64,000 nucleotides of DNA from Methanomicrobiales archaeon. GTDB taxonomy: Archaea; Halobacteriota; Methanomicrobia; Methanomicrobiales; JACTUA01. Location of the stretch: positions 62,001 through 126,000 of the forward strand of contig JACTUA010000001.1 of NCBI GenBank assembly GCA_015660865.1, read 5' to 3'. This document shows positions 1 to 64,000 of this stretch, piece after piece (within the stretch, counting starts at the first letter, position 1; the number at the start of each line of letters is the position of its first letter). Position numbers and translations under genes: made by a program. Under the pieces are notes generated by a model. That model saw nothing but the letters and a program-made list of their open reading frames with translations, had not been told where the DNA came from and ran no database searches.

Positions 1-1260
1 GGGATCCCGACCCGGATCCTGGGGACGAGCCCCGATGCCATGGACATCGCCGAGGACCGGGACCGGTTCAGCGAGTTCCTGGACCGGCTCCGGATACCGA
101 GCCCGCCGAACAGCTCGGCCTACTCCGAGCAGGAGGCGTTCGCCATCGCAGAGCGGATCGGCTATCCGGTCCTCGTCAGGCCATCCTATGTCCTCGGCGG
201 GAGGGCCATGGAGATCGTCCACGACAGCGCGGAGCTCGCCACCTACATCAAGGAGGCGGTGCGGGTCTCCAAGAAGCACCCGGTCCTCATCGACCTCTTC
301 CTCCAGAACGCCGTGGAGATCGACGTCGATGCCGCCTGCGACGGCGAGGAGGTGCTTATCGGCGGGATCATGGAGCACATCGAAGAGGCCGGGGTCCACT
401 CAGGCGACTCGGCGTGCGTCATCCCGCCCCAGTCCCTCACCCCATCACAGATAGCACGGCTCGACGACTACACGAGGAGGATCGCCCTTGAACTCGGGGT
501 CGTGGGGCTCGTGAACATCCAGTACGCCATCAAGGACGACGTGGTCTATGTCCTCGAGGCAAACCCCCGGGCGAGCCGGACGGTCCCCTTCGTCTCGAAG
601 GCGACGGGCATCCCCCTCGCCAAGGTCGCCGCGAAGGTGATGATGGGGAGGAAGATCCGGGACATCGGCTACCGGGAGCGGGAGATCAGCCACGTCGCGG
701 TGAAGGAGGTGCTCCTTCCCTTCAACAAGCTCCCGGGCGTCGACACGGTGCTCGGCCCCGAGATGAAGTCCACGGGGGAGGTCATGGGGATCGACTATGA
801 TTTCGGAAGGGCGTACTACAAGGCATGCATCTCGGCGGACAACGAACTGCCCACCTCGGGGAATGTCTTCATCTCCATCTCGGCCGACCAGCGGGAGGAG
901 ATCGGGCCTATCGCGAGGCAGCTCGTCAAAATGGGCCTCTCGCTCTACGGGACCGACGGGACCGTCGCCTTCCTCCATGACGTGGGCGTCGAGGCACAGA
1001 TGGTGAGGAAGGTCCAGCAGGGCTCCCCGAACGTGATCGACATGATCCGGAACGGGGAGATCCGGCTCATCATCAACACCCCCCGGGACAAGCAGTCCCG
1101 ACAGGATCACTACCAGATCATGCGGACGGCGGTGGAGCTCGGGATCCCCTACATCACCACCACCCAGGCGGCAAAGGCCGCCGCAAACGCGATCGACGCC
1201 ATAAGGAAGGAGAAGATCACCATCGAGCCCCTGGGGCACTACATCGGAGTTGAACCATGA
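1..1260 (+). CDS. carB: Carbamoyl-phosphate synthase large subunit, C-terminal part (5' truncated by window)
   Basis: Makes carbamoyl phosphate from bicarbonate, ammonia and ATP for arginine and pyrimidine synthesis; cytosolic partner of CarA. The frame is open from the first base and begins inside the protein at [18 protein letters not shown], a motif at about residue 670 in roughly 1,070-residue family members, so some 60% of the protein lies upstream. The second ATP-grasp half is seen ([18 protein letters not shown], then [18 protein letters not shown]), followed by a C-terminal MGS-like allosteric domain containing [12 protein letters not shown]. The stop overlaps the argG start in an ATGA, so the two arginine-pathway genes are probably translationally coupled. 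Confidence 0.97.
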
Positions 1261-2444
1261 AGAAGGGAACGGTCGTGCTCGCCTTCTCGGGCGGGCTGGA
1301 CACCTCGGTCTGCATCCCCCTCCTGCGGGAGCGCTACGGCTACGAGCGGGTCGTCACGGTCGCCGTGGACGTGGGCCAGCCCGAGTCGGATATCCGCTCT
1401 GCCACCGAGAAGGGCAGGAGATTCGCCGATGCGCACTACACCATCGACGCAAAGGAGAGGTTCGTGGAGGAGTACGTCTTCCCTTCCATCCAGGCGAACG
1501 GGTCGTACGAGGGCTACCCACTGGGGACAGCCCTCGCCCGGCCCCTCATCGCCGAAGAGACCGTGGCGATCGCGAGGGCGAACGAGGCGAAGGCGGTTGC
1601 ACATGGTTGTACCGGGAAAGGGAATGACCAGCTGCGGTTTGACTTCATCATCCGTTCCGCCGGCCTCGAAGTCGTGGCACCGATACGTGAACTGAACCTC
1701 ACCCGCACCTGGGAGATCGAGTACGCCCGGAAGCACAAGATCCCTGTCACCGTGGCAAAGAAGAACCCGTACTCCGTGGACGAGAACTGCTGGAACCGTT
1801 CAATCGAGGGCGGGAGGCTGGAGGACCCGTCCTTCCACCCCCCCGAGTCTATCTACCGGTGGACCGTCAGACCGGAGAAGGCTCCGGATACGCCTGAGGA
1901 GCTGACGGTCTGCTTCGAGGCCGGTATCCCCGTGGCCCTCGACGGCGAGCGGATGAAGGGGATCGATCTCGTCCAGGAGATGAACCTCCGGGCAGGGAGG
2001 AACGGCGTCGGGCGAAACGATATGATCGAGGACCGGATCCTCGGCCTCAAGGCCCGCGAGATCTACGAGCACCCTGCGGCAACGGCCCTCATCACTGCCC
2101 ATGCCGACCTCGAGCACCTGGTCCTGACGAGGAACGAGCTCGCCTTCAAGAGGGGGGTGGATGACCGCTGGTCCGAGCTTGCGTACCAGGGGCTCGTCCA
2201 CGAACCCCTGTTTGCTGCGTTAAACGCTTTTATCAAGAAGACCCAGGAACGGGTGAACGGGACCGTGGACCTTGTCCTCTACCGGGGGTCGGTCCGGGTA
2301 GCGGGCCGTTCTTCGCCCGATGCCCTCTACTCGGGAGATATGGTCTCCTTCGACAGCATGAGCCTCGACCAGGGGCATGCCGAAGGGGTGTCCCGTTTCC
2401 ACGGGATCCAGGCCCAGATGTTAAAAAAGATGAAGGAGAGGTAG
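1257..2444 (+). CDS. argG: Argininosuccinate synthase
   Basis: Joins citrulline and aspartate with ATP to give argininosuccinate, the step after carbamoyl phosphate has been used by ornithine transcarbamylase. The 395-residue protein is full length. The N-terminal PP-loop is [17 protein letters not shown], and [13 protein letters not shown] and [15 protein letters not shown] are hallmark substrate-binding segments. The start overlaps the carB stop by 4 bases. Pairing with carB, rather than argH, suggests that this operon feeds the arginine branch. The 3' end nearly touches the convergent gene that ends at 2450. Confidence 0.98.
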
Positions 2445-2449
2445 GGAGA

Positions 2450-2854
2450 TCAGGCGACCTTCTTCCCTGCCGAGGCACCCGGGGTGCACTCGAAGACCTC
2501 GGTGATCTTCATGACGAGGAGTGACTTCGCAGGATACTTCTCGTTCTTGGCCTTGATCATCTTCTTCACCTTCTCGTAGTCGTCCCCTGCTGTCTTCACC
2601 TCCACCGTCCCCTTCACCTGGAAGCACTTCTTTGTCTCGGGGTCCCAGAAGTGGATCGCCATCTTCGGGTTCTCCTTCACGTTCGCGAGCGTCTTCACCA
2701 TGTAGTTGTCCCCGAGCCAGATTGTATCGTCGGAGACGATCTGGACAAAGGCGATGGGGGCGACATTCGGGACACCGCCCTTCGACGCCGTTGCCACGGG
2801 GAAGATCTTGTTCTTCCCGAAGACGGCCTTCATCTCATCGGTCAGCTTCGCCAT
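2450..2854 (-). CDS. Pyridoxamine 5'-phosphate oxidase-like (split-barrel flavin-binding) protein
   Basis: A 134-residue protein of the FMN-binding split-barrel superfamily. Visible features are the N-terminal strand pattern FPVATASKGGVPNVAPIAFV, the segment TIWLGDNYMVKTLANVKENP and a beta strand with MAIHFWDPETKKCFQVKG. In this superfamily these regions bind FMN or F420; the substrate cannot be read from sequence. The start at 2854 is preferred over 2872 because GAGGT stands 6 bases upstream of it, within the longer frame. A TATA-like box lies about 75 bases upstream. It stands alone, convergent with argG. Confidence 0.8.
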   Translation of the reverse strand: MAKLTDEMKAVFGKNKIFPVATASKGGVPNVAPIAFVQIVSDDTIWLGDNYMVKTLANVKENPKMAIHFWDPETKKCFQVKGTVEVKTAGDDYEKVKKMIKAKNEKYPAKSLLVMKITEVFECTPGASAGKKVA

Positions 2855-2929
2855 ACCTAGTACCTCACGCATCTCGCGAGACCCTCGGATCCTTCGGCTC
2901 GCGGAATAGTATGCCCTCTCCCCTTTGTT

Positions 2930-2939
2930 CTATATATGG
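2930..2939 (-). promoter_or_regulatory. TATA box for the split-barrel flavoprotein gene
   Basis: On the minus strand this reads CCATATATAG. It is the only AT-rich stretch between the two minus-strand genes and would place the transcript start near 2905-2912, giving a leader of about 50 bases with a GAGGT ribosome-binding site. Confidence 0.5.
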
Positions 2940-2993
2940 ATATTGGATGGCGCCCGGAGGAACCCTGCACCAGGCGGGGCCCTGAACACCCTG

Positions 2994-3929
2994 TTATGGT
3001 CCGATCTCCAGGTCAGGGACCCCGATCCCCATCCGTTCCGCCACCAGCAGGTAATATGCGGCAAGGCCTTTCCACTCACCCCATGCACCGGCGATACGCC
3101 GTGCTTCGGCGGTGTCGATCCTGGACGCCTTCGAGTAATACCGGGAGATCGACCTGCGGATACCGAGATCGTCAGCGGGAAGGGCGTCGAGGCGCGAGAG
3201 CCCCCTGAGGGCCGCGAGCTCGGCCGTCCAGACACCCACACCCCTCAGGGCGGAGAACTCCCGGACGATGTTCTCGGTGTTCTCTGCAGGTCCGTGGGTC
3301 TCAAGGTCCAGCGTCCCCTCCCGGATCTGGCGGGCGATCCCGAGGATATACTCCGCCTTCTTCAGGGAGAGCCCGCAGGCCCTGAGTTCATCAGGGGAGG
3401 CATCCGCAAGGTGCCCGGGTGTCGGGAAGGCATAATATTCCCTGCCTTCCCATTCGAGGGTGTCCCCGAAGGTGCGGGTAACCCTCTTCTCGATGCTGTG
3501 GGCAGCGGTGAGGGAGATCTGCTGCTCGATGATGGAGTCGACGAGGGCCTCGAAGACCGTCATGGTCCTCGGGGGCTTCAGTCCCCGGAGGCGCCGGGCG
3601 ATGGCAGACATGACAGGATCGTCCTTCACGGCTGTGATGAAAGGGGAGAGATCCAGGTCGAGGTTGAAGATCCTTGCAATTATCTCTCCCGCTTCCCGGG
3701 CCATCTCTCCGGCGACAGATCCGGGTTCGAGGCGGAGGTGTACCTCCGGATGGTCTCCCGACCCCCCGCTTGTCACCTCGGCGAAAAGGAGAGCCCCGGA
3801 GACCCGTGTGACCTGCCGGAAGATGCCGTCGGAGTAGGAGCGAATCTGCGGGTCGCCACCTGCGAAGATGGATGCCGAGAGGTCGAAATTGAAGGGGGGG
3901 ACCGGGTTCAGGACGAGGGTCCCATCCAT
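2994..3929 (-). CDS. AlkA-type DNA glycosylase (HhH-GPD superfamily)
   Basis: Probable base-excision repair enzyme that removes alkylated (or oxidised) bases. The 311-residue protein has an N-terminal AlkA/OGG-like beta domain (about residues 1-80) and an HhH-GPD domain. Helix-hairpin-helix LRGVGVWTAELAALRGL is followed by ALPADDLGIRRSI, whose Asp matches the AlkA catalytic Asp position. VDSIIEQQISLTAAHSI is the usual helix before it. No C-terminal Fe-S Cys cluster is seen. A start at 3989, overlapping the upstream stop as ATGA, would add 20 residues and cannot be excluded; 3929 has a purine-rich AGGAAAGGGG upstream and gives the better domain fit. Confidence 0.85.
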   Translation of the reverse strand: MDGTLVLNPVPPFNFDLSASIFAGGDPQIRSYSDGIFRQVTRVSGALLFAEVTSGGSGDHPEVHLRLEPGSVAGEMAREAGEIIARIFNLDLDLSPFITAVKDDPVMSAIARRLRGLKPPRTMTVFEALVDSIIEQQISLTAAHSIEKRVTRTFGDTLEWEGREYYAFPTPGHLADASPDELRACGLSLKKAEYILGIARQIREGTLDLETHGPAENTENIVREFSALRGVGVWTAELAALRGLSRLDALPADDLGIRRSISRYYSKASRIDTAEARRIAGAWGEWKGLAAYYLLVAERMGIGVPDLEIGP

Positions 3930-3985
3930 CGCCCCTTTCCTGTGGCGGGCACGAGGACGGGTGGTTCCCGATCCTCCCGCTTCTG

Positions 3986-5203
3986 TCATACACCCGATGC
4001 CATAAGAAGCCCTGCGAACCATGCCACCATGTTGTGGAGGCCTGTCGAGATGACGACGACCGGATCGATCCCGAGGACAGGGAAGAGGAAGATGAAGTAG
4101 AGGAGCGTGCCCAGCATGCTCCCGATGTTCGCGACTGCCGCGATCAGGACCACCTTGAAGAGCGGGATCCGGGCCATATCCGTGAGGGTCTCGGCCTCGT
4201 AGATCTTCCGGAAGTCCGTGACCGCGGGGCTCCGCACCTTTGCCTCGACGGCGGCCGCGATCCACCCGACGTGGAGAAGGGGATTCAGGGACGTCATCCA
4301 GGCGACCCCGAAGCAGGTGAGGGCCGAGTACGGGTGGCCCCCCGCAGCGAGGGTGAAGGCCCCCGCGAGCACGCCGTGGATGACGACCCAGAAGAGGAAC
4401 GCGTAGAGGAGGGTGTTCAGGCCCACCCCCGAGAAGCCGATTGCCGCCAGGAGGAGGAGGAAGAGGGCGGTAACGGCGAAACCGAAGACAGTCCCCCAAG
4501 GGAAGCTCTTCGGCTGGCGGGTCAGGGACTCAAACGGCGGGAGGGTCTCGGGTGCATCGAGGTATCGCTTGATACCGTTCACGTGCCCCGCCCCGACGAC
4601 TGCGAGGATCCTTCCTGCGTCCTGCTCTTTCAGCCGGACCAGGTTATGGGCGATGAAGGCATCACGCTCGTCGATGAGCGACCGGGCACCTTCGGGTGAG
4701 AACTTCCTGAACTCCTCCATCACCATGTCGATGACCGACTGGTCCTTCATCGATTCGATATCGACCTTCTCCAGCTCGTCCACCTCGGCGATGGAGATGA
4801 CGAGGGCGAAGAACATCTTAATCTTCCCGATGACCCCGAGGGACTGCCAGAACCGGAGGAGGGTGAGCCGGATGTCCCGGTCCACGAGCGAGACCGGAAG
4901 ACCACGCTGCTCCGCCTCCGCAATCGCGGCCTTCATCTCGGCGCCCGGCTCCACCCCCACGTCAATCCCTATCTTCCGCTGGAGGTAGGAGAGGATCCAC
5001 TGGATCAGGAGCTGGTTGAAGTTCCTGACCTCCAGCACCTCGGCAACGGTGGGCTCCTTCGTATCCTTCCTCATGGCCTGGAAGCGTCCGAGGTCCAGCT
5101 CCACCGCGACGATATTCGGCTGGAACTCGTCGATGGCCTTTTTGACGTCCTCCACGCTCTGCGCCGAGACGTGAGCTGTTCCGACGATACGGATCTCTGA
5201 CAA
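3986..5203 (-). CDS. TraB/PrgY-family membrane protein
   Basis: A 405-residue protein with an N-terminal TraB domain (about residues 1-230: IRIVGTAHVSAQSVEDV, VAVELDLGRFQAM, AVVGAGHVNGIKRYL) and a C-terminal membrane domain with about five hydrophobic helices (from about residue 235). TraB/PrgY proteins are linked to pheromone shutdown in enterococci, and the conserved GTAHVS and GxxH motifs hint at a metallohydrolase fold; the archaeal role is unknown. The start is TTG, preceded by GGTGGGG at good spacing. It may be co-transcribed with the downstream glycosylase. Confidence 0.85.
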   Translation of the reverse strand: MSEIRIVGTAHVSAQSVEDVKKAIDEFQPNIVAVELDLGRFQAMRKDTKEPTVAEVLEVRNFNQLLIQWILSYLQRKIGIDVGVEPGAEMKAAIAEAEQRGLPVSLVDRDIRLTLLRFWQSLGVIGKIKMFFALVISIAEVDELEKVDIESMKDQSVIDMVMEEFRKFSPEGARSLIDERDAFIAHNLVRLKEQDAGRILAVVGAGHVNGIKRYLDAPETLPPFESLTRQPKSFPWGTVFGFAVTALFLLLLAAIGFSGVGLNTLLYAFLFWVVIHGVLAGAFTLAAGGHPYSALTCFGVAWMTSLNPLLHVGWIAAAVEAKVRSPAVTDFRKIYEAETLTDMARIPLFKVVLIAAVANIGSMLGTLLYFIFLFPVLGIDPVVVISTGLHNMVAWFAGLLMASGV

Positions 5204-5283
5204 TGAACCCCACCGGTGATACTTAGCTTAGAAGATGGATGGTGATGGGATTTATAGGCGACGGGGGTGAGGAAGGAATGAAT

Positions 5284-7083
5284 CTAAATTTGATCTAGCA
5301 AAACTTTGAAAATAACTTTTTCCTTTTCATCAGGAATTCGTGTATCGTACTCCCTGATTTCTTTTGAAAAAATGCTTGCATAATCTTTTTTAATTTCTTT
5401 CAAAGAGACAACTGCGAGATTAGAGACTTCCTTCGCCTGCGAGTTTTTTATCTCATTTCGAGAGATATAGAGATAGATACTAATTAATGATCTGATGAAT
5501 TGTTGAATAGCACCTTTAAGATCGTTACTTCGATCCATAGAGAACGTAAATGCGCATAAATTCTTAAAAAATCTGATAATCGACGAAGTTGTTTCTGATA
5601 ACTCATTATCAATTGACCTCAATAATATATGCTCCAATTCCTCAATAGTAATTTTTAGGTTATACTCGAGTCCCAAATCTGCGAAAGCTAATCCTAATCC
5701 AACCAAAGCATCTGCTGCTTCGCGAGAACCTCTGTCAAAACCATTTATTTTATCGCCTAGATGAGCCGCGGAATAGCCCAATGCTCCGATTTCATCAATA
5801 CTAATATTTGAATTATTATTCTTCTCTCGGTTTAGTCGTAGCACAGCAATATGTTTTAAAGAAATTATTGGATCGCAAATTGCAAACCTGTCTTCACTAA
5901 GCCTCGTCTTATCAGCGAATTCTATGATATTTTCCCCGATCTTAAATATTAAAGTTGCAACATAGTCTCTCATATCCTCTGATTCAGAAGACCAAGTTAT
6001 CTCATCTATCCTCTCTAATTTGTTAATTGAGGAAGATGTGACATTTCGCATCCTTTTCTCAGCCGCTTCAGAACCGAGAAGAGAAAGAGCTTCCTCAACA
6101 AAGTAGATGATATCTTTGGTTTTCCTTTCGACTGAATACTCTCCAATTGTTGTTAAAGCGTGGATAGATGTAATAGCGGACCAATTATCCATCCTTTCGA
6201 TTCCCTTCTTGCCAAAATGTTCCAAGACATCTATTATGAGTTTTCCTGAATCCTTGTCGTATTTATCAAGGGTTAGCAAACCGCTCCGTTTTAGATTTTC
6301 ACAAAAACGACTAGAAATATTGTTTTTAAGATTTGTTTCTTTATTACCAACCATTTCTTCATCGATTCTTTGAGAGAGTATTTTTAAACCACTTTTTAAC
6401 GTGAAAATATCGTAATTCAATATCGAATCATGGATTATGTCGAATACAGGCTGTAATGGATCATCCAAATACCAATCGTCATAATCACGTTCATCAGCGA
6501 AAGAATCAAACTTGATATTTCGTGTTAATTTCGTGAGAATTGTATCAATTCTCAAAAGATTAATCGTATTCGAAAAATAAGGAGGGAGAATAACGAAGGT
6601 GAAAACACCTAGTAAATATCCTTGAGCAATCAGAAAACCCAAATATTCTTTAATGAAGGGATCTTCTTTAATTTCGCTTAAGATTAAAAATCCATATATG
6701 AGTGAGAAAACATAGAAAATTAATAATACCCACATATCAGGGTCTTTCTTAAAAACCTCGATAACTCTAAATGAATATTTCGAGGCTGTGATCTGAACCG
6801 CAACTAGTGTCAATGAAATAACAATTGAGAGAATTGCGGCTTGAGATTGAACCAAGGCACTTAAAAAATATCGCGCGGTGTCTAGATCAGCATTGTAAAA
6901 ATTAAATTTCATGAATATAAGATTCCCAAAGATCAAGGTGATTAATAAAATTCCAAAATAAATAAGAATTCTACTGATTCGCGGATGAATTCCTCCCCAT
7001 TTGTGAATCTTTTGTCTGAAAACAATGGGCTTTTGTCTCTTTGGCTGAATTTGTTCTATTGTTGGTAATTCTTGATCAGCCAT
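5284..7083 (-). CDS. AT-rich DUF2254-like predicted membrane protein
   Basis: A 599-residue protein. Four hydrophobic segments are clear near residues 38-58, 72-98, 113-133 and 144-166; the rest is a long soluble region of mixed helices. The second and third helices with the intervening LVAVQITASKYSFRVIEVF resemble the DUF2254 membrane domain. No function is known to me. Base composition is very different from its surroundings: AAA, ATT and TTA codons dominate, against GC-ending codons in all flanking genes, and the flanks are AT-rich too. This points to recent horizontal transfer. No transposase, integrase or target repeat is visible at its borders. Confidence 0.75.
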   Translation of the reverse strand: MADQELPTIEQIQPKRQKPIVFRQKIHKWGGIHPRISRILIYFGILLITLIFGNLIFMKFNFYNADLDTARYFLSALVQSQAAILSIVISLTLVAVQITASKYSFRVIEVFKKDPDMWVLLIFYVFSLIYGFLILSEIKEDPFIKEYLGFLIAQGYLLGVFTFVILPPYFSNTINLLRIDTILTKLTRNIKFDSFADERDYDDWYLDDPLQPVFDIIHDSILNYDIFTLKSGLKILSQRIDEEMVGNKETNLKNNISSRFCENLKRSGLLTLDKYDKDSGKLIIDVLEHFGKKGIERMDNWSAITSIHALTTIGEYSVERKTKDIIYFVEEALSLLGSEAAEKRMRNVTSSSINKLERIDEITWSSESEDMRDYVATLIFKIGENIIEFADKTRLSEDRFAICDPIISLKHIAVLRLNREKNNNSNISIDEIGALGYSAAHLGDKINGFDRGSREAADALVGLGLAFADLGLEYNLKITIEELEHILLRSIDNELSETTSSIIRFFKNLCAFTFSMDRSNDLKGAIQQFIRSLISIYLYISRNEIKNSQAKEVSNLAVVSLKEIKKDYASIFSKEIREYDTRIPDEKEKVIFKVLLDQI

Positions 7084-7166
7084 ATACGAATATTGATTGG
7101 TCTCTCTAGAAAAACTTGTTTAAGGTCAGTTATTCTCAATATCACTTTTCATTCGATATTTTTTTC

Positions 7167-8168
7167 TCAAAACCACCGGTCCAGCGTCTTCTGCCCGGCA
7201 GTCAGCTTCACCTTGTCCAGCGCCGAGTTCACCCGTTCCTTTGAGAAATCATACCCGTCGCAGAGCATGGTCCACACCCCGTCGGCATTCACCGGTTTCC
7301 AGGTGAGCTGATAATCTTCCGTAACGGGCGGCTTCAGGAAGAACTCAATCACCGGCTTCGGGTCGAAGCCGGGTAATTTCTCGCGGAGCGTCTCCTCATA
7401 CTTTCCGTCGCTCACGATCTGGATCGCCTTCTTCGGGCCGATCCCCCTGATTCCTTCGTTGAAATCCGTCCCCACGAGGACCCCTATCTCGATGAGCTGC
7501 TCCCTCGTCAGGTGCAGGCCGTCGAGGACATCCTTGAGGAGCAACTTCTCCGGGGTCACCGTGATGGTCCTCCCCCGCACCTTCCGCTTGCCAGAGACCG
7601 TGAGGTTCCGGACAAGAACAGGGGCCCCGAAGAGGAGGAGGTCATAGTCCTGTGAGACCGCGTAGGTGGCGTTCCCCTTCGCCACCATGTAGGCGGCCTG
7701 CGCCTCTCCCTCGGACGGGGCCTGGACCCAGGGGATGCCGAGGAGGCCCAGCAGCTCCTTGCTGGAGGAGACGACGAACTCGTCCACCCGGGAGGAGGCC
7801 TGGGCATGCTTCCGGGCCTCCGCCACCTCGCCCTTCGCGAGCGCCGCCTGCCACTTTACCCCCGCCGCGAGGCGGATCTCCTTCCTCTCCGCGATGGTCC
7901 CGGCCTTGAACTCGGGCGGGACGCCATCGAAGACAAAGATCGGGCGGATGCCGAGCTCGAGGAAGTTGAGTACCCGGAAGAGGATGCCGGAGAGGTGGGA
8001 GGTGACCCGCCCCCGGGAGTCCATGAGGGGCGTCCCGTCGGGCTGCCGGATGATGGAGAGGAACTGGTAAAGGGCGTTGTGGGCGTCCACCGCTGCAACC
8101 CCGGTGAGGGTCTCCCAGCCCACCGTCTTTTTGTACTCCAGGAGGATATCACGGATATCGACGCCCAC
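7167..8168 (-). CDS. fen: Flap endonuclease 1
   Basis: Structure-specific nuclease that removes 5' flaps during Okazaki fragment maturation and repair. The 333-residue protein shows the N-terminal domain (MGVDIRDIL, AAVDAHNALYQFL, FVFDGVPPEFK), the internal nuclease domain (QAPSEGEAQAAYM, AVSQDYDLLLFGAP), a helix-hairpin-helix region GTDFNEGIRGIGPKKA and a C-terminal PCNA-binding box QKTLDRWF. The catalytic carboxylates in these motifs are all present. It reads toward the AT-rich gene and ends 83 bases before it. Confidence 0.97.
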   Translation of the reverse strand: MGVDIRDILLEYKKTVGWETLTGVAAVDAHNALYQFLSIIRQPDGTPLMDSRGRVTSHLSGILFRVLNFLELGIRPIFVFDGVPPEFKAGTIAERKEIRLAAGVKWQAALAKGEVAEARKHAQASSRVDEFVVSSSKELLGLLGIPWVQAPSEGEAQAAYMVAKGNATYAVSQDYDLLLFGAPVLVRNLTVSGKRKVRGRTITVTPEKLLLKDVLDGLHLTREQLIEIGVLVGTDFNEGIRGIGPKKAIQIVSDGKYEETLREKLPGFDPKPVIEFFLKPPVTEDYQLTWKPVNADGVWTMLCDGYDFSKERVNSALDKVKLTAGQKTLDRWF

Positions 8169-8203
8169 GGGTCAGCCCCCCTGTTCTCGATCGACCCTTG
8201 CTT

Positions 8204-8518
8204 TCAGCGGTACATCCGCTTCGAGAGCTCCTGGATGACGCCGTTGACATGGTCGACGGTGCTGTCGTACTTCCTGGCCATCCCTGTCGAGATCTCCTCG
8301 AGGTTCACCCGGATGGTCCGCTCGCGCGAGACGACACTCGCATCGAGCCGCTGGATCTTCCTCCCCATGGAGAGGAAGAGGCCCGCGATGGAGAGCATCA
8401 TGAGGGTCGCGGCAGAGGCGATGACCACGTCCTGCCAGAGGCGCATCACGAGGACAAGGGTGGAGATGACGAGGATGAGGGTGAGTGCGACATCCAGACT
8501 GGAACTTCGGATCTCCAT
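8204..8518 (-). CDS. Small membrane protein with cytoplasmic coiled coil
   Basis: A 104-residue protein that I do not recognise. Two transmembrane helices (about residues 9-26 and 31-51) are joined by a very short turn. A charged helical tail (RKIQRLDASVVSRERTIRVNLEEISTG and on) follows, with heptad-like spacing. It is transcribed divergently from the presenilin-like protease over a shared AT box, so a functional link is possible but unproven. It ends 35 bases before the fen start and may be co-transcribed with fen. Confidence 0.7.
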   Translation of the reverse strand: MEIRSSSLDVALTLILVISTLVLVMRLWQDVVIASAATLMMLSIAGLFLSMGRKIQRLDASVVSRERTIRVNLEEISTGMARKYDSTVDHVNGVIQELSKRMYR

Positions 8519-8540
8519 GCTTTTAGATGTTGAAGTCCCA

Positions 8541-8552
8541 TTATTTAAAATA
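8541..8552. promoter_or_regulatory. Shared AT box between divergent membrane-protein genes
   Basis: TTATTTAAAATA, the only AT-rich stretch of the 63-base gap. Read on the plus strand, it lies about 35 bases before the presenilin-like start. Read on the minus strand, it lies about 28 bases before the small membrane protein start, which fits a leaderless minus-strand transcript. Confidence 0.5.
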
Positions 8553-8581
8553 CCCCTGAGGAAACCTGTGAGCTGGATACC

Positions 8582-9499
8582 ATGGACCTGAAGAACTACC
8601 TCCCCCTGGTCGCCATGCCCGGGATGCTCGTTGTCGTCGAGATCATCGCCCTCTTCCTCTCCCGGCCCCTCCAGGAAGCAGGGGTGTCCGCCTTACCCTA
8701 CTCCCCCGACAACCCGCTGAACGTGGTGGTCTTCCTCGCCATGCTCCTCGTCTTCACAATCTTCATCCTCGTCCTCATCCGGTTCGGGGTGAAGTCCCTC
8801 CTCTCCGCGATCATCGCCCTCTCCCTCTTCTTCACCTTTTACTACATCTTCGCATCCCTCGCCCTCGCCCTGGCCGGGGAGACCGACCTCGCGGGGCTCG
8901 CGACCATCGTGCTCTCTATCGGGGCCACCGTGGTTCTCTACAAGTACCCGGAATGGTACGTCATCGATACCCTGGGCATCCTCCTCTGCGCGGGGGTCGC
9001 GTCCATCTTCGGGATCGCCATCGGGATCATCCCGGCCATCCTCCTCCTCGTCCTCCTCGCCGCGTACGACTATATCTCGGTCTATCGCACGAAGCACATG
9101 ATCACCCTCGCCGAGGGGGTGCTCTCCCTGAAGGCGCCCATCCTCTTCGTCATCCCCAAGCGCAGGGATTACTCCTTCATAAAAGAGGGTCTTGCCATCA
9201 AGGGAGAGGACGGGGAGCCGAAGGAACGGGGTGCCTTTATCATCGGGATGGGGGACATGATCATGCCGACCATTCTCGTCGTCTCGGCGAATGTCTTCCT
9301 CAGGGTCCCGGGCTGGGCCTTCTCGCCCCCTGCGATCGGGGCGATCGCGGGCTCCGTTGTCGGCCTCGCCGTCCTCCTGACCGCCGTGAAGCAGGGGAAG
9401 CCACAGGCGGGCCTCCCGCCCCTGAACGCAGGTACCATCACCGGCTTTCTGATCGGTTGCGCCCTCGCCGGGGCGTGGGGCTGGGTCCCTTTATTTTGA
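8582..9499 (+). CDS. Presenilin-like intramembrane aspartyl protease (PSH, family A22)
   Basis: A 305-residue polytopic protein with about nine hydrophobic helices. The two catalytic aspartates are seen as YD at residue 163 (LAAYDYISVY) and GxGD at residue 225 (IIGMGDMIMP). The C-terminal PAL signature appears as PPL (residues 279-281), a variant worth noting. Family members cleave helices within the membrane; a homologue from Methanoculleus marisnigri has a known structure, which supports the suggested taxonomic order. Natural archaeal substrates are not established. The last 62 bases overlap the convergent NOG1 gene. Confidence 0.93.
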   Translation: MDLKNYLPLVAMPGMLVVVEIIALFLSRPLQEAGVSALPYSPDNPLNVVVFLAMLLVFTIFILVLIRFGVKSLLSAIIALSLFFTFYYIFASLALALAGETDLAGLATIVLSIGATVVLYKYPEWYVIDTLGILLCAGVASIFGIAIGIIPAILLLVLLAAYDYISVYRTKHMITLAEGVLSLKAPILFVIPKRRDYSFIKEGLAIKGEDGEPKERGAFIIGMGDMIMPTILVVSANVFLRVPGWAFSPPAIGAIAGSVVGLAVLLTAVKQGKPQAGLPPLNAGTITGFLIGCALAGAWGWVPLF

Positions 9500-10406
9500 G
9501 CAGGGCCTCAAGGACCGCCTCCACGCCTTCTCCCGTAAGAGTGGACATGTTCGGGAACCCCTCCATCCCCTTCACATCCGCCTTGTTCACCGCGATCACG
9601 ACCGGCACCCCGACCATCCCCTTCACCTCCTCCATGAGGGCGAGCTGGTTCTCCACGGGGTAGCCGCACATCTCGCTCGGGTCGAGGATGAAGAGGACCG
9701 CCTGCGCGACGTGCATGAGGGCCGCAACCGCCTGCCGCTCGATCGGGCTCCTCTCCCCTGGCGGCCGGTCGAGGATGCCCGGGGTATCGACGAACTGGAC
9801 TCCCGACCGGCCCACCTTCCGGTGCCCGACGATGATCCCCTTGGTCGTAAAGGGGTAGGATGCCACCTCCGGTTCCGCGCTGGAGACGAGCCTGATGAAG
9901 GAGGATTTCCCGACGTTGGGGTAGCCGGCCACGACGACGGTGAACTCGTCCCTGAGCTCGGGGAGGACGCGCAGGGTGTTCCTGACCTCGTTCAGGAACC
10001 GGAGGTCCTTGTCCACCCGGTGGACGATGGAGGAGAGCCGGGCCACCGCCCTCTTCCGGACCCCCCGGGTATCCGGCGCCCTCCGCATCTCCCTCGACAT
10101 CTGAAGGCCGATCCGGCGGGTATTGAAGGCCGCCCACCCGACCCCCCCGAGGGCCATCTTCAGCTTCTCGAGGCCGAAGAAAATCTCCACCAGGTCCCGG
10201 TAGAAGGGGGGGAGGGCCTCGAACTCGGGGAAGGATCGGATCACCTTCACGAGCCGGTCGTGGAGGGATGCCGCGATTGCCATCACGAACTCGCGGTCGG
10301 CGCGCTCCTTGTTCTTCTTCTCCTTCATCTTGGACGCCGCCCTCCGGAGGGAGCGATCCATCACCTCGTCCGCCGTCGGTACCGTCGGGATTTTCTCGAG
10401 ATCCAC
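9438..10406 (-). CDS. NOG1-family GTPase
   Basis: A GTPase whose eukaryotic relatives act in 60S ribosome assembly. The 322-residue protein has an N-terminal helical NOG1 domain (about residues 1-155), then G1 GYPNVGKSSF, G3 DTPGILDRP and G4 NKAD. The short C-terminal tail is basic. The start is GTG at 10406. The 3' end overlaps the presenilin-like gene on the other strand by 62 bases, so the two mRNAs are complementary there. Confidence 0.93.
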   Translation of the reverse strand: MDLEKIPTVPTADEVMDRSLRRAASKMKEKKNKERADREFVMAIAASLHDRLVKVIRSFPEFEALPPFYRDLVEIFFGLEKLKMALGGVGWAAFNTRRIGLQMSREMRRAPDTRGVRKRAVARLSSIVHRVDKDLRFLNEVRNTLRVLPELRDEFTVVVAGYPNVGKSSFIRLVSSAEPEVASYPFTTKGIIVGHRKVGRSGVQFVDTPGILDRPPGERSPIERQAVAALMHVAQAVLFILDPSEMCGYPVENQLALMEEVKGMVGVPVVIAVNKADVKGMEGFPNMSTLTGEGVEAVLEALLKIKGPSPTPRRGRNRSESR

Positions 10407-10420
10407 GCCTCACAACCTAT

Positions 10421-10452
10421 CTTTATATATCGAAATTCCTATGATTAATCAT
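10421..10452 (+). promoter_or_regulatory. Promoter and perfect palindrome before the HTH-CBS regulator
   Basis: CTTTATATAT at 10421-10430 is a TATA box about 28 bases before the ATG at 10454, which predicts a leaderless mRNA. ATGATTAATCAT at 10441-10452 is a perfect 12-base palindrome ending one base before the start codon, at the expected transcript start. This is a likely operator, perhaps for autoregulation by the HTH protein it precedes. Confidence 0.55.
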
Positions 10453-10453
10453 T

Positions 10454-11332
10454 ATGGATCTGTCCCTCATCCAGAAAGAGATCCTCATCACCCTCATCAC
10501 CCTCTATCGCCAGCACTCCCATGCCATCAAGGGAGAGGAGATCGCAGACGTCCTCAACCGGAACCCGGGGACGGTCAGGAACCAGATGCAGGCGCTGAAG
10601 GCCATCGGGTTCGTGGACGGCGTGCCAGGTCCCAAGGGAGGGTACAACCCCACCGCCCTCGCCTACCGTGAGCTGAACCTCTCCAATATCGACCAGGAGG
10701 CGACGGTCCCCATCCTGCGGAACGGCGAGCCGGTCCCCGGAACGTGGGTCACCGAGGTCGACTTCACCACCCTCTGCCACCCCGACCTCTGCCACGCGAT
10801 GGTGAAGATCGCGGGCTCGGTGAAGACCTTCGAGATCGGCGAGGAGATCGCCATCGGCCCCACGCCTGTCAACAAACTGATTATCCGCGGCGAGATCTAC
10901 GGGAAGGACGAGGTGCAGCAGTCCGTCCTCATCTCCATCTCCGAGATGATCTCCCTCCCCAAGAAGGCCATCCGCAACTACATGAGCACGCCGCTCATCA
11001 CCCTCTCCCCGGGCTCGAGCTTCAGGGAGGCCATCCATCTCTTCACCGCGAAGCATATCCATGGCGCCCCGGTCATGAAGGGCGGGGAGCTCGTGGGAAT
11101 CGTCACCATCACCGACATCGCGAAAGGGCTCGATGATAACCGGCCCATCGAAACGCCGGTCTCGTCGGTCATGACAAGCGAGGTGGTCTATGCCGACGCA
11201 GGCACAAAACTCTACGAGGTGGTGACCCGGTTCAAGGAGCAGGAGATAGGGAGGCTCATCGTGGTTGAGAACGGGAGACCGGTCGGGATCCTCACCCAGT
11301 CCGATGTCCTCGGGGTCTTCCCGTCTCTCTGA
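10454..11332 (+). CDS. HTH and CBS-domain transcriptional regulator
   Basis: A 292-residue protein. Residues 1-65 form a winged helix-turn-helix (KGEEIADVLNRNPGTVRNQMQALKAIGFV). A middle region with conserved Cys (TLCHPDLCHAM) leads to two CBS domains (about residues 170-285: MSTPLITLSPGSSFREAIHLF and MTSEVVYADAGTKLYEVV). CBS pairs bind adenine nucleotides, so the protein probably senses energy state and controls transcription. Such HTH-CBS proteins are common in methanogens; the targets are unknown. A palindrome lies directly before its start. Confidence 0.85.
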   Translation: MDLSLIQKEILITLITLYRQHSHAIKGEEIADVLNRNPGTVRNQMQALKAIGFVDGVPGPKGGYNPTALAYRELNLSNIDQEATVPILRNGEPVPGTWVTEVDFTTLCHPDLCHAMVKIAGSVKTFEIGEEIAIGPTPVNKLIIRGEIYGKDEVQQSVLISISEMISLPKKAIRNYMSTPLITLSPGSSFREAIHLFTAKHIHGAPVMKGGELVGIVTITDIAKGLDDNRPIETPVSSVMTSEVVYADAGTKLYEVVTRFKEQEIGRLIVVENGRPVGILTQSDVLGVFPSL

Positions 11333-11560
11333 CCTGTGGCCGGTCTCCTCCCATGGCAGATCACGAGAGCCTAGTGTCCCCATATCTCAGGGAACGCAGC
11401 GCTCCACCCGTGCCAGGGATGCTCACCACCTGCTGAGGAAGAGAGAGACCGATCCAGGGCGAATACGGAGATGCCAACCGGCACGGGCGCGCGAGTAAAT
11501 CCCGATTTTTGTTCAGATTGTGTTAATTTCCTGATTTCGCCCGTACGTCATAGAGAACAA
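11333..11560. other. Intergenic region with no recognisable gene
   Basis: About 230 bases of GC-rich sequence becoming AT-rich at the right end. I see no tRNA fold, no coding pattern on either strand and no strong hairpin. Confidence 0.5.
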
Positions 11561-11570
11561 TTTAAATATT
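11561..11570 (+). promoter_or_regulatory. TATA box of the PRC-barrel gene
   Basis: TTTAAATATT lies 31 bases before the ATG at 11592, so the mRNA is probably leaderless or nearly so. Confidence 0.55.
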
Positions 11571-11591
11571 ACAAAGTACTCCTTTTTTTAT

Positions 11592-11843
11592 ATGAGTGTA
11601 ATTTTATCCCGCAACCTTTCACGAAAAAAGGTCATGTCCAATGACGGGATGGTCATCGGGACGCTCCGGAACGTGATGGTGGACTTCGATACCGGGCAGG
11701 TGGTGGATCTCATCGTGGTCCCGGACCCCAACTTTAATGTCGAGGGTTTCCGCATGGACGGCGAACGGATGTTCATCCCCTTCGAAGCGGTGAAGGACAT
11801 CAAGGACTATATCGTCGTGGATCGTTACCTCTCCAAGAAATAA
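11592..11843 (+). CDS. PRC-barrel domain protein
   Basis: An 83-residue protein made of a single PRC-barrel: FSRKKVMSNDGMVIGTLRNV is replaced here by LSRKKVMSNDGMVIGTLRN, then VDFDTGQVVDLIVVPDP and IPFEAVKDIKDYIVVDRYL. PRC-barrel proteins bind RNA or other proteins (RimM-like); archaeal stand-alone versions have been linked to cell-division complexes. No further role can be read from the neighbours. The 3' end overlaps the convergent phosphatase by 19 bases. Confidence 0.85.
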   Translation: MSVILSRNLSRKKVMSNDGMVIGTLRNVMVDFDTGQVVDLIVVPDPNFNVEGFRMDGERMFIPFEAVKDIKDYIVVDRYLSKK

Positions 11844-12529
11844 GGCAGATACCTCGTCACTGCCTCGACAAACCCATCGCCATCCCCTTTTTCTGTGACA
11901 TAGTCGGCAGCAGCCTTCACCGCATCCCTGGCATTTGCAACGGCGACCCCGACGCCCGCCGCCTGGATCATCTCCAGGTCGTTCTCAGAGTCCCCCATCA
12001 CGAGGAACTCCTGGATCGGGATCCCCATGTCGGCGGCGAGCTTCCAGAGGCCGAGACCCTTGCTGATCCCCTTTGCCTGGAGGTGGATGGCAAAACCCGT
12101 GTCAAGGACCTTCACGCCGACTTCCCGCATCACCTCCCGCACCTCCTCGGGCGGCACCGTGCGGGCAAAAGCCACATCTGAGAAGCGGTACTGATCACCA
12201 AAGAGTTCCAGGGTGACCCCCTTCTTTCGGTAATACGCTTCGAGGACCTTGAAGGCTGCGAGGGCCTCGCTCCGGTCTCCCTCGATATGGATGGGGCCCC
12301 CAAAGCCTATCCGGTAGACACCCCCGTTCTCGGCAATGAAGGTCCCCGGGGTCCCAATCATCCGGGCAAGGGCGTCCAGGAAGCAGGCCGTGTTCCCGCT
12401 CGCGAGGACCACCTCCACCCCCCTGTCCACGAGACGACGGATGCATGCGATGGCAGCGGTGTTGATGCGGCGATGGCTGTCGGTGATGGTTCCATCTACA
12501 TCACACGCCACCGCCCTCAGGGACGGCAC
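11825..12529 (-). CDS. Phosphoglycolate phosphatase, archaeal HAD type
   Basis: A HAD-superfamily phosphatase of 234 residues that probably hydrolyses 2-phosphoglycolate. Motif I is ACDVDGTITDSHRRI (nucleophile Asp and acid/base Asp present), motif II is ASGN, the conserved Lys is in KGLGLWKLA, and motif III is MGDSENDLEMIQ. The cap is of the Cof/TA0175 type between motifs II and III. The start is GTG at 12529, about 27 bases from a TTTTTTATC stretch on the same strand, which suggests leaderless transcription. Confidence 0.88.
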   Translation of the reverse strand: MPSLRAVACDVDGTITDSHRRINTAAIACIRRLVDRGVEVVLASGNTACFLDALARMIGTPGTFIAENGGVYRIGFGGPIHIEGDRSEALAAFKVLEAYYRKKGVTLELFGDQYRFSDVAFARTVPPEEVREVMREVGVKVLDTGFAIHLQAKGISKGLGLWKLAADMGIPIQEFLVMGDSENDLEMIQAAGVGVAVANARDAVKAAADYVTEKGDGDGFVEAVTRYLPYFLER

Positions 12530-12580
12530 GCTTCTTGATCTGGATCCCGCCAGATAAAAAAGTGAGGTGTTGTGAAACGT

Positions 12581-12621
12581 TCAGCAGGGCTTGAGGCCGT
12601 ACTCAAACCGGTTTGAGAACT
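12581..12621 (-). repeat. 16-bp palindrome and repeated radA 3'-end sequence
   Basis: CTCAAACCGGTTTGAG at 12602-12617 is a perfect 16-base palindrome directly after the radA stop. CCGGTTTGAG recurs at 12608-12617 and 12627-12636 (the latter inside radA). A degenerate copy of the radA end, reading Gly-Leu-Lys-Pro-Cys-stop on the minus strand, lies at 12581-12599. Confidence 0.6.
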
Positions 12622-13602
12622 TTAAGCCGGTTTGAGGCCTGCCTGCTCGACCATGAAGGTCGCCTCGCCCTCGGGGAGGTATGGGCTGTCGACGAGCCGG
12701 GCTATCCGCTTCCCACCCTTGCTCTTCCTGAGGTAGATCCGGAACGTCGCCGTATGGCCGACGATATTCCCTCCGATGGGCTTCGTCGGGTCGCCGAAGA
12801 AGACCGCCGGGTTGGAGAGGACCTGGTTCGTCACGAGGCCGATGGCATTGTGCTCGTCCAGGAGCCTGAAGAGATCATGCATGTGCCGGTTCAGCTTCTG
12901 CTGCCGGGGTGCGAGGGTCCCGCGGCCGGCGTACTCGGCCCTGAAGTGGGCGGTGAGGGAGTCAACGATGAAGAGCCGCACCGGCTTCTCGCTCTCCCGG
13001 AGGTCGTTCGCGAGCTCCCGGGCATTGTCGATCATGAGCATCTGGTGATCGGAGGTGTGTGCCCGGGCGACATGGATGTGATCGAGGAACTCCTGGGCCG
13101 GGGGAATGTCCATGCCGAGGCCCGCGACCATCTGCTCGATCCTCTCGGGCCTGAAGGTGTTCTCGGTATCGATGAAGACGCAGCTTCCGGCGAGGCCCCC
13201 CGTCTCCTCGGGGAGCTGGACGTTCACCGCCATCTGGTGGACGATCTGGCTCTTCCCTGATCCGAACTCGCCATAGAGCTCGGTGATGGCCTGGGTCTCG
13301 AAGCCGCCGCCGAGGAGGGCGTCGAGATCCGGGACAAAGGTCCTCAGCTTCTTCACGTTCTTCCTCTGCTCGAGGATTGCCGTCCCTGTCTTGAAGGAGC
13401 CCACCACGGCACGATCTTTCGCGGCCTTGAGGAGCTTCTTTGCCGTTGCCTCGCTGATCTCGGCCGCCTCTGCAAGTTCATTCGGCGATGCGGTGGCGAT
13501 ACTCTCAACAGTTGTGTACCCTGCCTCTCTCAGCTTGTCGGCCGTCGTTGGCCCGACACCCGGCAGATCTTCAATATCATTCACGTTTCCAGTCAATACC
13601 AT
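12622..13602 (-). CDS. radA: DNA repair and recombination protein RadA
   Basis: Archaeal RecA/Rad51 recombinase that forms filaments on single-stranded DNA and drives strand exchange. The 326-residue protein has an N-terminal helix-hairpin-helix domain ([17 protein letters not shown]), a Walker [14 protein letters not shown], a Walker [10 protein letters not shown] and the loop region [12 protein letters not shown]. Length and architecture are normal. GGGGGAG lies just before the ATG and a TATA box about 45 bases upstream. Confidence 0.98.
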
Positions 13603-13643
13603 CTCCCCCTGGGGAGCCTGTTACACTTCCCCATTCCCCGGGA

Positions 13644-13653
13644 CCCTTTATAG
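13644..13653 (-). promoter_or_regulatory. radA promoter TATA box
   Basis: On the minus strand this reads CTATAAAGGG, about 42-51 bases before the radA start, predicting a leader of about 20 bases with a GGGGGAG ribosome-binding site. Confidence 0.6.
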
Positions 13654-13676
13654 AGGTGAGGGCGGGCGCCGTGAAA

Positions 13677-13727
13677 GTGATATCCCCAGGACCCGGATCC
13701 CATCATGTCCCCACGGGCCCGGATGCC
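13677..13727 (-). repeat. Two tandem ~25-bp GGATCC-type intergenic repeat units
   Basis: On the minus strand, two adjacent units read GGCATCCGGGCCCGTGGGG and GGGATCCGGGTCCTGGGG, each followed by a short tail, with a period of 25-26 bases. The same unit occurs near 41.58 kb and four times near 50.9 kb. It lies between RPA and radA; function unknown. Confidence 0.6.
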
Positions 13728-13750
13728 TTCTTCCCCCCCGGACCCGTTCC

Positions 13751-15043
13751 TCACGGACACAGCCCTGCCCTGAACCGGGCGAGGCGATCCCTCGCCCCGG
13801 CCGGATCCGCTTCCCGCACCTCCACCTCTGCGGGGAGGATCGTCCGTCTCACGCGTCTCCCCCGTACCCGGACCAGCCGGCCCATGGGGAGGTCCCCGCC
13901 GACGGGGTGGCAATCCCCGGCGACCTCGAGGCAGGCACCCGTGGCCGTGGGGATGACAATGCCTTCGAGATCCACCGGTTCAGCCTCCCCGCCCGGGAGG
14001 ACCACAGCGCTTCCCCGCCCTGCATGGAGCTCGAGCCCCCCGTCCCGGCCCCTGCGGACCTGGACCCGGTACAGGGTGACGGCATCCCCCTCGGCGATGT
14101 CGAGAGCTGCCTTCTCGCCCCAGAGGACGAGGGCCACCTCCCCGCTCCCGTCTGACAGGGTAAGGTTCCGCACCGAGGAAGGCTGCCCTTTGCGGGTGGT
14201 GAAGGACCGGAGGGGGCCGGCGGATCGGACCACCCCATTCACCGACGTAAACCCCGAGTCCGGGACCTTCCCGATACCGGTTGTGGGAACCTCGATATCC
14301 CTCTCCAGGGGGATCATCTTCCCCTTCTCATCCAGCTGGTATTCATCACCATCGCCCTTCGAGGATCGGGTGGCACCGAGGATCCGCACGGAAGATCCGG
14401 CCTCGATCCCCTCGAGGAGCTCAGGCGCCCAGCAGACGAGCCGCGATGTCTCCCCCTGGTTCCCGATGACCGCCTCCACCATCCTGCCTTCGGATCCATC
14501 CCTCCGGGTGAAGGTCCGGACCTTCCCGATCTCGATGACCCTGGCCTCGAGCTCTGCCACCGGTTCGGGAGGGAGGAACCGTCGGTCAGGGGACATGGCG
14601 CAGCTGATCTCGCAGGCCGCCTTTCGGAAGGCCATGGCGCTCACCTCCCCCTTCAACCGGGGCGATGGCTTTGCGATGACCTCGAGGACCTCCCCGACAT
14701 CGACCTCCCCCGCTGCCTGGGCCTTCTCGTCCCAGAGGACTACCCGCACCTGCCCGGTCTCGTCCCCGAGGAGTATGTCGGCTACGAGGCCGGTGCTCCC
14801 GTCGCCCTTCTGGAACTCGTGTGGGGATGTGGTGGAGACGACCTTCCCGAAGAAGCAGGAGAGGCTGCTCCCTGTTCCGACGTCCCGGATCTTTACGTGG
14901 GCCCTCCCGAGGTCGCGGACGACGATCATCGCCGCGGTAGGTTCGTCGTAGAGATCCCCGCTCGTTTCCATCACCCCCTCTACCCTGCGGTCGAACTCCT
15001 CCCGGGGAAGCAGGTCGTCCACGAGGGCGTAGTGGAAGCTCAT
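13751..15043 (-). CDS. Replication protein A-like single-stranded DNA-binding protein (multiple OB folds)
   Basis: A 430-residue protein with three recognisable OB folds (about residues 60-140, 165-245 and 255-345), each carrying the pattern of a strand with GS/GE followed by LVCWAPELL or VALVLWGEKA. This matches euryarchaeal RPA-like proteins that coat single-stranded DNA. No C-terminal zinc finger of the CxxC type is visible. The N-terminal part LLPREEFDRRVEGVME is a typical helical leader. It is upstream of radA on the same strand, consistent with joint work in recombination. Confidence 0.85.
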   Translation of the reverse strand: MSFHYALVDDLLPREEFDRRVEGVMETSGDLYDEPTAAMIVVRDLGRAHVKIRDVGTGSSLSCFFGKVVSTTSPHEFQKGDGSTGLVADILLGDETGQVRVVLWDEKAQAAGEVDVGEVLEVIAKPSPRLKGEVSAMAFRKAACEISCAMSPDRRFLPPEPVAELEARVIEIGKVRTFTRRDGSEGRMVEAVIGNQGETSRLVCWAPELLEGIEAGSSVRILGATRSSKGDGDEYQLDEKGKMIPLERDIEVPTTGIGKVPDSGFTSVNGVVRSAGPLRSFTTRKGQPSSVRNLTLSDGSGEVALVLWGEKAALDIAEGDAVTLYRVQVRRGRDGGLELHAGRGSAVVLPGGEAEPVDLEGIVIPTATGACLEVAGDCHPVGGDLPMGRLVRVRGRRVRRTILPAEVEVREADPAGARDRLARFRAGLCP

Positions 15044-15058
15044 GCCGGGTCCCGGGGA

Positions 15059-16357
15059 TCAGCGGCGGGCCTGCCAGGGGGGTCGCTCCGTGGCGGCGAT
15101 GAGATCGTCCATCGTCTCTCCCCTTCGCATGAGGGCGGCATCCGAACCCCTCACGAGAACCTCTGCGCACCTGGGCCGCCCGTTGTACTGCGAGGACATG
15201 GCAAACCCATAGGCGCCGGTATCGAGAACCACGATGAGGTCTCCTCTCGCGATAGCGGGCAGGTCGCGGTCCTCTGCAAGCAGGTCCCCGGTCTCGCAGA
15301 TGGGCCCTGCAATGGTGTACCGGTGAGCCGGCGCCTGGTCTGCCTTGTTTGCCACCACCACCCCGTGGTAGGCGCCGTACATCACCGGCCGGATGAGGAG
15401 GTTGAAGCCGGCATCGACATTTACAAAGCGCCTGTGGGCCTCCTTCACCGAGTTGACCCCTGTGATGAGGATGGTGGAATCTGCGACGATGTACCGCCCG
15501 GGCTCCACCCAGAGTTCCGGCGAGATCCCTGCCTCCTCCACGCCTTCCGTGAAGACCGGTACCACGGCCGAGGCATAGTCGGAGAAAGAGGGTTCGGGGT
15601 CCGTGCCCCGCCTATAGGGGATTCCCAGGCCGCCTCCCAGGTCGATGAAGCGGAGCCTGACCCCGAGGTCGGTGAGGCGGGCGGCGAGATCGATCATCAC
15701 CGAGATCGCCCGTGCAAACGGCTCCACTTCGAGGATCTGCGACCCGATATGGCAGTGGATCCCCGCGGGTCTGACATGCTCGCACCCGAGAGCGGCCCGG
15801 TATGCGGCAAGGATATCACTGGCTGGGATACCGAACTTCGAGGTCCTGAGGCCGGTCGCGATCTTCGGGTGGGTGGGCACCTCGAGGGCTGGGTTCACCC
15901 GGAAGGCGATCTCCACTGTTTCGCCTGCCTCCCCCGCGATCCGGTCGAGCGATTGCAGCTCGTCCAGGGAGTCGACCGAGACCCGGACCCCTTTCTCAAC
16001 GGCGAGGGCGAGATCCGCGGGGCTCTTCGAGGAGCCGTTGAAGAGGAGCCTGTCCGGATCCATTCCGGCCTCGAGGGCGAGGATGAGCTCTCCGGCAGAG
16101 AAGACGTCAGCTCCGGATCCCTCATCTGCAAGGGCTCTCAGGATGGCGGGGTTCCCGTTGGCCTTGGCCGCATAGAGGACCCTCACGCGGTCATAGCGGG
16201 AGGAGAACGCCGCGTGGACCTCGCGGTAGCGGGCGCGGACCCGGTCCTCGTCTGTGACATAGAGGGGTGTCCCGAACCGGGCGGCGAGCGTGACCGTGTC
16301 ATGGCGGCCGATGTGAAGGTGGCCGTTTCGCACCGAGAGGCAAGGCGGCAGGTTCAC
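15059..16357 (-). CDS. lysA: Diaminopimelate decarboxylase
   Basis: PLP enzyme that decarboxylates meso-diaminopimelate to lysine. The 432-residue fold-type III protein shows the PLP Lys in VLYAAKANGNPAILRAL, HCHIGSQI, the glycine-rich phosphate-binding IDLGGGLGIPY, CETGDLLA with the catalytic Cys, and GAYGFAMSSQYNGRPR. The start overlaps the dapL stop in an ATGA. The pair encodes steps of one lysine route. Confidence 0.97.
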   Translation of the reverse strand: MNLPPCLSVRNGHLHIGRHDTVTLAARFGTPLYVTDEDRVRARYREVHAAFSSRYDRVRVLYAAKANGNPAILRALADEGSGADVFSAGELILALEAGMDPDRLLFNGSSKSPADLALAVEKGVRVSVDSLDELQSLDRIAGEAGETVEIAFRVNPALEVPTHPKIATGLRTSKFGIPASDILAAYRAALGCEHVRPAGIHCHIGSQILEVEPFARAISVMIDLAARLTDLGVRLRFIDLGGGLGIPYRRGTDPEPSFSDYASAVVPVFTEGVEEAGISPELWVEPGRYIVADSTILITGVNSVKEAHRRFVNVDAGFNLLIRPVMYGAYHGVVVANKADQAPAHRYTIAGPICETGDLLAEDRDLPAIARGDLIVVLDTGAYGFAMSSQYNGRPRCAEVLVRGSDAALMRRGETMDDLIAATERPPWQARR

Positions 16358-17502
16358 AGGTCAAGCCCCCGCATCCGGTCCAGGGCCTCTTCTATCCGTT
16401 CCTTCGAACGGGTGATGGCGAACCGGACATACTTCTCCCCGTATCTCCCGAACCCGACGCCCGGGGTCACGACGATCCCTGCCTCGTTGAGGAGCCTCCG
16501 TGCGAACTCGAACCCGTTTTCAACGGGCATCCAGACATAGAAGGTGGCCTGGGGAAGGGCGACCGGAAAGCCCATCTCCCTGAGGCCTCCGACGAGGAGG
16601 TCCCTCCTCTCCTGGTAGACATCCGATGCCTCGCGGATGCTGTCCTGGGGCCCCGTGAGGGCCGCAATCGCCGCGTGCTGGACGGCGTTGAAGACCCCGG
16701 AGTCGATGTTCGTCTTCACCCTCCGGAGCCCCTTGATGACTTCCATCTTCCCGCAGGCCATCCCGATCCGCCAGCCGGTCATGTTGTAGGTCTTGGAGAG
16801 GGAGTGCATCTCGATCCCCGCCTCCATGGCCCCGTGGGCCGAGAGGAAAGAAGGTGCGCGGTACCCTTCGAAGGAGACCTCGGAGTAGGCGTTGTCATGG
16901 ACCACGATGATGTCATGTTCGCAGGCGAAGTCCACCACCTCGTCGAAGAACTCCATGGGTGCTGTCGCTGCCGTGGGATTGTTCGGGTAGTTCAGGAAGA
17001 GGATCTTCGCCTTCTTCACGACCTGCGGGGGGATGGCCGAGAGATCCGGAAGGAAACCGTTCTCTGCGAGGAGCGGGATCTCGTGGACCCTCCCCTCTGC
17101 AAAGAGGGTTGAGGTGCGGTACACGGGATACCCGGGGTCCGGTACGAGGACAAAGTCGCCCGGGTTCACGAACGCCTCCGGTATATGGGCGATCCCGTCC
17201 TTGGAGCCCATGAGGGCCGTGATCTCGCTCTCCGGATCGAGGTTCACCGAGAACCGGCGGCGGTACCAGGCGGCCACCGCGTCCCGGAACTCGTTCATTC
17301 CGGTATAGGACGGGTAGTGGTGATTGGCAGGGTCCCTTGCCGCCCTGCAGAGGGCATCCACGATATGCGGGGGTGTCGGGAGGTCCGGGTCCCCGATCCC
17401 GAGATCGATGACATCCACCCCCCTCTTCACCTGCTCCTCCTTCAGCTCGTCGATCTGAGCGAAGAGGTAAGGCGGGAGGTTGCCCAGGCGGTTCGAGTAC
17501 AT
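16354..17502 (-). CDS. dapL: LL-diaminopimelate aminotransferase
   Basis: Converts tetrahydrodipicolinate directly to LL-diaminopimelate using glutamate. A 382-residue fold-type I aminotransferase: VIDLGIGDPDLPTPPHIV, NYPNNPTAATA and the PLP Lys in HSLSKTYNMTGWRIG. The start at 17502 (MYSNRLGNLPPYLF) matches family N-termini; a start 10 codons earlier is possible. Coupling with lysA supports the lysine role rather than a general aminotransferase. Confidence 0.93.
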   Translation of the reverse strand: MYSNRLGNLPPYLFAQIDELKEEQVKRGVDVIDLGIGDPDLPTPPHIVDALCRAARDPANHHYPSYTGMNEFRDAVAAWYRRRFSVNLDPESEITALMGSKDGIAHIPEAFVNPGDFVLVPDPGYPVYRTSTLFAEGRVHEIPLLAENGFLPDLSAIPPQVVKKAKILFLNYPNNPTAATAPMEFFDEVVDFACEHDIIVVHDNAYSEVSFEGYRAPSFLSAHGAMEAGIEMHSLSKTYNMTGWRIGMACGKMEVIKGLRRVKTNIDSGVFNAVQHAAIAALTGPQDSIREASDVYQERRDLLVGGLREMGFPVALPQATFYVWMPVENGFEFARRLLNEAGIVVTPGVGFGRYGEKYVRFAITRSKERIEEALDRMRGLDL

Positions 17503-17663
17503 CGTTCCTTTAGTATGGAGCGCTGGCCTCATAATCTCACAGGTCAGGCGTTGTAGAAGACCTGGATTCCGGAGGAGTCCGGACCCTGGGAAATGGGAAG
17601 ACCTTTCTCATGGGTGGGAGAAAATCTACCAGGGAGCCTTTTGCAGCCTCCCGGGGTGATGAT

Positions 17664-17999
17664 ATGAAGGGCGACAGGGTTATTCTCGTTCTTTCGACGG
17701 TTCCGGAATCCGAGTCGGCACGCATCTCTGAGACCCTTGTCTCCGAAAAGCTTGTGGCGTGCGTGAATACAACGCCGGTCCGTTCCTGCTACCGGTGGAA
17801 GGGGGAGATCTGCAGGGACAGGGAGGAACTCCTCATCATGAAAACGAGGGAGAGCCTCTTCGCCCGGGTCAGGGATCGGGTGAGGGAACTCCACCCTTAC
17901 GAGATCCCTGAGATACTCGCCCTCCCAGTGTGGGGCGGTTTTAGCGGGTATCTCCAGTGGGTGATGGATGAAACCGGTTCCGCAGGGGAAAAACCATAG
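17664..17999 (+). CDS. cutA: CutA-type divalent-cation tolerance protein
   Basis: A 111-residue ferredoxin-fold protein that forms trimers in known members and is linked to copper tolerance in bacteria. Hallmarks are VLSTVPESESARISETLVSEKLVACVN, SCYRWKGEICRDREELLIMKT and the ELHPYEIPEILALPV motif. GGTGAT, a perfect anti-Shine-Dalgarno match, sits 3 bases before the ATG at 17664, and this decides the start against an in-frame ATG 54 bases earlier. Confidence 0.93.
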   Translation: MKGDRVILVLSTVPESESARISETLVSEKLVACVNTTPVRSCYRWKGEICRDREELLIMKTRESLFARVRDRVRELHPYEIPEILALPVWGGFSGYLQWVMDETGSAGEKP

Positions 18000-18052
18000 G
18001 ATAAGCTCATGAAGGAATGCGGCAAAACGTTCGGATGCGGGGTGTCGTGAAG

Positions 18053-18553
18053 ATGGATCCAACCGACCCGCCAGACGCTGGCGGTGAGAAAGGAAGGAAG
18101 ACCGCCTATCTCCTCCTGGGATGCCCGGAGGTCCCGGTCCAGATGGGCATCGCCCTCTACCTGGCAAGCCGGCTCGAGAAGAGCGGGGTATCGGTGGTCC
18201 TCGCCGGGAACCCGTCGGTCATCCAGCTGATCCGGGTCTCTGATCCCGATCAGCACTATGTGAAGAGGGTGATAAACCTGGAGAGGGCGATGGCAGACCT
18301 CATCGAGGGAAGGGTGCGCCCGGATATGACCGTGGCCTTCGCCCACAACGATGCCGGGATCTCCTACGCGGCGACCATCCGGTACGTCTCGGCCTCCCCC
18401 CTCTACCTCATCATCTTTGGCCGGGATGCCGAGGCCCTCGCCGGCCTCGCCGAGTTCGAGTGCGAGAAGATCGTGGAAAAGGCGGTGCACAACCCTGCCC
18501 AGCTGAAGAAGAAGATCGACAAGGTGTTCGGATGGGCTGCATCGAAGAGCTGA
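18053..18553 (+). CDS. DUF1890-like conserved methanogen protein
   Basis: A 166-residue protein with a Rossmann-like layout: AYLLLGCPEVPVQMGIALYLASRL, SGVSVVLAGNPS, MTVAFAHNDAGISYAATIRY. I recognise it as the DUF1890 type found in methanogens, whose function is not known to me. The gene after it is of the DUF1894 type, and the two overlap by 22 bases, so they are probably partners. Starts at 18017 and 18035 are also possible; 18053 has GGTG 10 bases upstream. Confidence 0.7.
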   Translation: MDPTDPPDAGGEKGRKTAYLLLGCPEVPVQMGIALYLASRLEKSGVSVVLAGNPSVIQLIRVSDPDQHYVKRVINLERAMADLIEGRVRPDMTVAFAHNDAGISYAATIRYVSASPLYLIIFGRDAEALAGLAEFECEKIVEKAVHNPAQLKKKIDKVFGWAASKS

Positions 18554-18804
18554 AGTACGAGACGATCATCTCGCACGCGAGCTTCAAGGAGTGCCGGGAG
18601 TACGTGAAGGAGCACTTCAAGGAGCGAATCGAGGTCGAGCCGGGGTTCAAGATCTTTGACTCGTATATCATCGGCATCCCCCCCATCCTTGTCGGGATCG
18701 AGGGGGACGCGGTGGTCTTCCCGTACACGAAGCCCTGCCACGGGACATTCCTCCTCAGGATCGAGTCCTCCGACGAGGTCGACCGCCTCCGGAAGAAGCG
18801 GTGA
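18532..18804 (+). CDS. DUF1894-like conserved methanogen protein
   Basis: A 90-residue protein (MGCIEELKYETIISHASF, then CREYVKEHFKE, and KPCHGTFLLRIESSDEV at the end). It overlaps the preceding gene by 22 bases and has AAGGTG before its start. No catalytic motif is evident; two Cys (in MGCIEE and KPCHG) are the only reactive residues that stand out. Known only as a companion of DUF1890-like genes, as far as I can tell. Confidence 0.7.
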   Translation: MGCIEELKYETIISHASFKECREYVKEHFKERIEVEPGFKIFDSYIIGIPPILVGIEGDAVVFPYTKPCHGTFLLRIESSDEVDRLRKKR

Positions 18805-18817
18805 CGGGCAGGGCAGG

Positions 18818-19330
18818 ATGGTCAGGATGACAGGGGAACCCTCGGGAAAGGGTACCCTTGTCCGGGCGGGGACCTTCATCCTAGCGGTCGGCATCTGCTA
18901 CCTCGCCGCCGCCGTGGGTTCGGCCTTTACCGCTCTCTCGGTGGATACCTGGTATGCCGGCCTCGCGAAACCACCCTTCACCCCGCCCGGCTGGTTCATC
19001 GGGGCAGTCTGGACCGTGCTCTTCCTCCTGATGGGGATCTCATTCTTCCTGGTCCTGGAGAGGGACAGGGGCCGGCCAGAGGTGAAACGAGGCATCTCCC
19101 TCTTCTCCATCCAGCTCGGCCTCAATGTCATCTGGTCCTTCCTCTTCTTCGGCCTCCGGTCCCCGTTCCTCGCCCTGATCGGGATTCTCTTCCTGTGGGG
19201 ATCCATCGCTGCGACGCTCCTCCAGTTCCTCAAGATCTCCCGGCCCGCGGCATATCTCCTCGTCCCTTACCTCATCTGGGTCACCATAGCCACAGGCCTG
19301 AACGCCGGCATCCTCCTCCTCAATCCCTGA
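18818..19330 (+). CDS. TspO/MBR-family membrane protein
   Basis: A 170-residue protein with five transmembrane helices. The signature LAKPPFTPPGWFIGAVWT lies in the loop and start of helix 2, and NVIWSFLFFGLRSPFLAL in helix 3-4, both diagnostic for the tryptophan-rich TspO family, which binds tetrapyrroles and cholesterol-like ligands. In a methanogen a tetrapyrrole-related (F430 or cobamide) or stress role is plausible but unproven. A start at 18827 is equally possible. It follows the DUF1890/1894-like pair by 13 bases. Confidence 0.9.
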   Translation: MVRMTGEPSGKGTLVRAGTFILAVGICYLAAAVGSAFTALSVDTWYAGLAKPPFTPPGWFIGAVWTVLFLLMGISFFLVLERDRGRPEVKRGISLFSIQLGLNVIWSFLFFGLRSPFLALIGILFLWGSIAATLLQFLKISRPAAYLLVPYLIWVTIATGLNAGILLLNP

Positions 19331-19404
19331 TCCCGGGAGACGCCGGGGTCAGGAAGGTTCTAATACCCCCGCTCCCCATTCCGGGGTAACGCTGGGGTGA
19401 TTCC

Positions 19405-20652
19405 ATGGAAGAAACGAACCTCATGAAGATAGTCGAGAAGAACCTCTGTTCATGTACCCAGGAGCTCAGTATAACACCGGAGATGGAGGCCCTCCTCAAG
19501 AATCCGATGCGGGAGCTCCACGTCGCCCTCCCGATACGGATAGACGACGGGTCTATGAAGGTCTTCAGGGGGTTCAGGGTCCAGTACAACGACGCCCGGG
19601 GGCCGACCAAGGGCGGTATCCGCTTCCACCCGGACCAGACCATCGATACCGTCCGCGCCCTTGCCTCCCTCATGACCTGGAAGTGCGCCCTCCACAACCT
19701 CCCTCTCGGGGGCGCGAAAGGGGGGGTCATCTGCAACCCGAAGGCCCTCTCGCCGGGCGAGCTCGAGCGCCTCTCCCGGGCCTATATCCGGAGCATCTAC
19801 CCGATCATCGGGCCTGACCAGGATATCCCTGCCCCCGACGTGTACACCAACCCCCAGGTCATGGCCTGGATGATGGACGAGTACTCCAAGTGCGTCATGA
19901 AGACCACCTTCGGGGCGATCACCGGGAAGCCTCTCGCGGTAGGAGGTTCGGAGGGCCGGCTCGATGCCACAGCCCGGGGCGGCTGGTTCGCCATCGAAGA
20001 GGCGGCACGGGGCCTTGGCATGAGCCTGAAGGGTGCCACCGTGGCGGTCCAGGGCTTCGGGAACGCGGGGTCCTATGCTGCCTCCCTCGCCGGGTCCCTC
20101 TTCGGGTGCCGGGTAATCGCCGTCTCGGACAGCAACGGGGGGATATTCCGGCGGGAAGGCCTCGACACTGAAGAGGTGATGCGCCACAAAGGAAAAACCG
20201 GGACTGTCGTGGGATTTCCGGGGAGCGACAGTATTACCAACGAGGATCTCCTGGAGCTCGCGGTGGACATCCTCATCCCCGCCGCCCTTGAGAATGTCAT
20301 CACCGGCCGGAATGCCGCACATGTGAAGGCAAAGATCCTTGCCGAGCTCGCGAACGGCCCGACGACCCTCGAGGCAGACGAGATCCTCTCCTCCCAGGGT
20401 GTTCACGTCATCCCGGATATTCTCTGCAATGGAGGAGGGGTCATCGTCTCCTACCTTGAGATGGTCCAGAACTTCTCGATGGACCAGTGGAGCGAGGCCA
20501 ACGTCCATTCCCGGCTCGCAGAGCGGATGCAGCCGGCCTGTCGCGCAGTGGACGGGCTCTCGCGTTCCTATGGAACGAGCCCGCGGCGGGCCGCCTACAC
20601 CATCGCGGTGAAGAGGGTGGTCGAGGCCATGAGAACCCGCGGGTGGCTGTGA
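19405..20652 (+). CDS. gdhA: Glutamate dehydrogenase
   Basis: Interconverts 2-oxoglutarate plus ammonia and glutamate. A 415-residue protein: substrate motif KGGIRFHP, catalytic-Lys region [38 protein letters not shown] and the dinucleotide-binding [22 protein letters not shown] stands 6 bases before the ATG. Cofactor preference cannot be assigned safely from the motif. Confidence 0.96.
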
Positions 20653-20825
20653 GCCTTTTCCGGTAACCGGTTTCCCTGCCCTCATGATTTCCACGGACCC
20701 TGCCGCGGTGCCCTCCGGAAGGGGGAGGATTGACGGAAAAACTGCGGATCATTGAGGATACCGGAGATGCAGAGCACAACACATAAGAAGCGACAGATAG
20801 ACCTCAGCTCTTCAAGGAATCGGAT

Positions 20826-21503
20826 ATGGCAGAAGATAAGTTCCCCTGGATACAGCTCATCGCCACGGTCGGTACCATCATCGCCGCCGTGATCGGTATT
20901 ACCCCCTACGTCCTGAGGCTCAACACCGCATCCCAGACCCCGACCATCGTCATCCTGACCCTCCCCCCTGCGGTCACCACGCCGGTCCCGCCCACCACAC
21001 AGCCCGTGACGACTGTTGAAACGACGCCGGTTGTTACGCAGACAACGGTGGTGACCACGATTCCCACAACCGGACCACCACTCACCGGGAACGAGACCCC
21101 TGCGCCGACAACGGCAACGACTACGGAAACGACCACGGAAACGACCACACCGCCAACCACATCCCCGACCACACCCCCGGCCACGGTGACGACCCTCCCT
21201 CCCGCAACAACCACGTTACCGCCGGGCCCGGCCATTCAGATCTCCGTAAATGCGACGAGTGTCCCCCAGGGTGGCTTCATCCTGGCCTCCGGCTCGACGG
21301 ATCCCGCGGTACCCCAGGTGACCATCACCCTGAAGAACAGCACCAGCTTCGAGTCCGCGGCCGTCCCCGTAACCCTGACGCAGGGAGTGTTCCAGTTCCA
21401 GGTTGACACCTCCGCCTATGCGCCCGGGGATTACACCATCTATGCTGCCGTTCCAGAAACCCAGGCCATTGCGCAGGCCTCCTTCGCGATAACGGCAGCG
21501 TGA
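20826..21503 (+). CDS. Membrane-anchored Thr/Pro-rich surface protein
   Basis: A 225-residue protein with a short cytoplasmic N-terminus, one transmembrane helix (about residues 8-30), a stalk of about 95 residues almost entirely Thr, Pro, Val and Ala (residues 38-135), and a C-terminal Ig-like or CARDB-like beta domain of about 85 residues. The stalk is typical of heavily O-glycosylated cell-surface spacers. It is an in/out anchored exported protein with no catalytic motif. T7 at 21522-21528 follows and may end transcription. Confidence 0.7.
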   Translation: MAEDKFPWIQLIATVGTIIAAVIGITPYVLRLNTASQTPTIVILTLPPAVTTPVPPTTQPVTTVETTPVVTQTTVVTTIPTTGPPLTGNETPAPTTATTTETTTETTTPPTTSPTTPPATVTTLPPATTTLPPGPAIQISVNATSVPQGGFILASGSTDPAVPQVTITLKNSTSFESAAVPVTLTQGVFQFQVDTSAYAPGDYTIYAAVPETQAIAQASFAITAA

Positions 21504-21521
21504 GCGGGTCCAGGAATACCT

Positions 21522-21528
21522 TTTTTTG
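21522..21528 (+). terminator. Poly-T terminator after the Thr-rich protein gene
   Basis: A run of seven T 19 bases after the stop codon, a usual archaeal termination signal. Confidence 0.4.
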
Positions 21529-21651
21529 AAGCGTCTTCCAAGGGGAACCCCGGGGACCGTATCTCCCGGGGGCAGCCCGGGGATTCGATACGAATAAATG
21601 AAGAAAGGAGAAATGAGAACCGATGTACCGGATGAGATCGGAGGATACTCC

Positions 21652-22842
21652 ATGAACTCGCGTGAGATCAGGCCTGGAGTCTTTTCAGTCGGAGCAATCG
21701 ATCGTGACCGGAGGATCTTCGACGAGCTGATCCCTCTTCCCGAGGGGACGAGCTATAACTCGTACCTGGTGAGAGGGAGCACGGGAACTGCACTCATCGA
21801 TACCGTGGATCCCACGAAGGAGAGTGAGCTCTTCGCGCACCTTGACGAGCTCAAGGTGGATCGCATCGATTACCTCATCTCGAATCATTCCGAGCAGGAT
21901 CACTCGGGGGTCATCCCCCGCATCCTCTCCCGGTATCCATCAGCGCGGGTCATCACCACCCCGAGAGGAAAAGAACTGCTCAGGCCGCTCCTCCACATTC
22001 CCGACGAGAAGATCACCACCGTGCAGGACCGGGAGACCCTCTCCCTCGGGGACCGGACCCTCGAGTTCATCCACGCGCCCTGGGTCCACTGGCCGGAAAC
22101 GATGCTCACCTATCTCCGGGAGGAGCGCATCCTCTTCACCTGTGATCTCTTCGGTTCCCACTATGCATATGCTCCGGGGGAGCCCACCATCGGGGACCTG
22201 GGGAGGGTATACTGGGCGGCGAAGCGCTACTATGCCGAGATCATGATGCCCTTCCGGGGCCTCATCAAGGGGCACCTGGAGAAGATCAAGCCTCTCCCGA
22301 TAGATATCATCGCCCCGAGCCATGGACCGGTATACAGGAAGCCCGAGCAGATCCTGTCAGCCTACCGGGACTGGGTCTCGGATTCCGTGAAGAACGAGGT
22401 CGTCATCCCCTATGTCTCGATGCACCATTCCACGGCCGCCATGGTCTCCCACCTGGAGAGGGCGCTCACGGACCGGGGCATCGTGGCCATCCCCTTCAAC
22501 CTCACGGTGACCGACATCGGGGAGCTCGCCATGGCCCTCGTGGATGCGGCAACCGTGATCCTTGGCACCCCAACGGTCCTCACCGGCCCCCACCCTGCGG
22601 CGGTCTATGCCACCTACCTGGTGAAACTCCTTAAACCCAAGGCGCGGGCCTGCGGGGTCATCGGCTCCTACGGCTGGGGCGGGAAAACGGTGAAGGAGAT
22701 TGCAGGCATCCTCCAGGGGCTCCCCGTGGAGTTCCTTGACCCGGTCCTCGTGAAGGGCCTTCCCGGGCCCGAGGATCTGAACGCCCTCGACCTCCTCGCA
22801 GACAAGATCGCCGAGAAGCACCGAAGCTACGGGATCCTATAA
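21652..22842 (+). CDS. fprA: A-type flavodiiron protein (F420H2 oxidase type)
   Basis: Reduces O2 to water, in methanogens with F420H2, so it protects an anaerobe from oxygen. The 396-residue protein has a metallo-beta-lactamase domain with all diiron ligands: SNHSEQDHSGV (H-x-E-x-D-H), His in WVHWPETM, Asp in FTCDLFGSH and His in APSHGPVY. A C-terminal flavodoxin domain follows (VSMHHSTAAMVSHL, GSYGWGGKTV). No rubredoxin domain is attached. GGAGGA 6 bases before 21652 decides the start over in-frame ATGs at 21598 and 21613. Confidence 0.93.
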   Translation: MNSREIRPGVFSVGAIDRDRRIFDELIPLPEGTSYNSYLVRGSTGTALIDTVDPTKESELFAHLDELKVDRIDYLISNHSEQDHSGVIPRILSRYPSARVITTPRGKELLRPLLHIPDEKITTVQDRETLSLGDRTLEFIHAPWVHWPETMLTYLREERILFTCDLFGSHYAYAPGEPTIGDLGRVYWAAKRYYAEIMMPFRGLIKGHLEKIKPLPIDIIAPSHGPVYRKPEQILSAYRDWVSDSVKNEVVIPYVSMHHSTAAMVSHLERALTDRGIVAIPFNLTVTDIGELAMALVDAATVILGTPTVLTGPHPAAVYATYLVKLLKPKARACGVIGSYGWGGKTVKEIAGILQGLPVEFLDPVLVKGLPGPEDLNALDLLADKIAEKHRSYGIL

Positions 22843-22843
22843 A
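22838..22843 (+). promoter_or_regulatory. TATA box of prk, embedded in the fprA stop codon
   Basis: TATAAA includes the TAA stop of fprA (22840-22842). It lies 36-42 bases before the prk start candidates at 22874 (GTG) and 22880 (ATG), giving a leader of only a few bases. Confidence 0.5.
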
Positions 22844-22879
22844 GGTTCATATCTCACGCCTCCGATGTAACCTGTGGAC

Positions 22880-23842
22880 ATGGCCCGCGGGAACTTCAAG
22901 GACGTCATCGCCCTATCCCCCTGCATCTTCGCCATCGGGGTCGCGGGGGACAGCGGTTCAGGGAAAACCACCTTCACGGGTGCGATCCGGGAGATCTTCG
23001 GCGAGGATCTCGTCTCTTCCTTCTCTCTTGACGATTACCACCGCTACGACCGGGACAAGCGAAGGGATCTCGGGATCACCCCCCTCTCCCCCGATGCCAA
23101 CCGGATCGACCAGATCGAGAGGGATCTCGCGAGCCTGAAGAGAGGCGAGAGGATCGAGAAGCCGGTGTACAACCACGGAACAGGAACCTTCGATGCCCCG
23201 ATCCCCTTCAACCCGAAGAAGATCCTGATCCTGGAGGGGCTCCATCCCCTCTTCACCCCGGGCCTGCGGAACCTCCTTGACTTCACCCTCTTCGTAGACC
23301 CTGATGAGGACGTAAAGCGGTTATGGAAGATGAAAAGGGATACGGGTGACAGAGGGTACAGGTCCGAAGAGGTCGAGGGGGAACTCGCGGCCCGGGCCGC
23401 CGATTACGAGAAGTACATCGCACCCCAGCGGCGGTATGCCGATGCCGTCATCTCAGCGGGCTTCTCCAGGTACGGGGAGGACCTGGGGGCATCGAGGAAC
23501 CTGTACCAGGTCACTCTCCTGCAGACCCGGCCGGAGGAGAGGATCCGGGACATCGAGCTCTCGATCGATCTCTCCCACCTCCTCTCCCTCTCCGACCGCC
23601 ACTTCCTCATGGAGTTCCGGCTCGAGGAGGTCGACGGGAGGGAGATGGGGGCCCTCACCTTCGACGGAGAGCTCCCTTATGCCCTGATCCGGAGGCTGGA
23701 GACCGCCGTGGAGCGGCAGACCGGCGTCCACCCCATCCGGATCTTCGAGCACCGTTCGACGGTCACCGCCGGGGAGATCGTCCAGCTCATCCTGGCCTGG
23801 AGGATTATCAACCGGCGGATAGCAGTCGAGAGCTGCGAATAA
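22880..23842 (+). CDS. prk: Archaeal phosphoribulokinase
   Basis: Phosphorylates ribulose 5-phosphate to ribulose 1,5-bisphosphate. A 320-residue protein of the PRK/uridine kinase family: P-loop GVAGDSGSGKTTFTGAI, SLDDYHRYDRDKRRDLGITPLSPDANRID, KPVYNHGTGTFD and the Walker B ILILEGLHPLF. The DDYHRYDR region and length are typical of PRK rather than uridine kinase. In Methanospirillum such an enzyme works with archaeal RuBisCO in the reductive hexulose-phosphate pathway; RuBisCO is not in this window. A GTG 2 codons earlier is an alternative start. Confidence 0.88.
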   Translation: MARGNFKDVIALSPCIFAIGVAGDSGSGKTTFTGAIREIFGEDLVSSFSLDDYHRYDRDKRRDLGITPLSPDANRIDQIERDLASLKRGERIEKPVYNHGTGTFDAPIPFNPKKILILEGLHPLFTPGLRNLLDFTLFVDPDEDVKRLWKMKRDTGDRGYRSEEVEGELAARAADYEKYIAPQRRYADAVISAGFSRYGEDLGASRNLYQVTLLQTRPEERIRDIELSIDLSHLLSLSDRHFLMEFRLEEVDGREMGALTFDGELPYALIRRLETAVERQTGVHPIRIFEHRSTVTAGEIVQLILAWRIINRRIAVESCE

Positions 23843-23843
23843 T

Positions 23844-23905
23844 TTATCAAGTATACTATAGATGATAATTAAATTTACTTGCTATAGATCAAGTAATCTA
23901 TATAC
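23844..23905 (+). promoter_or_regulatory. AT-rich promoter with dyads and direct repeats before the nitrogenase-like operon
   Basis: TATATA at 23899-23904 lies 30 bases before the ATG at 23929, so the mRNA is nearly leaderless. Immediately upstream, TTACTTG (23875-23881) and CAAGTAA (23890-23896) form a perfect 7-base inverted repeat. A second dyad is TTATCA (23844-23849) with TGATAA (23863-23868). CTATAGAT occurs at 23856-23863 and 23882-23889, and ATCAAGTA at 23846-23853 and 23888-23895. The layout suggests tight control by a dimeric regulator. It does not match the NrpR site GGAA-N6-TTCC. Confidence 0.6.
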
Positions 23906-23928
23906 AGGGCCGGCCAACCGGGTAGAGG

Positions 23929-24747
23929 ATGAAGCAGATTGCCCTCTACGGGAAGGGCGGGATCGGGAAGTCCACCACTGCCGCGAACCTCTCGGCCGCC
24001 CTCGCCGAGATGGGGATGGATGTCCTCCAGATCGGCTGCGACCCGAAGAGGGACAGCACCCGCATGCTCATGCACGGGAGCTGGATCCCCACGGTCCTCG
24101 ATCAGGTGCGGGAAGGGCGTGAGGCGAGCATCACCCCGGACCAGATCGTCTTCAGGGGGTTCAGGGGAGTCAGGTGCGTGGAGGCAGGAGGGCCCGAACC
24201 AGGGGTCGGCTGCGCCGGTCGGGGAATCATCGCCACCTTCCAGCTTCTGGAGAGGCTCGACTCCCTCAAGGGGGATGTCATCCTGTACGATGTCCTCGGT
24301 GACGTGGTCTGCGGGGGGTTCGCCATGCCCATGCGGGAGGGCTATGCCCAGGAGGTGTACCTGGTGACCTCCGGGGAGCTCATGTCCCTCTATGCGGCAA
24401 ATAACATCTGCAGGGCCATCGCACGCCTTGCGGGCAGGGTCAGGGGCCGCTGCCGGCTCGCAGGGGTTATCGGGAACGGCGCCGGCCAGGCGAGAGAGGA
24501 ACCGCTCGTCCGGGCCTTCGCCGACCGGATCCATTCCCGGCTCGTGACCTTCATCCCCCGCGACCCCATCGTCCAGCGGGCCGAGATCAACCGGATGACC
24601 GTCATCGAGTTCGCCCCCGACTCGGCCCAGGCCGGCGTGTACCGGAGCCTGGCGAAGAGCATCCTCGAGAACCGCAACCTCGTGATCCCAACACCCCTTT
24701 CCATGGATGACCTTGAATCCCTTGCCATGGAGTTCATTCCGGCTTGA
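23929..24747 (+). CDS. Nitrogenase iron protein-like ATPase (NifH-like)
   Basis: A 272-residue P-loop reductase. Walker A is [15 protein letters not shown], switch I is [12 protein letters not shown], and both Fe-S cysteines are present ([10 protein letters not shown] and [16 protein letters not shown]), so it should form a dimer bridged by a [4Fe-4S] cluster and pass electrons on ATP hydrolysis. Close homologues include NifH, BchL and CfbC. It begins an operon with two NifD/K-like genes, unlike cfbC, which pairs with a single cfbD. It overlaps the next gene by 41 bases. Assignment to the superfamily is firm; the pathway is unknown. Confidence 0.92.
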
Positions 24748-25747
24748 GGGGTGCACCCTCACCGGCGGCCTCTCTGTCACCACCGAGGTGACGGACGGGG
24801 TGACGATCATCCACGGCCCGGCCGGCTGCTCCCAGCACAACGCCTCGCTGATCCATGCCACCCTTCTCGACCACGATACCCCGCACCTCCTCCGGATCCA
24901 TTCGTCGGACCTTGACGAGGTGGGGGTCATCTTCGGGGGGGAGGGGGCTCTTGCAGCCTGCATCAGGGAAGCAGCAGCAGGAGATCCCTCGGCCATCTTC
25001 GTCCTCTCCACGTGCGTCGTCCAGACGATCGGGGACGACGTGGGTGGGGTCTGCAGGCGGGACTGGGGGGTGCCCGTCATCTCCATCCCGAGCTCGGGGT
25101 TCCTGGGAGGGGGATTCCAGGATGGCATGAGAAATGCCCTCATTGCACTTGGAGATCTCGCGGGGGACCGCGTGGAGCGTGAGGGGGGGATCACCCTCGT
25201 AGGAGAGAAGAACCTGGAGGACGACGTGGAGGAGAACTTCAGGGAGGTCTCGCGCCTCCTTGCCCTCTTGGGCGAGAAGGTGCGCCTCCGGTTCGTCCGG
25301 GGAATCAGGGGGGCTGACATCCCGGAGATCTCCCGGGGGAGGCTGAACATCCTCAGGGAACCGGAGCTTCGTGCGGTAGGGGAGTCCTTTGCCGCCAGGT
25401 TCGGGACCCCGTACCTCGATTCGTTCCCCGTCGGACTCTCGGGATCCCTGCGGTTCATCGGGGAAACAGCAGGGTTCCTGGGGGTGGATCCCGCGGGAGC
25501 CCTGGAGGAGGAGCGTGCCTTTCAGGATGAGGCACTCGCAGGCTTCGAAGACCTGAGAGGAGAACGGATCAGCATTGGCCCCTCTTCCGGAGATACCGCT
25601 GACCCCTTCGCAATCGAGCTGGTGAGCTCCCTCGGCCTCCTCCTCAGTGAGGACGGAGTACCACTTCCCCTCCCCTCGCCCCCGCCCGTGGGGACCGGTG
25701 GGCTCGTGCGGCTGCTCCACCGATGGAGGAGGGTGCTCCATGCCTGA
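24707..25747 (+). CDS. Nitrogenase component 1-like protein (NifD/NifK-type), first subunit
   Basis: A 346-residue protein, shorter than NifD or NifK (about 480-520). Three cysteines match P-cluster ligand positions: LEGCTLTGG (residue 16), [12 protein letters not shown] and [15 protein letters not shown]. After a Cys in GVCRRDW no cysteine remains, so a partner of the FeMo-cofactor Cys ligand is missing. It should pair with the next gene and receive electrons from the NifH-like protein. The start is uncertain; 24707 overlaps the upstream gene by 41 bases. Confidence 0.85.
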
Positions 25748-26870
25748 CTGCACGGCACCGCTCTGGCCCTGCGGGATGACAGGCGCCGTCGCCTGTCTTG
25801 CAGGGATACCGGACCTCGCGGTGGTGATCCATGGCTCGAGCGGGTGCTTCTTCTACCCCCAGAGCCTCCTTCCCGTCCCCCTTTTCTCGACCTTCATCCA
25901 CGAGCGGGAAGTGATCTTCGGCTCCCTCGACCGGTTCGCCGAGGTTCTCGGTTCCATCCCCCCTTCATACCGCCGGGTTGCTGTAGTGACGACCTGCGTA
26001 CCTGCCATCGTCGGCGAGGAGATCCGGGAGGTCCTGCCGGAGAGCGCGATCCTCCTGGATTCACCGGGCTTTGCCGGGCAGATGGAGGTGGGATACGGGA
26101 GGGCCCTCGCGGCCCTGGATCCGGGGATCGACCACGAAGAGAAGGGTGTGAATATAGCCGGCCTGAACCTTCTCGATCCCTTCACATCAGGGAACCTCCT
26201 GGAGGCCGGGAGGCTCCTCTCCCTCGCTGGAGCCACGGCCGGGACCAGGATCCCTCAGGATCCTCTCGACCGGATCAGCCGCTGCGGGACCATGACGGTG
26301 TCGGTCAATCCCGATCTTCCCCCTGGAACGGGGGAGGTTGCGGGGAGCCTCCTCGGCCTCATTGACATCGAAGAAACCTTCTCCCTTCTTGGCGATCGTA
26401 TACCTGGGGTCGATATCAGCCCGGTGCTTGCGGAAACTTCCCGGGCGGAGGAAAGGATCCAGCGGGCGGCTGACAAATACCTGAAACGGTTCGACCCGCC
26501 GAGGGCAGTCGTCTTCGGAGGTTTCGCCTATGCGACCTTCGCCGCAGATACCCTGAAGCGGTACCTGGACGCCGACATCCTCATGGTAGGATCGAGGAAC
26601 GGGCTCCGCGCCTCGCCCTTCCCGGCACGGGAGATGGTGCAGATCGGGGAGATATCCGGTTTTCTCTCGGGAGAGAAGCCGGATCTGGTTATCGGTTCCT
26701 CATTTGAGAGGTCAGCATGGCCCGGCGCAGCCTTTGTCGGCCTCACCCCGCCTCTCAGAGGAAGGGTCCTCCTCCGTTCCCGTTCCCTCGCTGGCATCGA
26801 GGGGACCCTCTCTTTCATGGAGGAGGCCCTCAACGCATGCATGGACAGGAGAAGGAAGATCCGAGGGTAA
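25740..26870 (+). CDS. Nitrogenase component 1-like protein (NifK/NifE-type), second subunit
   Basis: A 376-residue protein with the same pattern: [19 protein letters not shown] at the N-terminus, VIHGSSGCFFYP and VTTCVPAIVGEEIRE, matching the three P-cluster cysteine positions. The C-terminal half has the Rossmann-like elements AVVFGGFAYATFAADTLKRYL and DLVIGSSFERSAW seen in component 1 proteins. It overlaps the preceding stop by 8 bases. The pair could form a heterotetramer with a bridging Fe-S cluster. Substrate unknown; no nifB, nifE/N or molybdenum genes are nearby. Confidence 0.85.
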   Translation: MPDCTAPLWPCGMTGAVACLAGIPDLAVVIHGSSGCFFYPQSLLPVPLFSTFIHEREVIFGSLDRFAEVLGSIPPSYRRVAVVTTCVPAIVGEEIREVLPESAILLDSPGFAGQMEVGYGRALAALDPGIDHEEKGVNIAGLNLLDPFTSGNLLEAGRLLSLAGATAGTRIPQDPLDRISRCGTMTVSVNPDLPPGTGEVAGSLLGLIDIEETFSLLGDRIPGVDISPVLAETSRAEERIQRAADKYLKRFDPPRAVVFGGFAYATFAADTLKRYLDADILMVGSRNGLRASPFPAREMVQIGEISGFLSGEKPDLVIGSSFERSAWPGAAFVGLTPPLRGRVLLRSRSLAGIEGTLSFMEEALNACMDRRRKIRG

Positions 26871-26934
26871 ACCCTGGCCTGCACGGACACCCTGCGAATC
26901 GGAACCGTCGGGCAGGCCGGAAAAATGAGGGATC

Positions 26935-26958
26935 TTATTTCTTCACGACGGTGAAGAA
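26935..26958 (-). repeat. Duplicated 3' end of the following gene, including its stop codon
   Basis: The 20 bases at 26935-26954 match the gene end at 26959-26978 at 19 of 20 positions. The offset is 24 bases, so the copy is in frame behind the stop: on the minus strand it reads Phe-Phe-Thr-Val-Val-Lys-Lys-stop, against Lys-Ile-Thr-Val-Val-Lys-Lys-stop in the gene. Confidence 0.75.
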
Positions 26959-27387
26959 TTATTTCTTCACGACCGTGATCTTCGCCGGGGGGCTCTTGTT
27001 TGCGAGGAATGCCCCGAGCTTGCCCTCCATGTCGGCGGTCAGGGTTCCCATGAGGACGAGGAACATCTCCTGGTACTCCTTCTCGGCAAGGTTGACCTGC
27101 TCCATGAGGAGTTTCAGGTCTGCGAGCGTGGCGAGGTCGCGCTTCATCACGATCCCCACCGCCTCGACCGTCTGGCCCACCTTCCGCTTTACTCCGATGT
27201 CCATGCCCTTCCCGTCGACGAACTCGATGGCTGTCTTCTTCCCGGAGAAGAACGATCTCGGGGTTGCCAGCTTCTCCTGGAGGAACCTCTTCAGGTCATC
27301 CAGGTAGCTGGGTCCGATGTGGTAGGTCTTCCGGGGCTGCCAGATTCCGATCAGACCGTTGATATCCTGCATAAGATCTGCGCTCAT
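26959..27387 (-). CDS. Conserved hypothetical protein next to the nitrogenase-like operon
   Basis: A 142-residue soluble protein that I do not recognise (MSADLMQDINGLIGIWQPRK, DLKRFLQEKLATPRSF, EFVDGKGMDIGVKRKVGQTVE, long acidic-basic helix LADLKLLMEQVNLAEKEYQEMF). GGAGG lies 7 bases before the ATG, which fixes the start. It ends with a lysine-rich tail and a TAA that has been duplicated together with the preceding codons. It converges on the nitrogenase-like operon. Confidence 0.65.
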   Translation of the reverse strand: MSADLMQDINGLIGIWQPRKTYHIGPSYLDDLKRFLQEKLATPRSFFSGKKTAIEFVDGKGMDIGVKRKVGQTVEAVGIVMKRDLATLADLKLLMEQVNLAEKEYQEMFLVLMGTLTADMEGKLGAFLANKSPPAKITVVKK

Positions 27388-27575
27388 CGCCAATCCTCCA
27401 GCTAGGAGATCATCTATTCCTGTCTGGATTACCGTGATCTCCGGGACCTTCCGGCCCCTGGAACACGATAGAGCTCCCCCTCCGGGATAATAAACCTGTA
27501 TGATTTTCTCCCCCATATGAGCCGCTGGAGGTCTGCCTCTCCGAAAAAAGGGTGTTGCGTGGGTCGCGAAACAGA

Positions 27576-28709
27576 TCAGGGGTTTCTCAGGAACGCGGCG
27601 ATGAAGTCCCCGACATCCGGGGTCTTTGCCTGCCCGCCCATGTCCCGGGTCTTCACCCCCGACGCGATCGCCCGCACTATCCCGTCGAGGACCGCAGCGG
27701 CGGCTTCGTGCTCCCCGATGTGATCGAGGAGCATGGATCCCGCCCAGATGGTCGCCATCGGGTTCGCCACCCCGAGGCCCCTGTACCTGGGGGCCGAGCC
27801 GTGGATGGGCTCGAACATGGAGGTTCCCCCGGGGTTGATATTCCCGCCCGGCGCAAGCCCGAGGCCCCCCTGGATCATCGCGCCCAGGTCGGTGATGATG
27901 TCCCCGAACATGTTCGGAGAGACCACGACGTCGAAGGACTCGGGGTTCTTCACGAACCACATGGTGACTGCGTCGACAAAGGAGAACTCGGAGGAGATCC
28001 CGGGGTATGCCTTCGCGACCTCGGAAAAGACATCCCGCCAGAGCCCGTAGATATCGGTGAGGACATTCGCCTTGTCAACCGAGGTGACCTTGGGGGGCGT
28101 CCTCCCCCGCCGGCGTGCCAAGTCGAAAGCGAACCGGATGACCCGCCGCGCTCCTTCCCGGGTGATCACACCGATCTGGTACGCCACCTCCTCGGCATCG
28201 CTCTCGGCATCGACCCCGAACTTCACCTGGTAGAGGGAGCGGATCACCTCGAGGGCCTGCTTCTCCTCTCCCTTGAAACGGGAGCCGATCCCCACGTAGA
28301 AGTCCTCGGTGTTCTCCCGGACTACGACGAAGTCGATATCGGCAGGCCCCTTCCCGGCCAGCGGGGTCCAGACCCCGGGGAGGAGCTTCACCGGCCGGAG
28401 GTTCACGTACTGGTCGAAGTGGAAACGCAGGGAGAGGAGGATCCCCTTCTCGAGGATCCCGGGCTTCACCCGTTCGTCGCCGATGGCCCCGAAGTAGATG
28501 GCCCGGCACCCGCCGAGAGTCGTGAGATCCGCTTCAGTGAGGAGCTCGCCGGTCCGCAGGTAGCGCTCTGCCCCGATGTCGAGATCCCTCCAGCGGATAT
28601 CGAACCCGAACCGTTCTCCCGCTGCCTCAAGGACCTTCTTCCCCTCTGCGATCACCTCGGGGCCGATCCCGTCGCCGGCGATTGCAGCTACATCATGGCT
28701 TCGCGGCAT
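27576..28709 (-). CDS. leuB: 3-isopropylmalate/homoisocitrate-type dehydrogenase
   Basis: NAD-dependent oxidative decarboxylation of a beta-hydroxyacid: 3-isopropylmalate in leucine synthesis, or homologues in methanogen 2-oxosuberate (coenzyme B) synthesis. The 377-residue protein has [15 protein letters not shown], substrate arginines in [25 protein letters not shown], and the metal/NAD region [19 protein letters not shown] and [18 protein letters not shown]. It overlaps the upstream small subunit by 22 bases. Substrate choice between the leu and aks pathways cannot be settled here. Confidence 0.88.
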
Positions 28710-29251
28710 GTCGTTACCTCCGAGAGCCCGCGGGCGTACTCGACGAGCCCGCCTGCATCCACTATCTCCCGCAGGAAGGCCGGCACGGGCTCGAGCTCGT
28801 AGCGCTTCCCTTCGACGGTGAGGATCCCTCCCTCAAGGTCGAGTTCGGCGATCCGGCCGTCGCGGATATCCCCGGCAACGGCGCAGACGAGCGGGAGCAT
28901 CCCGGAGTTGATGGCATTCCGGTAGAAGATCCGGGCAAAGGAGACGGCCACAATGACCCGTATCCCCGCACCTTTCAGGGCGAGAGGGGCATGCTCCCGC
29001 GAGGAGCCGCACCCGAAGTTCCTTCCTGCCACGATGATGTCCCCCTCCTCTGCCCCTCCGGCGAAGTCATCCCTCGTCCCCTCGAAGGCATGCTTCGCGA
29101 GCTCCCGGGGGTCGTACAGGGTGAGGAACCGTCCCGGGATGATGGCATCGGTGTCTACGTCGTCCCCGAACTGCCAGACCCTTCCCGTGAGAACGCCCGT
29201 GGTAGCCTGCTCCACATTTCGCCCGGATTTTACCCTTGGCTTCCTTGCCAT
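28688..29251 (-). CDS. leuD: 3-isopropylmalate/homoaconitate dehydratase small subunit
   Basis: A 187-residue swivelling subunit that completes the hydro-lyase active site. Motifs are [41 protein letters not shown] and [16 protein letters not shown]. The YNPGN-like loop that sets substrate length in methanogen homoaconitases is not obvious; the region after [13 protein letters not shown] is conserved. The start at 29251 is 5 bases from the end of the large-subunit gene, and the next gene overlaps by 22 bases. Confidence 0.9.
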
Positions 29252-29255
29252 GGAT

Positions 29256-30506
29256 TCAGACCTCCCGCGGGTCGGTGATCTCCCCCGTAATCGCCGTCGC
29301 CGCAGCTGTGGCTGGCGAGGCCAGGTAGACCTTTGCATCCGCAGACCCCTGCCTCCCCTTGAAGTTGCGGTTCGAGGTGGAGAGGGAGACCTCGCCTGGC
29401 CCGAGGAGCCCGAAGGCGCCGCCCATGCAGGGGCCACAGCAGGGGGCCTCCACGAGGGCCCCTGCCTCGACGAAGCGTTCGATGTACCCCGCACGAAGGG
29501 CCTTCAGGTACTCCGCACGGGAAGCCGGAATGATGATGACCCTCAGCCCGTCGGAGAACTTCCGCTTCCCGAGGACCTCGGCAACCTCCTTAAGGTCCTC
29601 GAACCGGCCGTTCGTGCAGGAGCCGATGAACACCTGGTCTACGCGAGTCCCCGCAACCTCCCCGACGTCCACCACATGGTCCACGTTATGAGGGACTGCC
29701 ACCTGGGGAGCAAGGTCCGAGGCATCATAGGATCGCTCCTCGAGATATGCCGCATCGGGGTCTGCGGCAAGTTCGAAGGGCTCCATTCTCCTTCTCCCCC
29801 TCAGGTAAGCCCAGGTGATCCTGTCAGGCGGGACAATCCCTGCCTTCGCCCCCATCTCGACGGCCATGTTGCAGCAGGTCATCCTCCCCGCCATCCCCAT
29901 GCCTTCCATGGTTTCACCCGTGAACTCGAGAGCCTTATAGGTGGCCCCGTCGGCACCGATATCGCCGGCGATGGAGAGGATGAGATCCTTGGGACCCACC
30001 CGATTCGGGAAGGTGCCGTTCACCTCAACCCGGATGGTCCCGGGCACCCGGAAGTAGAGGGCACCGAACTTGAGGACGAAACCCATATCCGTGGAGCCGA
30101 TGCCTGTGGCGAACGCCCCCGTCGCCCCATACATGCAGGTGTGGGAGTCAGCCCCGACTACGATCTCGCCCGGGGCGGCAAGCCCCCGTTCCTCGACGAC
30201 CTGGTGGCAGACGCCCTCGGTCAGGTCGAGGTTCCGGATCCCCTGCTCCTCGGCGAACATCCGCATGAAGATGTGGTTCTGGGCCGCGGGGATGGAGTCG
30301 GCCGGCACCTGGTGGTCGAAGAGCATGATCACCTTCCCGGGGTCAAAGACCCTCTTCCCGTCCATCTCCCGGAACTTCTGAATGGCCAGGGGGCCGGTGA
30401 TGTCATGGATCATGGCCGCGTCAACCGGTGCCATGACCACCTCTCCTGTAGCGACCTCCCGCCTGCACCCGCGGGAGAAGATCTTCTCGACGATGGTGGC
30501 TCCCAT
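29256..30506 (-). CDS. leuC: 3-isopropylmalate/homoaconitate dehydratase large subunit
   Basis: A 416-residue aconitase-family subunit with a [4Fe-4S] cluster. Cluster cysteines are in [13 protein letters not shown] and [36 protein letters not shown] is the other signature. The start [13 protein letters not shown] at 30506 matches family N-termini; upstream in-frame codons to 30629 are not convincing. It heads a leuC-leuD-leuB operon with very tight spacing. The leader is about 100 bases, long enough for control sequences. Confidence 0.92.
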
Positions 30507-30628
30507 GTACGAATCCCAGAAATAATGGATGGGGATAGGTATTGTAGTTTCGGGGCGGTCCGCCTTCCTGATGGTGGTGCTGCCCCTTTGATTACCGATA
30601 ACATAATTAGACCGTATTTTGGACGACA

Positions 30629-30640
30629 CTTTTATTTATA
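30629..30640 (-). promoter_or_regulatory. leuCDB promoter TATA box
   Basis: On the minus strand TATAAATAAAAG, the best TATA match in the gap, giving a transcript start near 30610 and a leader of about 100 bases before leuC. Confidence 0.6.
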
Positions 30641-30659
30641 CAGGAAGCCAATGTTGGAT

Positions 30660-30682
30660 AAGTTGTCAAGCCTTGACAACTT
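30660..30682. promoter_or_regulatory. Perfect 10-bp inverted repeat, probable operator
   Basis: AAGTTGTCAA (30660-30669), centre GCC, then TTGACAACTT (30673-30682). It lies 20 bases upstream of the leu TATA box and just before TAAATTA (30685-30691), the likely TATA of the plus-strand toxin-antitoxin pair. Autorepression by the antitoxin is the simplest reading; a leu regulator is the alternative. Confidence 0.65.
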
Positions 30683-30725
30683 GTAAATTAAAGCGAGCCG
30701 GATCAAAAAAGGAAGGAAATAAGAT

Positions 30726-30962
30726 ATGCAGAAAGTGACCGCAGGTGAGGAGACCGCGAACAAGAGGGTTGCACTGACACCGAGTACATGGGAAGCCCTC
30801 TCTAATCTGCGTCGCCCTGGTCAAACATTTGATCAGACAGTCGCAGAATTGATCGGCGAGCGTCAACGATTACAGCTAATCACGGATCTTGATGCCATTG
30901 ATGCTACTGAAACAATCATTCCGTGGGATCAGGCGAAGCAGGAGCTTGGTACCACGGAGTGA
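30726..30962 (+). CDS. Antitoxin of a RelE/ParE-type pair
   Basis: A 78-residue protein: NKRVALTPSTWEALSNLRRPGQTFDQTVAELI resembles the short archaeal antitoxins with a ribbon-helix-helix-like start, and the C-terminal part (IDATETIIPWDQAKQELGTT) would wrap the toxin. Base composition is clearly lower in GC than the neighbours, which fits a mobile module. The stop overlaps the toxin start. A perfect palindrome lies 44 bases upstream. Confidence 0.75.
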   Translation: MQKVTAGEETANKRVALTPSTWEALSNLRRPGQTFDQTVAELIGERQRLQLITDLDAIDATETIIPWDQAKQELGTTE

Positions 30963-31234
30963 ATCTTTTGCATTTGAAGATAACTCAACGTGCCAAAAAC
31001 TTTCTTGCTGGCCTTCATGAAAAGGATCGTCGCATCGTAGTCGAACACATCGATCGTCTCGCTAATCATCCGCATGCACATGGGGACATCAAACGTCTCA
31101 ATACCCCCAAGGAACGCTACCGGATGCATGTGTCTTACCGTTACACCGTATTCTTCTACCCTGACGGGAAGGATATCGTTGTCAACGAGATAATGACCAC
31201 CGAACAGGCTCATAAGAGGTACGGTAGGATATAG
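30959..31234 (+). CDS. RelE/ParE-family toxin
   Basis: A 91-residue protein with the RelE-like fold pattern: LKITQRAKNFLAGLHEKDRRIVVEHIDRLANHPHAHGDIKRL, then KERYRMHVSYRYTVFFYPDGKDIVVNEIMTTEQAHKRYGRI. Family members cleave mRNA at the ribosome or poison gyrase. The GTG at 30959 overlaps the antitoxin TGA; a TTG at 30968, 8 bases after GGAG, is equally possible. GC content is low like that of its partner. Confidence 0.8.
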   Translation: MNLLHLKITQRAKNFLAGLHEKDRRIVVEHIDRLANHPHAHGDIKRLNTPKERYRMHVSYRYTVFFYPDGKDIVVNEIMTTEQAHKRYGRI

Positions 31235-31428
31235 AGTCCTGATGAGTGGACGCCTCGGAGCAAATGGACGATAATCAGCTTACCTTTTTTCCGCTTCTTC
31301 GGCGGCCCCTCGCGGATGACCTCCTTCATCCTCTCAACGAACCGGCTGATAGTCCCCAGCCGCTCGAAGAGGGAGTAGAGGTCATCGTCGGTTCCCCCCT
31401 CACGGCCGCTCCCTGGACCGTTTCGCCC
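31210..31428 (-). pseudogene. Possible remnant of a small gene beside the toxin-antitoxin pair
   Basis: On the minus strand a frame without stops contains DDDLYSLFERLGTISRFVE, then ERMKEVIREGPPKKRKKGK, which looks like real protein with GC-ending codons. There is no start codon in frame (an in-frame TGA lies at 31429-31431), and its 3' part runs antisense into the low-GC toxin gene. I read it as the remains of a small gene cut by arrival of the toxin-antitoxin module. It may also be chance. Confidence 0.25.
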
Positions 31429-31966
31429 TCACCACAAGGAGATCCTCCCCTTCTACCCGGTTCCTTCTCACAACCCCGGCAAAGAACCCGGCATCCCGGA
31501 GGAGACCGAGAACCTCTTCGACACCGGTTATCTCCGATATGACGAGGAGGAGTCTCCCGCCGGGTGCAAGGATCCGGGGGAGATCCGATAGAAGCCTCCT
31601 GATGACGTCCCGGCCTCCTTCACCCCCGTCGAGCGCCTCCTCGAGCCAGTCGTCTATCCGCTCCCCGGGCTTCGTGGGGAGGTATGGCGGGTTGAAGAGG
31701 ATGAGGTCAAAGTGTCCCCGGAGGCCGGCGGTCAGGTCCGCCCTGGCAACTCCAACCCCATCGGATGATGCCATCCGGCAGGCGTGGGGGTTCACGTCCG
31801 TTGCGATGATGATGGCAGCCTTTCCCACGAGATGCCGGGCGATATACCCGCTCCCTGTCCCCAGGTCCAGGACCCGGTCGGAGGGTTTCAGCTCGTCGAG
31901 AGCGGCCTCAAGGAGAAGGAGGGTGTCTTCCCGGACAGGATAAACCTGGTCTGGGTCGGCGTCCAT
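31400..31966 (-). CDS. HemK2/Mtq2-like N5-glutamine methyltransferase
   Basis: A 188-residue class I SAM methyltransferase. The SAM motif is VLDLGTGSGYIARHL, with the acidic end of strand 2 in ATDVNPHA, and the catalytic LILFNPPYLP. In archaea and eukaryotes this small HemK form methylates the GGQ glutamine of release factor 1. It lies one base after the ksgA-type gene within the translation operon, which supports a translational role. Confidence 0.82.
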   Translation of the reverse strand: MDADPDQVYPVREDTLLLLEAALDELKPSDRVLDLGTGSGYIARHLVGKAAIIIATDVNPHACRMASSDGVGVARADLTAGLRGHFDLILFNPPYLPTKPGERIDDWLEEALDGGEGGRDVIRRLLSDLPRILAPGGRLLLVISEITGVEEVLGLLRDAGFFAGVVRRNRVEGEDLLVVRAKRSRERP

Positions 31967-32731
31967 CTACATCACGTTGGCTATCTCGGCAAAATTCCTG
32001 AGCGAGAGGGCCTCGGGGCGCAGGGCCAGAACCTCCGGCGGGATGGATGCCGTCATCCGGTCCACCACCTCTCCTCCGAAGATCCCCCTCGCGGATTTCA
32101 GGCCGTTTTTCACCGTCTTGCGCCGGTGCGAGAAGAGGGCCCTCACCACGTCGGCGTAGCGTTTCCTGTCTTTTAAAGGGTAGGGAGGCTGCCTGGGGAT
32201 GATTCGCACCACGGTGGAGTGGACCTGGGGCCTGGGTGAGAAGGCATTCGGGGGGATATGAAGGCACCGTTTCACATCGGCATAGGTCTGGACCATGACC
32301 GTGAGGCGCCCGCATGCCGGGGTGCCGATCCGGGCCACCATCCGGTCGGCGAACTCTGCCTGATACATCAGGATGGCCTCGGTGAATCCTCTCTCCAGCA
32401 GACGGAAGGTAATCGGGGATGAGATCGAGTAGGGGAGGTTCGAGACCACGAGCTCGAAGGGCGGGAGCTCGACCCTTACGGCATCGCCCTCGATGAGGTG
32501 GAGGGAACCGTCTGCGATCTCTGGGGCAAAGATACTCCTGAGTTCCTCAACGAGGACCGAATCGATCTCGACTGCAACCACCTCGGCCCCCCGGTCCAGG
32601 AGACCCCTCGTGAGAACCCCTCTGCCCGGCCCGACCTCGAGGACCACCCTCCCCGTGACATCCACGAGGGAGAGGATACGCTCCGCAGCCTGTTCGTCAA
32701 CGAGGAAGTGCTGGTCCCTCCGGGCTGTCAT
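31967..32731 (-). CDS. rsmA: Ribosomal small-subunit RNA adenine dimethyltransferase
   Basis: KsgA/Dim1 enzyme that dimethylates two adjacent adenines in the 3' hairpin of 16S rRNA. The 254-residue protein starts with RRDQHFLVDEQAAERIL, has SAM motif VLEVGPGRGVLTRGLL and catalytic VVSNLPYSISSPI. The start overlaps the upstream stop in ATGA. Confidence 0.95.
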   Translation of the reverse strand: MTARRDQHFLVDEQAAERILSLVDVTGRVVLEVGPGRGVLTRGLLDRGAEVVAVEIDSVLVEELRSIFAPEIADGSLHLIEGDAVRVELPPFELVVSNLPYSISSPITFRLLERGFTEAILMYQAEFADRMVARIGTPACGRLTVMVQTYADVKRCLHIPPNAFSPRPQVHSTVVRIIPRQPPYPLKDRKRYADVVRALFSHRRKTVKNGLKSARGIFGGEVVDRMTASIPPEVLALRPEALSLRNFAEIANVM

Positions 32732-33291
32732 CGCGCGGTGAAGACCCGGTACTTGGTCTCCGGGTCTTCGATCTCCTCGAGGACACGGTTGATGATCATC
32801 CGGTCGGGATGGGGCATGGCCTTGATCCGGTGCGAGATGTCGGCGAAGGACTCGAAGGGCTTCTTCTGCCGCTCGTCGAGGATCTCCCAGAGGAGCTTCT
32901 TCCCGATCCCGGGGAGGAGGTGGAGCATATGAAGCTTCGGGGTGACGGGGACCGAGGTGTTGAAGAACCGGACGAAGTGCACCTCGTTCTCCCGGACAAT
33001 CTGCTCGACCACGTAGGGAACCTCCACCCGGGCGGTGGGGGTGAGCTCCTCGAAGCCGATGCGCCGTTTCACCCGCTCCACCTTCTCCCGCTCCTCGTCG
33101 CCGATATAGAGCTTCTCGTGGATCTGGATATTCGCGGCGGGCTTCGGGACGAGCTCCAGGAGCTTGAACTGCTCGACACCGATCCCCTGGACCAGGGGCT
33201 CCCGCTTGTAGACCGGGCGGGGATCATCGGCATGCCCCTTCTGAAGGATATCCAGCACTATGCAGTAGTTCTCCTTCTTCTCGGTCCTCAT
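32728..33291 (-). CDS. DUF655-family RNA/DNA-binding protein
   Basis: A 187-residue protein with an N-terminal OB-like part (KENYCIVLDILQKGHADDPR) and a C-terminal helix-hairpin-helix region (LHLLPGIGKKLLWEILDERQK). DUF655 proteins are widespread in archaea and sit between rpoF and ksgA, as here; they probably act in rRNA or tRNA handling. GGGGAG lies before the ATG at 33291, which excludes a longer N-terminus. Confidence 0.85.
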   Translation of the reverse strand: MRTEKKENYCIVLDILQKGHADDPRPVYKREPLVQGIGVEQFKLLELVPKPAANIQIHEKLYIGDEEREKVERVKRRIGFEELTPTARVEVPYVVEQIVRENEVHFVRFFNTSVPVTPKLHMLHLLPGIGKKLLWEILDERQKKPFESFADISHRIKAMPHPDRMIINRVLEEIEDPETKYRVFTAR

Positions 33292-33304
33292 CGGCGTCTC
33301 CCCT

Positions 33305-33655
33305 CTAGAGATATTCAGAGACCAAGGAGAGGATCTGTTCGAGCTCCTCCCCCGTAAGGGTGAACCGCTCCTTCGCATAGATGGCGCGGAGCTCGTCCCT
33401 CGTCCTAGGCATGATGTTTGCGATCCGGAAGGCGATGTCGGGTTTCATCTTCTCGAGCTTGAGGAGGGCCGCGACGAGATCCCTGGCCTGCTCCGGCGTA
33501 TTCTTCGCAAGGTGGGTCACATGCTCGATGGACCGCCGGAGCTCGTAGGCCATCTCGGTGGCATCCTCCCTCCGGGCCTCCTCCACCTGCGAGAGAACCT
33601 CCTTCAGCTCTGAGAGGGTGATCCTCTCCTCTCCCAGTACCCCTTTTACCCGCAT
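33305..33655 (-). CDS. rpoF: DNA-directed RNA polymerase subunit F (Rpb4-like)
   Basis: A 116-residue protein that pairs with subunit E to form the polymerase stalk. Its all-helical pattern (RITLSELKEVLSQVEEARR, RRSIEHVTHLAKNTPEQARDLV, FRIANIMPRTRDELRAIYAKE, LTGEELEQILSLV) fits archaeal RpoF in length and layout. It lies between L21e and DUF655, its usual archaeal position. Confidence 0.9.
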   Translation of the reverse strand: MRVKGVLGEERITLSELKEVLSQVEEARREDATEMAYELRRSIEHVTHLAKNTPEQARDLVAALLKLEKMKPDIAFRIANIMPRTRDELRAIYAKERFTLTGEELEQILSLVSEYL

Positions 33656-33677
33656 CGCCAGATCCCTCCCGGATACT

Positions 33678-33968
33678 TCACCTTTGGGCTTTTAGATGTT
33701 GCGGTCGTGCGATGACGGTCTTCGTGCTCTCCCCGTCACGGATCTGGAGGAGCCAGGCCCGCCCCCGCTGCCCGACGATGGTCCCCGTCTTCCCGTGGAA
33801 CCTCCTGTTGGGCATGCCCTGGTGGACGCTCGGCTCGCAGACGATGTGTACCTTCTGCCCGACCTCGAACTTCTGGATCACTGACGTAACAGGGGGGATA
33901 CCCCGGCGCCGTATCTCCTTCTTGAACTTGTAGCGTGTCTTCTTCCGTGGACCATGGTGGTGTGCCAT
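33678..33968 (-). CDS. rpl21e: Large ribosomal subunit protein L21e
   Basis: A 96-residue basic protein (HHHGPRKKTRYKFKKEIRRRG, GQKVHIVCEPSVHQGMPNRRFHGKTGTIVGQRG) with the SH3-like barrel of L21e. It binds 23S rRNA. It follows pus10 without a gap (stop and start adjacent) and precedes rpoF. Confidence 0.96.
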   Translation of the reverse strand: MAHHHGPRKKTRYKFKKEIRRRGIPPVTSVIQKFEVGQKVHIVCEPSVHQGMPNRRFHGKTGTIVGQRGRAWLLQIRDGESTKTVIARPQHLKAQR

Positions 33969-35201
33969 TTACTCCATCTCCTCGCTTCCCTCGACCTCCA
34001 GAACGTCGAGCTGGATGACCCGTGCCGGCCTCCCGAGGATACCGGCGAGGCTTGGCTGCGTCCTCCCGCCGTCACCCGATACGAGCTCCTTCACGTACAG
34101 GCCTGCCTCTCCGACGACATCAAGGAAAAATCTGCCGTCCTCCTGGCCTGCCACTCTCGCATCGACGACGCGGCGTTCCCGTATCCTGTCAGCCCTCCGG
34201 TGGACCACCCGGGTCGGGGTCCTCTGGCAGACCACCGCCCCCTTCAGGCGATCCAGGGCCTCTTCGAGTTCATTGCAGGCGATTCCGCCCTCAACCTCAA
34301 CGGAGATCCTGTACTTTTTATGGGCTTTTTCTGATTTAAGGGTTTCCACCGCCCCCCTCGTGGACCAGCCACCGATGGAGACCCCGACCCTGCCCGCGGC
34401 GTTCCGGTTCACCGCCTCCTCGAGGAGCGCGAGGTCGGGGGCGCGCCTCCGGGGCGCCACCATCTCCATCACAAAGGGCCTCCCTGACCCGAGCATCCGT
34501 GCATCGATATCCTCGCGCCCTGCCCCGTGGAGGACGGCATCCGCGGCCTGGAACGCCTCCACCGCGGTCCTCCCGATGAGCTCCTCCACCGAGTCGGGGT
34601 ACATCTTCCCGGTGAAGCCACAGCGCTCGCACCCGGCCCCGTAGCAGACCCGGCAGGGCCACCTGGTCTGGGGGATCCCCCGCTCGAGCTTCGTGTACCG
34701 GCCGCGGAAGAAGACGGGGGTGATCTCGAGCTCCACGGCCCCCTCCGCGAGGTTGAGGATCGCGACCACATCGGGATGGGAGAGATCCGCCGACTTCCCT
34801 GTGATGGCAGAGACAGCCTTCCCCACCTCGCGGTTCATCTCGGACTTGAGGGGCTCGGGTCCGGTGAGGCCGAGATCCGACCAGACCATCTCTTCGCTCT
34901 CGGCCATGAGGGGGGGGACCCTCGTCCCGATCAGGAAGGTGGAGTGGTCGATCCCTGAGAGGGCCTCCCCCACCCGCGCCGCCCATATCCCGATATCGGA
35001 GAAGAGATCGTGGCAGATCCAGCAGGATCCCTCGTGCGGTTTATAGGGGATATTTCTCTCGATGGCATGGGCGACCCGGAGCCCCTGCCCCCTCTCCCCG
35101 TTGGAGAGCCCATGGGACCGCTTGCCAAAGAACCTCCCCAGGCAGTGATCGCAGATCTCCCCGTAGGCAAGGATCCTCTCCAGCTGCTCATCTAGCTCCA
35201 T
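33969..35201 (-). CDS. pus10: tRNA pseudouridine synthase Pus10
   Basis: Makes pseudouridine 54 (and often 55) in archaeal tRNA. The 410-residue protein has an N-terminal zinc region (CDHCLGRFFGKRSHGLSNGER, CWICHDLF), an accessory THUMP-containing domain (CRVCYGAGCERCGFTGK) and the catalytic domain with GSGRPFVMEMVAPRRR and CQRTPTRVVHRRADRIRERRV. The catalytic Asp is expected in ARGREDIDARMLGSGRP, where REDIDARML is visible. It is followed on the DNA by trmY, which methylates the pseudouridine 54 it makes. Confidence 0.95.
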   Translation of the reverse strand: MELDEQLERILAYGEICDHCLGRFFGKRSHGLSNGERGQGLRVAHAIERNIPYKPHEGSCWICHDLFSDIGIWAARVGEALSGIDHSTFLIGTRVPPLMAESEEMVWSDLGLTGPEPLKSEMNREVGKAVSAITGKSADLSHPDVVAILNLAEGAVELEITPVFFRGRYTKLERGIPQTRWPCRVCYGAGCERCGFTGKMYPDSVEELIGRTAVEAFQAADAVLHGAGREDIDARMLGSGRPFVMEMVAPRRRAPDLALLEEAVNRNAAGRVGVSIGGWSTRGAVETLKSEKAHKKYRISVEVEGGIACNELEEALDRLKGAVVCQRTPTRVVHRRADRIRERRVVDARVAGQEDGRFFLDVVGEAGLYVKELVSGDGGRTQPSLAGILGRPARVIQLDVLEVEGSEEME

Positions 35202-35770
35202 CCCGCCTCCCTCCGGTCGAGCTCGTTCTGGAGGACCGTGATGGCATGGTCGGCATGGAGAACCCTCGGGCCGACGGAGATGCGGGGGAGTCCCGGGAGA
35301 ATCTCCTCTTCTTCGGCGGTGAAATCCAGGTGGTCCGAGAGGAGGAATGCCCCCGGGAGATCCGGGAATGTCCGCATGTCCCGGCCATCCTCGGAGAGAA
35401 CCGCATAGCCCCCATCAGCGATGAGGCCGGCGAGGCCCCCGCGCCTCACGAGGATCCCCGGACTTGATTCCCGGAAGGACTCCCCGGTTGGGAGAGCGAG
35501 GGCCTTTCGGATAAGGGCGGCGGTGCTCCGCTCATCGGGGGAGAGGGATCTCACGACCGATCCCTGCAGGAGCAGGTCCTTCGGTGGGGACGGGGGCCCG
35601 AGGAGGATGAGGTGGATCTCGGCGTCCCTCCGGATGCCATGCGAGATCGAGAGGGCCGCATTCACGCACCGGCAGAGGATGTCCATCCTCCCTGCCGAAC
35701 CCGGGAGGTCATCGAGAGGAAAACCATTCCCTGTGGGGGCGAGATGCCCCACCACGGCAAAGGTCCGCAT
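35192..35770 (-). CDS. trmY: tRNA pseudouridine(54) N1-methyltransferase
   Basis: SPOUT-class enzyme that methylates N1 of pseudouridine 54, the product of Pus10. The 192-residue protein shows RTFAVVGHLAPTGNGFPLDDLPG, the knot region with SDHLDFTAEEEEIL and ISVGPRVLHADHAITVLQNELD. It overlaps pus10 by 10 bases, so both steps of one modification are coupled. Confidence 0.95.
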   Translation of the reverse strand: MRTFAVVGHLAPTGNGFPLDDLPGSAGRMDILCRCVNAALSISHGIRRDAEIHLILLGPPSPPKDLLLQGSVVRSLSPDERSTAALIRKALALPTGESFRESSPGILVRRGGLAGLIADGGYAVLSEDGRDMRTFPDLPGAFLLSDHLDFTAEEEEILPGLPRISVGPRVLHADHAITVLQNELDRREAGWS

Positions 35771-35771
35771 C

Positions 35772-37085
35772 TCACATCCCGGAGAACCGTTTCATCAGGC
35801 GCTGGAGGTTAAACTTGCCCCCCCGCATCCCCTTCAGGGCCCGCTGCATGAGCCGGTAGTATTTCAGGAGCTCCCGCACCTCGTCCGGCGAGGAGCCGGC
35901 CCCTGTAGCGATCCGGTGGATCCGGGAACCGCTGATGATGTTCGGGTCGTCCAGCTCCTTCGCCGTCATGGAGTCCATGATCACCCGGTAGCGGGCCATC
36001 TTCGAGGAGGTGACGTCTATGGCTTCCGAAGGCACGTCAGCGCCGCCCAGGGGGAGCATCGACATGATCTGCTTCAGCGGGCCCATCCGGCTCACGGCTT
36101 CGAGCTGCTTGTACATGTCCCTCAGGGTAAACTTCCCCCGGAGCATGCCCGTGACATCCATCTCCTCGGCGGTGATCGCCTCCTCGGCCCGCTCTACCAG
36201 GGACTTCAGGTCGCCCATCCCGAGGAGCCTCGAGATGAAGCTGTCGGGATCGAACCGCTCGAGGTCGTCCAGGGTCTCGCCGCTCCCGATGAAGACGATG
36301 CCGCTCTGGGTCTCAGAGACCGCGGAGAGGGCCCCGCCCCCCTTGGCCGTGCCGTCCATCTTCGTCACGATGACCCCGTCGACCTCGATCGCCTCGTGGA
36401 ACCGCCTCGCCTGGTCCCGCGCCTGCTGGCCGAGGGCTGCGTCGATGACAAGCCAGCGGTGGTCAGCTCTCGTGATCTCATTCAGCCGGATGATCTCGTC
36501 GATCAGGTCCTTCTCCAGGGCATGGCGCCCCTGGGTATCGATGAGGACGACCTCGGAGGAAGCAAGGGATGAAAGGCCCCGCTCCACGATCTTCTCTGCC
36601 ACCAGCTCGCCCGGCTCACCGTAGCAGGGGACGTTCACCTTCCCGCAGAGGGTGAGGAGCTGGTCATATGCCCCCGGCCGGAAGGTATCAGCGCAGATCA
36701 CGCCCACCTTCAGGCCCTTCCGCTGGAAGTAGCGGGCAAGCTTTGCGGTCGTCGTGGTCTTCCCGCTCCCCTGGAGGCCGGCGAGGAGGATCCTCTGGGG
36801 GCCGAGCGCGACCTCGGCCTTCGACCCCATGAGCCGGAGGAGCTCCTGGTACACGATCCTGAGGACATGCTCCCGGACCGACATCCCCTTGGGTGGCTGC
36901 TCGTCGAGGGATCGCGCCTTCACCGCCTGGGAGAGGGCATGGACAAGGCGGACGTTCACGTCTGCCTGGATGAGCGCCCGCTGGAGGTCCCGTATCAGCT
37001 CCTCCACCGCGGCCCGGTCCACCACCGCCTTCCCTGCAAGCTTCTTCAGCGCATCCTTGAGGGAGGAAGAGAGCTTGTCGAGCAT
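35772..37085 (-). CDS. srp54: Signal recognition particle protein SRP54
   Basis: GTPase that binds signal sequences and 7S RNA and delivers ribosomes to the FtsY receptor. The 437-residue protein has N and G domains (P-loop LLAGLQGSGKTTTTAKLA, DTQGRHALEKDL, TKMDGTAKGGG) and a methionine-rich M domain (about residues 295-437: MGPLKQIMSMLPLGG, GSRIHRIATGAGSSPDEV, LMKRFSGM). The start overlaps the ftsY stop as TGATG. Confidence 0.98.
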   Translation of the reverse strand: MLDKLSSSLKDALKKLAGKAVVDRAAVEELIRDLQRALIQADVNVRLVHALSQAVKARSLDEQPPKGMSVREHVLRIVYQELLRLMGSKAEVALGPQRILLAGLQGSGKTTTTAKLARYFQRKGLKVGVICADTFRPGAYDQLLTLCGKVNVPCYGEPGELVAEKIVERGLSSLASSEVVLIDTQGRHALEKDLIDEIIRLNEITRADHRWLVIDAALGQQARDQARRFHEAIEVDGVIVTKMDGTAKGGGALSAVSETQSGIVFIGSGETLDDLERFDPDSFISRLLGMGDLKSLVERAEEAITAEEMDVTGMLRGKFTLRDMYKQLEAVSRMGPLKQIMSMLPLGGADVPSEAIDVTSSKMARYRVIMDSMTAKELDDPNIISGSRIHRIATGAGSSPDEVRELLKYYRLMQRALKGMRGGKFNLQRLMKRFSGM

Positions 37086-38086
37086 CAGCCAACGCCTCCC
37101 AGGAGCTCGTCCACCACCCGGTCGGGCGAGAAGGGCATGAGGTCGTCGTATCCCTGGCCGGTGCCAAGGAACATGATGGGCTTTCCCACCGTGTGGGCGA
37201 TGGAGATGGCCGCCCCGCCCCGCATGTCCATATCCGCCTTGGTGAGGATGACGGCGTCTGTCCCGACGAGCCTCTCGAACTCCTCGGCCCTGACCACCGC
37301 GTCGTTCCCTGCCACCGCCTCGTCCACATATACGACGAGGTCGGGCTGCATCACCCGCTTCATCTTCTCGAGCTGGTTCATGAGGTTCACCCGGTTGTGG
37401 AACCGGCCTGCCGAGTCGGCGAGGACGACGTCCATCTTGTGGGCTCCGGCATACTCCACGGCATCGAAGAGGACCGCAGAGGGATCGCCCCCGGCCTTGT
37501 GCTGGATGACCTTGATCCCGAGCCTGTCGGCATGGGTGGCGATCTGTTCGAGGGCGCCCGCGCGGTAGGTGTCGCCCGACCCGATGACCACGGAGAAGCC
37601 GAGCTTCTTCAGGTAGCTCCCCACCTTTGCAACCGTCGTGGTCTTCCCGGTGCCGTTCACGCCTGTGAAGAGGATCTTCACCGGCCTTTTGTGGTCGCGG
37701 ACGTAGCCGGCGAGATCGAACCCTTCCCCGAGTACCTGGACGATGGCACCCCTGAGCGCCGAAATGATGACGGATTCGGGCGAGACCCCGATGCCCCGGT
37801 GCTTTCCTACGAGCTCCTTCTGGACCCGCCGGAGGATCTCGTCGGTCACGGGGAGGGCGACATCGTTCTCCAGGAGGATCATCTCGAGCTCCTGGAGAGG
37901 GGCCTGGATCTGCCTCTCGGTGAGGACGAGCTCGCCATCGGTGACGAGGATCTTCACCCGCTCGGCAAGGCCCGGTTCGCCCTTCGCGGGCGGGGCATCT
38001 CCGGCCGGAGGGGTGGAGGCTTCCCTGATGCTCGTCCCGAAGATCTCGCGGACCGAGCGGAGCTTCTCCCTCAGGCCATCGAACAT
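37085..38086 (-). CDS. ftsY: Signal recognition particle receptor FtsY
   Basis: SRP receptor GTPase at the membrane. The 333-residue protein has a short charged A region (residues 1-40), then NG domains with P-loop FTGVNGTGKTTTVAKVG, DTYRAGALEQIATHA, LADSAGRFHN, TKADMDMRGGAA. It lies directly upstream of srp54, so the receptor and the particle are made together. Confidence 0.98.
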   Translation of the reverse strand: MFDGLREKLRSVREIFGTSIREASTPPAGDAPPAKGEPGLAERVKILVTDGELVLTERQIQAPLQELEMILLENDVALPVTDEILRRVQKELVGKHRGIGVSPESVIISALRGAIVQVLGEGFDLAGYVRDHKRPVKILFTGVNGTGKTTTVAKVGSYLKKLGFSVVIGSGDTYRAGALEQIATHADRLGIKVIQHKAGGDPSAVLFDAVEYAGAHKMDVVLADSAGRFHNRVNLMNQLEKMKRVMQPDLVVYVDEAVAGNDAVVRAEEFERLVGTDAVILTKADMDMRGGAAISIAHTVGKPIMFLGTGQGYDDLMPFSPDRVVDELLGGVG

Positions 38087-38095
38087 GCCCGAACC

Positions 38096-38524
38096 CTAAC
38101 CCTGGCTTCTCTGTTGCTGGACGTAGGTTGTCTCGATCCGCTGCGCGATCTCAGCCATCTGACCCCTGAGCTGATCGATGGTCGCCGCAACCTTCTTCTC
38201 CATGGCCTCCATCTCGGTGATCTTCTCCTGGAGGAAGGTGATGGCCTCCCCGTTCGTGCGCTGGATGACCACGTCCGAACCGATATTCACGAGGATCTTC
38301 TCCGGATCGCTGACCTTTGCCCTGACCATGGTGCCCCCGCCGATGGGGAGGAGGACCGGCGAGTCCCTGTCCCCCGCAAGGTTCTTCATCGTCTCGATGG
38401 CCGCGAGGGACTCGATCCGCTTCTGCTCGATCATCTCCAGCTGCCGGGAGAAGATCTCTGCCTGCTGGCTGTACTCGTTCAGGTAGTACTGGAGGGTCTG
38501 GAGATCGGCCTCCGGCTCGGCCAT
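38096..38524 (-). CDS. pfdA: Prefoldin subunit alpha
   Basis: A 142-residue coiled-coil chaperone subunit that passes unfolded proteins to the thermosome. Two long helices (DLQTLQYYLNEYSQQAEIF and ITEMEAMEKKVAATIDQL) flank the central beta hairpins (LLPIGGGTMVRAKVSD, ILVNIGSDVVIQRT). GGTGA 5 bases before 38524 favours this start over a GTG at 38533. Confidence 0.93.
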   Translation of the reverse strand: MAEPEADLQTLQYYLNEYSQQAEIFSRQLEMIEQKRIESLAAIETMKNLAGDRDSPVLLPIGGGTMVRAKVSDPEKILVNIGSDVVIQRTNGEAITFLQEKITEMEAMEKKVAATIDQLRGQMAEIAQRIETTYVQQQRSQG

Positions 38525-38525
38525 C

Positions 38526-38717
38526 TCACTCACCCTCGAAGGGCTCGACCTTGCCCACCTGGATGTCCCGGCGCTTCAGCCGGTGCTGGGATCCCAGGAG
38601 GGTGAAGATCCTCTCCCTCGCCTGTACCTCGTTCGGGGCGCTGATGACCTTCTTGTACGGCCTCCATGCCCCACCGATCCTGAACGTTCCCTCCACACGG
38701 TAACTCTGTGCTTCCAT
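38526..38717 (-). CDS. rplX: Large ribosomal subunit protein LX (L18a/L20a-like)
   Basis: A 63-residue archaeal LX protein (EAQSYRVEGTFRIGGAWRPYK, KVISAPNEVQARERIFTLLGSQH, KRRDIQVGKVEPFEG). It sits next to prefoldin alpha and aIF6, its usual archaeal neighbours. The start is the ATG at 38717, 8 bases after the aIF6 stop. Confidence 0.95.
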   Translation of the reverse strand: MEAQSYRVEGTFRIGGAWRPYKKVISAPNEVQARERIFTLLGSQHRLKRRDIQVGKVEPFEGE

Positions 38718-38724
38718 AATCGTA

Positions 38725-39387
38725 TCACTCCAGAAATCCCAGTACCTCTTCGATTCTCCCGAGCTCAAAACCGCTCGTCCCGATACCCGCGAGGTACCCC
38801 CTGCTGTTCGCTAAAAGGCCGCTCCCCACGAGCCCGCTCCCCATATTCACCGTCCCCACGCCGATGGGGATATCCACGGCCTCCTCGAGCTGCGCGATCT
38901 CCCCGGGGTTCGCCCGCGGGTGGACGAGGATCCCGCGGTTCGTGGCCACCGCGACCTTCCCCACGGCCTTGTAGCCCGCAAAGGAGACGCGGAGCACGGG
39001 AACCCTGAGGAATGACCCGATCTCCTCCGCGATCTCCAGGGGGAGTTCGGGGTTCACCGCCGCGAAGATGTCGTTCGCGAGGATGATATTCCCTGCTGCG
39101 TTCATCCCCTTCTCGAGGAGCATCACCTCACGGTGCTCTGAGATCCGCGCGATCTCCTCCCTCGAAGCGAGGCCGGAGACAACGATCCCCCACCGGTTGC
39201 CCGCAACGAGGGCCCCTACGATGGCCGAGTCCTGGATGGTGGTATCCACGACCTCGGCGTCCAGCTCCTCCCGGAGTGCAACCCTGAAGGCCTCGGGGGC
39301 CTGGGGGGCCACGATCGCGAGGTCCTCCAGGACCCGGGCGAAGACACCGATGTGGGGGTCGCCGGCAAAGGCGATCGTGGCGCTCAT
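38725..39387 (-). CDS. eif6: Translation initiation factor aIF6
   Basis: Anti-association factor that binds the large ribosomal subunit. The 220-residue protein consists of five repeated alpha-beta units in a pentein fold: [86 protein letters not shown]. Length is normal. Confidence 0.95.
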
Positions 39388-39388
39388 C

Positions 39389-39652
39389 TCACTCCTCGGC
39401 GAGCTCGGCCTGGACCTGCCCGTCCTCGAACTTCATGGCCCTGACACGGATCCGTGACGGGGGTTTGTGGCTCCCCCGCTCCCAGACCGCCTCGTTGATG
39501 TTCTGGTCGAGCTTGATATCCTCGCTCTTCATGTGCCGGGCGAGGTAGTCGCGGATGGCCTTCATCGACCGCTTCCCCCGCTCCCACCTGGGCGTGTGCT
39601 GCACGTCGCGGAGGGGGATGATGTAGATCTGCTCCTTCAGCTTCTCGACCAT
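39389..39652 (-). CDS. rpl31e: Large ribosomal subunit protein L31e
   Basis: An 87-residue protein ([45 protein letters not shown]) typical of archaeal L31e. It is preceded by rpl39e, with only 3 bases between them, and followed by eif6. Confidence 0.95.
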
Positions 39653-39655
39653 GGA

Positions 39656-39808
39656 TCACACCTTCAGGGTGGACCGCCGCCAGGTGCGGCGCTTCGGGTG
39701 GGTCGTCACCGCCCGTTTCGTCTTCATGGTGACCCAGGCGGGTACACGGCGGTTCTGCTCGCATGCTTTCGCAAGGCGAATCTTGAGACCTTTTGTGACT
39801 CTGCTCAT
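39656..39808 (-). CDS. rpl39e: Large ribosomal subunit protein L39e
   Basis: A 50-residue very basic protein translated from the ATG at 39808: [18 protein letters not shown], then [20 protein letters not shown] and [12 protein letters not shown]. The RRVPxWVxxKT core is diagnostic of L39e, which lines the exit tunnel. It is too short for many gene finders and easily missed. Its order with rpl31e and eif6 is conserved in archaea. Confidence 0.95.
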
Positions 39809-39864
39809 ACTTCACTCTCCAGGATTTTTGTTGGTATCGGGGGATATCCAGGCAGGAGGGGATA

Positions 39865-40203
39865 TCACATCCGCCTGATATTCCATTCCTTCTTCTCGGG
39901 GACGAGCTGACGGAGGAGTTCCTTCAGCTGGGCATCGCTGATCTTCTGTTTCAGCCGCCCGCTCTGGGCGAGCGCGACGAGCTGCTGCTCGATGGCGCGG
40001 GCGAACTCGGGCTTGGTGAGCTTGATGTTCGCCAGGCGCTCGCGGGCCTCGGGCTCCAGGATCTGCAGGAGGACCTGGTGGATCTGCGCCTCTGCCTGCT
40101 TCTGTCGCTGGAGCTGCTCCTCCATGGACTGCTGGTCCAGGGACTGCCGCTGGAGCTGCTCGAGCCTCCTCCTCCGGAGGTCGGCGAGCTCGTCGTCACC
40201 CAT
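39865..40203 (-). CDS. PDCD5/TFAR19-family DNA-binding protein
   Basis: A 112-residue helical protein (DDELADLRRRRLEQLQRQSL, then KQAEAQIHQVLLQILEPEARERLANIKLTKPEF, AQSGRLKQKISDAQLKELL). Archaeal PDCD5-like proteins bind nucleic acid; the eukaryotic relative promotes cell death. It lies 11 bases after rps19e, its usual place. Confidence 0.93.
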   Translation of the reverse strand: MGDDELADLRRRRLEQLQRQSLDQQSMEEQLQRQKQAEAQIHQVLLQILEPEARERLANIKLTKPEFARAIEQQLVALAQSGRLKQKISDAQLKELLRQLVPEKKEWNIRRM

Positions 40204-40214
40204 CAGGCATCACG

Positions 40215-40664
40215 TCAGTACTTGGAGAGCCCCGCGACCTTCTCCTCGGCGTTCTTCCGGAGTCCGTGGGCGACAGCGTCGAGGAAGGATCTCCCGGCGA
40301 CCGAGAGGCTCCTCCCGTTCTTGTCCTTTGCCACGAAGCCCGCGGCCTCGAGCTGCTGGAGGACCTTCCGGAGGGACGACCCGCCGCCCTTCCTGAACTG
40401 GAACGGGCTCGAGCCCCGATCCCTCTTCCCCCCGTACGCGGTGCGCATCCGCTGCACGCCGACCGGCCCGTCGATGTAGAGCCTGCGGAGCACCGATGCG
40501 GCCCGGATGAACCACCAGTCGGGATCCTCGGGCGGCATCTGCTGGTGGACACCGGCCTTGGCGAAGGCTGCCCACACCGGTGGCTGGATCTCCTTCCTCT
40601 TCTTCAGTTCCTCGGCCACCTTCGGGATGAGGAGCCCGGCCGGGATATCATAGATCGTTGTCAT
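40215..40664 (-). CDS. rps19e: Small ribosomal subunit protein S19e
   Basis: A 149-residue protein (PPVWAAFAKAGVHQQMPPED, DWWFIRAASVLRRLYIDGPV, RTAYGGKRDRGSSPFQFRKG, VLQQLEAAGFVAKDKNGRSL) typical of S19e. It is the first gene behind a strong TATA box at 40725-40737, so it heads the run of genes down to 39 kb. A 172-bp hairpin array stands just upstream of that promoter. Confidence 0.96.
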   Translation of the reverse strand: MTTIYDIPAGLLIPKVAEELKKRKEIQPPVWAAFAKAGVHQQMPPEDPDWWFIRAASVLRRLYIDGPVGVQRMRTAYGGKRDRGSSPFQFRKGGGSSLRKVLQQLEAAGFVAKDKNGRSLSVAGRSFLDAVAHGLRKNAEEKVAGLSKY

Positions 40665-40724
40665 ACAGTCACTCTCGCCCTCGCGTCTAACTCTCTCGCA
40701 GTCTTTACATATTCGTCAGTTGCG

Positions 40725-40737
40725 CTTTTATATATTT
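40725..40737 (-). promoter_or_regulatory. Strong promoter TATA box before rps19e
   Basis: On the minus strand AAATATATAAAAG preceded by CG, a near-ideal archaeal BRE/TATA. A transcript would begin near 40705 and carry a leader of about 40 bases. Confidence 0.7.
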
Positions 40738-40747
40738 CGAGCCTGTA

Positions 40748-40919
40748 GGGGGATGTCAATCCCCCGAAGGAGAGGGAAATAATTTCCCGAACCCGAAGGG
40801 TGAGGGAAAGGATTTCCCGAGGCGCGAGGCTGATCTCAATCAGCCGAGTGAGAGGGAACGTAGTTCCCGACCCCGTATGGGGATCTCAATCCCCCGAGGG
40901 TGAGGGAAAGGTATTTCCC
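40748..40919. repeat. Tandem array of seven alternating short hairpins
   Basis: Two hairpin types alternate in the order A B B A B A B, with start-to-start spacings of 24-30 bases. Type A has a 6-7 bp stem and the tetraloop GTCA or CTCA: 40748-40765 (stem GGGGGAT), 40828-40845 (stem GGCTGAT), 40879-40894 (stem GGGGAT). Type B has a 6-bp stem and a 3-4 base loop: 40774-40788, 40804-40818 and 40904-40919 (stem GGGAAA), 40854-40868 (stem GGGAAC). Stem changes are compensated on the other arm, and all but the last are followed by CGA. A minor hairpin ACCC-GAA-GGGT is at 40791-40801. No coding capacity is seen. Confidence 0.85.
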
Positions 40920-40944
40920 GTGCCCGGGTGCCCTGCCGCTCCCC

Positions 40945-41175
40945 CTATCGCCTCCTCTCGAGGACCACGGTCCGTCCCCTGACACCCAGGATCTCCCCGC
41001 CGGTCTCTGCCGCAAGGGCCTCGGGATCCATCTCCGCCCCGCGGAGGAACCGCACCTTCACCGGCTTCCGCCCCTCGAGCTGCCGCCGTATCTCGGCGAC
41101 TGCCTCCGGTGTGCACCCCTTCTTCCCGATCCAGACCGTGGGCTTCAGGGTCTGCATCGGGGATTTATCCGTCAC
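40945..41175 (-). CDS. YhbY-like CRM-domain RNA-binding protein
   Basis: A 76-residue single CRM domain (LKPTVWIGKKGCTPEAVAEI, RRQLEGRKPVKVRFLRGAEMDP, ETGGEILGVRGRTVVLERR). The GKKG loop replaces the usual GxxG RNA-binding loop at the same place. YhbY binds pre-50S particles in bacteria. It overlaps the RNase P protein gene by 11 bases and has the hairpin array 26 bases after its stop. Confidence 0.9.
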   Translation of the reverse strand: MTDKSPMQTLKPTVWIGKKGCTPEAVAEIRRQLEGRKPVKVRFLRGAEMDPEALAAETGGEILGVRGRTVVLERRR

Positions 41176-41494
41176 CCCTCATCCCCCCCTTCACTAACCT
41201 GAACCTCCGGTGCCCGCTGCACCGCATGCATGTCATGACAACCTTTCCCCGGTGCACCCGGACCCGCACCGTCGACCCGGGGACGAGATAGGCCGAGCAC
41301 CGCCGGCAGAACTTCATCCTGAGGTCGCGGGGGATCCGCACCCTCTGCCGCATGGCGATCCTCCTCGCGAGGTCGACGCAGCGGTCGCTCCACAGGGGGT
41401 TCTCGGGGAAGAACTCCCTGGCCCGTTCGAAGAGGATCTCGATCCGCTCACGTGCGAGCTTCCTTGATTCCGGGGTCTGCGATCGCCGTCCCAT
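41165..41494 (-). CDS. rnp4: Ribonuclease P protein component 4 (Rpr2/Rpp21)
   Basis: A 109-residue zinc-ribbon subunit of archaeal RNase P. Four Cys ligands are visible in KFCRRCSAYL and MTCMRCSGHRRF. The N-terminal helices (SRKLARERIEILFERAREFF, RCVDLARRIAMRQRVRI) fit the family. A start at 41503 is possible. Coupled with the CRM-domain gene by an 11-base overlap. Confidence 0.93.
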   Translation of the reverse strand: MGRRSQTPESRKLARERIEILFERAREFFPENPLWSDRCVDLARRIAMRQRVRIPRDLRMKFCRRCSAYLVPGSTVRVRVHRGKVVMTCMRCSGHRRFRLVKGGMRGDG

Positions 41495-41567
41495 CCAACC
41501 CATCCTTTGGTTCGCAGGCCCTATAGCAGTTGCGGGAGGGTTCCCGATCAGAGGGGTGAAGCGGGGG

Positions 41568-41603
41568 CCAGGGGTCACAAAGGGATCCGGGACCTGGGGT
41601 CAC
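41568..41603 (+). repeat. ~25-bp GGATCC-type intergenic repeat
   Basis: CCAGGGGTCAC (41568-41578) and CCTGGGGTCAC (41593-41603) recur at an offset of 25 bases. The part CACAAAGGGATCCGGG (41576-41591) is identical, 16 of 16, to 50944-50959. The last four bases overlap the purN stop region. Confidence 0.65.
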
Positions 41604-42202
41604 CGTATGATGACCCTTCGCCCAACAATCCTGATCTTATCCCCGAGAAAGAGCCTCACTGCCTCGGTGAGGATCCGGTGCTCCTCAACGAGGATCCGCG
41701 CGGCGAGGGCCTCCTCGTCATCCTCATCCTCGACGGGGATGCACCGCTGGATGATGATGGGCCCAGTATCGGTCCCTTCATCCACGAAGTGAACGGTGCA
41801 TCCGGATACCTTCACCCCGTACTCGATTGTCTGCCGCTGGGCATGGAGGCCGGGGAACGACGGGAGGAGGGCGGGATGGATATTCATGATCCGGCCGGGG
41901 AAGGCCTTCACGATGGCCAACGGAAGGATCCGCATGTAACCGGCGAGGACGAAGAGGTCGGGGTCGCTGGCTTCCATCTCTCTCTTCAACGCCTTTTCGT
42001 ATGCGCCCCTGTCGGGGAACGAGCCGAAGTCAAGGACCGAGACCGGTATCCCTGCGTCCTTTGCCCTTTTGATGGCATATGCCTCCGGGTTATCGGTGAT
42101 GAGCCGCGCGATGGCGGCCGGGAAGTAACCGGATCGGGCGGCATCGATGAGGGCCTGGAAGTTGGAGCCCCGGCCCGAGGCGAGGACGCCTATCTCTTTC
42201 AT
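41600..42202 (-). CDS. purN: Phosphoribosylglycinamide formyltransferase
   Basis: Transfers a formyl group from 10-formyltetrahydrofolate (or analogue) to GAR in purine synthesis. The 200-residue protein has IGVLASGRGSNFQALID, the catalytic Asn-His pair in RIMNIHPALLPSFPG and Asp in HFVDEGTDTGPII. GGAGG lies 10 bases before 42202; an ATG 24 bases upstream is an alternative. Folate-type purN in a methanogen suggests use of formyl-tetrahydromethanopterin or folate; this cannot be told from sequence. Confidence 0.94.
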   Translation of the reverse strand: MKEIGVLASGRGSNFQALIDAARSGYFPAAIARLITDNPEAYAIKRAKDAGIPVSVLDFGSFPDRGAYEKALKREMEASDPDLFVLAGYMRILPLAIVKAFPGRIMNIHPALLPSFPGLHAQRQTIEYGVKVSGCTVHFVDEGTDTGPIIIQRCIPVEDEDDEEALAARILVEEHRILTEAVRLFLGDKIRIVGRRVIIR

Positions 42203-42228
42203 GGACGAAGAGCCTCCGGACCCCATTC

Positions 42229-43491
42229 TCAGCCCTCCCCGGCTGCAGGCAGGGGGACGCTGACCTTCACCCTGCCGACCCGCCGCCCGAGCATCTGGAT
42301 GACCGTGATCGTGATCTCCGCACCGTCGATGGATACCGTATCTCCCCGTCGGGGGATGTGCCCGAGCCTCTCGGTGGCGAGGCCCCCCAGGGTATCGTAG
42401 GATGCCTCGAGGGGGAGGGAGATCCCGAGCCGGTCGTTCGCATCCTTCACCCTCACCTGGCCGTTGATGAGGTAGACGCCGGGTTCCACGGTCTGGATCT
42501 CCGGCTCGTCCTGGTCGAACTCGTCGAGGATCTCCCCCACCAGCTCCTCAAGGATATCCTCGACGGTAATGATCCCCGAGAACTCCCCATACTCGTCCAG
42601 GACAAATCCCATGTGGATCTTCCTCTTCTGGAGCTCCTTGAGGACATCGTCGATCTTTGCCGTCTCAGGGGTGAAGTAGGTTTCGTGCATGAGATCCCGT
42701 ATGGTTACCCCGGCCTTCTGCTCAAGGACCACCGGGAAGACCTCCTTCACGTTCAGGAGGCCGACGACGTTCCCCTTCTCCCCCGAGAAGACAGGGAGGC
42801 GGGAGAAGCCGGTCTCCTTGAAGATCTCCACGGCGTGGGCAAGGCTGTCCTTCTCGTCGATCATCATCACGTTCACCCGCGGGGTCATCACCTCCCGGGC
42901 GATGGTGTCACCGAACTCCAGGACATTGAAGAGCATCTCCTGCTCCTCCTTCTCGAGGGTCCCGTCCTCCTGCCCGAGCTCGATCCATCCCCTGATCTCC
43001 TCCTCGGTGATGGCGGGCTTCGCGAAGGCCTTGGTGAGCTCCATGGAGCGTGCGAGCCGGTCGAAGACCCAGATGAACGGGGAGAAGACGGTCGCGAGGA
43101 ACCGGATGATGGGGGAGACACCGAGGGCGACCGGCTCGGTGAACCGGACGGCGAACATCTTCGGCCCGATCTCGCCGAAGACGAGGAGGATGAGGACCAC
43201 CACACCGGTGGCGATCCCGATGCCGGCATTCCCGAACCGTTCGATGGCAAGGGACGTGGCGATGGAGGCTGCTCCGACGTTCACCAGGGTGTTCGCGATG
43301 AGGACCGTGATGATGATGTGATCCGGCGACCTCTTCAGGTCGGCGAGGGCCTGGGCGCTCCGCCCGCCCTTTGCGAGGAGTGTCTTCACCTTGGCATGGG
43401 TGATGGAGAGGAGGGCCACTTCGGAGCCTGAGAAGAAGGCGGAGAGGAGGATGCAGAGGAAGAATATCAGGACCTGGATCTCTGAAGCCAT
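42229..43491 (-). CDS. CNNM/CorC-type membrane protein with CBS domains
   Basis: A 420-residue protein: an N-terminal DUF21/CNNM membrane domain with four hydrophobic segments (about residues 1-170), two CBS domains (REVMTPRVNVMMIDEKDS and IRDLMHETYFTPETAKID), and a C-terminal CorC/HlyC transporter-associated domain (DRLGISLPLEASYDTLGGLA). Family members take part in Mg2+ or other divalent-ion export. The GTG at 43500 is an alternative start. It lies 26 bases before purN. Confidence 0.9.
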   Translation of the reverse strand: MASEIQVLIFFLCILLSAFFSGSEVALLSITHAKVKTLLAKGGRSAQALADLKRSPDHIIITVLIANTLVNVGAASIATSLAIERFGNAGIGIATGVVVLILLVFGEIGPKMFAVRFTEPVALGVSPIIRFLATVFSPFIWVFDRLARSMELTKAFAKPAITEEEIRGWIELGQEDGTLEKEEQEMLFNVLEFGDTIAREVMTPRVNVMMIDEKDSLAHAVEIFKETGFSRLPVFSGEKGNVVGLLNVKEVFPVVLEQKAGVTIRDLMHETYFTPETAKIDDVLKELQKRKIHMGFVLDEYGEFSGIITVEDILEELVGEILDEFDQDEPEIQTVEPGVYLINGQVRVKDANDRLGISLPLEASYDTLGGLATERLGHIPRRGDTVSIDGAEITITVIQMLGRRVGRVKVSVPLPAAGEG

Positions 43492-43583
43492 GGGTTTCAC
43501 GCGGGGATCAGGGGAAGGGCACGGTTATGCCTCCCCTTCCCGTCTACCCAAGAGTGGGAGAGGGATGAAATAAAGGTAGCGAA

Positions 43584-44405
43584 TTACGTGATATGCGCGT
43601 GGATGAACTCTGCCTCGCGGGCGAGGAGGCCGACCTTCTCTTCGAGGGAGAGGTCGTGGTCGAAGTTCCTGTCCTCGATCTCGAGGGTGAGGGATCCCGA
43701 GTAGCCGGCCTCCCGGAGGGCTTGGAGGACGGCTCTCGCCCGGGGGCTCCCGTCCAGGGGGAGGTGGGTCTTCCCGTCCTCGCTCCTCGAGAGGTGGATA
43801 TTCGCGAGCCGGTCGCCGCAGAGGTCGATGAAGCCGGTGACCTCCTCGACAGAGAGGGCCATGGCATGGGACACATCCAGGGTGAACAAGAGCCAGGGCT
43901 CCCTGTCCAGGAGCTCGCGCATCTCCGACGGGCGGGAGAGGATGGAGTTGACCGCCCGCTCCATGTTCTCCATGGATACCTTCACCCGCCTTCCCGAGGC
44001 GCCGGCACGGAGCAGGTCCAGGAAGTGCTCGAACCTTGTGTACTCGGGCGCACTCGGGGGCCGCTTCGCCGTCCTCCTCCCCGGGTGTACGGTCACCACC
44101 CCTGCCCCGATCCGCTCTGCGAGCTCGATGGCCTCCGAAGCATAGGCGAGGGTCGCCTGGGCCACGCGGGGATTGACAGAGCAGGGGTTGAGGTCCAGGA
44201 TGGGGGAGTGAACGTTCACGGGGGTGAACCCGGGATGATCCCTGAGGCATGCCTGGAGCGCCCCGACCGGGTGCCCGTTCAGCCAGAAGGAGGGGGTTTC
44301 CACCCAGAACTCGATGCTGTCAAGGCCCGCTCTCTCGACCGCGTCGAAGCCCTCGTCCATGGGGTACTCGTGGAAGAACATGGAGGATACGGCGATTCTC
44401 ACCAT
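43584..44405 (-). CDS. Xylose isomerase-like TIM-barrel protein (AP endonuclease 2 superfamily)
   Basis: A 273-residue TIM barrel. Metal-ligand type residues are seen in VNVHSPILDL, VTVHPGRRTAK, VSMENMERAVN, LDVSHAMAL, NIHLSRSEDGKTHLPLD and LTLEIEDRNFDHD, in the order of sugar-phosphate isomerases and endonuclease IV. Lack of the full endonuclease IV DNA-binding set argues for a sugar isomerase/epimerase. It is divergent from xseA. Confidence 0.8.
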   Translation of the reverse strand: MVRIAVSSMFFHEYPMDEGFDAVERAGLDSIEFWVETPSFWLNGHPVGALQACLRDHPGFTPVNVHSPILDLNPCSVNPRVAQATLAYASEAIELAERIGAGVVTVHPGRRTAKRPPSAPEYTRFEHFLDLLRAGASGRRVKVSMENMERAVNSILSRPSEMRELLDREPWLLFTLDVSHAMALSVEEVTGFIDLCGDRLANIHLSRSEDGKTHLPLDGSPRARAVLQALREAGYSGSLTLEIEDRNFDHDLSLEEKVGLLAREAEFIHAHIT

Positions 44406-44464
44406 ACCGGATATTCACCCTTCATCCCACATGTTCATAACCGCAACAACCATAATAGGCATGG

Positions 44465-45709
44465 ATGGATCAGTTCCCCGCTGGCCTCCAGCCCGTGCCG
44501 GGGCCAACGGTGCTGGGGGTTGCCGAGATCTCGGGGATCATCTCCGATGCTCTTAACGACGAACGGTTCCAGGACATCTGGGTCCGCGGGGAGATCACAA
44601 GCTACAAGCATCACCACTCTGGCCACCGCTACTTCTCACTCTCAGAGCAGGTCTCGGGGAGGAATTTCGCCATCAAGTGTATCATGTGGCAGAGCAGGGC
44701 GCAATGCCTGGACTTCGAGCCCCGGGACGGTCTCGCGGTCATCGCCCTGGGGTCAGTCCAGGTCTACGAGGCCCGGGGGGACCTCGGGTTCTATGTCCAG
44801 GAGATGCTCCCTGCAGGCGAGGGGGAGAAGCACCTCCTTGTCGAGAAATGGAAGAGGGAGCTCGCGGCCGAGGGCCTCTTTGCAGAGGAGCGGAAGAAGC
44901 CGCTCCCCCTGTTCCCATCCACCGTTGGAGTTGTCACCGCACGGACCGGGGCCGTGCTGCAGGATATCCTGAACGTCATCGGGAGGCGCTTCCCTGTTGA
45001 GATCGTGCTCTCGTCGACGGCGGTGCAGGGGGATCTTGCCCACCTGGAGATCGCACGGGCGATACGCATCCTGGACGGCCGGGTGGACGTGATCATCGTC
45101 GCGAGGGGCGGGGGCTCCTTCGACGACCTCTTCCCTTTCAACCACCCCGACGTAGTGAGGGCGGTCGCGTGCTGCATGACCCCCGTTGTCTCCGCCGTGG
45201 GACACGAGGTCGACCATGTCCTCTGCGACCTCGCTGCAGACCGGCGGGCCCCGACTCCCTCTGCGGCGGCCGAGCTGGTCGTCCCCGATAAAGCGGAGCT
45301 TGCGAGGGAGATCTCGGGCTCCCTCGACCGCATGAGGAATGCCCTCGAGAAGAAGGTCCAGGCCGCCGCCCTCCTCCTCGAGGACCTGAGGCTCCGCCTG
45401 CAGCCGAGGAGGATCCTGAAGAGGATCAACGAGAACCGGGAAGAGGTTTCGGAGATGGAGGAAGACCTGAACCGTGCGATCCTTGCGAGGATCGAGCGGG
45501 GAAGGGGCGAACTCGCGAGGCTGAAGGCGCTGCTCGAGGGATGGAGCCCGCTCACGATCCTCTCGAGAGGTTACTGCATCGCCGAGAAGGAGGGAAAGGT
45601 AGTCCGATCAGCAGCGAATCTCAGTACCGGCGACAGGATCAAACTCCGGATGGCAGGTGGCGGCGCGAAGGCGCGTGTCGAGGAGGTATTCCATGACAAG
45701 GAAGTTTGA
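44465..45709 (+). CDS. xseA: Exonuclease VII large subunit
   Basis: Degrades single-stranded DNA in both directions with the small subunit. The 414-residue protein has an N-terminal OB domain (DIWVRGEITSYKHHHSGHRYFSL), the catalytic domain (PLFPSTVGVVTARTGAVLQDI, DVIIVARGGGSFDDLFPFN, VSAVGHEVDHVLCDLAADRR) and a C-terminal coiled coil. The gene is of bacterial type and is found only in some archaea. A nearby out-of-frame ATG at 44461 is not used. The next gene overlaps by 17 bases. Confidence 0.96.
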   Translation: MDQFPAGLQPVPGPTVLGVAEISGIISDALNDERFQDIWVRGEITSYKHHHSGHRYFSLSEQVSGRNFAIKCIMWQSRAQCLDFEPRDGLAVIALGSVQVYEARGDLGFYVQEMLPAGEGEKHLLVEKWKRELAAEGLFAEERKKPLPLFPSTVGVVTARTGAVLQDILNVIGRRFPVEIVLSSTAVQGDLAHLEIARAIRILDGRVDVIIVARGGGSFDDLFPFNHPDVVRAVACCMTPVVSAVGHEVDHVLCDLAADRRAPTPSAAAELVVPDKAELAREISGSLDRMRNALEKKVQAAALLLEDLRLRLQPRRILKRINENREEVSEMEEDLNRAILARIERGRGELARLKALLEGWSPLTILSRGYCIAEKEGKVVRSAANLSTGDRIKLRMAGGGAKARVEEVFHDKEV

Positions 45710-45875
45710 GGTGATGCTCGAGGAACTGAAGGAAGTGGTGAAGAAGATGGAGGACCCTGATACCGGGCTGGACGAGTCCATCGCCCTCTACGAGCGGGGT
45801 GCTGCGCTCATCCACGAGTGCGAACGGAAGCTCGCGGAGGCGGAGCTGAAGGTGACCGAGGTTACCGAGGGGTAA
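45693..45875 (+). CDS. xseB: Exonuclease VII small subunit
   Basis: A 60-residue all-helical protein (KFEVMLEELKEVVKKMEDPD, TGLDESIALYERGAALIHECE) that wraps the large subunit. GGAGGT lies 6 bases before the ATG. It ends 14 bases into the convergent DUF371 gene. Confidence 0.93.
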   Translation: MTRKFEVMLEELKEVVKKMEDPDTGLDESIALYERGAALIHECERKLAEAELKVTEVTEG

Positions 45876-46302
45876 CTTCCTCCAGCGCGGCGATCATCTC
45901 CACCTCGAGCTCGGCCCCTTCCCGGAGTGCCCGAATGAGATCGCGGGGAAGGGTCGCGGCAACCTGATCGCAGTGGACCGCCACGGTCCTCTCGCAGACG
46001 AAACTGCTCCTCCGCCACACGAGATCGGACGGGTGTCCGAGGGTCATCCGTGAGGAGCCACGCCCGTGCACCTCGGCCGAGAACGCTCCCACTGTGAGCC
46101 TCGTAACAAGAATCGCCCTGTCATCGGCGAGCACCCTCCTGAACTCCGGCGAGAGGCCTCCCGCGCCCCTGTCAGCCCGGACCCCGATGATGCAGTCCCC
46201 CTGCCGGGTGAGGTGGTCCACCGTTGTCACCTCAAACGTCGTCGGGTGGGTTGCCCTGACAAGGGGATGCCCCCTGCAGGTTATCCTCTCCTCCGCCTCC
46301 AT
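45862..46302 (-). CDS. DUF371-family protein
   Basis: A 146-residue protein (EERITCRGHPLVRATHPTTFE, LTRQGDCIIGVRADRG, LGHPSDLVWRRSSFV, RTVAVHCDQVAATLPRDLI). DUF371 is a small archaeal family of unknown function, with a conserved RGHP...ATHxTTxE start. It is divergent from the zinc-finger gene at 34-base distance, each gene seeming to use a TATA box beside the other's start codon. Confidence 0.85.
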   Translation of the reverse strand: MEAEERITCRGHPLVRATHPTTFEVTTVDHLTRQGDCIIGVRADRGAGGLSPEFRRVLADDRAILVTRLTVGAFSAEVHGRGSSRMTLGHPSDLVWRRSSFVCERTVAVHCDQVAATLPRDLIRALREGAELEVEMIAALEEVTPR

Positions 46303-46336
46303 CTTTTTATTATGTGGAGGGCTCCATTCATATAAA
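46303..46336. promoter_or_regulatory. Face-to-face overlapping promoters in a 34-bp gap
   Basis: CTTTTTATTATG (46303-46313) serves the plus-strand gene, about 29 bases before its ATG at 46337. TTTATATGA on the minus strand (46328-46336) serves the DUF371 gene, about 28 bases before 46302. Each box therefore touches the start codon of the opposite gene and both mRNAs would be leaderless. Confidence 0.55.
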
Positions 46337-46912
46337 ATGCATATCATCCTCCCCTGCCCCTCCTGCGGCGAGGAATGCGAGCATCTCCTCGTGGACGAAT
46401 CCCGCAACCCCGTCGTCCGCTGCACCATCTGCGGCCACATCCACCGGAGGGTACCGGCGAAGGAGGAGGAGGAGATCCCGGTCAGGGTCATCGTGAGCCA
46501 GGAGGGGGAGTCCCGGGTCTGCTCGGTATCCCTCGAGCCCGCGGAGTTCGTTGCCGTCGGCGACTTCCTGGCGGCCGAGTGCGGGGACGAGGCCTTCGGG
46601 GTCGAGGTGACCTCCATCGAGGCGAAAGGGAAGCGGGTGAAGAAGGCGAGGGCACGGGATACCTCGGCCCTCTGGACGAGGGCGATCGACCAGGTGGTGG
46701 TCAGGGCCTCGGTCCACAAGGGCTGGGTCACGAGCCCCGTCTCGGTTGTCTGCGAGGGGAATGAGGAATTTTCCGTCGGGGAATCCTGGACCTTCGGTCC
46801 CCTCCCCTTCCGCATCACCCACGTGAAGCTCCGGAACGGGAAGGTGCTCCGCAAAGACGGGCAGAGGGCTCCCGCACGGGCCGTGAAAAGGATCTACGGG
46901 AACCGGTTATAG
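46337..46912 (+). CDS. HVO_0476-type zinc-finger protein
   Basis: A 191-residue archaeal protein with an N-terminal zinc ribbon (PCPSCGEECEHLLV and VRCTICGHIHRR) and a conserved C-terminal beta-rich part (SVGESWTFGPLPFRITHVKL). I place it with the HVO_0476 family; its role is unknown. The gene ends CGG-TTA-TAG inside the first copy of a 74-bp tandem repeat derived from the convergent thioredoxin gene. Confidence 0.82.
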   Translation: MHIILPCPSCGEECEHLLVDESRNPVVRCTICGHIHRRVPAKEEEEIPVRVIVSQEGESRVCSVSLEPAEFVAVGDFLAAECGDEAFGVEVTSIEAKGKRVKKARARDTSALWTRAIDQVVVRASVHKGWVTSPVSVVCEGNEEFSVGESWTFGPLPFRITHVKLRNGKVLRKDGQRAPARAVKRIYGNRL

Positions 46913-47050
46913 GTACTCCTTCACCGCCGCCCCGAGAGTACTTAATACCGGAAGATCCAGAAGTTCGTATCCAGTACCGGTTAGAGGTCCTTCTTCAAGG
47001 CCGCCTCGAGAGTACTCCTTTTCCGGATATCAGAGGTTTCATGTCCTGTT
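46903..47050 (-). repeat. Two decayed tandem copies (74-bp period) of the thioredoxin gene 3' end
   Basis: CCGGTTA begins at 46903, 46977 and 47051, exactly 74 bases apart; the third copy is the real gene end. On the minus strand the copies read STLGAAVKEYL-stop, STLEAALKKDL-stop and ELEAALKEYL-stop. The 17 bases TTCAAGGCCGCCTCGAG are identical in copies two and three. The repeats fill nearly the whole gap between the two convergent genes. Confidence 0.85.
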
Positions 47051-47054
47051 CCGG

Positions 47055-47315
47055 TTATAAATACTCCTTCAAGGCCGCCTCGAGCTCCTCGCGGTGGACG
47101 AGCCCCTCGAAGCGTTTCATCTCCTTTCCATTCTTAAGGATGACGATGGTGGGGGTGACGTGGAGGTGGTACTGGCTGACGAAACGCGGGTTCTTTACCG
47201 CGTCGATCTCCTGGATCTCGATGTGCAGGGCCTTCTCCACCTGGCGGTTGATGGGGGACTGCTCGACGCATCCCATGCACCCCTCCTGGTCGAAACAGAG
47301 GACCGCGACTCCCAT
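47055..47315 (-). CDS. Thioredoxin/glutaredoxin-like protein
   Basis: An 86-residue thioredoxin-fold protein with the active site CMGC (FDQEGCMGCVEQSPINRQVE), the cis-proline in HVTPTIVILKNG and a C-terminal helix. Shorter than classical thioredoxin, like the mini-thioredoxins of methanogens that reduce protein disulfides. Two decayed tandem copies of its 3' end follow the stop. Confidence 0.9.
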   Translation of the reverse strand: MGVAVLCFDQEGCMGCVEQSPINRQVEKALHIEIQEIDAVKNPRFVSQYHLHVTPTIVILKNGKEMKRFEGLVHREELEAALKEYL

Positions 47316-47356
47316 GGGAGAAGGATAGGGGAGAGGGGTTAAAAAGGTATGAGGTC

Positions 47357-48055
47357 CTATTTGATTGCCGTTACCGTGATATCTGCTGACGGGTAGCGGT
47401 GCTGGACCTCAATAGAGTCCCCGGTCTTGTTGATGACGGTCCCGATCCTGAACACCGCATTCGTGGGACTGGAGTTGTACCCGTTCACGCCCTGGACCAT
47501 GGGGGTCTCCGAGATCCCGATGGGAACAAGGTCGCCCAGAGCGGTGGCGGTGAAGTTCCCGCCCATGGCCGTAAATTCATATTTTTGCATGGTGATGATA
47601 AGGGGATCGGAGAAGGTGAAATGGATGGTCTTCGTATCGCCCGTCTTCATGCCCAGGACTCCCGCATCGAGCTCGTCCAGCTCCTGCCCGAGGATCCCGA
47701 ACTTGATCTGCCCGCCGGAACGGCTCAGATAATAATTATCCGCCTGCAGCCCGGTGTAAGGGGGGTTTCCGACATACCCTGCCCGGACCGTGAGGGGTGA
47801 GGTGTAAAAGAACGGGTATCCGCGGGCAAGGGCGGTCTGGTAGAGGTTCTGGTCCGTGGTAAGGACGGGCTGGCCCATGGCATCGCGGAGCGTGAGATCG
47901 ATGGTAACGGTATCGTTGGCCATCACGGTCCTGAAGGACTGGAGCCAGCTCGACCCCATGGCGGAGAGGACCATCATGGCAACAAAGAGCACCCCCACCG
48001 CGATGACGAAGACCTTCTTCCAGGGAAAAATCTCTGTTTTCTTCTCCTTTTTCAT
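47357..48055 (-). CDS. Membrane-anchored FKBP-type peptidyl-prolyl isomerase-like protein
   Basis: A 232-residue protein with a basic start, one transmembrane segment (about residues 13-33) and an outward-facing domain. GILGQELDELDAGVLGMKTG is the FKBP loop usually reading GVLPGFEEALLGMKVGE, and TKTIHFTF the following strand, as in SlyD-like archaeal FKBPs. It could help fold exported proteins. Aromatic pocket residues are only partly recognisable, so activity is uncertain. Confidence 0.72.
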   Translation of the reverse strand: MKKEKKTEIFPWKKVFVIAVGVLFVAMMVLSAMGSSWLQSFRTVMANDTVTIDLTLRDAMGQPVLTTDQNLYQTALARGYPFFYTSPLTVRAGYVGNPPYTGLQADNYYLSRSGGQIKFGILGQELDELDAGVLGMKTGDTKTIHFTFSDPLIITMQKYEFTAMGGNFTATALGDLVPIGISETPMVQGVNGYNSSPTNAVFRIGTVINKTGDSIEVQHRYPSADITVTAIK

Positions 48056-48253
48056 CCGTACTTAGGAGGATTCACGGCGAGATAAACTCTTTCATGGGCC
48101 CGGTTGCAGGTATACGCGGGTCAGGGCGACCCCGGATCCTGACTGGAACGGGGTGGATATCGGGGAAGAACCCATCCGGATTCACGACGGTTATCATCCT
48201 GCACATGCGATTCGGGGATCATCGTATTCTTGAAATTGAGAGGTGGAGAGACC

Positions 48254-48280
48254 TATATATACTCCCGTGGCTACCGGTAG
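48254..48280 (+). promoter_or_regulatory. hsp20 promoter: TATA box followed by palindrome
   Basis: TATATATA (48254-48261) and the perfect 10-base palindrome CTACCGGTAG (48271-48280), which covers the expected transcript start near 48280. This position suits a repressor that blocks initiation until heat shock. Confidence 0.5.
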
Positions 48281-48332
48281 TTACCCCATGCCCAAAGGAG
48301 CATGGACCTCACTACCGTGAGTGGAGGAACTT

Positions 48333-48818
48333 ATGGCGTGGAGACGGAGATATCTCTTGGGTCCGTTCTGGAACGAGTTCGATGATTTCATGCAGGACAT
48401 GGAGACCCAGTTCAACGAGATGCTGGAGGAGCTCGCCACCACCAAGGCCCTTCCCGGAAAGGAGATGAGGGCGAGGATGCTCCCCGCGATCCGCGGCGAG
48501 TTCCGGGTGGACGTGAAGGAGCATGATGACGAGATCATCGTCGCTGCCGATCTCCCGGGCGTAGAGAAGGAGGACGTGAGTATTGCGGTCGTGGATCCCC
48601 GTACCCTCAGGATCGCGTTCTCGCGGAGCGCCGAGACGGAAGAGAAGGAGGAAGGGTACTTCGTCCGGGAGAGGACCTACGGGTCCATGGACAGGGTTGT
48701 GAGGCTGCCCTCTGATGTAGCAGACGAGGGCGCCACAGCGACCTTCAAGAACGGCGTCCTGGAGGTCAGGCTGAAGAAGGCCACCCCCGAGTCCGTGAAG
48801 AAGATCCCCATCGAATAA
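48333..48818 (+). CDS. hsp20: Small heat-shock protein, Hsp20 family
   Basis: A 161-residue ATP-independent holdase. The alpha-crystallin domain runs from about residue 55 to 150 (FRVDVKEHDDEIIVAADLPG, RERTYGSMDRVVRLP, ATATFKNGVLEVRLKKA), with the conserved GVLEVRL near the end. GGAGG 7 bases before 48333 decides the start over the in-frame GTG at 48321. A T6 run (48825-48830) follows. Confidence 0.94.
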   Translation: MAWRRRYLLGPFWNEFDDFMQDMETQFNEMLEELATTKALPGKEMRARMLPAIRGEFRVDVKEHDDEIIVAADLPGVEKEDVSIAVVDPRTLRIAFSRSAETEEKEEGYFVRERTYGSMDRVVRLPSDVADEGATATFKNGVLEVRLKKATPESVKKIPIE

Positions 48819-48870
48819 ACCTCTTTTTTCACCGATCAATTCAAGTAACCGGAACGTCCAGCTCTGTGTG

Positions 48871-49656
48871 ATGGACAAGAAGAAGGTCAGGGACTACATG
48901 ACCTACGACGTCGTGACGGTCGATGTCCATGCCACGGTGAAGGACGTCATCGAGACCATCCAGACGACGAAACACGACGGATTTCCCGTGACCAACACCG
49001 GCGAGGTGGTGGGCTACATCTCCGCCCGGGACCTCCTCTTCGTCCACCCGAGTACCCCGGTAGAGCGGATCATGTCCACCCATCTTATCGTCGCCGACCC
49101 CGACATGTCCATCAACGACGCTGCCCGGGTCATCTTCAGGAGCGGGATCCAGAAGCTGCCGGTCGTGGACGAGATGAACAAGCTCCTGGGGATCATCTCG
49201 AACGCGGATGTCATCCGCTCCCAGATCGAGCATGTCTCCCCCGACAAGGTCTTCAAGTTTATCGATACCCTGAGGAAGCTCTATGGTGTCGAGCCGAAAC
49301 TCCACCGTGACCAGGTGGAGATCGATACCCTCCTGCCCACCCAGACCAAGATCTACGAGGACGAGCTCGAGGGGAGGATGTACGAGATCAAGAAAGGGCT
49401 CGCCGAGCCCCTGATCGTCGTCAAGCGCCCGGGCCGGTTCATCCTCGTCGACGGCCATCACCGTGCGATCGCGGCAAAGAGGCTCGGGATCACCCACCTC
49501 GAGGCCTATATCATCGAGATCGACAAGGATATCGAGCTCGGGATGGAGCGGACGGCCCGGGCCATGAACCTCTCAAGCCTCGACGACATCAAAGTCATGG
49601 ACTACGCCCGCCACCCCCTCGTCGCCCTCACCCACCGCCTGGTCCGGCACGGGTGA
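48871..49656 (+). CDS. CBS-domain protein with C-terminal ParB-like nuclease domain
   Basis: A 261-residue protein. Two CBS domains occupy residues 1-125 (VRDYMTYDVVTVDVHATVKD, IMSTHLIVADPDMSINDA). A ParB/Srx-like domain follows (VEIDTLLPTQTKIYEDELEG, LIVVKRPGRFILVDGHHRAIAAKRLG, with the conserved DGHHR motif). The DGHHR box binds nucleotide (CTP or ATP) in relatives. It is a probable nucleotide-responsive regulator; its target is unknown. An in-frame GTG precedes the ATG by one codon. Confidence 0.85.
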   Translation: MDKKKVRDYMTYDVVTVDVHATVKDVIETIQTTKHDGFPVTNTGEVVGYISARDLLFVHPSTPVERIMSTHLIVADPDMSINDAARVIFRSGIQKLPVVDEMNKLLGIISNADVIRSQIEHVSPDKVFKFIDTLRKLYGVEPKLHRDQVEIDTLLPTQTKIYEDELEGRMYEIKKGLAEPLIVVKRPGRFILVDGHHRAIAAKRLGITHLEAYIIEIDKDIELGMERTARAMNLSSLDDIKVMDYARHPLVALTHRLVRHG

Positions 49657-49657
49657 A

Positions 49658-50836
49658 TCAGGAGCCGCCGATACTCGGGTCGAACTTCGGGTTGAGCACA
49701 TGCTCCCTGACGATCGTCTTCTCCTCGACTGTCACCTCGGGCCAGATGCGGGTCCCCGAGTGGACCACGACCCCGTCCCTGAGCACGACCCGGGGCCCGA
49801 TGATGGTGTCGTTCTCGATGCTGCACTCCTCCCCCATCACGGTATCGGTATCGATGACAGAACCGCTGATCGTGCAGTTCCTCCCGATCACGACCCGGTT
49901 GTAGATGGAGGAAGAGAAGATCTTCGTGTGCCCCCTGATGGTGCACCCCTCCCCGATGGAAGTATAGGGGCCGATGAGGACGTTCCCCTCGATAGTTGTA
50001 CCGGCCCCGATGGAAACAGGGCCGATGATCCGGGAGTGGGTGCCCAGGGTCACGGACCCGGAGAACTGGACAGGTCCGGCGATCTGGGCCCCCTGGACAT
50101 GGAGATCGCCGGAGACCGCCATGTACTGGATCTCCTGGAGCTTCCAGCGCTCGGCCTGTCGGAGGGACCGGGGGCTCCCGACATCGGTCCAGTTGCCCCG
50201 TGCGAGCCAGCCCCTCAGGATATGGCCCTCTGAGAGGAGCTTCGGGAAGAGGTCCCGGGCGAAGTCATACTTCCTGCCGTGAGGGATATGGTCGAAGATC
50301 TCGGGGTCGCAGACATACATCCCCGTGCTCGCCAGGTTCGAGAAGATCTCGCCCGGCCCGGGCTTTTCCTTGAACCTTTTTATATGGTAGTTCACATCGA
50401 TCTCGGCGATCCCGAACTCGCTCGGGTCGTCGATTGAGATGAGGCCGATGGTGGTGATCCCCTTCCCGTAGGCATGGGAGCGGAAGAACTCGAGAAGGTT
50501 CACGTCGGTGACATGGTCCCCGCCGACCACCAGGAACCTGCCCCCTTCAAGGTGGCGCTGGGCGTTCTTCACGGAGCCGGCGGTCCCGAGCTTGGTCTTC
50601 TCCTGGACGTACCTGATGTTTGTGCCAAAGAGGGAGCCATCGCCGAGCGCCTTCTCGATCACCTCCCCCATGTACCCAAGGGTGAGGACCATCTCGGTGA
50701 ACCCCAGGTTGGAGAGGTGGGAGACCAGGTGGGCAATGGACGGGATGTTTACGATGGGGATGCAGGGCTTGGGCCGCTCGAAGGTGAGAGGCCTGAGCCG
50801 GGTTCCCTCGCCCCCGCACATGATGCAGACCTTCAT
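49658..50836 (-). CDS. Sugar-phosphate nucleotidyltransferase with left-handed beta-helix
   Basis: A 392-residue NDP-sugar synthase. The N-terminal nucleotidyltransferase domain has CGGEGTRLRPLTFERPKPC and VVGGDHVTDVNL, with the catalytic metal Asp in GDHV. The C-terminal part (about residues 245-375) is a hexapeptide left-handed beta-helix (IIGPVSIGAGTTIEGNVLIG, CTIRGHTKIFSSSIYNRVVI). It makes an activated sugar for glycans, either UDP-, GDP- or dTDP-linked; sequence alone does not decide which. Confidence 0.88.
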   Translation of the reverse strand: MKVCIMCGGEGTRLRPLTFERPKPCIPIVNIPSIAHLVSHLSNLGFTEMVLTLGYMGEVIEKALGDGSLFGTNIRYVQEKTKLGTAGSVKNAQRHLEGGRFLVVGGDHVTDVNLLEFFRSHAYGKGITTIGLISIDDPSEFGIAEIDVNYHIKRFKEKPGPGEIFSNLASTGMYVCDPEIFDHIPHGRKYDFARDLFPKLLSEGHILRGWLARGNWTDVGSPRSLRQAERWKLQEIQYMAVSGDLHVQGAQIAGPVQFSGSVTLGTHSRIIGPVSIGAGTTIEGNVLIGPYTSIGEGCTIRGHTKIFSSSIYNRVVIGRNCTISGSVIDTDTVMGEECSIENDTIIGPRVVLRDGVVVHSGTRIWPEVTVEEKTIVREHVLNPKFDPSIGGS

Positions 50837-50898
50837 CGAGGAGTATGGGGCGGCGGGGTTCTTAAGGGTCGCGGGAGGCCTGCGCCCGGGGTGAACGT

Positions 50899-50990
50899 AA
50901 GGATCCGGACCTGGGGGCGCATGGGGGTCCGGGGCCGGGAGGGCACAAAGGGATCCGGGGCCGATGATGCACAGGGGATCCGGGCATAGC
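50899..50990 (+). repeat. Four tandem copies of the ~25-bp GGATCC-type repeat
   Basis: The GATCCGG or GGTCCGG cores start at 50902, 50926, 50952 and 50977, spaced 24, 26 and 25 bases. CACAAAGGGATCCGGG at 50944-50959 is identical to 41576-41591. The array fills the gap between the divergent nucleotidyltransferase and Cys-cluster genes. No open frame continues through it. Confidence 0.7.
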
Positions 50991-51027
50991 TAAACCATTA
51001 AGCCGCAGCCCGGGAGACACCCTCAGG

Positions 51028-51525
51028 ATGCCCTCTTTCGCCTGCACCCGGTGCGGGAAGTGCTGCATGAACTTCGGCGAATTGATACGTATCGAACGGG
51101 AGCTCTCTGGTACCGAGTTTTCCTGCCGGTTCCTCATCACGAACGAGGTCTTCAGGGCACGGGTCATGCCCGAGTGGAGGGAGATCTTCTCGGATACGGC
51201 CGAGGTGGATGCCCACCCGGCATGGTGCCGCTTCCTCAGGCGTTCTCCGGAGGGGCCGGGCTTCGTCTGCACCGTCCACGACTCGAACGCCTCTATCTGC
51301 CGCGAGTTCCGGTGCTGCCTGATGCGGATCTATGACCGGACAGGAAGACAGGTCGGGAAGATCGGCGGGAACCGGGGCCTCATCTCCGAGGACGAGTGCC
51401 TGAACCAGTTCTTCCGCGAGCACGTGGCGGTGATCGAGGGCTCTTCCCTGAAGGACTGGCTTGGGAAGGCGGGGAAAGCCCTCTCTTCAGCCGGATACCG
51501 GGTGGTCATCTATGACGAGGACTAG
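51028..51525 (+). CDS. YkgJ-family cysteine-cluster protein
   Basis: A 165-residue protein with an N-terminal CTRCGKCCMNFGE motif and further Cys in FSCRFL, HPAWCRFL, GFVCTVHD and ICREFRCCLMRIYD. The family is thought to bind zinc or an Fe-S cluster (CxxCxxCC); no enzymatic role is established. It is followed by another small Cys-containing gene 19 bases on. Confidence 0.85.
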   Translation: MPSFACTRCGKCCMNFGELIRIERELSGTEFSCRFLITNEVFRARVMPEWREIFSDTAEVDAHPAWCRFLRRSPEGPGFVCTVHDSNASICREFRCCLMRIYDRTGRQVGKIGGNRGLISEDECLNQFFREHVAVIEGSSLKDWLGKAGKALSSAGYRVVIYDED

Positions 51526-51544
51526 GCGCATCCTAGCGGTCACG

Positions 51545-51775
51545 ATGGGGAAGGTGGAATGCCTTGTCGGAGAGCCAGTTACCCTGGACCGGTGCAGGTT
51601 CTGCGCCCACTCCACCTCCTTCCGGATCAAAGGTGTATGGATCACCTCCCCCGCTCGGGCCTACTGCATGAGGAGCAAGGCCGAGAAGGACGTGGACCTC
51701 TCGACGGTGGAAGAAGTGGAGTGTGACGATCTCGGAGGGGAGGGGTACCGCTCCATCATGAATATCATCAGCTAG
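51545..51775 (+). CDS. Small conserved Cys-containing protein
   Basis: A 76-residue protein that I cannot name. Cys residues sit in [30 protein letters not shown] and EVECDDLGG, a spacing that may bind a metal. Its position directly behind the YkgJ-type gene suggests cotranscription. A start at 51512, overlapping the previous gene, would add 11 residues. It overlaps the convergent cobyric acid synthase by 8 bases. Confidence 0.65.
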
Positions 51776-53285
51776 CCCGATCTTCCGAAAAAAGGGAGAG
51801 GATCTTCTCCATATCCAAGTGGGACTCGAAGAGGTCCGCGAGCCGGTCATAGGGATCGGATCCCTCGGAGATCCTTTCCTGGGCTTCGTCCTCGCCTTTC
51901 TTTCCGACGGGCAGGGAAGCTCCCTCGGAAGCGAGATCCACTTTCCACTCGAGACCCTTCCTCCTGTAGAGATAGGAGAGGAGGGCATGCACCGCACCCT
52001 CGTTCTGGAAGAGGCCGTGGAGGTAGGTCCCGAAGACGAGCCCGTCGGTGGATACGGCCCCGTCCCCGGAGAAGGCCTCCCCGTCCTCCCCCCGCTCGGT
52101 CTCGCCCATGTGGATCTCGTATCCGGTCACCTCGCCCATGGCCGAGAGGATGGGACCCACCGGCTGCGCCCGGAGACGGATCTGCCTCGTGGTCTTCTCG
52201 TAGCGGGCGAACCGGGTGATTGCCGAGAGGAGGCCGAGACCAGGATAGACCCCGTGCCCCCCCTCGATCCCCTGGTCATGAATCTCTGTGCCGAGCATCT
52301 GGAACCCCCCGCAGATCCCGATAATAGGTACACCCCGCTCCCTTGACTTTCTGATCTCCAGTGCTGCCCCCGACTCCTGGATCACGGCGAGATCTTCCAC
52401 CGTGTTCTTGGTACCCGGTAGAATGATGCAGTCATAGGCGGTGAGGCTTCGGCCGGCATCGACATAATCCACGGGCACCAGGCGCTCCAATGGCTCGAAG
52501 TCGGTGAAGTTGGAGATATGGGGGAGGCGGATGACCGCGATCCGCACCGGCCCCTCTGCCGGACGTTTATCGGCGAGGGAGAGAGAGTCCTCGCTCGGGA
52601 GCGGTATGTCAGCGTACGGGATGACACCGAGGACCGGGATTCCCGTGATCTCCTCGAGGATACGGACTCCCGAGGAGAAGAGCGTGGGGTCCCCCCTGAA
52701 CTTGTTCACGATGATCCCCTTCACGAGCGAGCGGATATCCTCGGGGAGGAGCTGGACTGTGCCATACACCTGCGCGAAGATCCCGCCCCGCTCGATATCC
52801 CCGATGAGAAGGATGGGGAGCTTCAGCTCCCGGGCGAGGAGGATATTCGCGATATCGCGGTCGTAGAGGTTCATCTCCGCGGCTCCCCCGGCACCCTCCA
52901 CTATCACCTGGCCGAATCTCTCCTCCAGCCTCCGGTACGCCGAGAGGACCTCGCCGAGGAGGAATTCTGTCTCCCGGTAGTATTCCCGGATGGGAAGATC
53001 CCGGTACGGTTTGCCCAGGAGGACCACCTGGGAGACGCCCTCCCCCTTGGGCTTGAGGAGGACGGGGTTCATCCCGGCCTCGGGCTCGACCCCTGCGGCG
53101 AAGGCCTGGACCGCCTGGGCGATCCCGATCTCTGACCCGTCCCTTGTCACGAAGGAGTTCAGGCTCATGTTCTGGGACTTGAAGGGGGCAACCCGGATGC
53201 CGCGTCGGTGGAGCGCCCGGCAGAGGGCGGTCACCGCTATGCTCTTCCCTGTATGGGACGCGGTCCCGAGAACCATGAGCGACAT
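51768..53285 (-). CDS. cobQ: Cobyric acid synthase
   Basis: Amidates four side chains of adenosylcobyrinic acid diamide during cobalamin synthesis. The 505-residue protein has an N-terminal dethiobiotin-synthetase-like ATP domain ([45 protein letters not shown]) and a C-terminal glutaminase-like domain with the catalytic Cys in [12 protein letters not shown] and His in [10 protein letters not shown]. Its promoter is shared with the divergent B12-dependent ribonucleotide reductase, which uses its end product. Confidence 0.95.
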
Positions 53286-53306
53286 ACATCCATAGGTGGG
53301 CATGGG

Positions 53307-53318
53307 TTTTTATTAAAA
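53307..53318. promoter_or_regulatory. Single symmetric TATA box between cobQ and nrdJ
   Basis: TTTTTATTAAAA is nearly self-complementary. Its centre (53312.5) lies 27.5 bases from both start codons (53285 minus, 53340 plus), so one box can serve two leaderless mRNAs. This spacing also supports the two chosen starts. Confidence 0.6.
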
Positions 53319-53339
53319 GAGATGGGTACACCTCACCGT

Positions 53340-54980
53340 ATGGCACTCACCGAGGCGGCAGAACTCCTCCTGAAGGCCCGGTACCTGAATGCAAACGAGA
53401 ACCCCGCCCATCTCTTCCCGAGGGTGGCTGACGCGGTGAATACCGGGAATACGGGCGAGTTCCGCCGGGTCATGGAGGAACTCCTCTTCCTCCCCAACTC
53501 CCCGACTCTCATGAACGCCGGAACCAACACCGGCCAGCTCTCGGCCTGCTTTGTCCTCCCCGTGGAGGACTCCATCGAGAGCATCTTCAGGACCATGGGG
53601 CACATGGCCCTCATTCACAAGAGCGGCGGCGGCACCGGCTTCTCCTTCTCCCGGATACGGCCGAAGGGGGACATGGTGAACATGACCGCGGGGGTCGCGA
53701 GCGGCCCGGTCTCGTTCATCGAGGTCTTTGACAAGGCTACCGAGGCGGTGAAGCAGGGGGGGAGGAGACGGGGAGCGAACATGGGGGTGCTCTCCTGCCA
53801 TCACCCGGATATCAGGGAGTTCGTGTCCTCCAAGAAGAGCGGAGGACTTCGGAACTTCAATATCTCGGTGGGATTCGATACAGCCTTCTTCGACTCGCTG
53901 AGGGCCGGAAAGGACTTCCCCCTCGTGAACCCCCGGGACGGGAGCGCCTGGTCCGAGATCCCGGCGAAAGACCTCTGGAGAGAGATAGCAGAGCAGGCCT
54001 GGGCAACAGGGGATCCGGGGGTCCTCTTCATGGACGAGATCAACCGGCTGAGCACCCTCCCCGGTATGGGCCCCATCGAGGCAACGAACCCGTGCGGGGA
54101 GCAGCCCCTCCTCCCCTACGAGAGTTGCAACCTCGGGTCCATCAACCTCTCGCGATGCGTGAAAAGAGGGGAACTGGACGAGGGGATGCTCACCGATCTT
54201 ACACGGACCGGTGTCGATTTCCTGGACGCAATCATCGACGTGAACCGGTTCCCCATCCCCGAGATCCAGGAGATGAACCTTTCAACGAGGAAGATCGGGC
54301 TCGGGATCATGGGGTTTGCGGATGCCCTCATCAAGCTCGGGATCCCCTACGAGTCCGACGAAGCCCTCCAGTTTGCCGGACGGGTCATGTCCCTTATCCA
54401 GGAGGTTGGGCACGAGCGATCCCGTGAGCTCGGGGCTGAGAAGGGGTCCTTCCCTACTATCGGGAAGAGCACGTATTCTGGCGAAATGCGGAACTCCACG
54501 GTGACAACCATCGCCCCGACCGGATCCCTCCATATCATCGCAGATACCTCTTCGGGGATCGAACCCCTCTTCGCCCTCGCCTTCCAGAGGCAGATGGCAG
54601 GGAGGACCGTCCCCATGGTGAACGAACTCTTCGTGCAGGCGGTCTCCACCCTCCCGCGGGCGACCGATCTCATTCACCGTGCGATGGTGGAGGGATCTGC
54701 ACGGAACCTGCCCATCCCAGACGATATGAAGGATCTCTTCAGGACCGCCCCGGAGATCTCGCCGGAGCTCCATGTCCGGATGCAGGCTGCCTTCCAGAAA
54801 TACGTGGACAACGCCGTCTCAAAGACGGTGAACCTCCCGGAGAATGCAACCCCGGAGGATATCGCCCGGATCTACGAACTCGCACGGTCCCTGGGGTGCA
54901 AGGGGATCACGGTGTACCGATATAACAGCAAGCCCGACCAGGTCCTCTCCCGGGGATGCGAGGTCTGCAGAGTGGACTGA
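53340..54980 (+). CDS. nrdJ: Adenosylcobalamin-dependent (class II) ribonucleotide reductase
   Basis: Reduces ribonucleotides to deoxyribonucleotides with a B12-generated thiyl radical. The 546-residue protein shows GQLSACFVLPVEDS (redox Cys), the active-site NPCGEQPLLPYESCNLGSINL segment (Asn, thiyl Cys and Glu), APTGSLHIIADTSSGIEP and the C-terminal redox pair GCEVCRVD. There is no N-terminal ATP cone. The start at 53340 fits the shared promoter; an in-frame ATG at 53322 is the alternative. Confidence 0.93.
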   Translation: MALTEAAELLLKARYLNANENPAHLFPRVADAVNTGNTGEFRRVMEELLFLPNSPTLMNAGTNTGQLSACFVLPVEDSIESIFRTMGHMALIHKSGGGTGFSFSRIRPKGDMVNMTAGVASGPVSFIEVFDKATEAVKQGGRRRGANMGVLSCHHPDIREFVSSKKSGGLRNFNISVGFDTAFFDSLRAGKDFPLVNPRDGSAWSEIPAKDLWREIAEQAWATGDPGVLFMDEINRLSTLPGMGPIEATNPCGEQPLLPYESCNLGSINLSRCVKRGELDEGMLTDLTRTGVDFLDAIIDVNRFPIPEIQEMNLSTRKIGLGIMGFADALIKLGIPYESDEALQFAGRVMSLIQEVGHERSRELGAEKGSFPTIGKSTYSGEMRNSTVTTIAPTGSLHIIADTSSGIEPLFALAFQRQMAGRTVPMVNELFVQAVSTLPRATDLIHRAMVEGSARNLPIPDDMKDLFRTAPEISPELHVRMQAAFQKYVDNAVSKTVNLPENATPEDIARIYELARSLGCKGITVYRYNSKPDQVLSRGCEVCRVD

Positions 54981-55020
54981 TCATCATGCCAAGAAATAAA
55001 TAAGGAGAATTTTAACATAG

Positions 55021-55332
55021 ATGGTAATGAATGGTGGGATTTGTCCGACCTGCGGGCTTCCAAAGGAATTATGTATCTGTGAGGAGGTAGCAAAGGAGCA
55101 GCAAAGGATCAGCGTGAAGATCAACAGGAGACGCTACGGGAAGGAGGTCACGGTTATCGATGGAATCGACCCCTGTGACATCGACCTCGGCGACCTGACC
55201 AAGTTCCTGAAGGGCAAGCTCGCCTGCGGGGGAACCGTGAAGGGCTCGTCCATCGAGCTCCAGGGAAATCACCTCGAGCGGGTGAAGGATCTCCTCGCCC
55301 AGAAGGGGTACAAACTGGATAATATCAGCTGA
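55021..55332 (+). CDS. Translation initiation factor aIF1 (SUI1)
   Basis: A 103-residue protein that controls start-codon fidelity on the small ribosomal subunit. A zinc-like head ([15 protein letters not shown]) precedes the SUI1 domain ([41 protein letters not shown]). AAATAAATAA at 54994-55003 lies about 27 bases before the start, which suggests a leaderless mRNA; an in-frame ATG at 55027 is an alternative. Confidence 0.95.
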
Positions 55333-55716
55333 CTGCCCCTGAAAGGGTTCTCTTCTTTTTTTGCTCTCGTCTGAGTTTTTATGTCCGTCTCTATCCTGAG
55401 GGATCCGGTGTGGATGTTCCTGGGGGCTTCGCCTCCGGCTCGCCCCCGCCGCTGTGGCGTCCCCCAGAGAGGATAGGACCTTTTACTGGGGCATAAGATC
55501 TTTCACGAGAACCGTCATCCACCTGTCCCGGTACACGACGGGGGATGCCCGCGGCGGGGGCGGAAGTCCCCCAAGAGCCCAACAGAATGACGAATTCTGA
55601 GATACATTGCTCGCATCGGTCTCAATCCGGGATGGATCTGAGGCGAAGGCTCTGGAGGGCTTCGCCTCCGGCTTGCCCAGACCCTGTGAAAAGAAAAGTG
55701 ATATCAGATCTCTTCC
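55333..55716. other. 384-bp gene-free stretch with GC-rich palindromic repeats
   Basis: Three related GC-rich units are present. Unit 1, 55420-55467, has arms CTGGGGG and CCCCCAG around GGCTTCGCCTCCGGCTCGCC. Unit 2, 55540-55577, is an internally deleted copy in inverted orientation (GGGGGATGCC, GCGGCGGGGGCGGAAG, CCCCC). Unit 3, 55652-55680, is a shortened direct copy; GAGGCGAAG (55640-55648) and CTTCGCCTC (55660-55668) form a strong hairpin beside it. No open frame or tRNA fold is seen. Confidence 0.65.
55356..55362 (+). terminator. Poly-T terminator after aIF1
   Basis: T7 run 24 bases after the aIF1 stop, preceded by CTCTTC; another T5 run is at 55376-55380. Confidence 0.45.
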
Positions 55717-56751
55717 CTAGATGAAGAACCTGAAGGTCACCCAGGCGATGATGAGCATGATGGCCGAGTACTTCAGGCCCGAGATAACATCCCCCTCGCC
55801 CATCTGCCCTGCGACGAGGCCCGAGAAGAAGCCCTGGATCATCGCCGCGTGAGAGAAGAGCCGCTTATAGAACTCGATGTTCACCTTGGCCATGAATCCC
55901 TTCGCCCCCGTTGTCGCAACCTTGGATCCCGCCTCGGCCATGGTGGTGAGGAAGGTGGATTCCAGGATCGCGATAACAAAGAGGAAGACGAAGAACGAGA
56001 CGAGGACGATGACCATGTAGATGAGCATGTTGTTCTTCCGCTCGTTCTTCAGGTTGAAGAACTCGTAGGTGTCGTTCGCGGCAGCCCGGAGTACCTCGCC
56101 CACGTCGCCGCCGGCCCGGGAAGCCTTGGCGATGAGGTCCACGGAACGGGCGGCAAGGGGGGTCCCGACCCTCTGCCCGAACCGGATCAATGCCTCGACG
56201 AAGGGAACCGACCAGGACATCTCGGCGTTGAGCCTCCGGATATACGCGGTGAGGGCCCCGTACTCGCCCTGGGCCACGTTGTTGATGGCGTTCGGGAGGG
56301 TCATGCCGCTGTCGTTCATGCCTGCCACGTCCCGGAAAAAGTTCGGGAGGGACTCCTCGAGGCTGTAGACCCGCTTGTTCTCGGCATACTGGATGAGGGC
56401 GAGGGGGATCACTGCAATGAGGGTTGACCAGACGATGACATCATCGATTATCGTATCTTCGAAGAGGGAGAGGATCCCGTAGTTCGAGACGACGAAGATA
56501 AGTCCGGTGAGAAAGACAAGGCCGGCGATGGGCAGGGTGATATAAAGGACATTCGTGGGGTGCTCCCTGATGACCTCGAAGGGGTGCTTGAGAAACCTCC
56601 CGAAGCCCTCCTGGATCTTCTTCTGGTTCGCGATCTTTCCTGTGATCTCCTGCTGGGATCGCTCGTAGTCATCGAGGGCATAACCGGGGATATCCGCCGG
56701 TTTGTACGACGACCGGTTCAGGAAGTTGTTCAGGATCTCCTGGAAGCCCAT
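55717..56751 (-). CDS. Type II secretion F-domain protein (FlaJ/TadC-like), second
   Basis: A 344-residue inner-membrane platform protein. Hydrophobic segments lie at about residues 60-85, 95-115, 265-285 and 320-342, with a cytoplasmic T2SSF domain between (NDSGMTLPNAINNVAQGEYG, FGQRVGTPLAARSVDLIAKA, GGDVGEVLRAAANDTYEFF). It is the last gene of an ATPase-platform operon, one base after the other F-domain gene. Confidence 0.85.
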   Translation of the reverse strand: MGFQEILNNFLNRSSYKPADIPGYALDDYERSQQEITGKIANQKKIQEGFGRFLKHPFEVIREHPTNVLYITLPIAGLVFLTGLIFVVSNYGILSLFEDTIIDDVIVWSTLIAVIPLALIQYAENKRVYSLEESLPNFFRDVAGMNDSGMTLPNAINNVAQGEYGALTAYIRRLNAEMSWSVPFVEALIRFGQRVGTPLAARSVDLIAKASRAGGDVGEVLRAAANDTYEFFNLKNERKNNMLIYMVIVLVSFFVFLFVIAILESTFLTTMAEAGSKVATTGAKGFMAKVNIEFYKRLFSHAAMIQGFFSGLVAGQMGEGDVISGLKYSAIMLIIAWVTFRFFI

Positions 56752-56752
56752 A

Positions 56753-57676
56753 TCACACCTCCGGCGTCATGGAACTGATGAGGATCACGAACATGATGCT
56801 CCCGAAAGGAACGATGAGATAGATGACCACGTAGAGGAACATGGGGCTCACCTCGCCGCTGATAATGGACATGATAGACTGGAGGATGATGAGGAAGAGG
56901 GTCCCTGCCACAAGCGCAGTCACGTACGACTCGGCGATGAGCCCCAGGGTCTCGAGGAAGATCTTCTGCTGCTGCCGGTTCTCGATGGTGTACTGCGCTG
57001 CCTTGTTGCGGTAGTAATCGGTGAGGTTCGACCCTGCGGAGATGGCTGCAACCGCCCCCTGGAGGAACTCCTTCATCCGGTCGCTCGGGGTGACGCCGGA
57101 GACGATCCGGATGGCGTCGGTGAGATCCTTCCCGAAGATCTCGATCTCACGCACGATGTACTTGGCCTCCACCGCGCTCTCCCCGTAGATGGGGCTCTCG
57201 CCGAGGAGCTTGAAGACCTCGGCCGGCGTGATCCCCGCGGTGGACATGGCCGTGATGTAGTTGATGGCATAGGGGAGGGTGGCATCGATGTTCCTCCGCC
57301 GTTCGCCGGCATGGATGCTCGGGTAGACGAGGAAGATGACGTAGGTCACCCCCCCGAAGATGAGGAGGGAGAGGACGACCGCGGCGATGGTCCCGAAGAG
57401 GAGGCGGTACTGGCCGAGCTCGATGAGGAAGTCGGGGAGGGTCCCCTTGTAGGTGATCATCTCGGGGATTCTCAGCAGGTAGGAGAAGAGCCCGAGGAGG
57501 ATGGCCGTGGCGATCCCAACGATAAAGGCGGTGACGTACGCCGAGGCGAGGTATGCCTCGAAGGGGACTTTAATCCTTGCCCTCATGAGGTTGTTCCTGA
57601 GCTGCACGTAGTCCCCCCTCTTCTTCTTCAGCCGTTCCCCGAGGATCTTGAAGCAGAATCTCTGGTAACTGTTCAT
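56753..57676 (-). CDS. Type II secretion F-domain protein (FlaJ/TadC-like), first
   Basis: A 307-residue partner of the gene above, with hydrophobic segments at about 45-70, 95-125, 250-270 and 280-300 and a T2SSF domain (YITAMSTAGITPAEVFKLLG, VTPSDRMKEFLQGAVAAISA). Two unequal F-domain proteins in a row replace the single duplicated platform protein of other archaeal pili. It overlaps the ATPase stop by 4 bases. Confidence 0.85.
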   Translation of the reverse strand: MNSYQRFCFKILGERLKKKRGDYVQLRNNLMRARIKVPFEAYLASAYVTAFIVGIATAILLGLFSYLLRIPEMITYKGTLPDFLIELGQYRLLFGTIAAVVLSLLIFGGVTYVIFLVYPSIHAGERRRNIDATLPYAINYITAMSTAGITPAEVFKLLGESPIYGESAVEAKYIVREIEIFGKDLTDAIRIVSGVTPSDRMKEFLQGAVAAISAGSNLTDYYRNKAAQYTIENRQQQKIFLETLGLIAESYVTALVAGTLFLIILQSIMSIISGEVSPMFLYVVIYLIVPFGSIMFVILISSMTPEV

Positions 57677-60600
57677 GCGGCCTTCCCCTCGGAGTAGAGG
57701 TCAGCCCTGACCACCTCGATGACCGCCTCGGGATCCCTGAAGTAGGAGATGAGCATCTTCGCAACGTCCTTGTAGTGCCGGATCATCTTGAGGCGCATCC
57801 ACTCGAGGAGCTCCTGCCTGCGCTTCAGCTCCTCCTTCATCCGCGCCTCGCTCCAGCCACGCTCCTCCATGATCTCCTCGAGGATATAGGACTTCCCCGA
57901 GTAGCGGATCTCGTCCGTCGTCGGGTGCCACCGGAAGACCTCGTTCGTGATGAGCTCGTTCGTCCTCGGGTCGATGTCCAGGATCTCGATGATCTGCTTG
58001 GACCGCCGGATCCTCTGGCCCCCGATGCGGGCCTGGGCCTGGACGCAGACCAGGTTCAGGGCCGAGAGCATGTTCCTCGGGACCGAGAGGGGCGGGTTCT
58101 CGATACGGTGGACGACCGATGCCACCGAGTCGGCGTGCATGGTCGCATAGGTGACGTGCCCGGTGGACATCGCCTGGAAGAGGGTGAGGGCTTCTTTGCC
58201 ACGGATTTCACCGACGATGAGATACTCGGGCCGCTGACGGAGGGCTGCCCGGAGGAGTTCGTACATATCGATCTCCCCTTTCCCGTTCGTGTCGAAGGAG
58301 TCCCGGGTGATGCTCGGGATCCAGTTGGGGTGGGGGAGCTTCAGCTCCCGGGTATCCTCGAGGGAGACGATCTTGGCCATCGGCGGGATGAAGAGGGAGA
58401 TGGCATTCAGGGACGTGGTCTTCCCCGACGCGGTCCCGCCGGCGAAGATTGCGGACTTCCCGCTCTCCACGGCGAGCCAGAGGAATGCGACCGCGAGGGG
58501 CGAGAAGGTGGACCACTCGATGAGGTCCGTCGGGGTGATGGGTTCTTCACGGAACTTCCGGATCGTGAAGGTTGAGCCGTGGGCCGTCACCTCGCTCCCC
58601 AGGGTCATCTGGATACGGGACCCGTCGGGCATCGTGGCATCCAGGATGGGCTCGGCGATGGAGATGTGCTTCCCCGCCCTCTGGGCCATCTTCGTCACGA
58701 ACGAGTCCAGGTCCTCGGCCGTCTTGTAGCTGAGGTTGGTCTTCGTGTTCTCGTAGCTCGTATGATAAACGAAGATGGGGATGTTCAGGCCATCGCAGGA
58801 GATATCCTCGATGTACTTGTCGTGCATGATCGGATCGACGATGCCATTACCGAGGAACTCCTTCTCGATGTTGTAGAGGATCTTCTCCCTCGCAATTGGT
58901 GTGAGGGAGATCCCGTAGTCCGAGAGCACGGTGTCCACCGCCCCGCGGATGGCCCTATGGGCCGCATCCTTGGTGAGATCCTTGGTGTTCACCTCGAGGG
59001 TCTCGAAGAGGCGCTGCTTCAGCTCCCCTACGAGTTCCCTCTCGGCCGGGTTGAGGACCGGCTCGAGGACCTGATAGGTATATTCATGGGTCGAGTTGTC
59101 ATGGAGGACCCGGATGAAGGCGAACGGCTCGTTCACCGGGTAGACCTCCACCTCCTCGATATTCGGGGCGGGCCGGAAGGCGAGATCCACGAGGGGGCCA
59201 TGGAGCCGCGGGTTGTACTCCTCGACCTCCTTCCGGATCACCTTCATGATATTGAGCCTGCCGAAGAGCCCCTTTGGCTTCGTCTCCCCTCCGGCCTCTT
59301 TCCCGATCACGATATCCTTGATGACGCCGGAGGGCAGCTGGGACTGCCAGCTCTCGACAATCTCGCTCGGGACAACGCCGCCCTTCACTTCGAAGACCGC
59401 CGTCCTCTCGTGGAGCTTCACCTCGTCGATGGCAAAGGTGGCGCCCTTGGGGAGGATGAGGTTGGAGATGTCCTTGATCTCGTCTACCGAGACGATTGCC
59501 TCCTCGGTCCCATCCTGCTCCCCATCGGACCAGCGGGTCTTCTTCGCGTGGGTGGCCCCTCTCTCCTCGTCCACCGCGGCCCCTGCCTTGGTCTCTTCCT
59601 CGATGATCTGCTTCAGGGAGGCATCCACATCCTCGGTGGGAGCACCCATCGGGGATCCCTTGTGGACCTTGAAGATTGTATCGATGACCGAAGTGACGTC
59701 TTTCTCGGACCCGTTCTTTCCCGTCCCTGGCTGGGCGCTCTCTGCGGCTTTCGCCTTCGGCTCTTCTCTTGCAGGGGCAGCGGCTTCCCACTTGCTCTTC
59801 CCGGCCACCCTCTGGTCTGGGGGAGCCATTCCCTCGAACTCCTTGAGGAGGGACTTGGGATCGCCCCCTGCGGGAGCCTGGGGGGCAGGCTGGGGAGATG
59901 CGGCCTCCCTCGAAGCCGCCGTTCCCTTCTGAGCGGCTGGCTTCGGCCCTGCAGGGGCGATACCCTCAAGGCGCTTGAGGATCGTTTCTGCGTCGACACC
60001 CTGGGAGGACTGTGCAGCCTTCACAGGCTGGGAGGTCGCGACCTCCCTCGGGGCCGCTGTCACCTTCTGAGCGACAGCTCTTGCCTCTTCAGGGGTGAGC
60101 TCTTCAAGGCGCTTGAGGATCGTTTCTGCGTCGACACCCTGGGAGGGATGTGCGGCCTTCACAGGCTGGGGGGGTGCAGCTCCTCTCGGGGCCGCTTTTG
60201 CCTTCGGGGTGGATGTCCTTGGCTCTGCGGGGGGGGTGAGCCCTTCAAGGCGCTTGAGGATCGATTCCGTATCGACGCTCTGGGCTTGCTGGGACGGCTG
60301 GGGGGGTGCAGCATCAGTCGGGCCGGGACCGGTGCCTTTCGCATCCTTGCGGATCTCCTTCTTCCAGGAAGCGATATCATCAAGATCCGTCTTCGTCTCG
60401 CCTCCGACGTTGGTGAGATCGAGCTTCTGGAGGCGATCCAGGATAGAGGTGTATTCAGCCTCATCGCCCCCGGGCCCCTCATCAGGGGCCGGTCTCTTCT
60501 CTCTCCTGTCACCGGCGATATCCTGCTTCTCAGCCTTGATCTCACTCCTGACGGCTGTTTTTCCGGTTGACTCAGGGAGGAGATCCCTCTTCACCTCCTC

Positions 60601-61047
60601 GATGCCCCTGATGAGGGCAACGAAATCGTCATCCTTCCTCGGCGCCTGGGGCCGGGAGGGGGCTGGTTCGGGTTCAGGCCGGGAATGGGCTGGTTCGGCT
60701 CTGGGCTGGGCGGTTTGCTGGGCCTTCGCCTCCTCTCGGAGGCTTCCGAGATCCAGCTTCTCCAGCCGTGCCATGACCGAATCCCCCTCGGCTGAGAGTC
60801 CCTCGACCTTCTTTGCGCCCTCCTTCTCGAGGGTCTCCAGGTGCTTGAGGAAGTCCTTCAGTTCGTCGGCCTGCACCCTGCCCGGGGAGAGCGGAGGGGA
60901 GATCTGCGGTTCTGCGGCCTTCCCTGCCCTGCCCTCTGCACCCGGCCCCCCTGGCCGGGGTTCTTTGTTATCGATGCCGAGGAGCCCGAGGCGTTTCATC
61001 ATGGCATCGAGCTCCGTCTTCTTCTCTGGTTCCTGTGACGTCATCAT
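57673..61047 (-). CDS. Type II/IV secretion ATPase with a long repeat-bearing N-terminus
   Basis: A 1,124-residue motor ATPase of the FlaI/TadA/GspE class. The catalytic core spans about residues 600-1124: Walker A GGTASGKTTSLN (869), Walker B EYLIVGEIRG (941-950), His box ATMHADSV. Normal archaeal relatives have about 500-600 residues. Residues 1-500 are low complexity, rich in Pro, Ala, Lys and Glu, with a motif of the form VDAETILKRLEELTP in about nine spaced copies (near 13, 63, 90, 142, 199, 258, 305, 351 and 396). Residues 515-580 form a small extra domain. Start at 61047; it follows the upstream gene with overlap. Confidence 0.92.
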   Translation of the reverse strand: MMTSQEPEKKTELDAMMKRLGLLGIDNKEPRPGGPGAEGRAGKAAEPQISPPLSPGRVQADELKDFLKHLETLEKEGAKKVEGLSAEGDSVMARLEKLDLGSLREEAKAQQTAQPRAEPAHSRPEPEPAPSRPQAPRKDDDFVALIRGIEEVKRDLLPESTGKTAVRSEIKAEKQDIAGDRREKRPAPDEGPGGDEAEYTSILDRLQKLDLTNVGGETKTDLDDIASWKKEIRKDAKGTGPGPTDAAPPQPSQQAQSVDTESILKRLEGLTPPAEPRTSTPKAKAAPRGAAPPQPVKAAHPSQGVDAETILKRLEELTPEEARAVAQKVTAAPREVATSQPVKAAQSSQGVDAETILKRLEGIAPAGPKPAAQKGTAASREAASPQPAPQAPAGGDPKSLLKEFEGMAPPDQRVAGKSKWEAAAPAREEPKAKAAESAQPGTGKNGSEKDVTSVIDTIFKVHKGSPMGAPTEDVDASLKQIIEEETKAGAAVDEERGATHAKKTRWSDGEQDGTEEAIVSVDEIKDISNLILPKGATFAIDEVKLHERTAVFEVKGGVVPSEIVESWQSQLPSGVIKDIVIGKEAGGETKPKGLFGRLNIMKVIRKEVEEYNPRLHGPLVDLAFRPAPNIEEVEVYPVNEPFAFIRVLHDNSTHEYTYQVLEPVLNPAERELVGELKQRLFETLEVNTKDLTKDAAHRAIRGAVDTVLSDYGISLTPIAREKILYNIEKEFLGNGIVDPIMHDKYIEDISCDGLNIPIFVYHTSYENTKTNLSYKTAEDLDSFVTKMAQRAGKHISIAEPILDATMPDGSRIQMTLGSEVTAHGSTFTIRKFREEPITPTDLIEWSTFSPLAVAFLWLAVESGKSAIFAGGTASGKTTSLNAISLFIPPMAKIVSLEDTRELKLPHPNWIPSITRDSFDTNGKGEIDMYELLRAALRQRPEYLIVGEIRGKEALTLFQAMSTGHVTYATMHADSVASVVHRIENPPLSVPRNMLSALNLVCVQAQARIGGQRIRRSKQIIEILDIDPRTNELITNEVFRWHPTTDEIRYSGKSYILEEIMEERGWSEARMKEELKRRQELLEWMRLKMIRHYKDVAKMLISYFRDPEAVIEVVRADLYSEGKAA

Positions 61048-61679
61048 TACCCCCCAATCTCGATGACCGATTCAGCGTACCGGTCATTGAAGTCAACCAT
61101 GAAAGTGTAGATCTCCTGGGCCCGGTCAACGGCCATGCAGTCGTACGTCCCGTTCAGGAGCTTGAAACAGACCTTCCCGTCCGTGGTCGTGATATCGCTC
61201 GCGATGATCTGCCGGCCTTTCTTGATGGATACCCTGATACCCTGCTGGGGTACCCCCTCCTTCGCGAGGGTGAGGCAGAGGATACCGGGGCTCCGGTGTA
61301 TGCCCCCGAATGAGGGCAGGTCATCGTCAAGGCGTTTCATCACATGGCTCTTGTCGAAGATCCTGCACCTGGATTCGAGGGCGCTCACAATGGACTGGCT
61401 CACATCGAAGAGCTCGAAGGTCTCCTGGCCGGTGAGGAGGATCGCGGCCTTGTCGCCGAAGAGGGTTCCTTTGCTATCGGTGAAGATGACCCCTTCCGGG
61501 TTCCCGGCCTCAAAGACGATGTAGAACTTCCTGTCATTCTCATCGTGGACACCGATGCCGTTCGTGGCATGGGTGCCCGTGTATGCCATGAGCTCGGGAT
61601 AGCTGTAGCTCGCAACATAGGCTGAAGTGGCGAGCACTTCATCGATGATCTGGATTATTTCCCCCGTACCAACATCCAC
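61047..61679 (-). CDS. Unknown protein heading the secretion ATPase operon
   Basis: A 210-residue soluble protein with no signal peptide. Residues 1-110 are of an unrecognised fold (IIQIIDEVLATSAYVASYSY, NDRKFYIVFEAGNPEGVIFT, GDKAAILLTGQETFELFDVS). Residues 125-210 look like a carboxypeptidase-regulatory or Ig-like beta domain (LCLTLAKEGVPQQGIRVSIKKG, TTTDGKVCFKLLNGTYDCMA). It starts with GTG and overlaps the ATPase start by a few bases, so it probably belongs to the same machine. Confidence 0.65.
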   Translation of the reverse strand: MDVGTGEIIQIIDEVLATSAYVASYSYPELMAYTGTHATNGIGVHDENDRKFYIVFEAGNPEGVIFTDSKGTLFGDKAAILLTGQETFELFDVSQSIVSALESRCRIFDKSHVMKRLDDDLPSFGGIHRSPGILCLTLAKEGVPQQGIRVSIKKGRQIIASDITTTDGKVCFKLLNGTYDCMAVDRAQEIYTFMVDFNDRYAESVIEIGG

Positions 61680-61864
61680 TCCCGGTTCATTGTGCCTTAC
61701 TGTCCGTGAAAGGATCTGAAAGACGACTTCAGGCCCAGTGGTCGGTACAAGTATATTTCGTCTTCAAGATATTATTAAATGTTATGTTTTAAACAATCTG
61801 GAATTAAAAGATAAATATGGAAAAAAGCTTCGTTTAATCTCTTTGGGAGGGTGTTTCTCCTCGG
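61680..61864. other. AT-rich gap before the secretion operon
   Basis: 185 bases holding the likely promoter of the minus-strand operon: GAAATATACTTG on the minus strand near 61744-61755 would give a leader of about 45 bases, and a further AT-rich stretch to 61840 may be an upstream regulatory region. No gene is seen. Confidence 0.45.
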
Positions 61865-62653
61865 TCAGCGAGTGGCGCCGCCGAAGAGCGTCCGTGCCAG
61901 CCGGTCTACGAACCCTTCCTGGACCTTGACCGGCTCTTCCTTGTATTCCGAGCCCGCGAGGTCTGCAGCAATCCTCCGGAATGCCCGGGAGGCCCCGGAG
62001 GTTGGGTACTTGATGACCACCGGGGTCTTGTACGCGGCTGCCCGCCGTACATTCGCGTCCTCGGGGATCATGTCGATCACCCGCACGCCCAGGACATCCT
62101 CGACGCTGTGCCTCCTGAGCTCGGTGTTCTCCATCCCTGCCCGGTTAAGGATCGCCCCGTAGACCTTCCCCCCGACCATCTCGGTGAGGATCTTGGTCTT
62201 CAGGGCATCGGCCATGGACGAGAGCTCCGGGTTCACGACGAGGATCACCTCGTCGGCTATGGCAAGGGCCACCACCCCGTCCTTGCTGATCCCGGCAGGG
62301 GCATCGATGAGGAGAAAATCGCTCCGGCCGATGAGGTCCCTCATGACGTCCTTCATCTTCTCGGGATCCGCGTTCTGGAACCCCTGGAGGGAGATGCCGC
62401 TCGGCACCACCTTGAGGCCGTTCGGGCCCTCGTAGATGGCGTCATCCACGCTCGCTTTTCCCGCAAGGACCTCGTGGAGGGTCACCGGGACGCTCTCAAG
62501 ACCAAGGACGAGTCCGAGGTTGGCCATACCGATGTCGGCATCGAGGATGAAGGTCTCTTTCCCGAGCTGGGCGAGGGATGTACCCAGGTTCACGGTGACC
62601 GTTGTTTTTCCTGTTCCACCTTTACCAGAAGCAATCGTGTACGCTCTGAACAT
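61865..62653 (-). CDS. minD: MinD/ParA-type ATPase
   Basis: A 262-residue deviant-Walker ATPase (ASGKGGTGKTTVTVNLGTSL, LDADIGMANLGLVLGL, LLIDAPAGISKDGVVAL). The C-terminal helix FVDRLARTLFGG is amphipathic, as in MinD membrane-targeting sequences. Archaeal MinD-like proteins position archaella and chemosensory arrays; here it lies beside a secretion ATPase operon and a roadblock-type gene, so placing a surface machine is the likely job. GAGGGTG lies before the start and ATTTATAGG further upstream. Confidence 0.88.
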   Translation of the reverse strand: MFRAYTIASGKGGTGKTTVTVNLGTSLAQLGKETFILDADIGMANLGLVLGLESVPVTLHEVLAGKASVDDAIYEGPNGLKVVPSGISLQGFQNADPEKMKDVMRDLIGRSDFLLIDAPAGISKDGVVALAIADEVILVVNPELSSMADALKTKILTEMVGGKVYGAILNRAGMENTELRRHSVEDVLGVRVIDMIPEDANVRRAAAYKTPVVIKYPTSGASRAFRRIAADLAGSEYKEEPVKVQEGFVDRLARTLFGGATR

Positions 62654-62738
62654 TCAACACCCTCTCATGACGAGATCCCTATAAATCTCATGTTTAACTT
62701 TTCTCTATTCAAATACTTATCCGTTGCTGTCAACGTGA

Positions 62739-63410
62739 TCACCCTGTACCACTCTTTTCTCCCCCTTCACCCTCTTTTCCTTTGTCTGTTTTGGAGCGAT
62801 TCACCACAAGATGACTCAGGTTCAGCTCCGAGAGGAGGTCTGCAGCGTTGAAGCTGTCCTTCAGGGACTTGATCTTCTCGAGGCCCTTCCGGTCCAGGCG
62901 TTCGGCCTGCCCCGGGGCCGCCCTGACTCCGGGTACCCTCTCCTTCCTCGAGGCCGGGGATGGCCGTGCCTTCTCCTCCACCCTCCGGGTCTGGACTGCG
63001 ATCACCTTCACCGGTCTCCCTGGCCCGCCTCCGATATTGACGGGACGGATGACAGTCGTGCTCGCACGCACATCTGTCCCATGGGCGGATCCAGGCGGAC
63101 GCGGCGGATCGACGAGGAAGGGTTCGTTCATCAGCCTCATTTCCGCGATCTGGTTCCTATCTGAAGGGGCGATGACGACGTCGATCAGGGGGTCACCGAT
63201 GGAGCGGATGCTTACGAGAGCGTCCTTCCCCCGGATACCCCGGTATTCCGCGAGGATGTACTTCCCTTCCTCGAGGACGAGCAGCGCATTCGCCCCGGCG
63301 ATGGGCATCGCACAATAGCCGGTGAACCGCCTCTTCTCGAGCTCGGAGAGAAGTGTCCTGAGGGGGATCCCCTTCATGACCTCCTGCCGCTCCGAGGGCG
63401 GGATCTGCAT
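62739..63410 (-). CDS. Unknown protein paired with a roadblock-like protein
   Basis: A 223-residue protein. Residues 5-105 resemble small PATAN/DUF2226-like sensor domains (IPLRTLLSELEKRRFTGYCA, LLVLEEGKYILAEYRGIRGK). A basic, Pro-rich linker follows, then a C-terminal helical stretch (LEKIKSLKDSFNAADLLSEL) and an acidic tail. Start ATG at 63410 overlaps the preceding TGA by one base (TGATG), so the two genes are coupled. Partner domains of this type often work with roadblock GTPase regulators. Confidence 0.6.
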   Translation of the reverse strand: MQIPPSERQEVMKGIPLRTLLSELEKRRFTGYCAMPIAGANALLVLEEGKYILAEYRGIRGKDALVSIRSIGDPLIDVVIAPSDRNQIAEMRLMNEPFLVDPPRPPGSAHGTDVRASTTVIRPVNIGGGPGRPVKVIAVQTRRVEEKARPSPASRKERVPGVRAAPGQAERLDRKGLEKIKSLKDSFNAADLLSELNLSHLVVNRSKTDKGKEGEGGEKSGTG

Positions 63411-64000
63411 CAACCAGTCTCCACCTGCATACTCTTGACGGCAACCCGGATAAGACCCAGGTTGGCATCGGACTCGGTGAAGATGCAGACATTCAGATCC
63501 CCGTAAGGGGCGATGATGAGCTTCCCCTTTCCGGTCTCGAGGATGATCTGGCTGAGCGGGCCGATATCGATCTCGCGTGCGATCTTCTTCCCTGCCCGGA
63601 AGAGATCCTCGGCATGTGCGGCAACCTGCTCGAAGTCCGCCCGCCCGGCCGACTGGACCGCAAAACCCTCGAAGAAGGTGGAGACGGCGATCACCCCCGG
63701 CTGCTTCAGGATCTTCTGGATCATCCTCTCATCGAGGAGGGGGGGCTCCCTCAGGGGCTTCTCGGGTCTCTTCGGGACGCGGGTGATCTCGACCTTCTTC
63801 CTCTGGGGCCTCGGGAGCCTGATCTCGGCCTCATCGGGCAGGGCGGCAGGTTCCCTCTTCTCATCGGGGATCGTGGGCTCGACCACGATCTCGGAGATCA
63901 GTTCCCCGGGGGGCTCCTCGGCAGGGGGCTTTACCAGGCCGGAGCGCCTGAGGAGGGAGGCGATCTTTGCCTTGCGATCAGGTTCGGCGGGGCGGGGCGC
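63410..64000 (-). CDS. Roadblock/LC7-like protein, truncated at window end
   Basis: The frame stays open to the last base, so the N-terminus lies beyond 64000. Visible: a Pro- and Lys-rich N-terminal part beginning PDRKAKIASLLRRSGLV, then a roadblock-like domain (about 100 residues: MIQKILKQPGVIAVSTFFEG, AEDLFRAGKKIAREIDIGPL, GKLIIAPYGDLNVCIFTES). Roadblock proteins regulate small GTPases of the MglA type and polarity. Coupled with the next gene; MinD follows. Confidence 0.7.
   Translation of the reverse strand, partial: APRPAEPDRKAKIASLLRRSGLVKPPAEEPPGELISEIVVEPTIPDEKREPAALPDEAEIRLPRPQRKKVEITRVPKRPEKPLREPPLLDERMIQKILKQPGVIAVSTFFEGFAVQSAGRADFEQVAAHAEDLFRAGKKIAREIDIGPLSQIILETGKGKLIIAPYGDLNVCIFTESDANLGLIRVAVKSMQVETG

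Follow-up and report, generated by a model that had tools for sequence, protein, structure and literature searches.

The AT-rich gene described here, which interrupts a GC-rich archaeal region between two native genes, is with near certainty a horizontally acquired import. We think that there is about an even chance that it is a stand-alone conflict gene, whose membrane-anchored product belongs to a family used as exchangeable cargo of antiviral operons in its order. What is new is that 23 of the 232 genomes of the order hold a homologue of the gene (profile search, E up to 1e-8, with the window genome counted), some of these homologues lying inside BREX or restriction clusters. Here, the window means the whole stretch of DNA that was analysed, 64,000 nucleotides long; the genome that it comes from has a match to methyl-coenzyme M reductase alpha, which points to a methanogen; its order is probably Methanomicrobiales. 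The features of the locus are collected in Table 1.

Table 1. Features at and around the AT-rich gene (positions within the window)
Feature	Positions	Strand	Description
TraB/PrgY/gumN family gene	3986–5203	-	Native flank
TraB leader	5204–5283	-	GC 0.49; TATA-like box at 5247–5258, minus strand (by eye)
AT-rich gene	5284–7083	-	599 aa: N-tail, four TM helices (DUF2254-like, about 35–177), C-terminal alpha-solenoid in the model (about 190–599)
AT-rich leader	7084–7166	-	83 bp, GC 0.28, between the FEN1 stop and the AT-rich gene
FEN1/XPG-family nuclease gene	7167–8168	-	Native flank; 83% identical in the congener

Composition and origin of the gene

The open reading frame has exactly the limits given in Table 1, starts with ATG and runs for 599 codons with zero internal stops. 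Its GC content is 0.342, against 0.622 across the remaining window. Elsewhere, windows of 1.8 kb have a mean GC of 0.622, a standard deviation of 0.023 and a minimum of 0.561 (those starting at 3500–7200 are omitted from this background), so that the gene lies about 12 standard deviations below. Third codon positions depart in the same direction, with a GC3 of 0.31 vs 0.83–0.89 in six genes of the window (TraB, FEN1, a 104-aa gene, SPP, ArgG, and RadA). The description of an AT-rich gene in a GC-rich region, which had been made in an earlier note, is thus borne out by a check of GC and codon use along the window, run as GC and GC3, and this composition is directly observed. The same note called the flanks AT-rich as well, which holds for the leader on the FEN1 side, whereas the stretch on the other side has a GC of only 0.49 and is, by eye, mostly the leader of TraB.

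Both neighbours, the FEN1-type nuclease gene on one side and the TraB-family gene on the other, are encoded on the same strand as the AT-rich gene. In agreement with the earlier statement that no mobility gene is visible, neither a transposase nor an integrase was seen by eye among the translated ORFs adjoining the gene, and the repeats near it are only short and imperfect. A scan for sigma-70 promoters, whose model is not made for archaea, performed no better than on shuffled sequences, and Rfam gave zero matches in the window. Elsewhere in the window, a 103-aa ORF (30923–31234, plus strand) reads by eye like a RelE/ParE-type toxin and is located in a GC dip (0.505 at 30501–31500).

A recent import had been proposed for the gene, and comparison with related genomes upholds it. 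The window genome holds one copy of the gene, and the search found none in the family's 10 other genomes, whose completeness is 56–99%, with three at 90% or more; this absence is also a direct observation. By comparison, FEN1 was found in 59 and TraB in all of the 61 genomes searched, among which the closest relative of the window protein is only 38% identical. The sole congener (G001, 71% complete) has a gene for an RND/MMPL-like transporter (named by eye) after FEN1, and the end of an RND/MMPL-like gene also stands before its TraB gene, which lies on a different contig. The ends of these two contigs overlap by 108 bp at 93.5%, from which we infer, rather than read through, the order FEN1-transporter-TraB. 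An empty site in a close relative was therefore not encountered, because the gap of the congener is filled by another gene; nor is the AT-rich gene present in all relatives at the same place and with the same composition. Since the congener's gap seems to hold a transporter, the space between FEN1 and TraB resembles a site that varies within the genus, with the AT-rich gene as one filling. As for the transporter itself, its best match in the window genome is 44% identical and is located on another contig, and it is matched at 47–53% in seven of nine other genomes of the family.

A comparison by eye with the congener places the return to native sequence at the FEN1 stop and, at the opposite end, in the TraB leader. 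The import probably starts within 7084–7166, because no resemblance to the congener is seen past the FEN1 stop, and it probably ends at about 5267–5283, because the TraB-adjacent leader with its TATA-like box is common to both genomes (by eye).

Architecture of the protein

The order of domains in the protein is directly supported, with a membrane half followed by a long helical part. The hydropathy profile has four peaks (residues 39–57, 82–100, 117–135, and 148–166), in agreement with the four helices claimed in the earlier note; a fifth call at 87–105 overlaps the second peak. Pfam DUF2254 (PF10011, predicted membrane protein) matches residues 57–190 only, with an E-value of 9.8e-13 and 48.1 bits against a gathering cut-off of 28.8. 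As the matched part covers positions 31–164 of the 368 in the profile, and not the whole profile, the protein is DUF2254-like in its membrane half only. Its likeness to PF10011 resides in the N-terminal transmembrane region, whereas the remainder differs in being a helical repeat of variable length. The previous reading of a DUF2254-like protein with a long soluble domain is hence sustained for the membrane half, which exceeds the Pfam cut-off, and the rest takes the form of a modelled alpha-solenoid.

The counts of lysine plus arginine against aspartate plus glutamate are 6:3 in the N-terminal tail, 0:1 between the first and second helices, 3:2 between the second and third, 1:2 between the third and fourth, and 5:5 after the fourth. 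These charges weakly suggest that both ends of the protein might lie inside. An AlphaFold2 model built from two sequences is all helix, with a mean pLDDT of 72 and a pTM of 0.63, and the transmembrane part of the models has low confidence. The C-terminal part of the model resembles designed helical repeats (best Z of 20.8 over 172 residues) and HEAT/armadillo proteins. The likeness is one of modelled shape, to which helical repeats match easily, and a kinship in sequence is without support. The N-terminal model alone gave nothing better than an E-value of 0.58 against the PDB. Thus, the family, which is sporadic in archaea, probably combines a four-helix N-terminus of DUF2254 type with a HEAT/armadillo-like alpha-solenoid, the latter probably cytosolic.

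No effector domain was found for the window protein in Pfam, NCBIfam, PADLOC or PHROGs. Two further matches are weak and did not enter the interpretation, namely Csx1 of PADLOC (E of 7e-4, 17.7 bits, residues 209–307) and AbaSI (4par, E of 0.0017 over a helical stretch). The four relatives that were scanned (L064, L038, L060, and L065) have zero PADLOC matches at E up to 0.01, and a CitMHS match in L064 was set aside for being under its cut-off.

The accessible part of PMC11184937 reports a knot or slipknot for models of part of the DUF2254 family. No function is given for DUF2254 in the accessible parts of the literature found, and no statement linking it to BREX was found in the literature searched. 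In the available main text of a survey of BREX (PMC12839542), the word transmembrane is absent and the sole occurrence of membrane is in a reference title.

Relatives in BREX and restriction loci

A profile built from seven proteins identifies a homologue in 98 out of 392 genomes across the phylum, the window genome included (E up to 1e-10). Eight of the 10 relatives scanned match Pfam DUF2254, L064 just at the cut-off. The neighbourhoods were read for all 22 other genomes of the order with a homologue (23 loci). In five of these genomes (L061, L062, L063, L064, and L069) the homologue occupies the pglX-pglZ interval of a type I BREX locus. The five copies span four genera of four families, those of L062 and L063 being near-identical and from the same genus. 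All six BREX core genes were named by PADLOC in L064, and similarity to that locus served to assign the other four; the stretch of L063 begins inside brxC. The fit is tight: in L064 and L069 the called start of the homologue falls within the last 20 and 32 bp of pglX, respectively, and its end lies 29 bp before pglZ.

Restriction genes accompany the homologue in three further genomes. In L115 it is the last gene of an hsdR-hsdM-hsdS operon, with a 4-bp overlap with hsdS; in L065 it is convergent with hsdR at a distance of 58 bp; and in L139 a weak homologue and hsdM are separated by about 700 bp. Two of these three hsd-linked copies, those of L115 and L065, have no Pfam DUF2254 match at E up to 0.1 and are kin by the seven-protein profile only (E of 2e-56 and 7e-33). 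About 1.2 kb beyond the homologue of L115 there is also a 900-aa protein (12624–15326, minus strand) with TIR-like (ThsB) and PDC-S60 matches.

Altogether, BREX or hsd genes contain or adjoin the homologue in 8 of the 22 other genomes (five BREX, one hsd operon, and two beside hsd), a linkage of the relatives that is directly observed. Of the 23 homologue loci, 15.5 kb long on average, 8 have BREX or Hsd matches to a set of 26 queries, whereas the same queries match nothing in 20 arbitrary control regions of 20 kb, drawn from 11 of the homologue-bearing genomes, a control that is helpful rather than strict, because part of the queries came from homologue loci. For that reason, the DUF1016-like neighbour in L141 and the GajB-like one in L129 were excluded from this count, their queries having come from these very loci; when they are included, some match is present in 10 of the 23 loci. 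In L038, from Methanophagales, the distance from the homologue is about 1.3 kb to a type II restriction gene and about 2.1 kb to a methylase gene.

The slot between pglX and pglZ is used by other genes as well. BrxL is matched (at least 443 residues, at least 59% identity) in 15 genomes of the order, and both pglX and pglZ are visible in 10 of the BrxL-bearing loci, G509 being left out of this survey. Among these 10, five hold a DUF2254-like gene and four a HEC-01A/B-like pair (L061, L143, and L146 by PADLOC, L147 by similarity). Both occur together in L061, their proteins being unrelated, and in the other three the pair stands without the homologue. A DUF1016-like gene accompanies the homologue in L062 and L063, where the latter also holds a 536-aa ORF that is transposase-like by eye, and the slot of L146 contains a further ORF of 277 aa. 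L144 and L145 have almost no gap between pglX and pglZ. No pglX is visible in L148, L149 or L151, and L150 has an AbiU-like gene before pglZ with no pglX on the contig. Several of these other occupants resemble known or candidate defence genes. In L061 (12466–14760), the pglX tail recurs on the far side of the homologue, and this second copy shares 68% identity with PglX of L064; it might be left over from an insertion and may show how cargo enters a BREX operon. According to the accessible part of PMC11341690, genes stand between pglX and pglZ in about 7,000 of the about 9,000 genomes that have both, and the known defence genes among these include BrxU and PARIS. The relatives described here occupy the same slot as these passengers, whereas they are membrane proteins and the window copy is outside a BREX locus.

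In a tree of 70 sequences, the five BREX-borne copies form a clade with the solitary copy of L130 (support of 100), which comes from a genome without a BrxL match. L130 is a precedent for an orphan copy. The window protein forms a long, deep branch whose placement is unsupported (17 and 45), and in an earlier tree with fewer copies from the order it grouped with non-BREX copies with a local support of 0.897. An origin of the window gene in the BREX-borne clade is supported by neither tree, and its product is only 27–31% identical to the BREX-borne proteins. Directly before another solitary homologue, that of L132, there is a small ORF (8722–9147, plus strand) with the look of a PAAR/DUF4280-type spike (by eye).

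The window itself gave zero matches to the 26 defence query proteins, BREX and Hsd queries included, and BrxL has no match in the window genome; the gene is inside neither a BREX locus nor an hsd operon. The earlier suggestion of a defence or stress gene thus draws its support from the relatives in the order, and nothing in the window shows defence. For the window gene, we put a conflict or defence role at about one half, judging from the contexts of homologous sequences. On contig C6 of the window genome, near 188.9 kb and about 120 kb from the AT-rich gene, a long ORF (L174) with an N6-methylase match reads by eye like a type IIG restriction enzyme.

Possible roles and their meaning

The most serious alternative, which we consider possible yet not favoured, is that the family serves membrane homeostasis or stress (sensing of ions, osmotic state or envelope) and is spread by transfer, with its presence in BREX and hsd operons explained as hitch-hiking in AT-rich accessory islands. 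It is favoured by the loci outside the order, 57 of which were picked from the stronger phylum matches, only some being read gene by gene. No BREX or Hsd gene was found in any of them by a scan with 16 defence query proteins, so that the BREX link is rejected as a general property, and many have conserved, housekeeping-like neighbours. In family f8 of the phylum, such genes often adjoin the homologue, which has up to four matches per genome, some covering the repeat part only. Within the order, the visible neighbourhood is free of BREX and hsd genes in 14 of the 22 other genomes, in several of which the contig is short (3 kb in L133, 6 kb in L129 and L138). Homologues are also generally AT-rich, with a GC below that of the surroundings in 22 of 23 loci of the order (mean difference of 0.153) and in 54 of 57 outside it (0.056). 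However, the close overlaps with pglX and hsdS, like the recurrence of one slot in four genera of four families, exceed what a loose island neighbourhood would give, and the other slot occupants that look like defence genes also speak against hitch-hiking.

It is improbable that the gene is a passenger without selected function in its present host, an AT-rich import heading for decay. Such a fate would suit a solitary gene with alien codon use and no close relative, and a related L130-like copy in genome G454 (L137, 9408–10447) is indeed split into at least two frames, by decay or by sequencing error. Against it, the frame in the window is open over its full length and, in an alignment of seven sequences, its product keeps the strongly conserved positions of the transmembrane region, despite having YSFR where the others have YSPR or YSSR.

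A remnant of a virus or mobile element, to which a single AT-rich gene inserted between two native genes might be ascribed, is very unlikely. No relative was found in 50,697 phage records, nor in viral contigs by two pattern-based scans, the window protein has no PHROG match, and the searches of viruses, phages and plasmids yielded only one distant gene of a halophile plasmid, with no BREX among its annotated neighbours; the lack of a visible integrase and of more than short, imperfect repeats argues in the same sense. Least credible of all is an assembly chimera with a piece of some AT-rich organism, since, even if the genome is split into 9 contigs, the insert is located inside a contig of 567 kb, both flanks continue with native genes in the congener's order, and the switches of composition fall in two intergenic gaps.

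Returning to the reading as a stand-alone conflict gene, the protein would be placed in the membrane with both ends inside. Its solenoid could be an arm that docks to or senses a virus-derived signal or a stalled restriction complex, and the transmembrane domain could be either the effector, by membrane permeabilisation or growth arrest, or an anchor confining the response to the membrane. Any role in the window genome would be one exerted without BREX.

Tentatively, and with somewhat less than an even chance of being right, we propose that proteins combining DUF2254-type helices with an alpha-solenoid are undescribed membrane-bound antiviral accessories of methanogens, which use the BREX slot and the ends of hsd operons, and travel alone as well, the window gene being a stand-alone example. 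Most gene-bearing pglX-pglZ intervals (in about 5,000 of the about 7,000 genomes, according to the accessible part of PMC11341690) match no known defence system and, if the proposal is true, part of these unexplained genes would become testable. DUF2254, studied for its predicted knots as far as the accessible part of that work tells, would gain a first functional hypothesis. In our opinion, a membrane family that recurs in the BREX slot and in an hsd operon, and that is mobile as a single AT-rich gene, is a concrete candidate for a new kind of partner in the DNA-targeting defence of archaea.

Follow-up and report, generated by a model that had tools for sequence, protein, structure and literature searches.

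The best-known mosaic palindromic repeats are those of bacteria, which occur alongside their transposase. Copies of REP usually number more than 100 per genome (PMC2817692), and the RepRanger survey predicts REP-like sequences in archaea as well, as single hairpins by structure, in six archaeal genomes (PMC12306157). Template switching has been reported to create hairpins and to maintain them through concerted changes (PMC8794818). Archaeal U-tract terminators, which are read by aCPSF1, mostly operate without a need for hairpins (PMC8716108). No report of arrays of the kind described here was found for Methanomicrobiales in the open-licence literature. We analysed a 64,000-nucleotide stretch of a Methanomicrobiales genome (the window) that carries such an array, and consider it probable that this array is a member of a dispersed, low-copy, fast-turnover palindromic repeat family working like the bacterial REP/BIME mosaics.

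The hairpin array and the gap that holds it

Seven perfect hairpins of two kinds, A and B, were found at 40748-40919 in the order A B B A B A B and at steps of 24-30 bases (Table 1), which upheld the original prediction. The stems comprise 6-7 pairs and differ between copies while staying paired, as had been described, the only unpaired position being the T x C outside A3. Across 2000 dinucleotide shuffles of the stretch, the mean was 0.26 hairpins and the maximum 2, compared to the seven observed. Elsewhere in a 449 kb genome sample that included the window, at most three such hairpins were encountered in a row, in the one other run detected. RNA folding of the array gave z = -6.0 on the + strand and z = -4.6 on the - strand, and Tandem Repeats Finder assigned the array periods of 30 and 50 bases. 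It was noted that the A loops within one array all have the form NTCA in a single orientation, while the B loops have 3-4 bases, and B4 is indeed the only copy to match GGAA-N6-TTCC. Because a 3-bp hairpin occupies the A slot between B1 and B2, the alternation of A and B is nearly strict, and this small hairpin may be a remnant of, or a substitute for, an A hairpin. No Rfam family reached its gathering score in the window array or in the paralogous arrays described below. An earlier suggestion of a terminator field describes a possible role, although no T-run follows any of the window hairpins, nor any GC-rich hairpin on either strand across 40600-41000.

The neighbouring genes are all on the - strand, where an Rpr2 gene (PF04032) lies upstream and is followed by the yhbY-like CRM-domain gene, the array, the rps19e promoter and rps19e. 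The array starts 25 bases past the yhbY stop codon and its end abuts the promoter, which includes the TATA box on the - strand. The predicted position near this TATA box and the CRM-domain gene was confirmed, and the TATA box is conserved in relatives. The comparison of the syntenic yhbY-rps19e gap that had been proposed as a check told against a tie between the array and rps19e. This gap was readable in 28 relatives from the same family and order; it measured 63-273 bases in those with both ends placed, and it contained the promoter or an AT-rich counterpart and no array. The sister species (G001) falls outside this gap comparison (yhbY not found, rps19e a fragment at a contig end). Since the gap of the relatives holds the promoter without the array, the array is an addition specific to this lineage, placed upstream of an older promoter, and it is not a conserved part of rps19e control. 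A leader, attenuator or autoregulatory RNA of rps19e had been among the suggested roles, and the array does lie between yhbY and rps19e and on the strand of both genes. Being upstream of the conserved promoter, however, it would stand outside any transcript initiated at that promoter, and none of the 28 relatives has it in the corresponding gap. We regard this role as extremely improbable, and it was ruled out by synteny.

Table 1. Positions of the array, its neighbours and its paralogous loci. Window features are numbered from the first letter of the window; the last five rows are loci elsewhere in the same genome.
Feature	Position	Strand	Description
rps19e	40215..40664	-	PF01090
rps19e promoter	40725..40741	-	CTCGAAATATATAAAAG; conserved in relatives without the array
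Whole array	40742..40925	.	three A-B units and B2; covariance model matches; sixth locus of the genome
A-B units	40742-40794, 40822-40874, 40872-40925		covariance model matches
Hairpin A1	40748..40765	.	GGGGGAT-GTCA-ATCCCCC
Hairpin B1	40774..40788	.	GGGAAA-TAA-TTTCCC
3-bp hairpin	40792..40800	.	CCC-GAA-GGG; between B1 and B2, in the slot expected for A
Hairpin B2	40804..40818	.	GGGAAA-GGA-TTTCCC
Hairpin A2	40828..40845	.	GGCTGAT-CTCA-ATCAGCC; compensated stem
Hairpin B3	40854..40868	.	GGGAAC-GTA-GTTCCC; compensated stem
Hairpin A3	40879..40894	.	GGGGAT-CTCA-ATCCCC; outer T x C unpaired
Hairpin B4	40904..40919	.	GGGAAA-GGTA-TTTCCC
yhbY-like CRM-domain gene	40945..41175	-	PF01985
rimI-hmgA locus	C4:22.9k		between GNAT acetyltransferase (rimI) and HMG-CoA reductase (hmgA) genes, convergent
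ilvC locus	C4:37.7k		between ilvC and flavodoxin gene
DUF4346-JAB locus	C4:91.9k		between DUF4346 gene and JAB gene
UPF0146-RFC locus	C7:59.7k		between UPF0146 gene and RFC-like AAA gene, convergent
DUF3467 locus	C6:289k		5' edge of DUF3467-like gene

Dispersed copies and their turnover

With the array sequence as BLAST query, three other places were found in the same genome (G000), and covariance models of the A-B unit identified 11 strong units at six loci, in agreement with the original prediction that further copies would exceed chance. All six loci are intergenic or at a gene edge, and five of the six lie directly 3' of at least one stop codon. The paralogous arrays flank unrelated genes, with two loci between convergent genes, and these neighbours likewise speak against a tie to rps19e. 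Locus gene names were taken from Pfam, except that ilvC and the DUF3467-like gene were named from a reading of their translations. The congener G001, the one other genome of the genus examined, contained three units, and across 232 genomes of the order no match below E = 1e-6 was found outside these two, so the family is restricted to this lineage at that threshold. Exact-pattern scans of genome and virus collections found the sister MAG (JAJRCS01, isolate OWC_0070); the other exact matches were single, occurred in unrelated organisms and appeared chance-like. Many weak R1/R2 matches (E 1e-4 to 1) resembled protein-coding sequence and were set aside, and among the weak matches L147, L152, L154 and L157 were real arrays.

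These copies also bear on the proposal of an operator cluster, in which a DNA-binding regulator such as NrpR would control rps19e from the array. The palindromes are located upstream of the TATA box and B4 has the operator form GGAA-N6-TTCC. That form, however, is not conserved in the promoter, as only B4 fits it, and arrays follow stop codons or lie between convergent genes. Copies differ in the letters of their stems, both inside one locus and from locus to locus (B stems read GGGAAA, GGGAAC, AAGAAG, AAAAAG and AGGAGG), which makes an operator cluster unlikely, and no array is present in the rps19e promoter region of relatives. We consider this proposal very improbable and rejected it on the stem variation.

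Orthologous sites of G000 and G001 were then compared by alignment. Between rimI and hmgA, approximately 100 bases of array lie directly 3' of the stop codon in G000 and the site is cleanly empty in G001. The reverse was noted at the C16 site of G001, where an array is present and the orthologous G000 site (C7:218.7k) is empty. At the DUF4346-JAB site, the B hairpin is common to both species with a changed loop and the A hairpin is missing in G001, so that a single hairpin was gained or lost. The UPF0146-RFC site of G001 is without the array, but its intervening sequence is otherwise not alignable. From these differences it follows that, even within one genus, species differ through gain, loss or trimming of the family. 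No clear target-site duplication was seen at the two best empty sites.

Several additional features were noted around the copies. Both the UPF0146 gene and ilvC have their stop codon inside a B hairpin (L100:3730-3745 and L099:3738-3753), so that the repeat is part of the coding end, and the sister species, which has no array at the UPF0146 site, encodes a different UPF0146 C-terminus. At C6 ~289.2k (L101:3230-3340), the array copy is flanked by two near-copies of TGAACCCGAGSGAGATCTC, of which the upstream one carries an ATG that opens a frame ending after 17 codons. The main frame of the DUF3467-like gene has no ATG, GTG or TTG start before its conserved part, which gives the appearance of a gene start split by the repeat. 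In front of the C16 array of G001 (L094:1830-1930) are more palindromes with GTCA loops, GGGCTCATCCCGTCAGGGTGAGCCC and variants, and these palindromes start at the upstream gene's stop codon. Another type of hairpin array was encountered at C3 ~17.4-17.7k of G000 (L024:1310-1615), with apparently divergent genes flanking it and with 10-bp stems that vary in step and alternate with longer GC-rich hairpins. Its stems include GAAGATCGGC-ATCA-GCCGATCTTC, GAAGATGGAC-GAAT-GTCCATCTTC, GAAAATGGAT-TGAT-ATCCATTTTC and GAGAATCGCC-TGTT-GGCGATTCTC, and it resembles the L147 and L154 arrays of other genomes.

Pairing across copies and the arrays behind ilvC

Across 12 A and 16 B hairpins from both species, 173 of 180 cells were Watson-Crick pairs. 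By hand count of this table, 25 cells differ from the commonest pair on both sides and 4 are single-step cells (G-T or A-C), two of which favour each strand. In the unit alignments, the paired cells and the covariation score were above those of every shuffle and every slid register. Hairpin symmetry is therefore maintained across copies. Any of several processes would keep this symmetry (selection on hairpins in RNA or DNA, gene conversion, template switching), and since template switching at palindromes yields the same pattern, the compensatory changes are uncertain as proof of selection (PMC8794818). The original prediction was correct that pairing is kept, but its further claim of selection on pairing is uncertain.

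Through the weak model matches, arrays of the same design with different stems were found elsewhere in the order, in a different family. The arrays of G146 and G148 are located directly 3' of ilvC, like the ilvC array of G000. In G146, GC-richer and AT-rich hairpins alternate with linkers of the form GAACnGTGA, and one of the internal copies (CAGTTCAAGAAATAA) duplicates the terminal part of this genome's ilvC gene, except that a different stop codon is used. In both G146 and G148, the AT-rich B hairpins have T-rich 3' arms. Among approximately 90 ilvC 3' ends, arrays or single hairpins were recorded in some members of one genus (G188, G183, G162, G184 and G166, with a decayed one in G173), and most of the others examined were plain T-rich ends with no array. 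The region is bracketed in G162 and G188 by two near-copies of the gene end, TTCARRAARTRA. The design, the linkers, the NTCA loops and the common ilvC site suggest that the ilvC arrays of this family are homologous to the window array, with stems that differ. As a separate observation, many genomes of the same family (genera g13 and g15) encode an IlvC with a Lys/Ala/Pro-rich C-terminal extension of ~20-40 residues (L170, L171, L174, L178, L182, L185, L190, L251, L257 and L266-L268), and other IlvC proteins end at QFKK or QFRK.

The first ilvC hairpin has the coding end with its stop codon as its 5' arm, and its downstream arm tracks the codon differences. Over seven genomes, 94.4% of the cells pair and 9 of 13 pairs carry changes in both arms, a level that none of 500 shuffles attained; this structure was picked by eye on the same sequences, which biases the paired percentage upward and leaves the double changes as the stronger evidence. 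G-U pairs in the ilvC sense occur at one pair in two genomes. Such features could describe a functional 3'-end RNA element whose stem-loops would stabilise the mRNA 3' end, stop read-through or bind a protein, with selection on RNA pairing driving the compensatory changes. Consistent with it are the five of six loci directly behind stop codons, the stop codon and double changes of the ilvC-end hairpin, its G-U pairs, and the T-rich 3' arms in G146 and G148. However, most relatives have no array at the same sites and keep only T-rich ends, one locus is at a gene start, and the G183 and C3-locus arrays are upstream of genes. The window hairpins also have no T-run behind them, archaeal terminators are mostly hairpin-free (PMC8716108), and the single-step intermediates of the array's own genus have no strand preference. 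We consider a 3'-end RNA element a possible but doubtful explanation.

Proposed origin and comparison with known systems

The dispersal, the gain and loss between close relatives, and the arms matched despite letter change argue for a fast-turnover repeat and not for an rps19e control element. In such a repeat, two palindromes would alternate with conserved linkers in blocks of one to seven hairpins, which would have been inserted into intergenic DNA or amplified there, in most cases immediately 3' of a stop codon. One block may have entered, or grown, in the space separating the yhbY end from an rps19e promoter that was already present. Spread could have occurred as a non-autonomous element mobilised in trans, or through the copying of gene-edge units in tandem and to ectopic sites, and the symmetry would be kept mainly by palindrome-directed copying (template switching, gene conversion), perhaps aided by selection. 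As RNA, the array would fold into consecutive stem-loops downstream of yhbY and would be tolerated at the gene edge; possible effects, judged from its placement, include 3'-end protection, hindrance of read-through or separation of yhbY from rps19e. The covariation of the ilvC hairpin with the coding end across genomes would fit selection on RNA too.

A RAYT-type Y1 transposase (PF01797) was not found at E <= 0.001 in the array's own genome, which is 99% complete and in which positive controls were detected, and mobility through such an enzyme of that genome was rejected. That no mobilising enzyme was found, that the two best empty sites gave no clear target-site duplication, and that the copy number is low for a REP family all count against the REP/BIME-like reading. 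As an alternative that we hold only tentatively and think rather unlikely, an undescribed Methanomicrobiales element may lay alternating hairpins at gene edges, with the first hairpin built on the host gene. Its 5' arm would be the coding end and stop codon, and its 3' arm an inverted copy re-matched in each species. If true, this would represent either a new type of small palindromic repeat able to copy its target or a new 3'-end RNA device of archaea. For the REP/BIME-like repeat that we favour, a low-copy archaeal version without a transposase and with empty sites in a sister species provides a test case for the origin of hairpin repeats, and for whether pairing is kept by RNA selection or by template switching. 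Compensatory changes between paralogous copies alone do not prove a functional RNA.

Compared with the U-tract terminators read by aCPSF1, the family is similar in that several copies lie directly 3' of stop codons and some relatives have T-rich 3' arms, whereas the window copies have no T-tract behind them. Hairpins made by template switching also have perfect stems with both sides changing together, but that is a mutation process on existing RNA genes (PMC8794818), whereas the array belongs to a dispersed repeat family. The archaeal REP-like sequences of RepRanger are likewise palindromes in intergenic DNA, although Methanomicrobiales are absent from the six archaeal genomes of that survey and no description of alternating arrays was found in it (PMC12306157). 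REP and BIME, the closest known systems, differ from the family in copy number (usually more than 100 per genome for REP, compared to 11 units at six loci here and a single qualifying array in the 449 kb sample; PMC2817692) and in having one palindrome in alternating orientations, where the array has two unlike palindromes in one orientation. Their GT(A/G)G head at the foot of the palindrome is not constant here, as A heads read GTAG, GGAG, CGAG, GTAT and others, with GTAG in a few A copies only, and the RAYT Y1 transposase that accompanies REP has no counterpart found in the array's genome; the host, moreover, is archaeal. What the family shares with REP and BIME are short (20-40 bp) extragenic palindromes at dispersed sites (six loci), mobility in the form of occupied and empty orthologous sites at rimI-hmgA and C16, and a regular alternation with conserved linkers as in a BIME mosaic, in both cases lineage-specific and often at gene ends.
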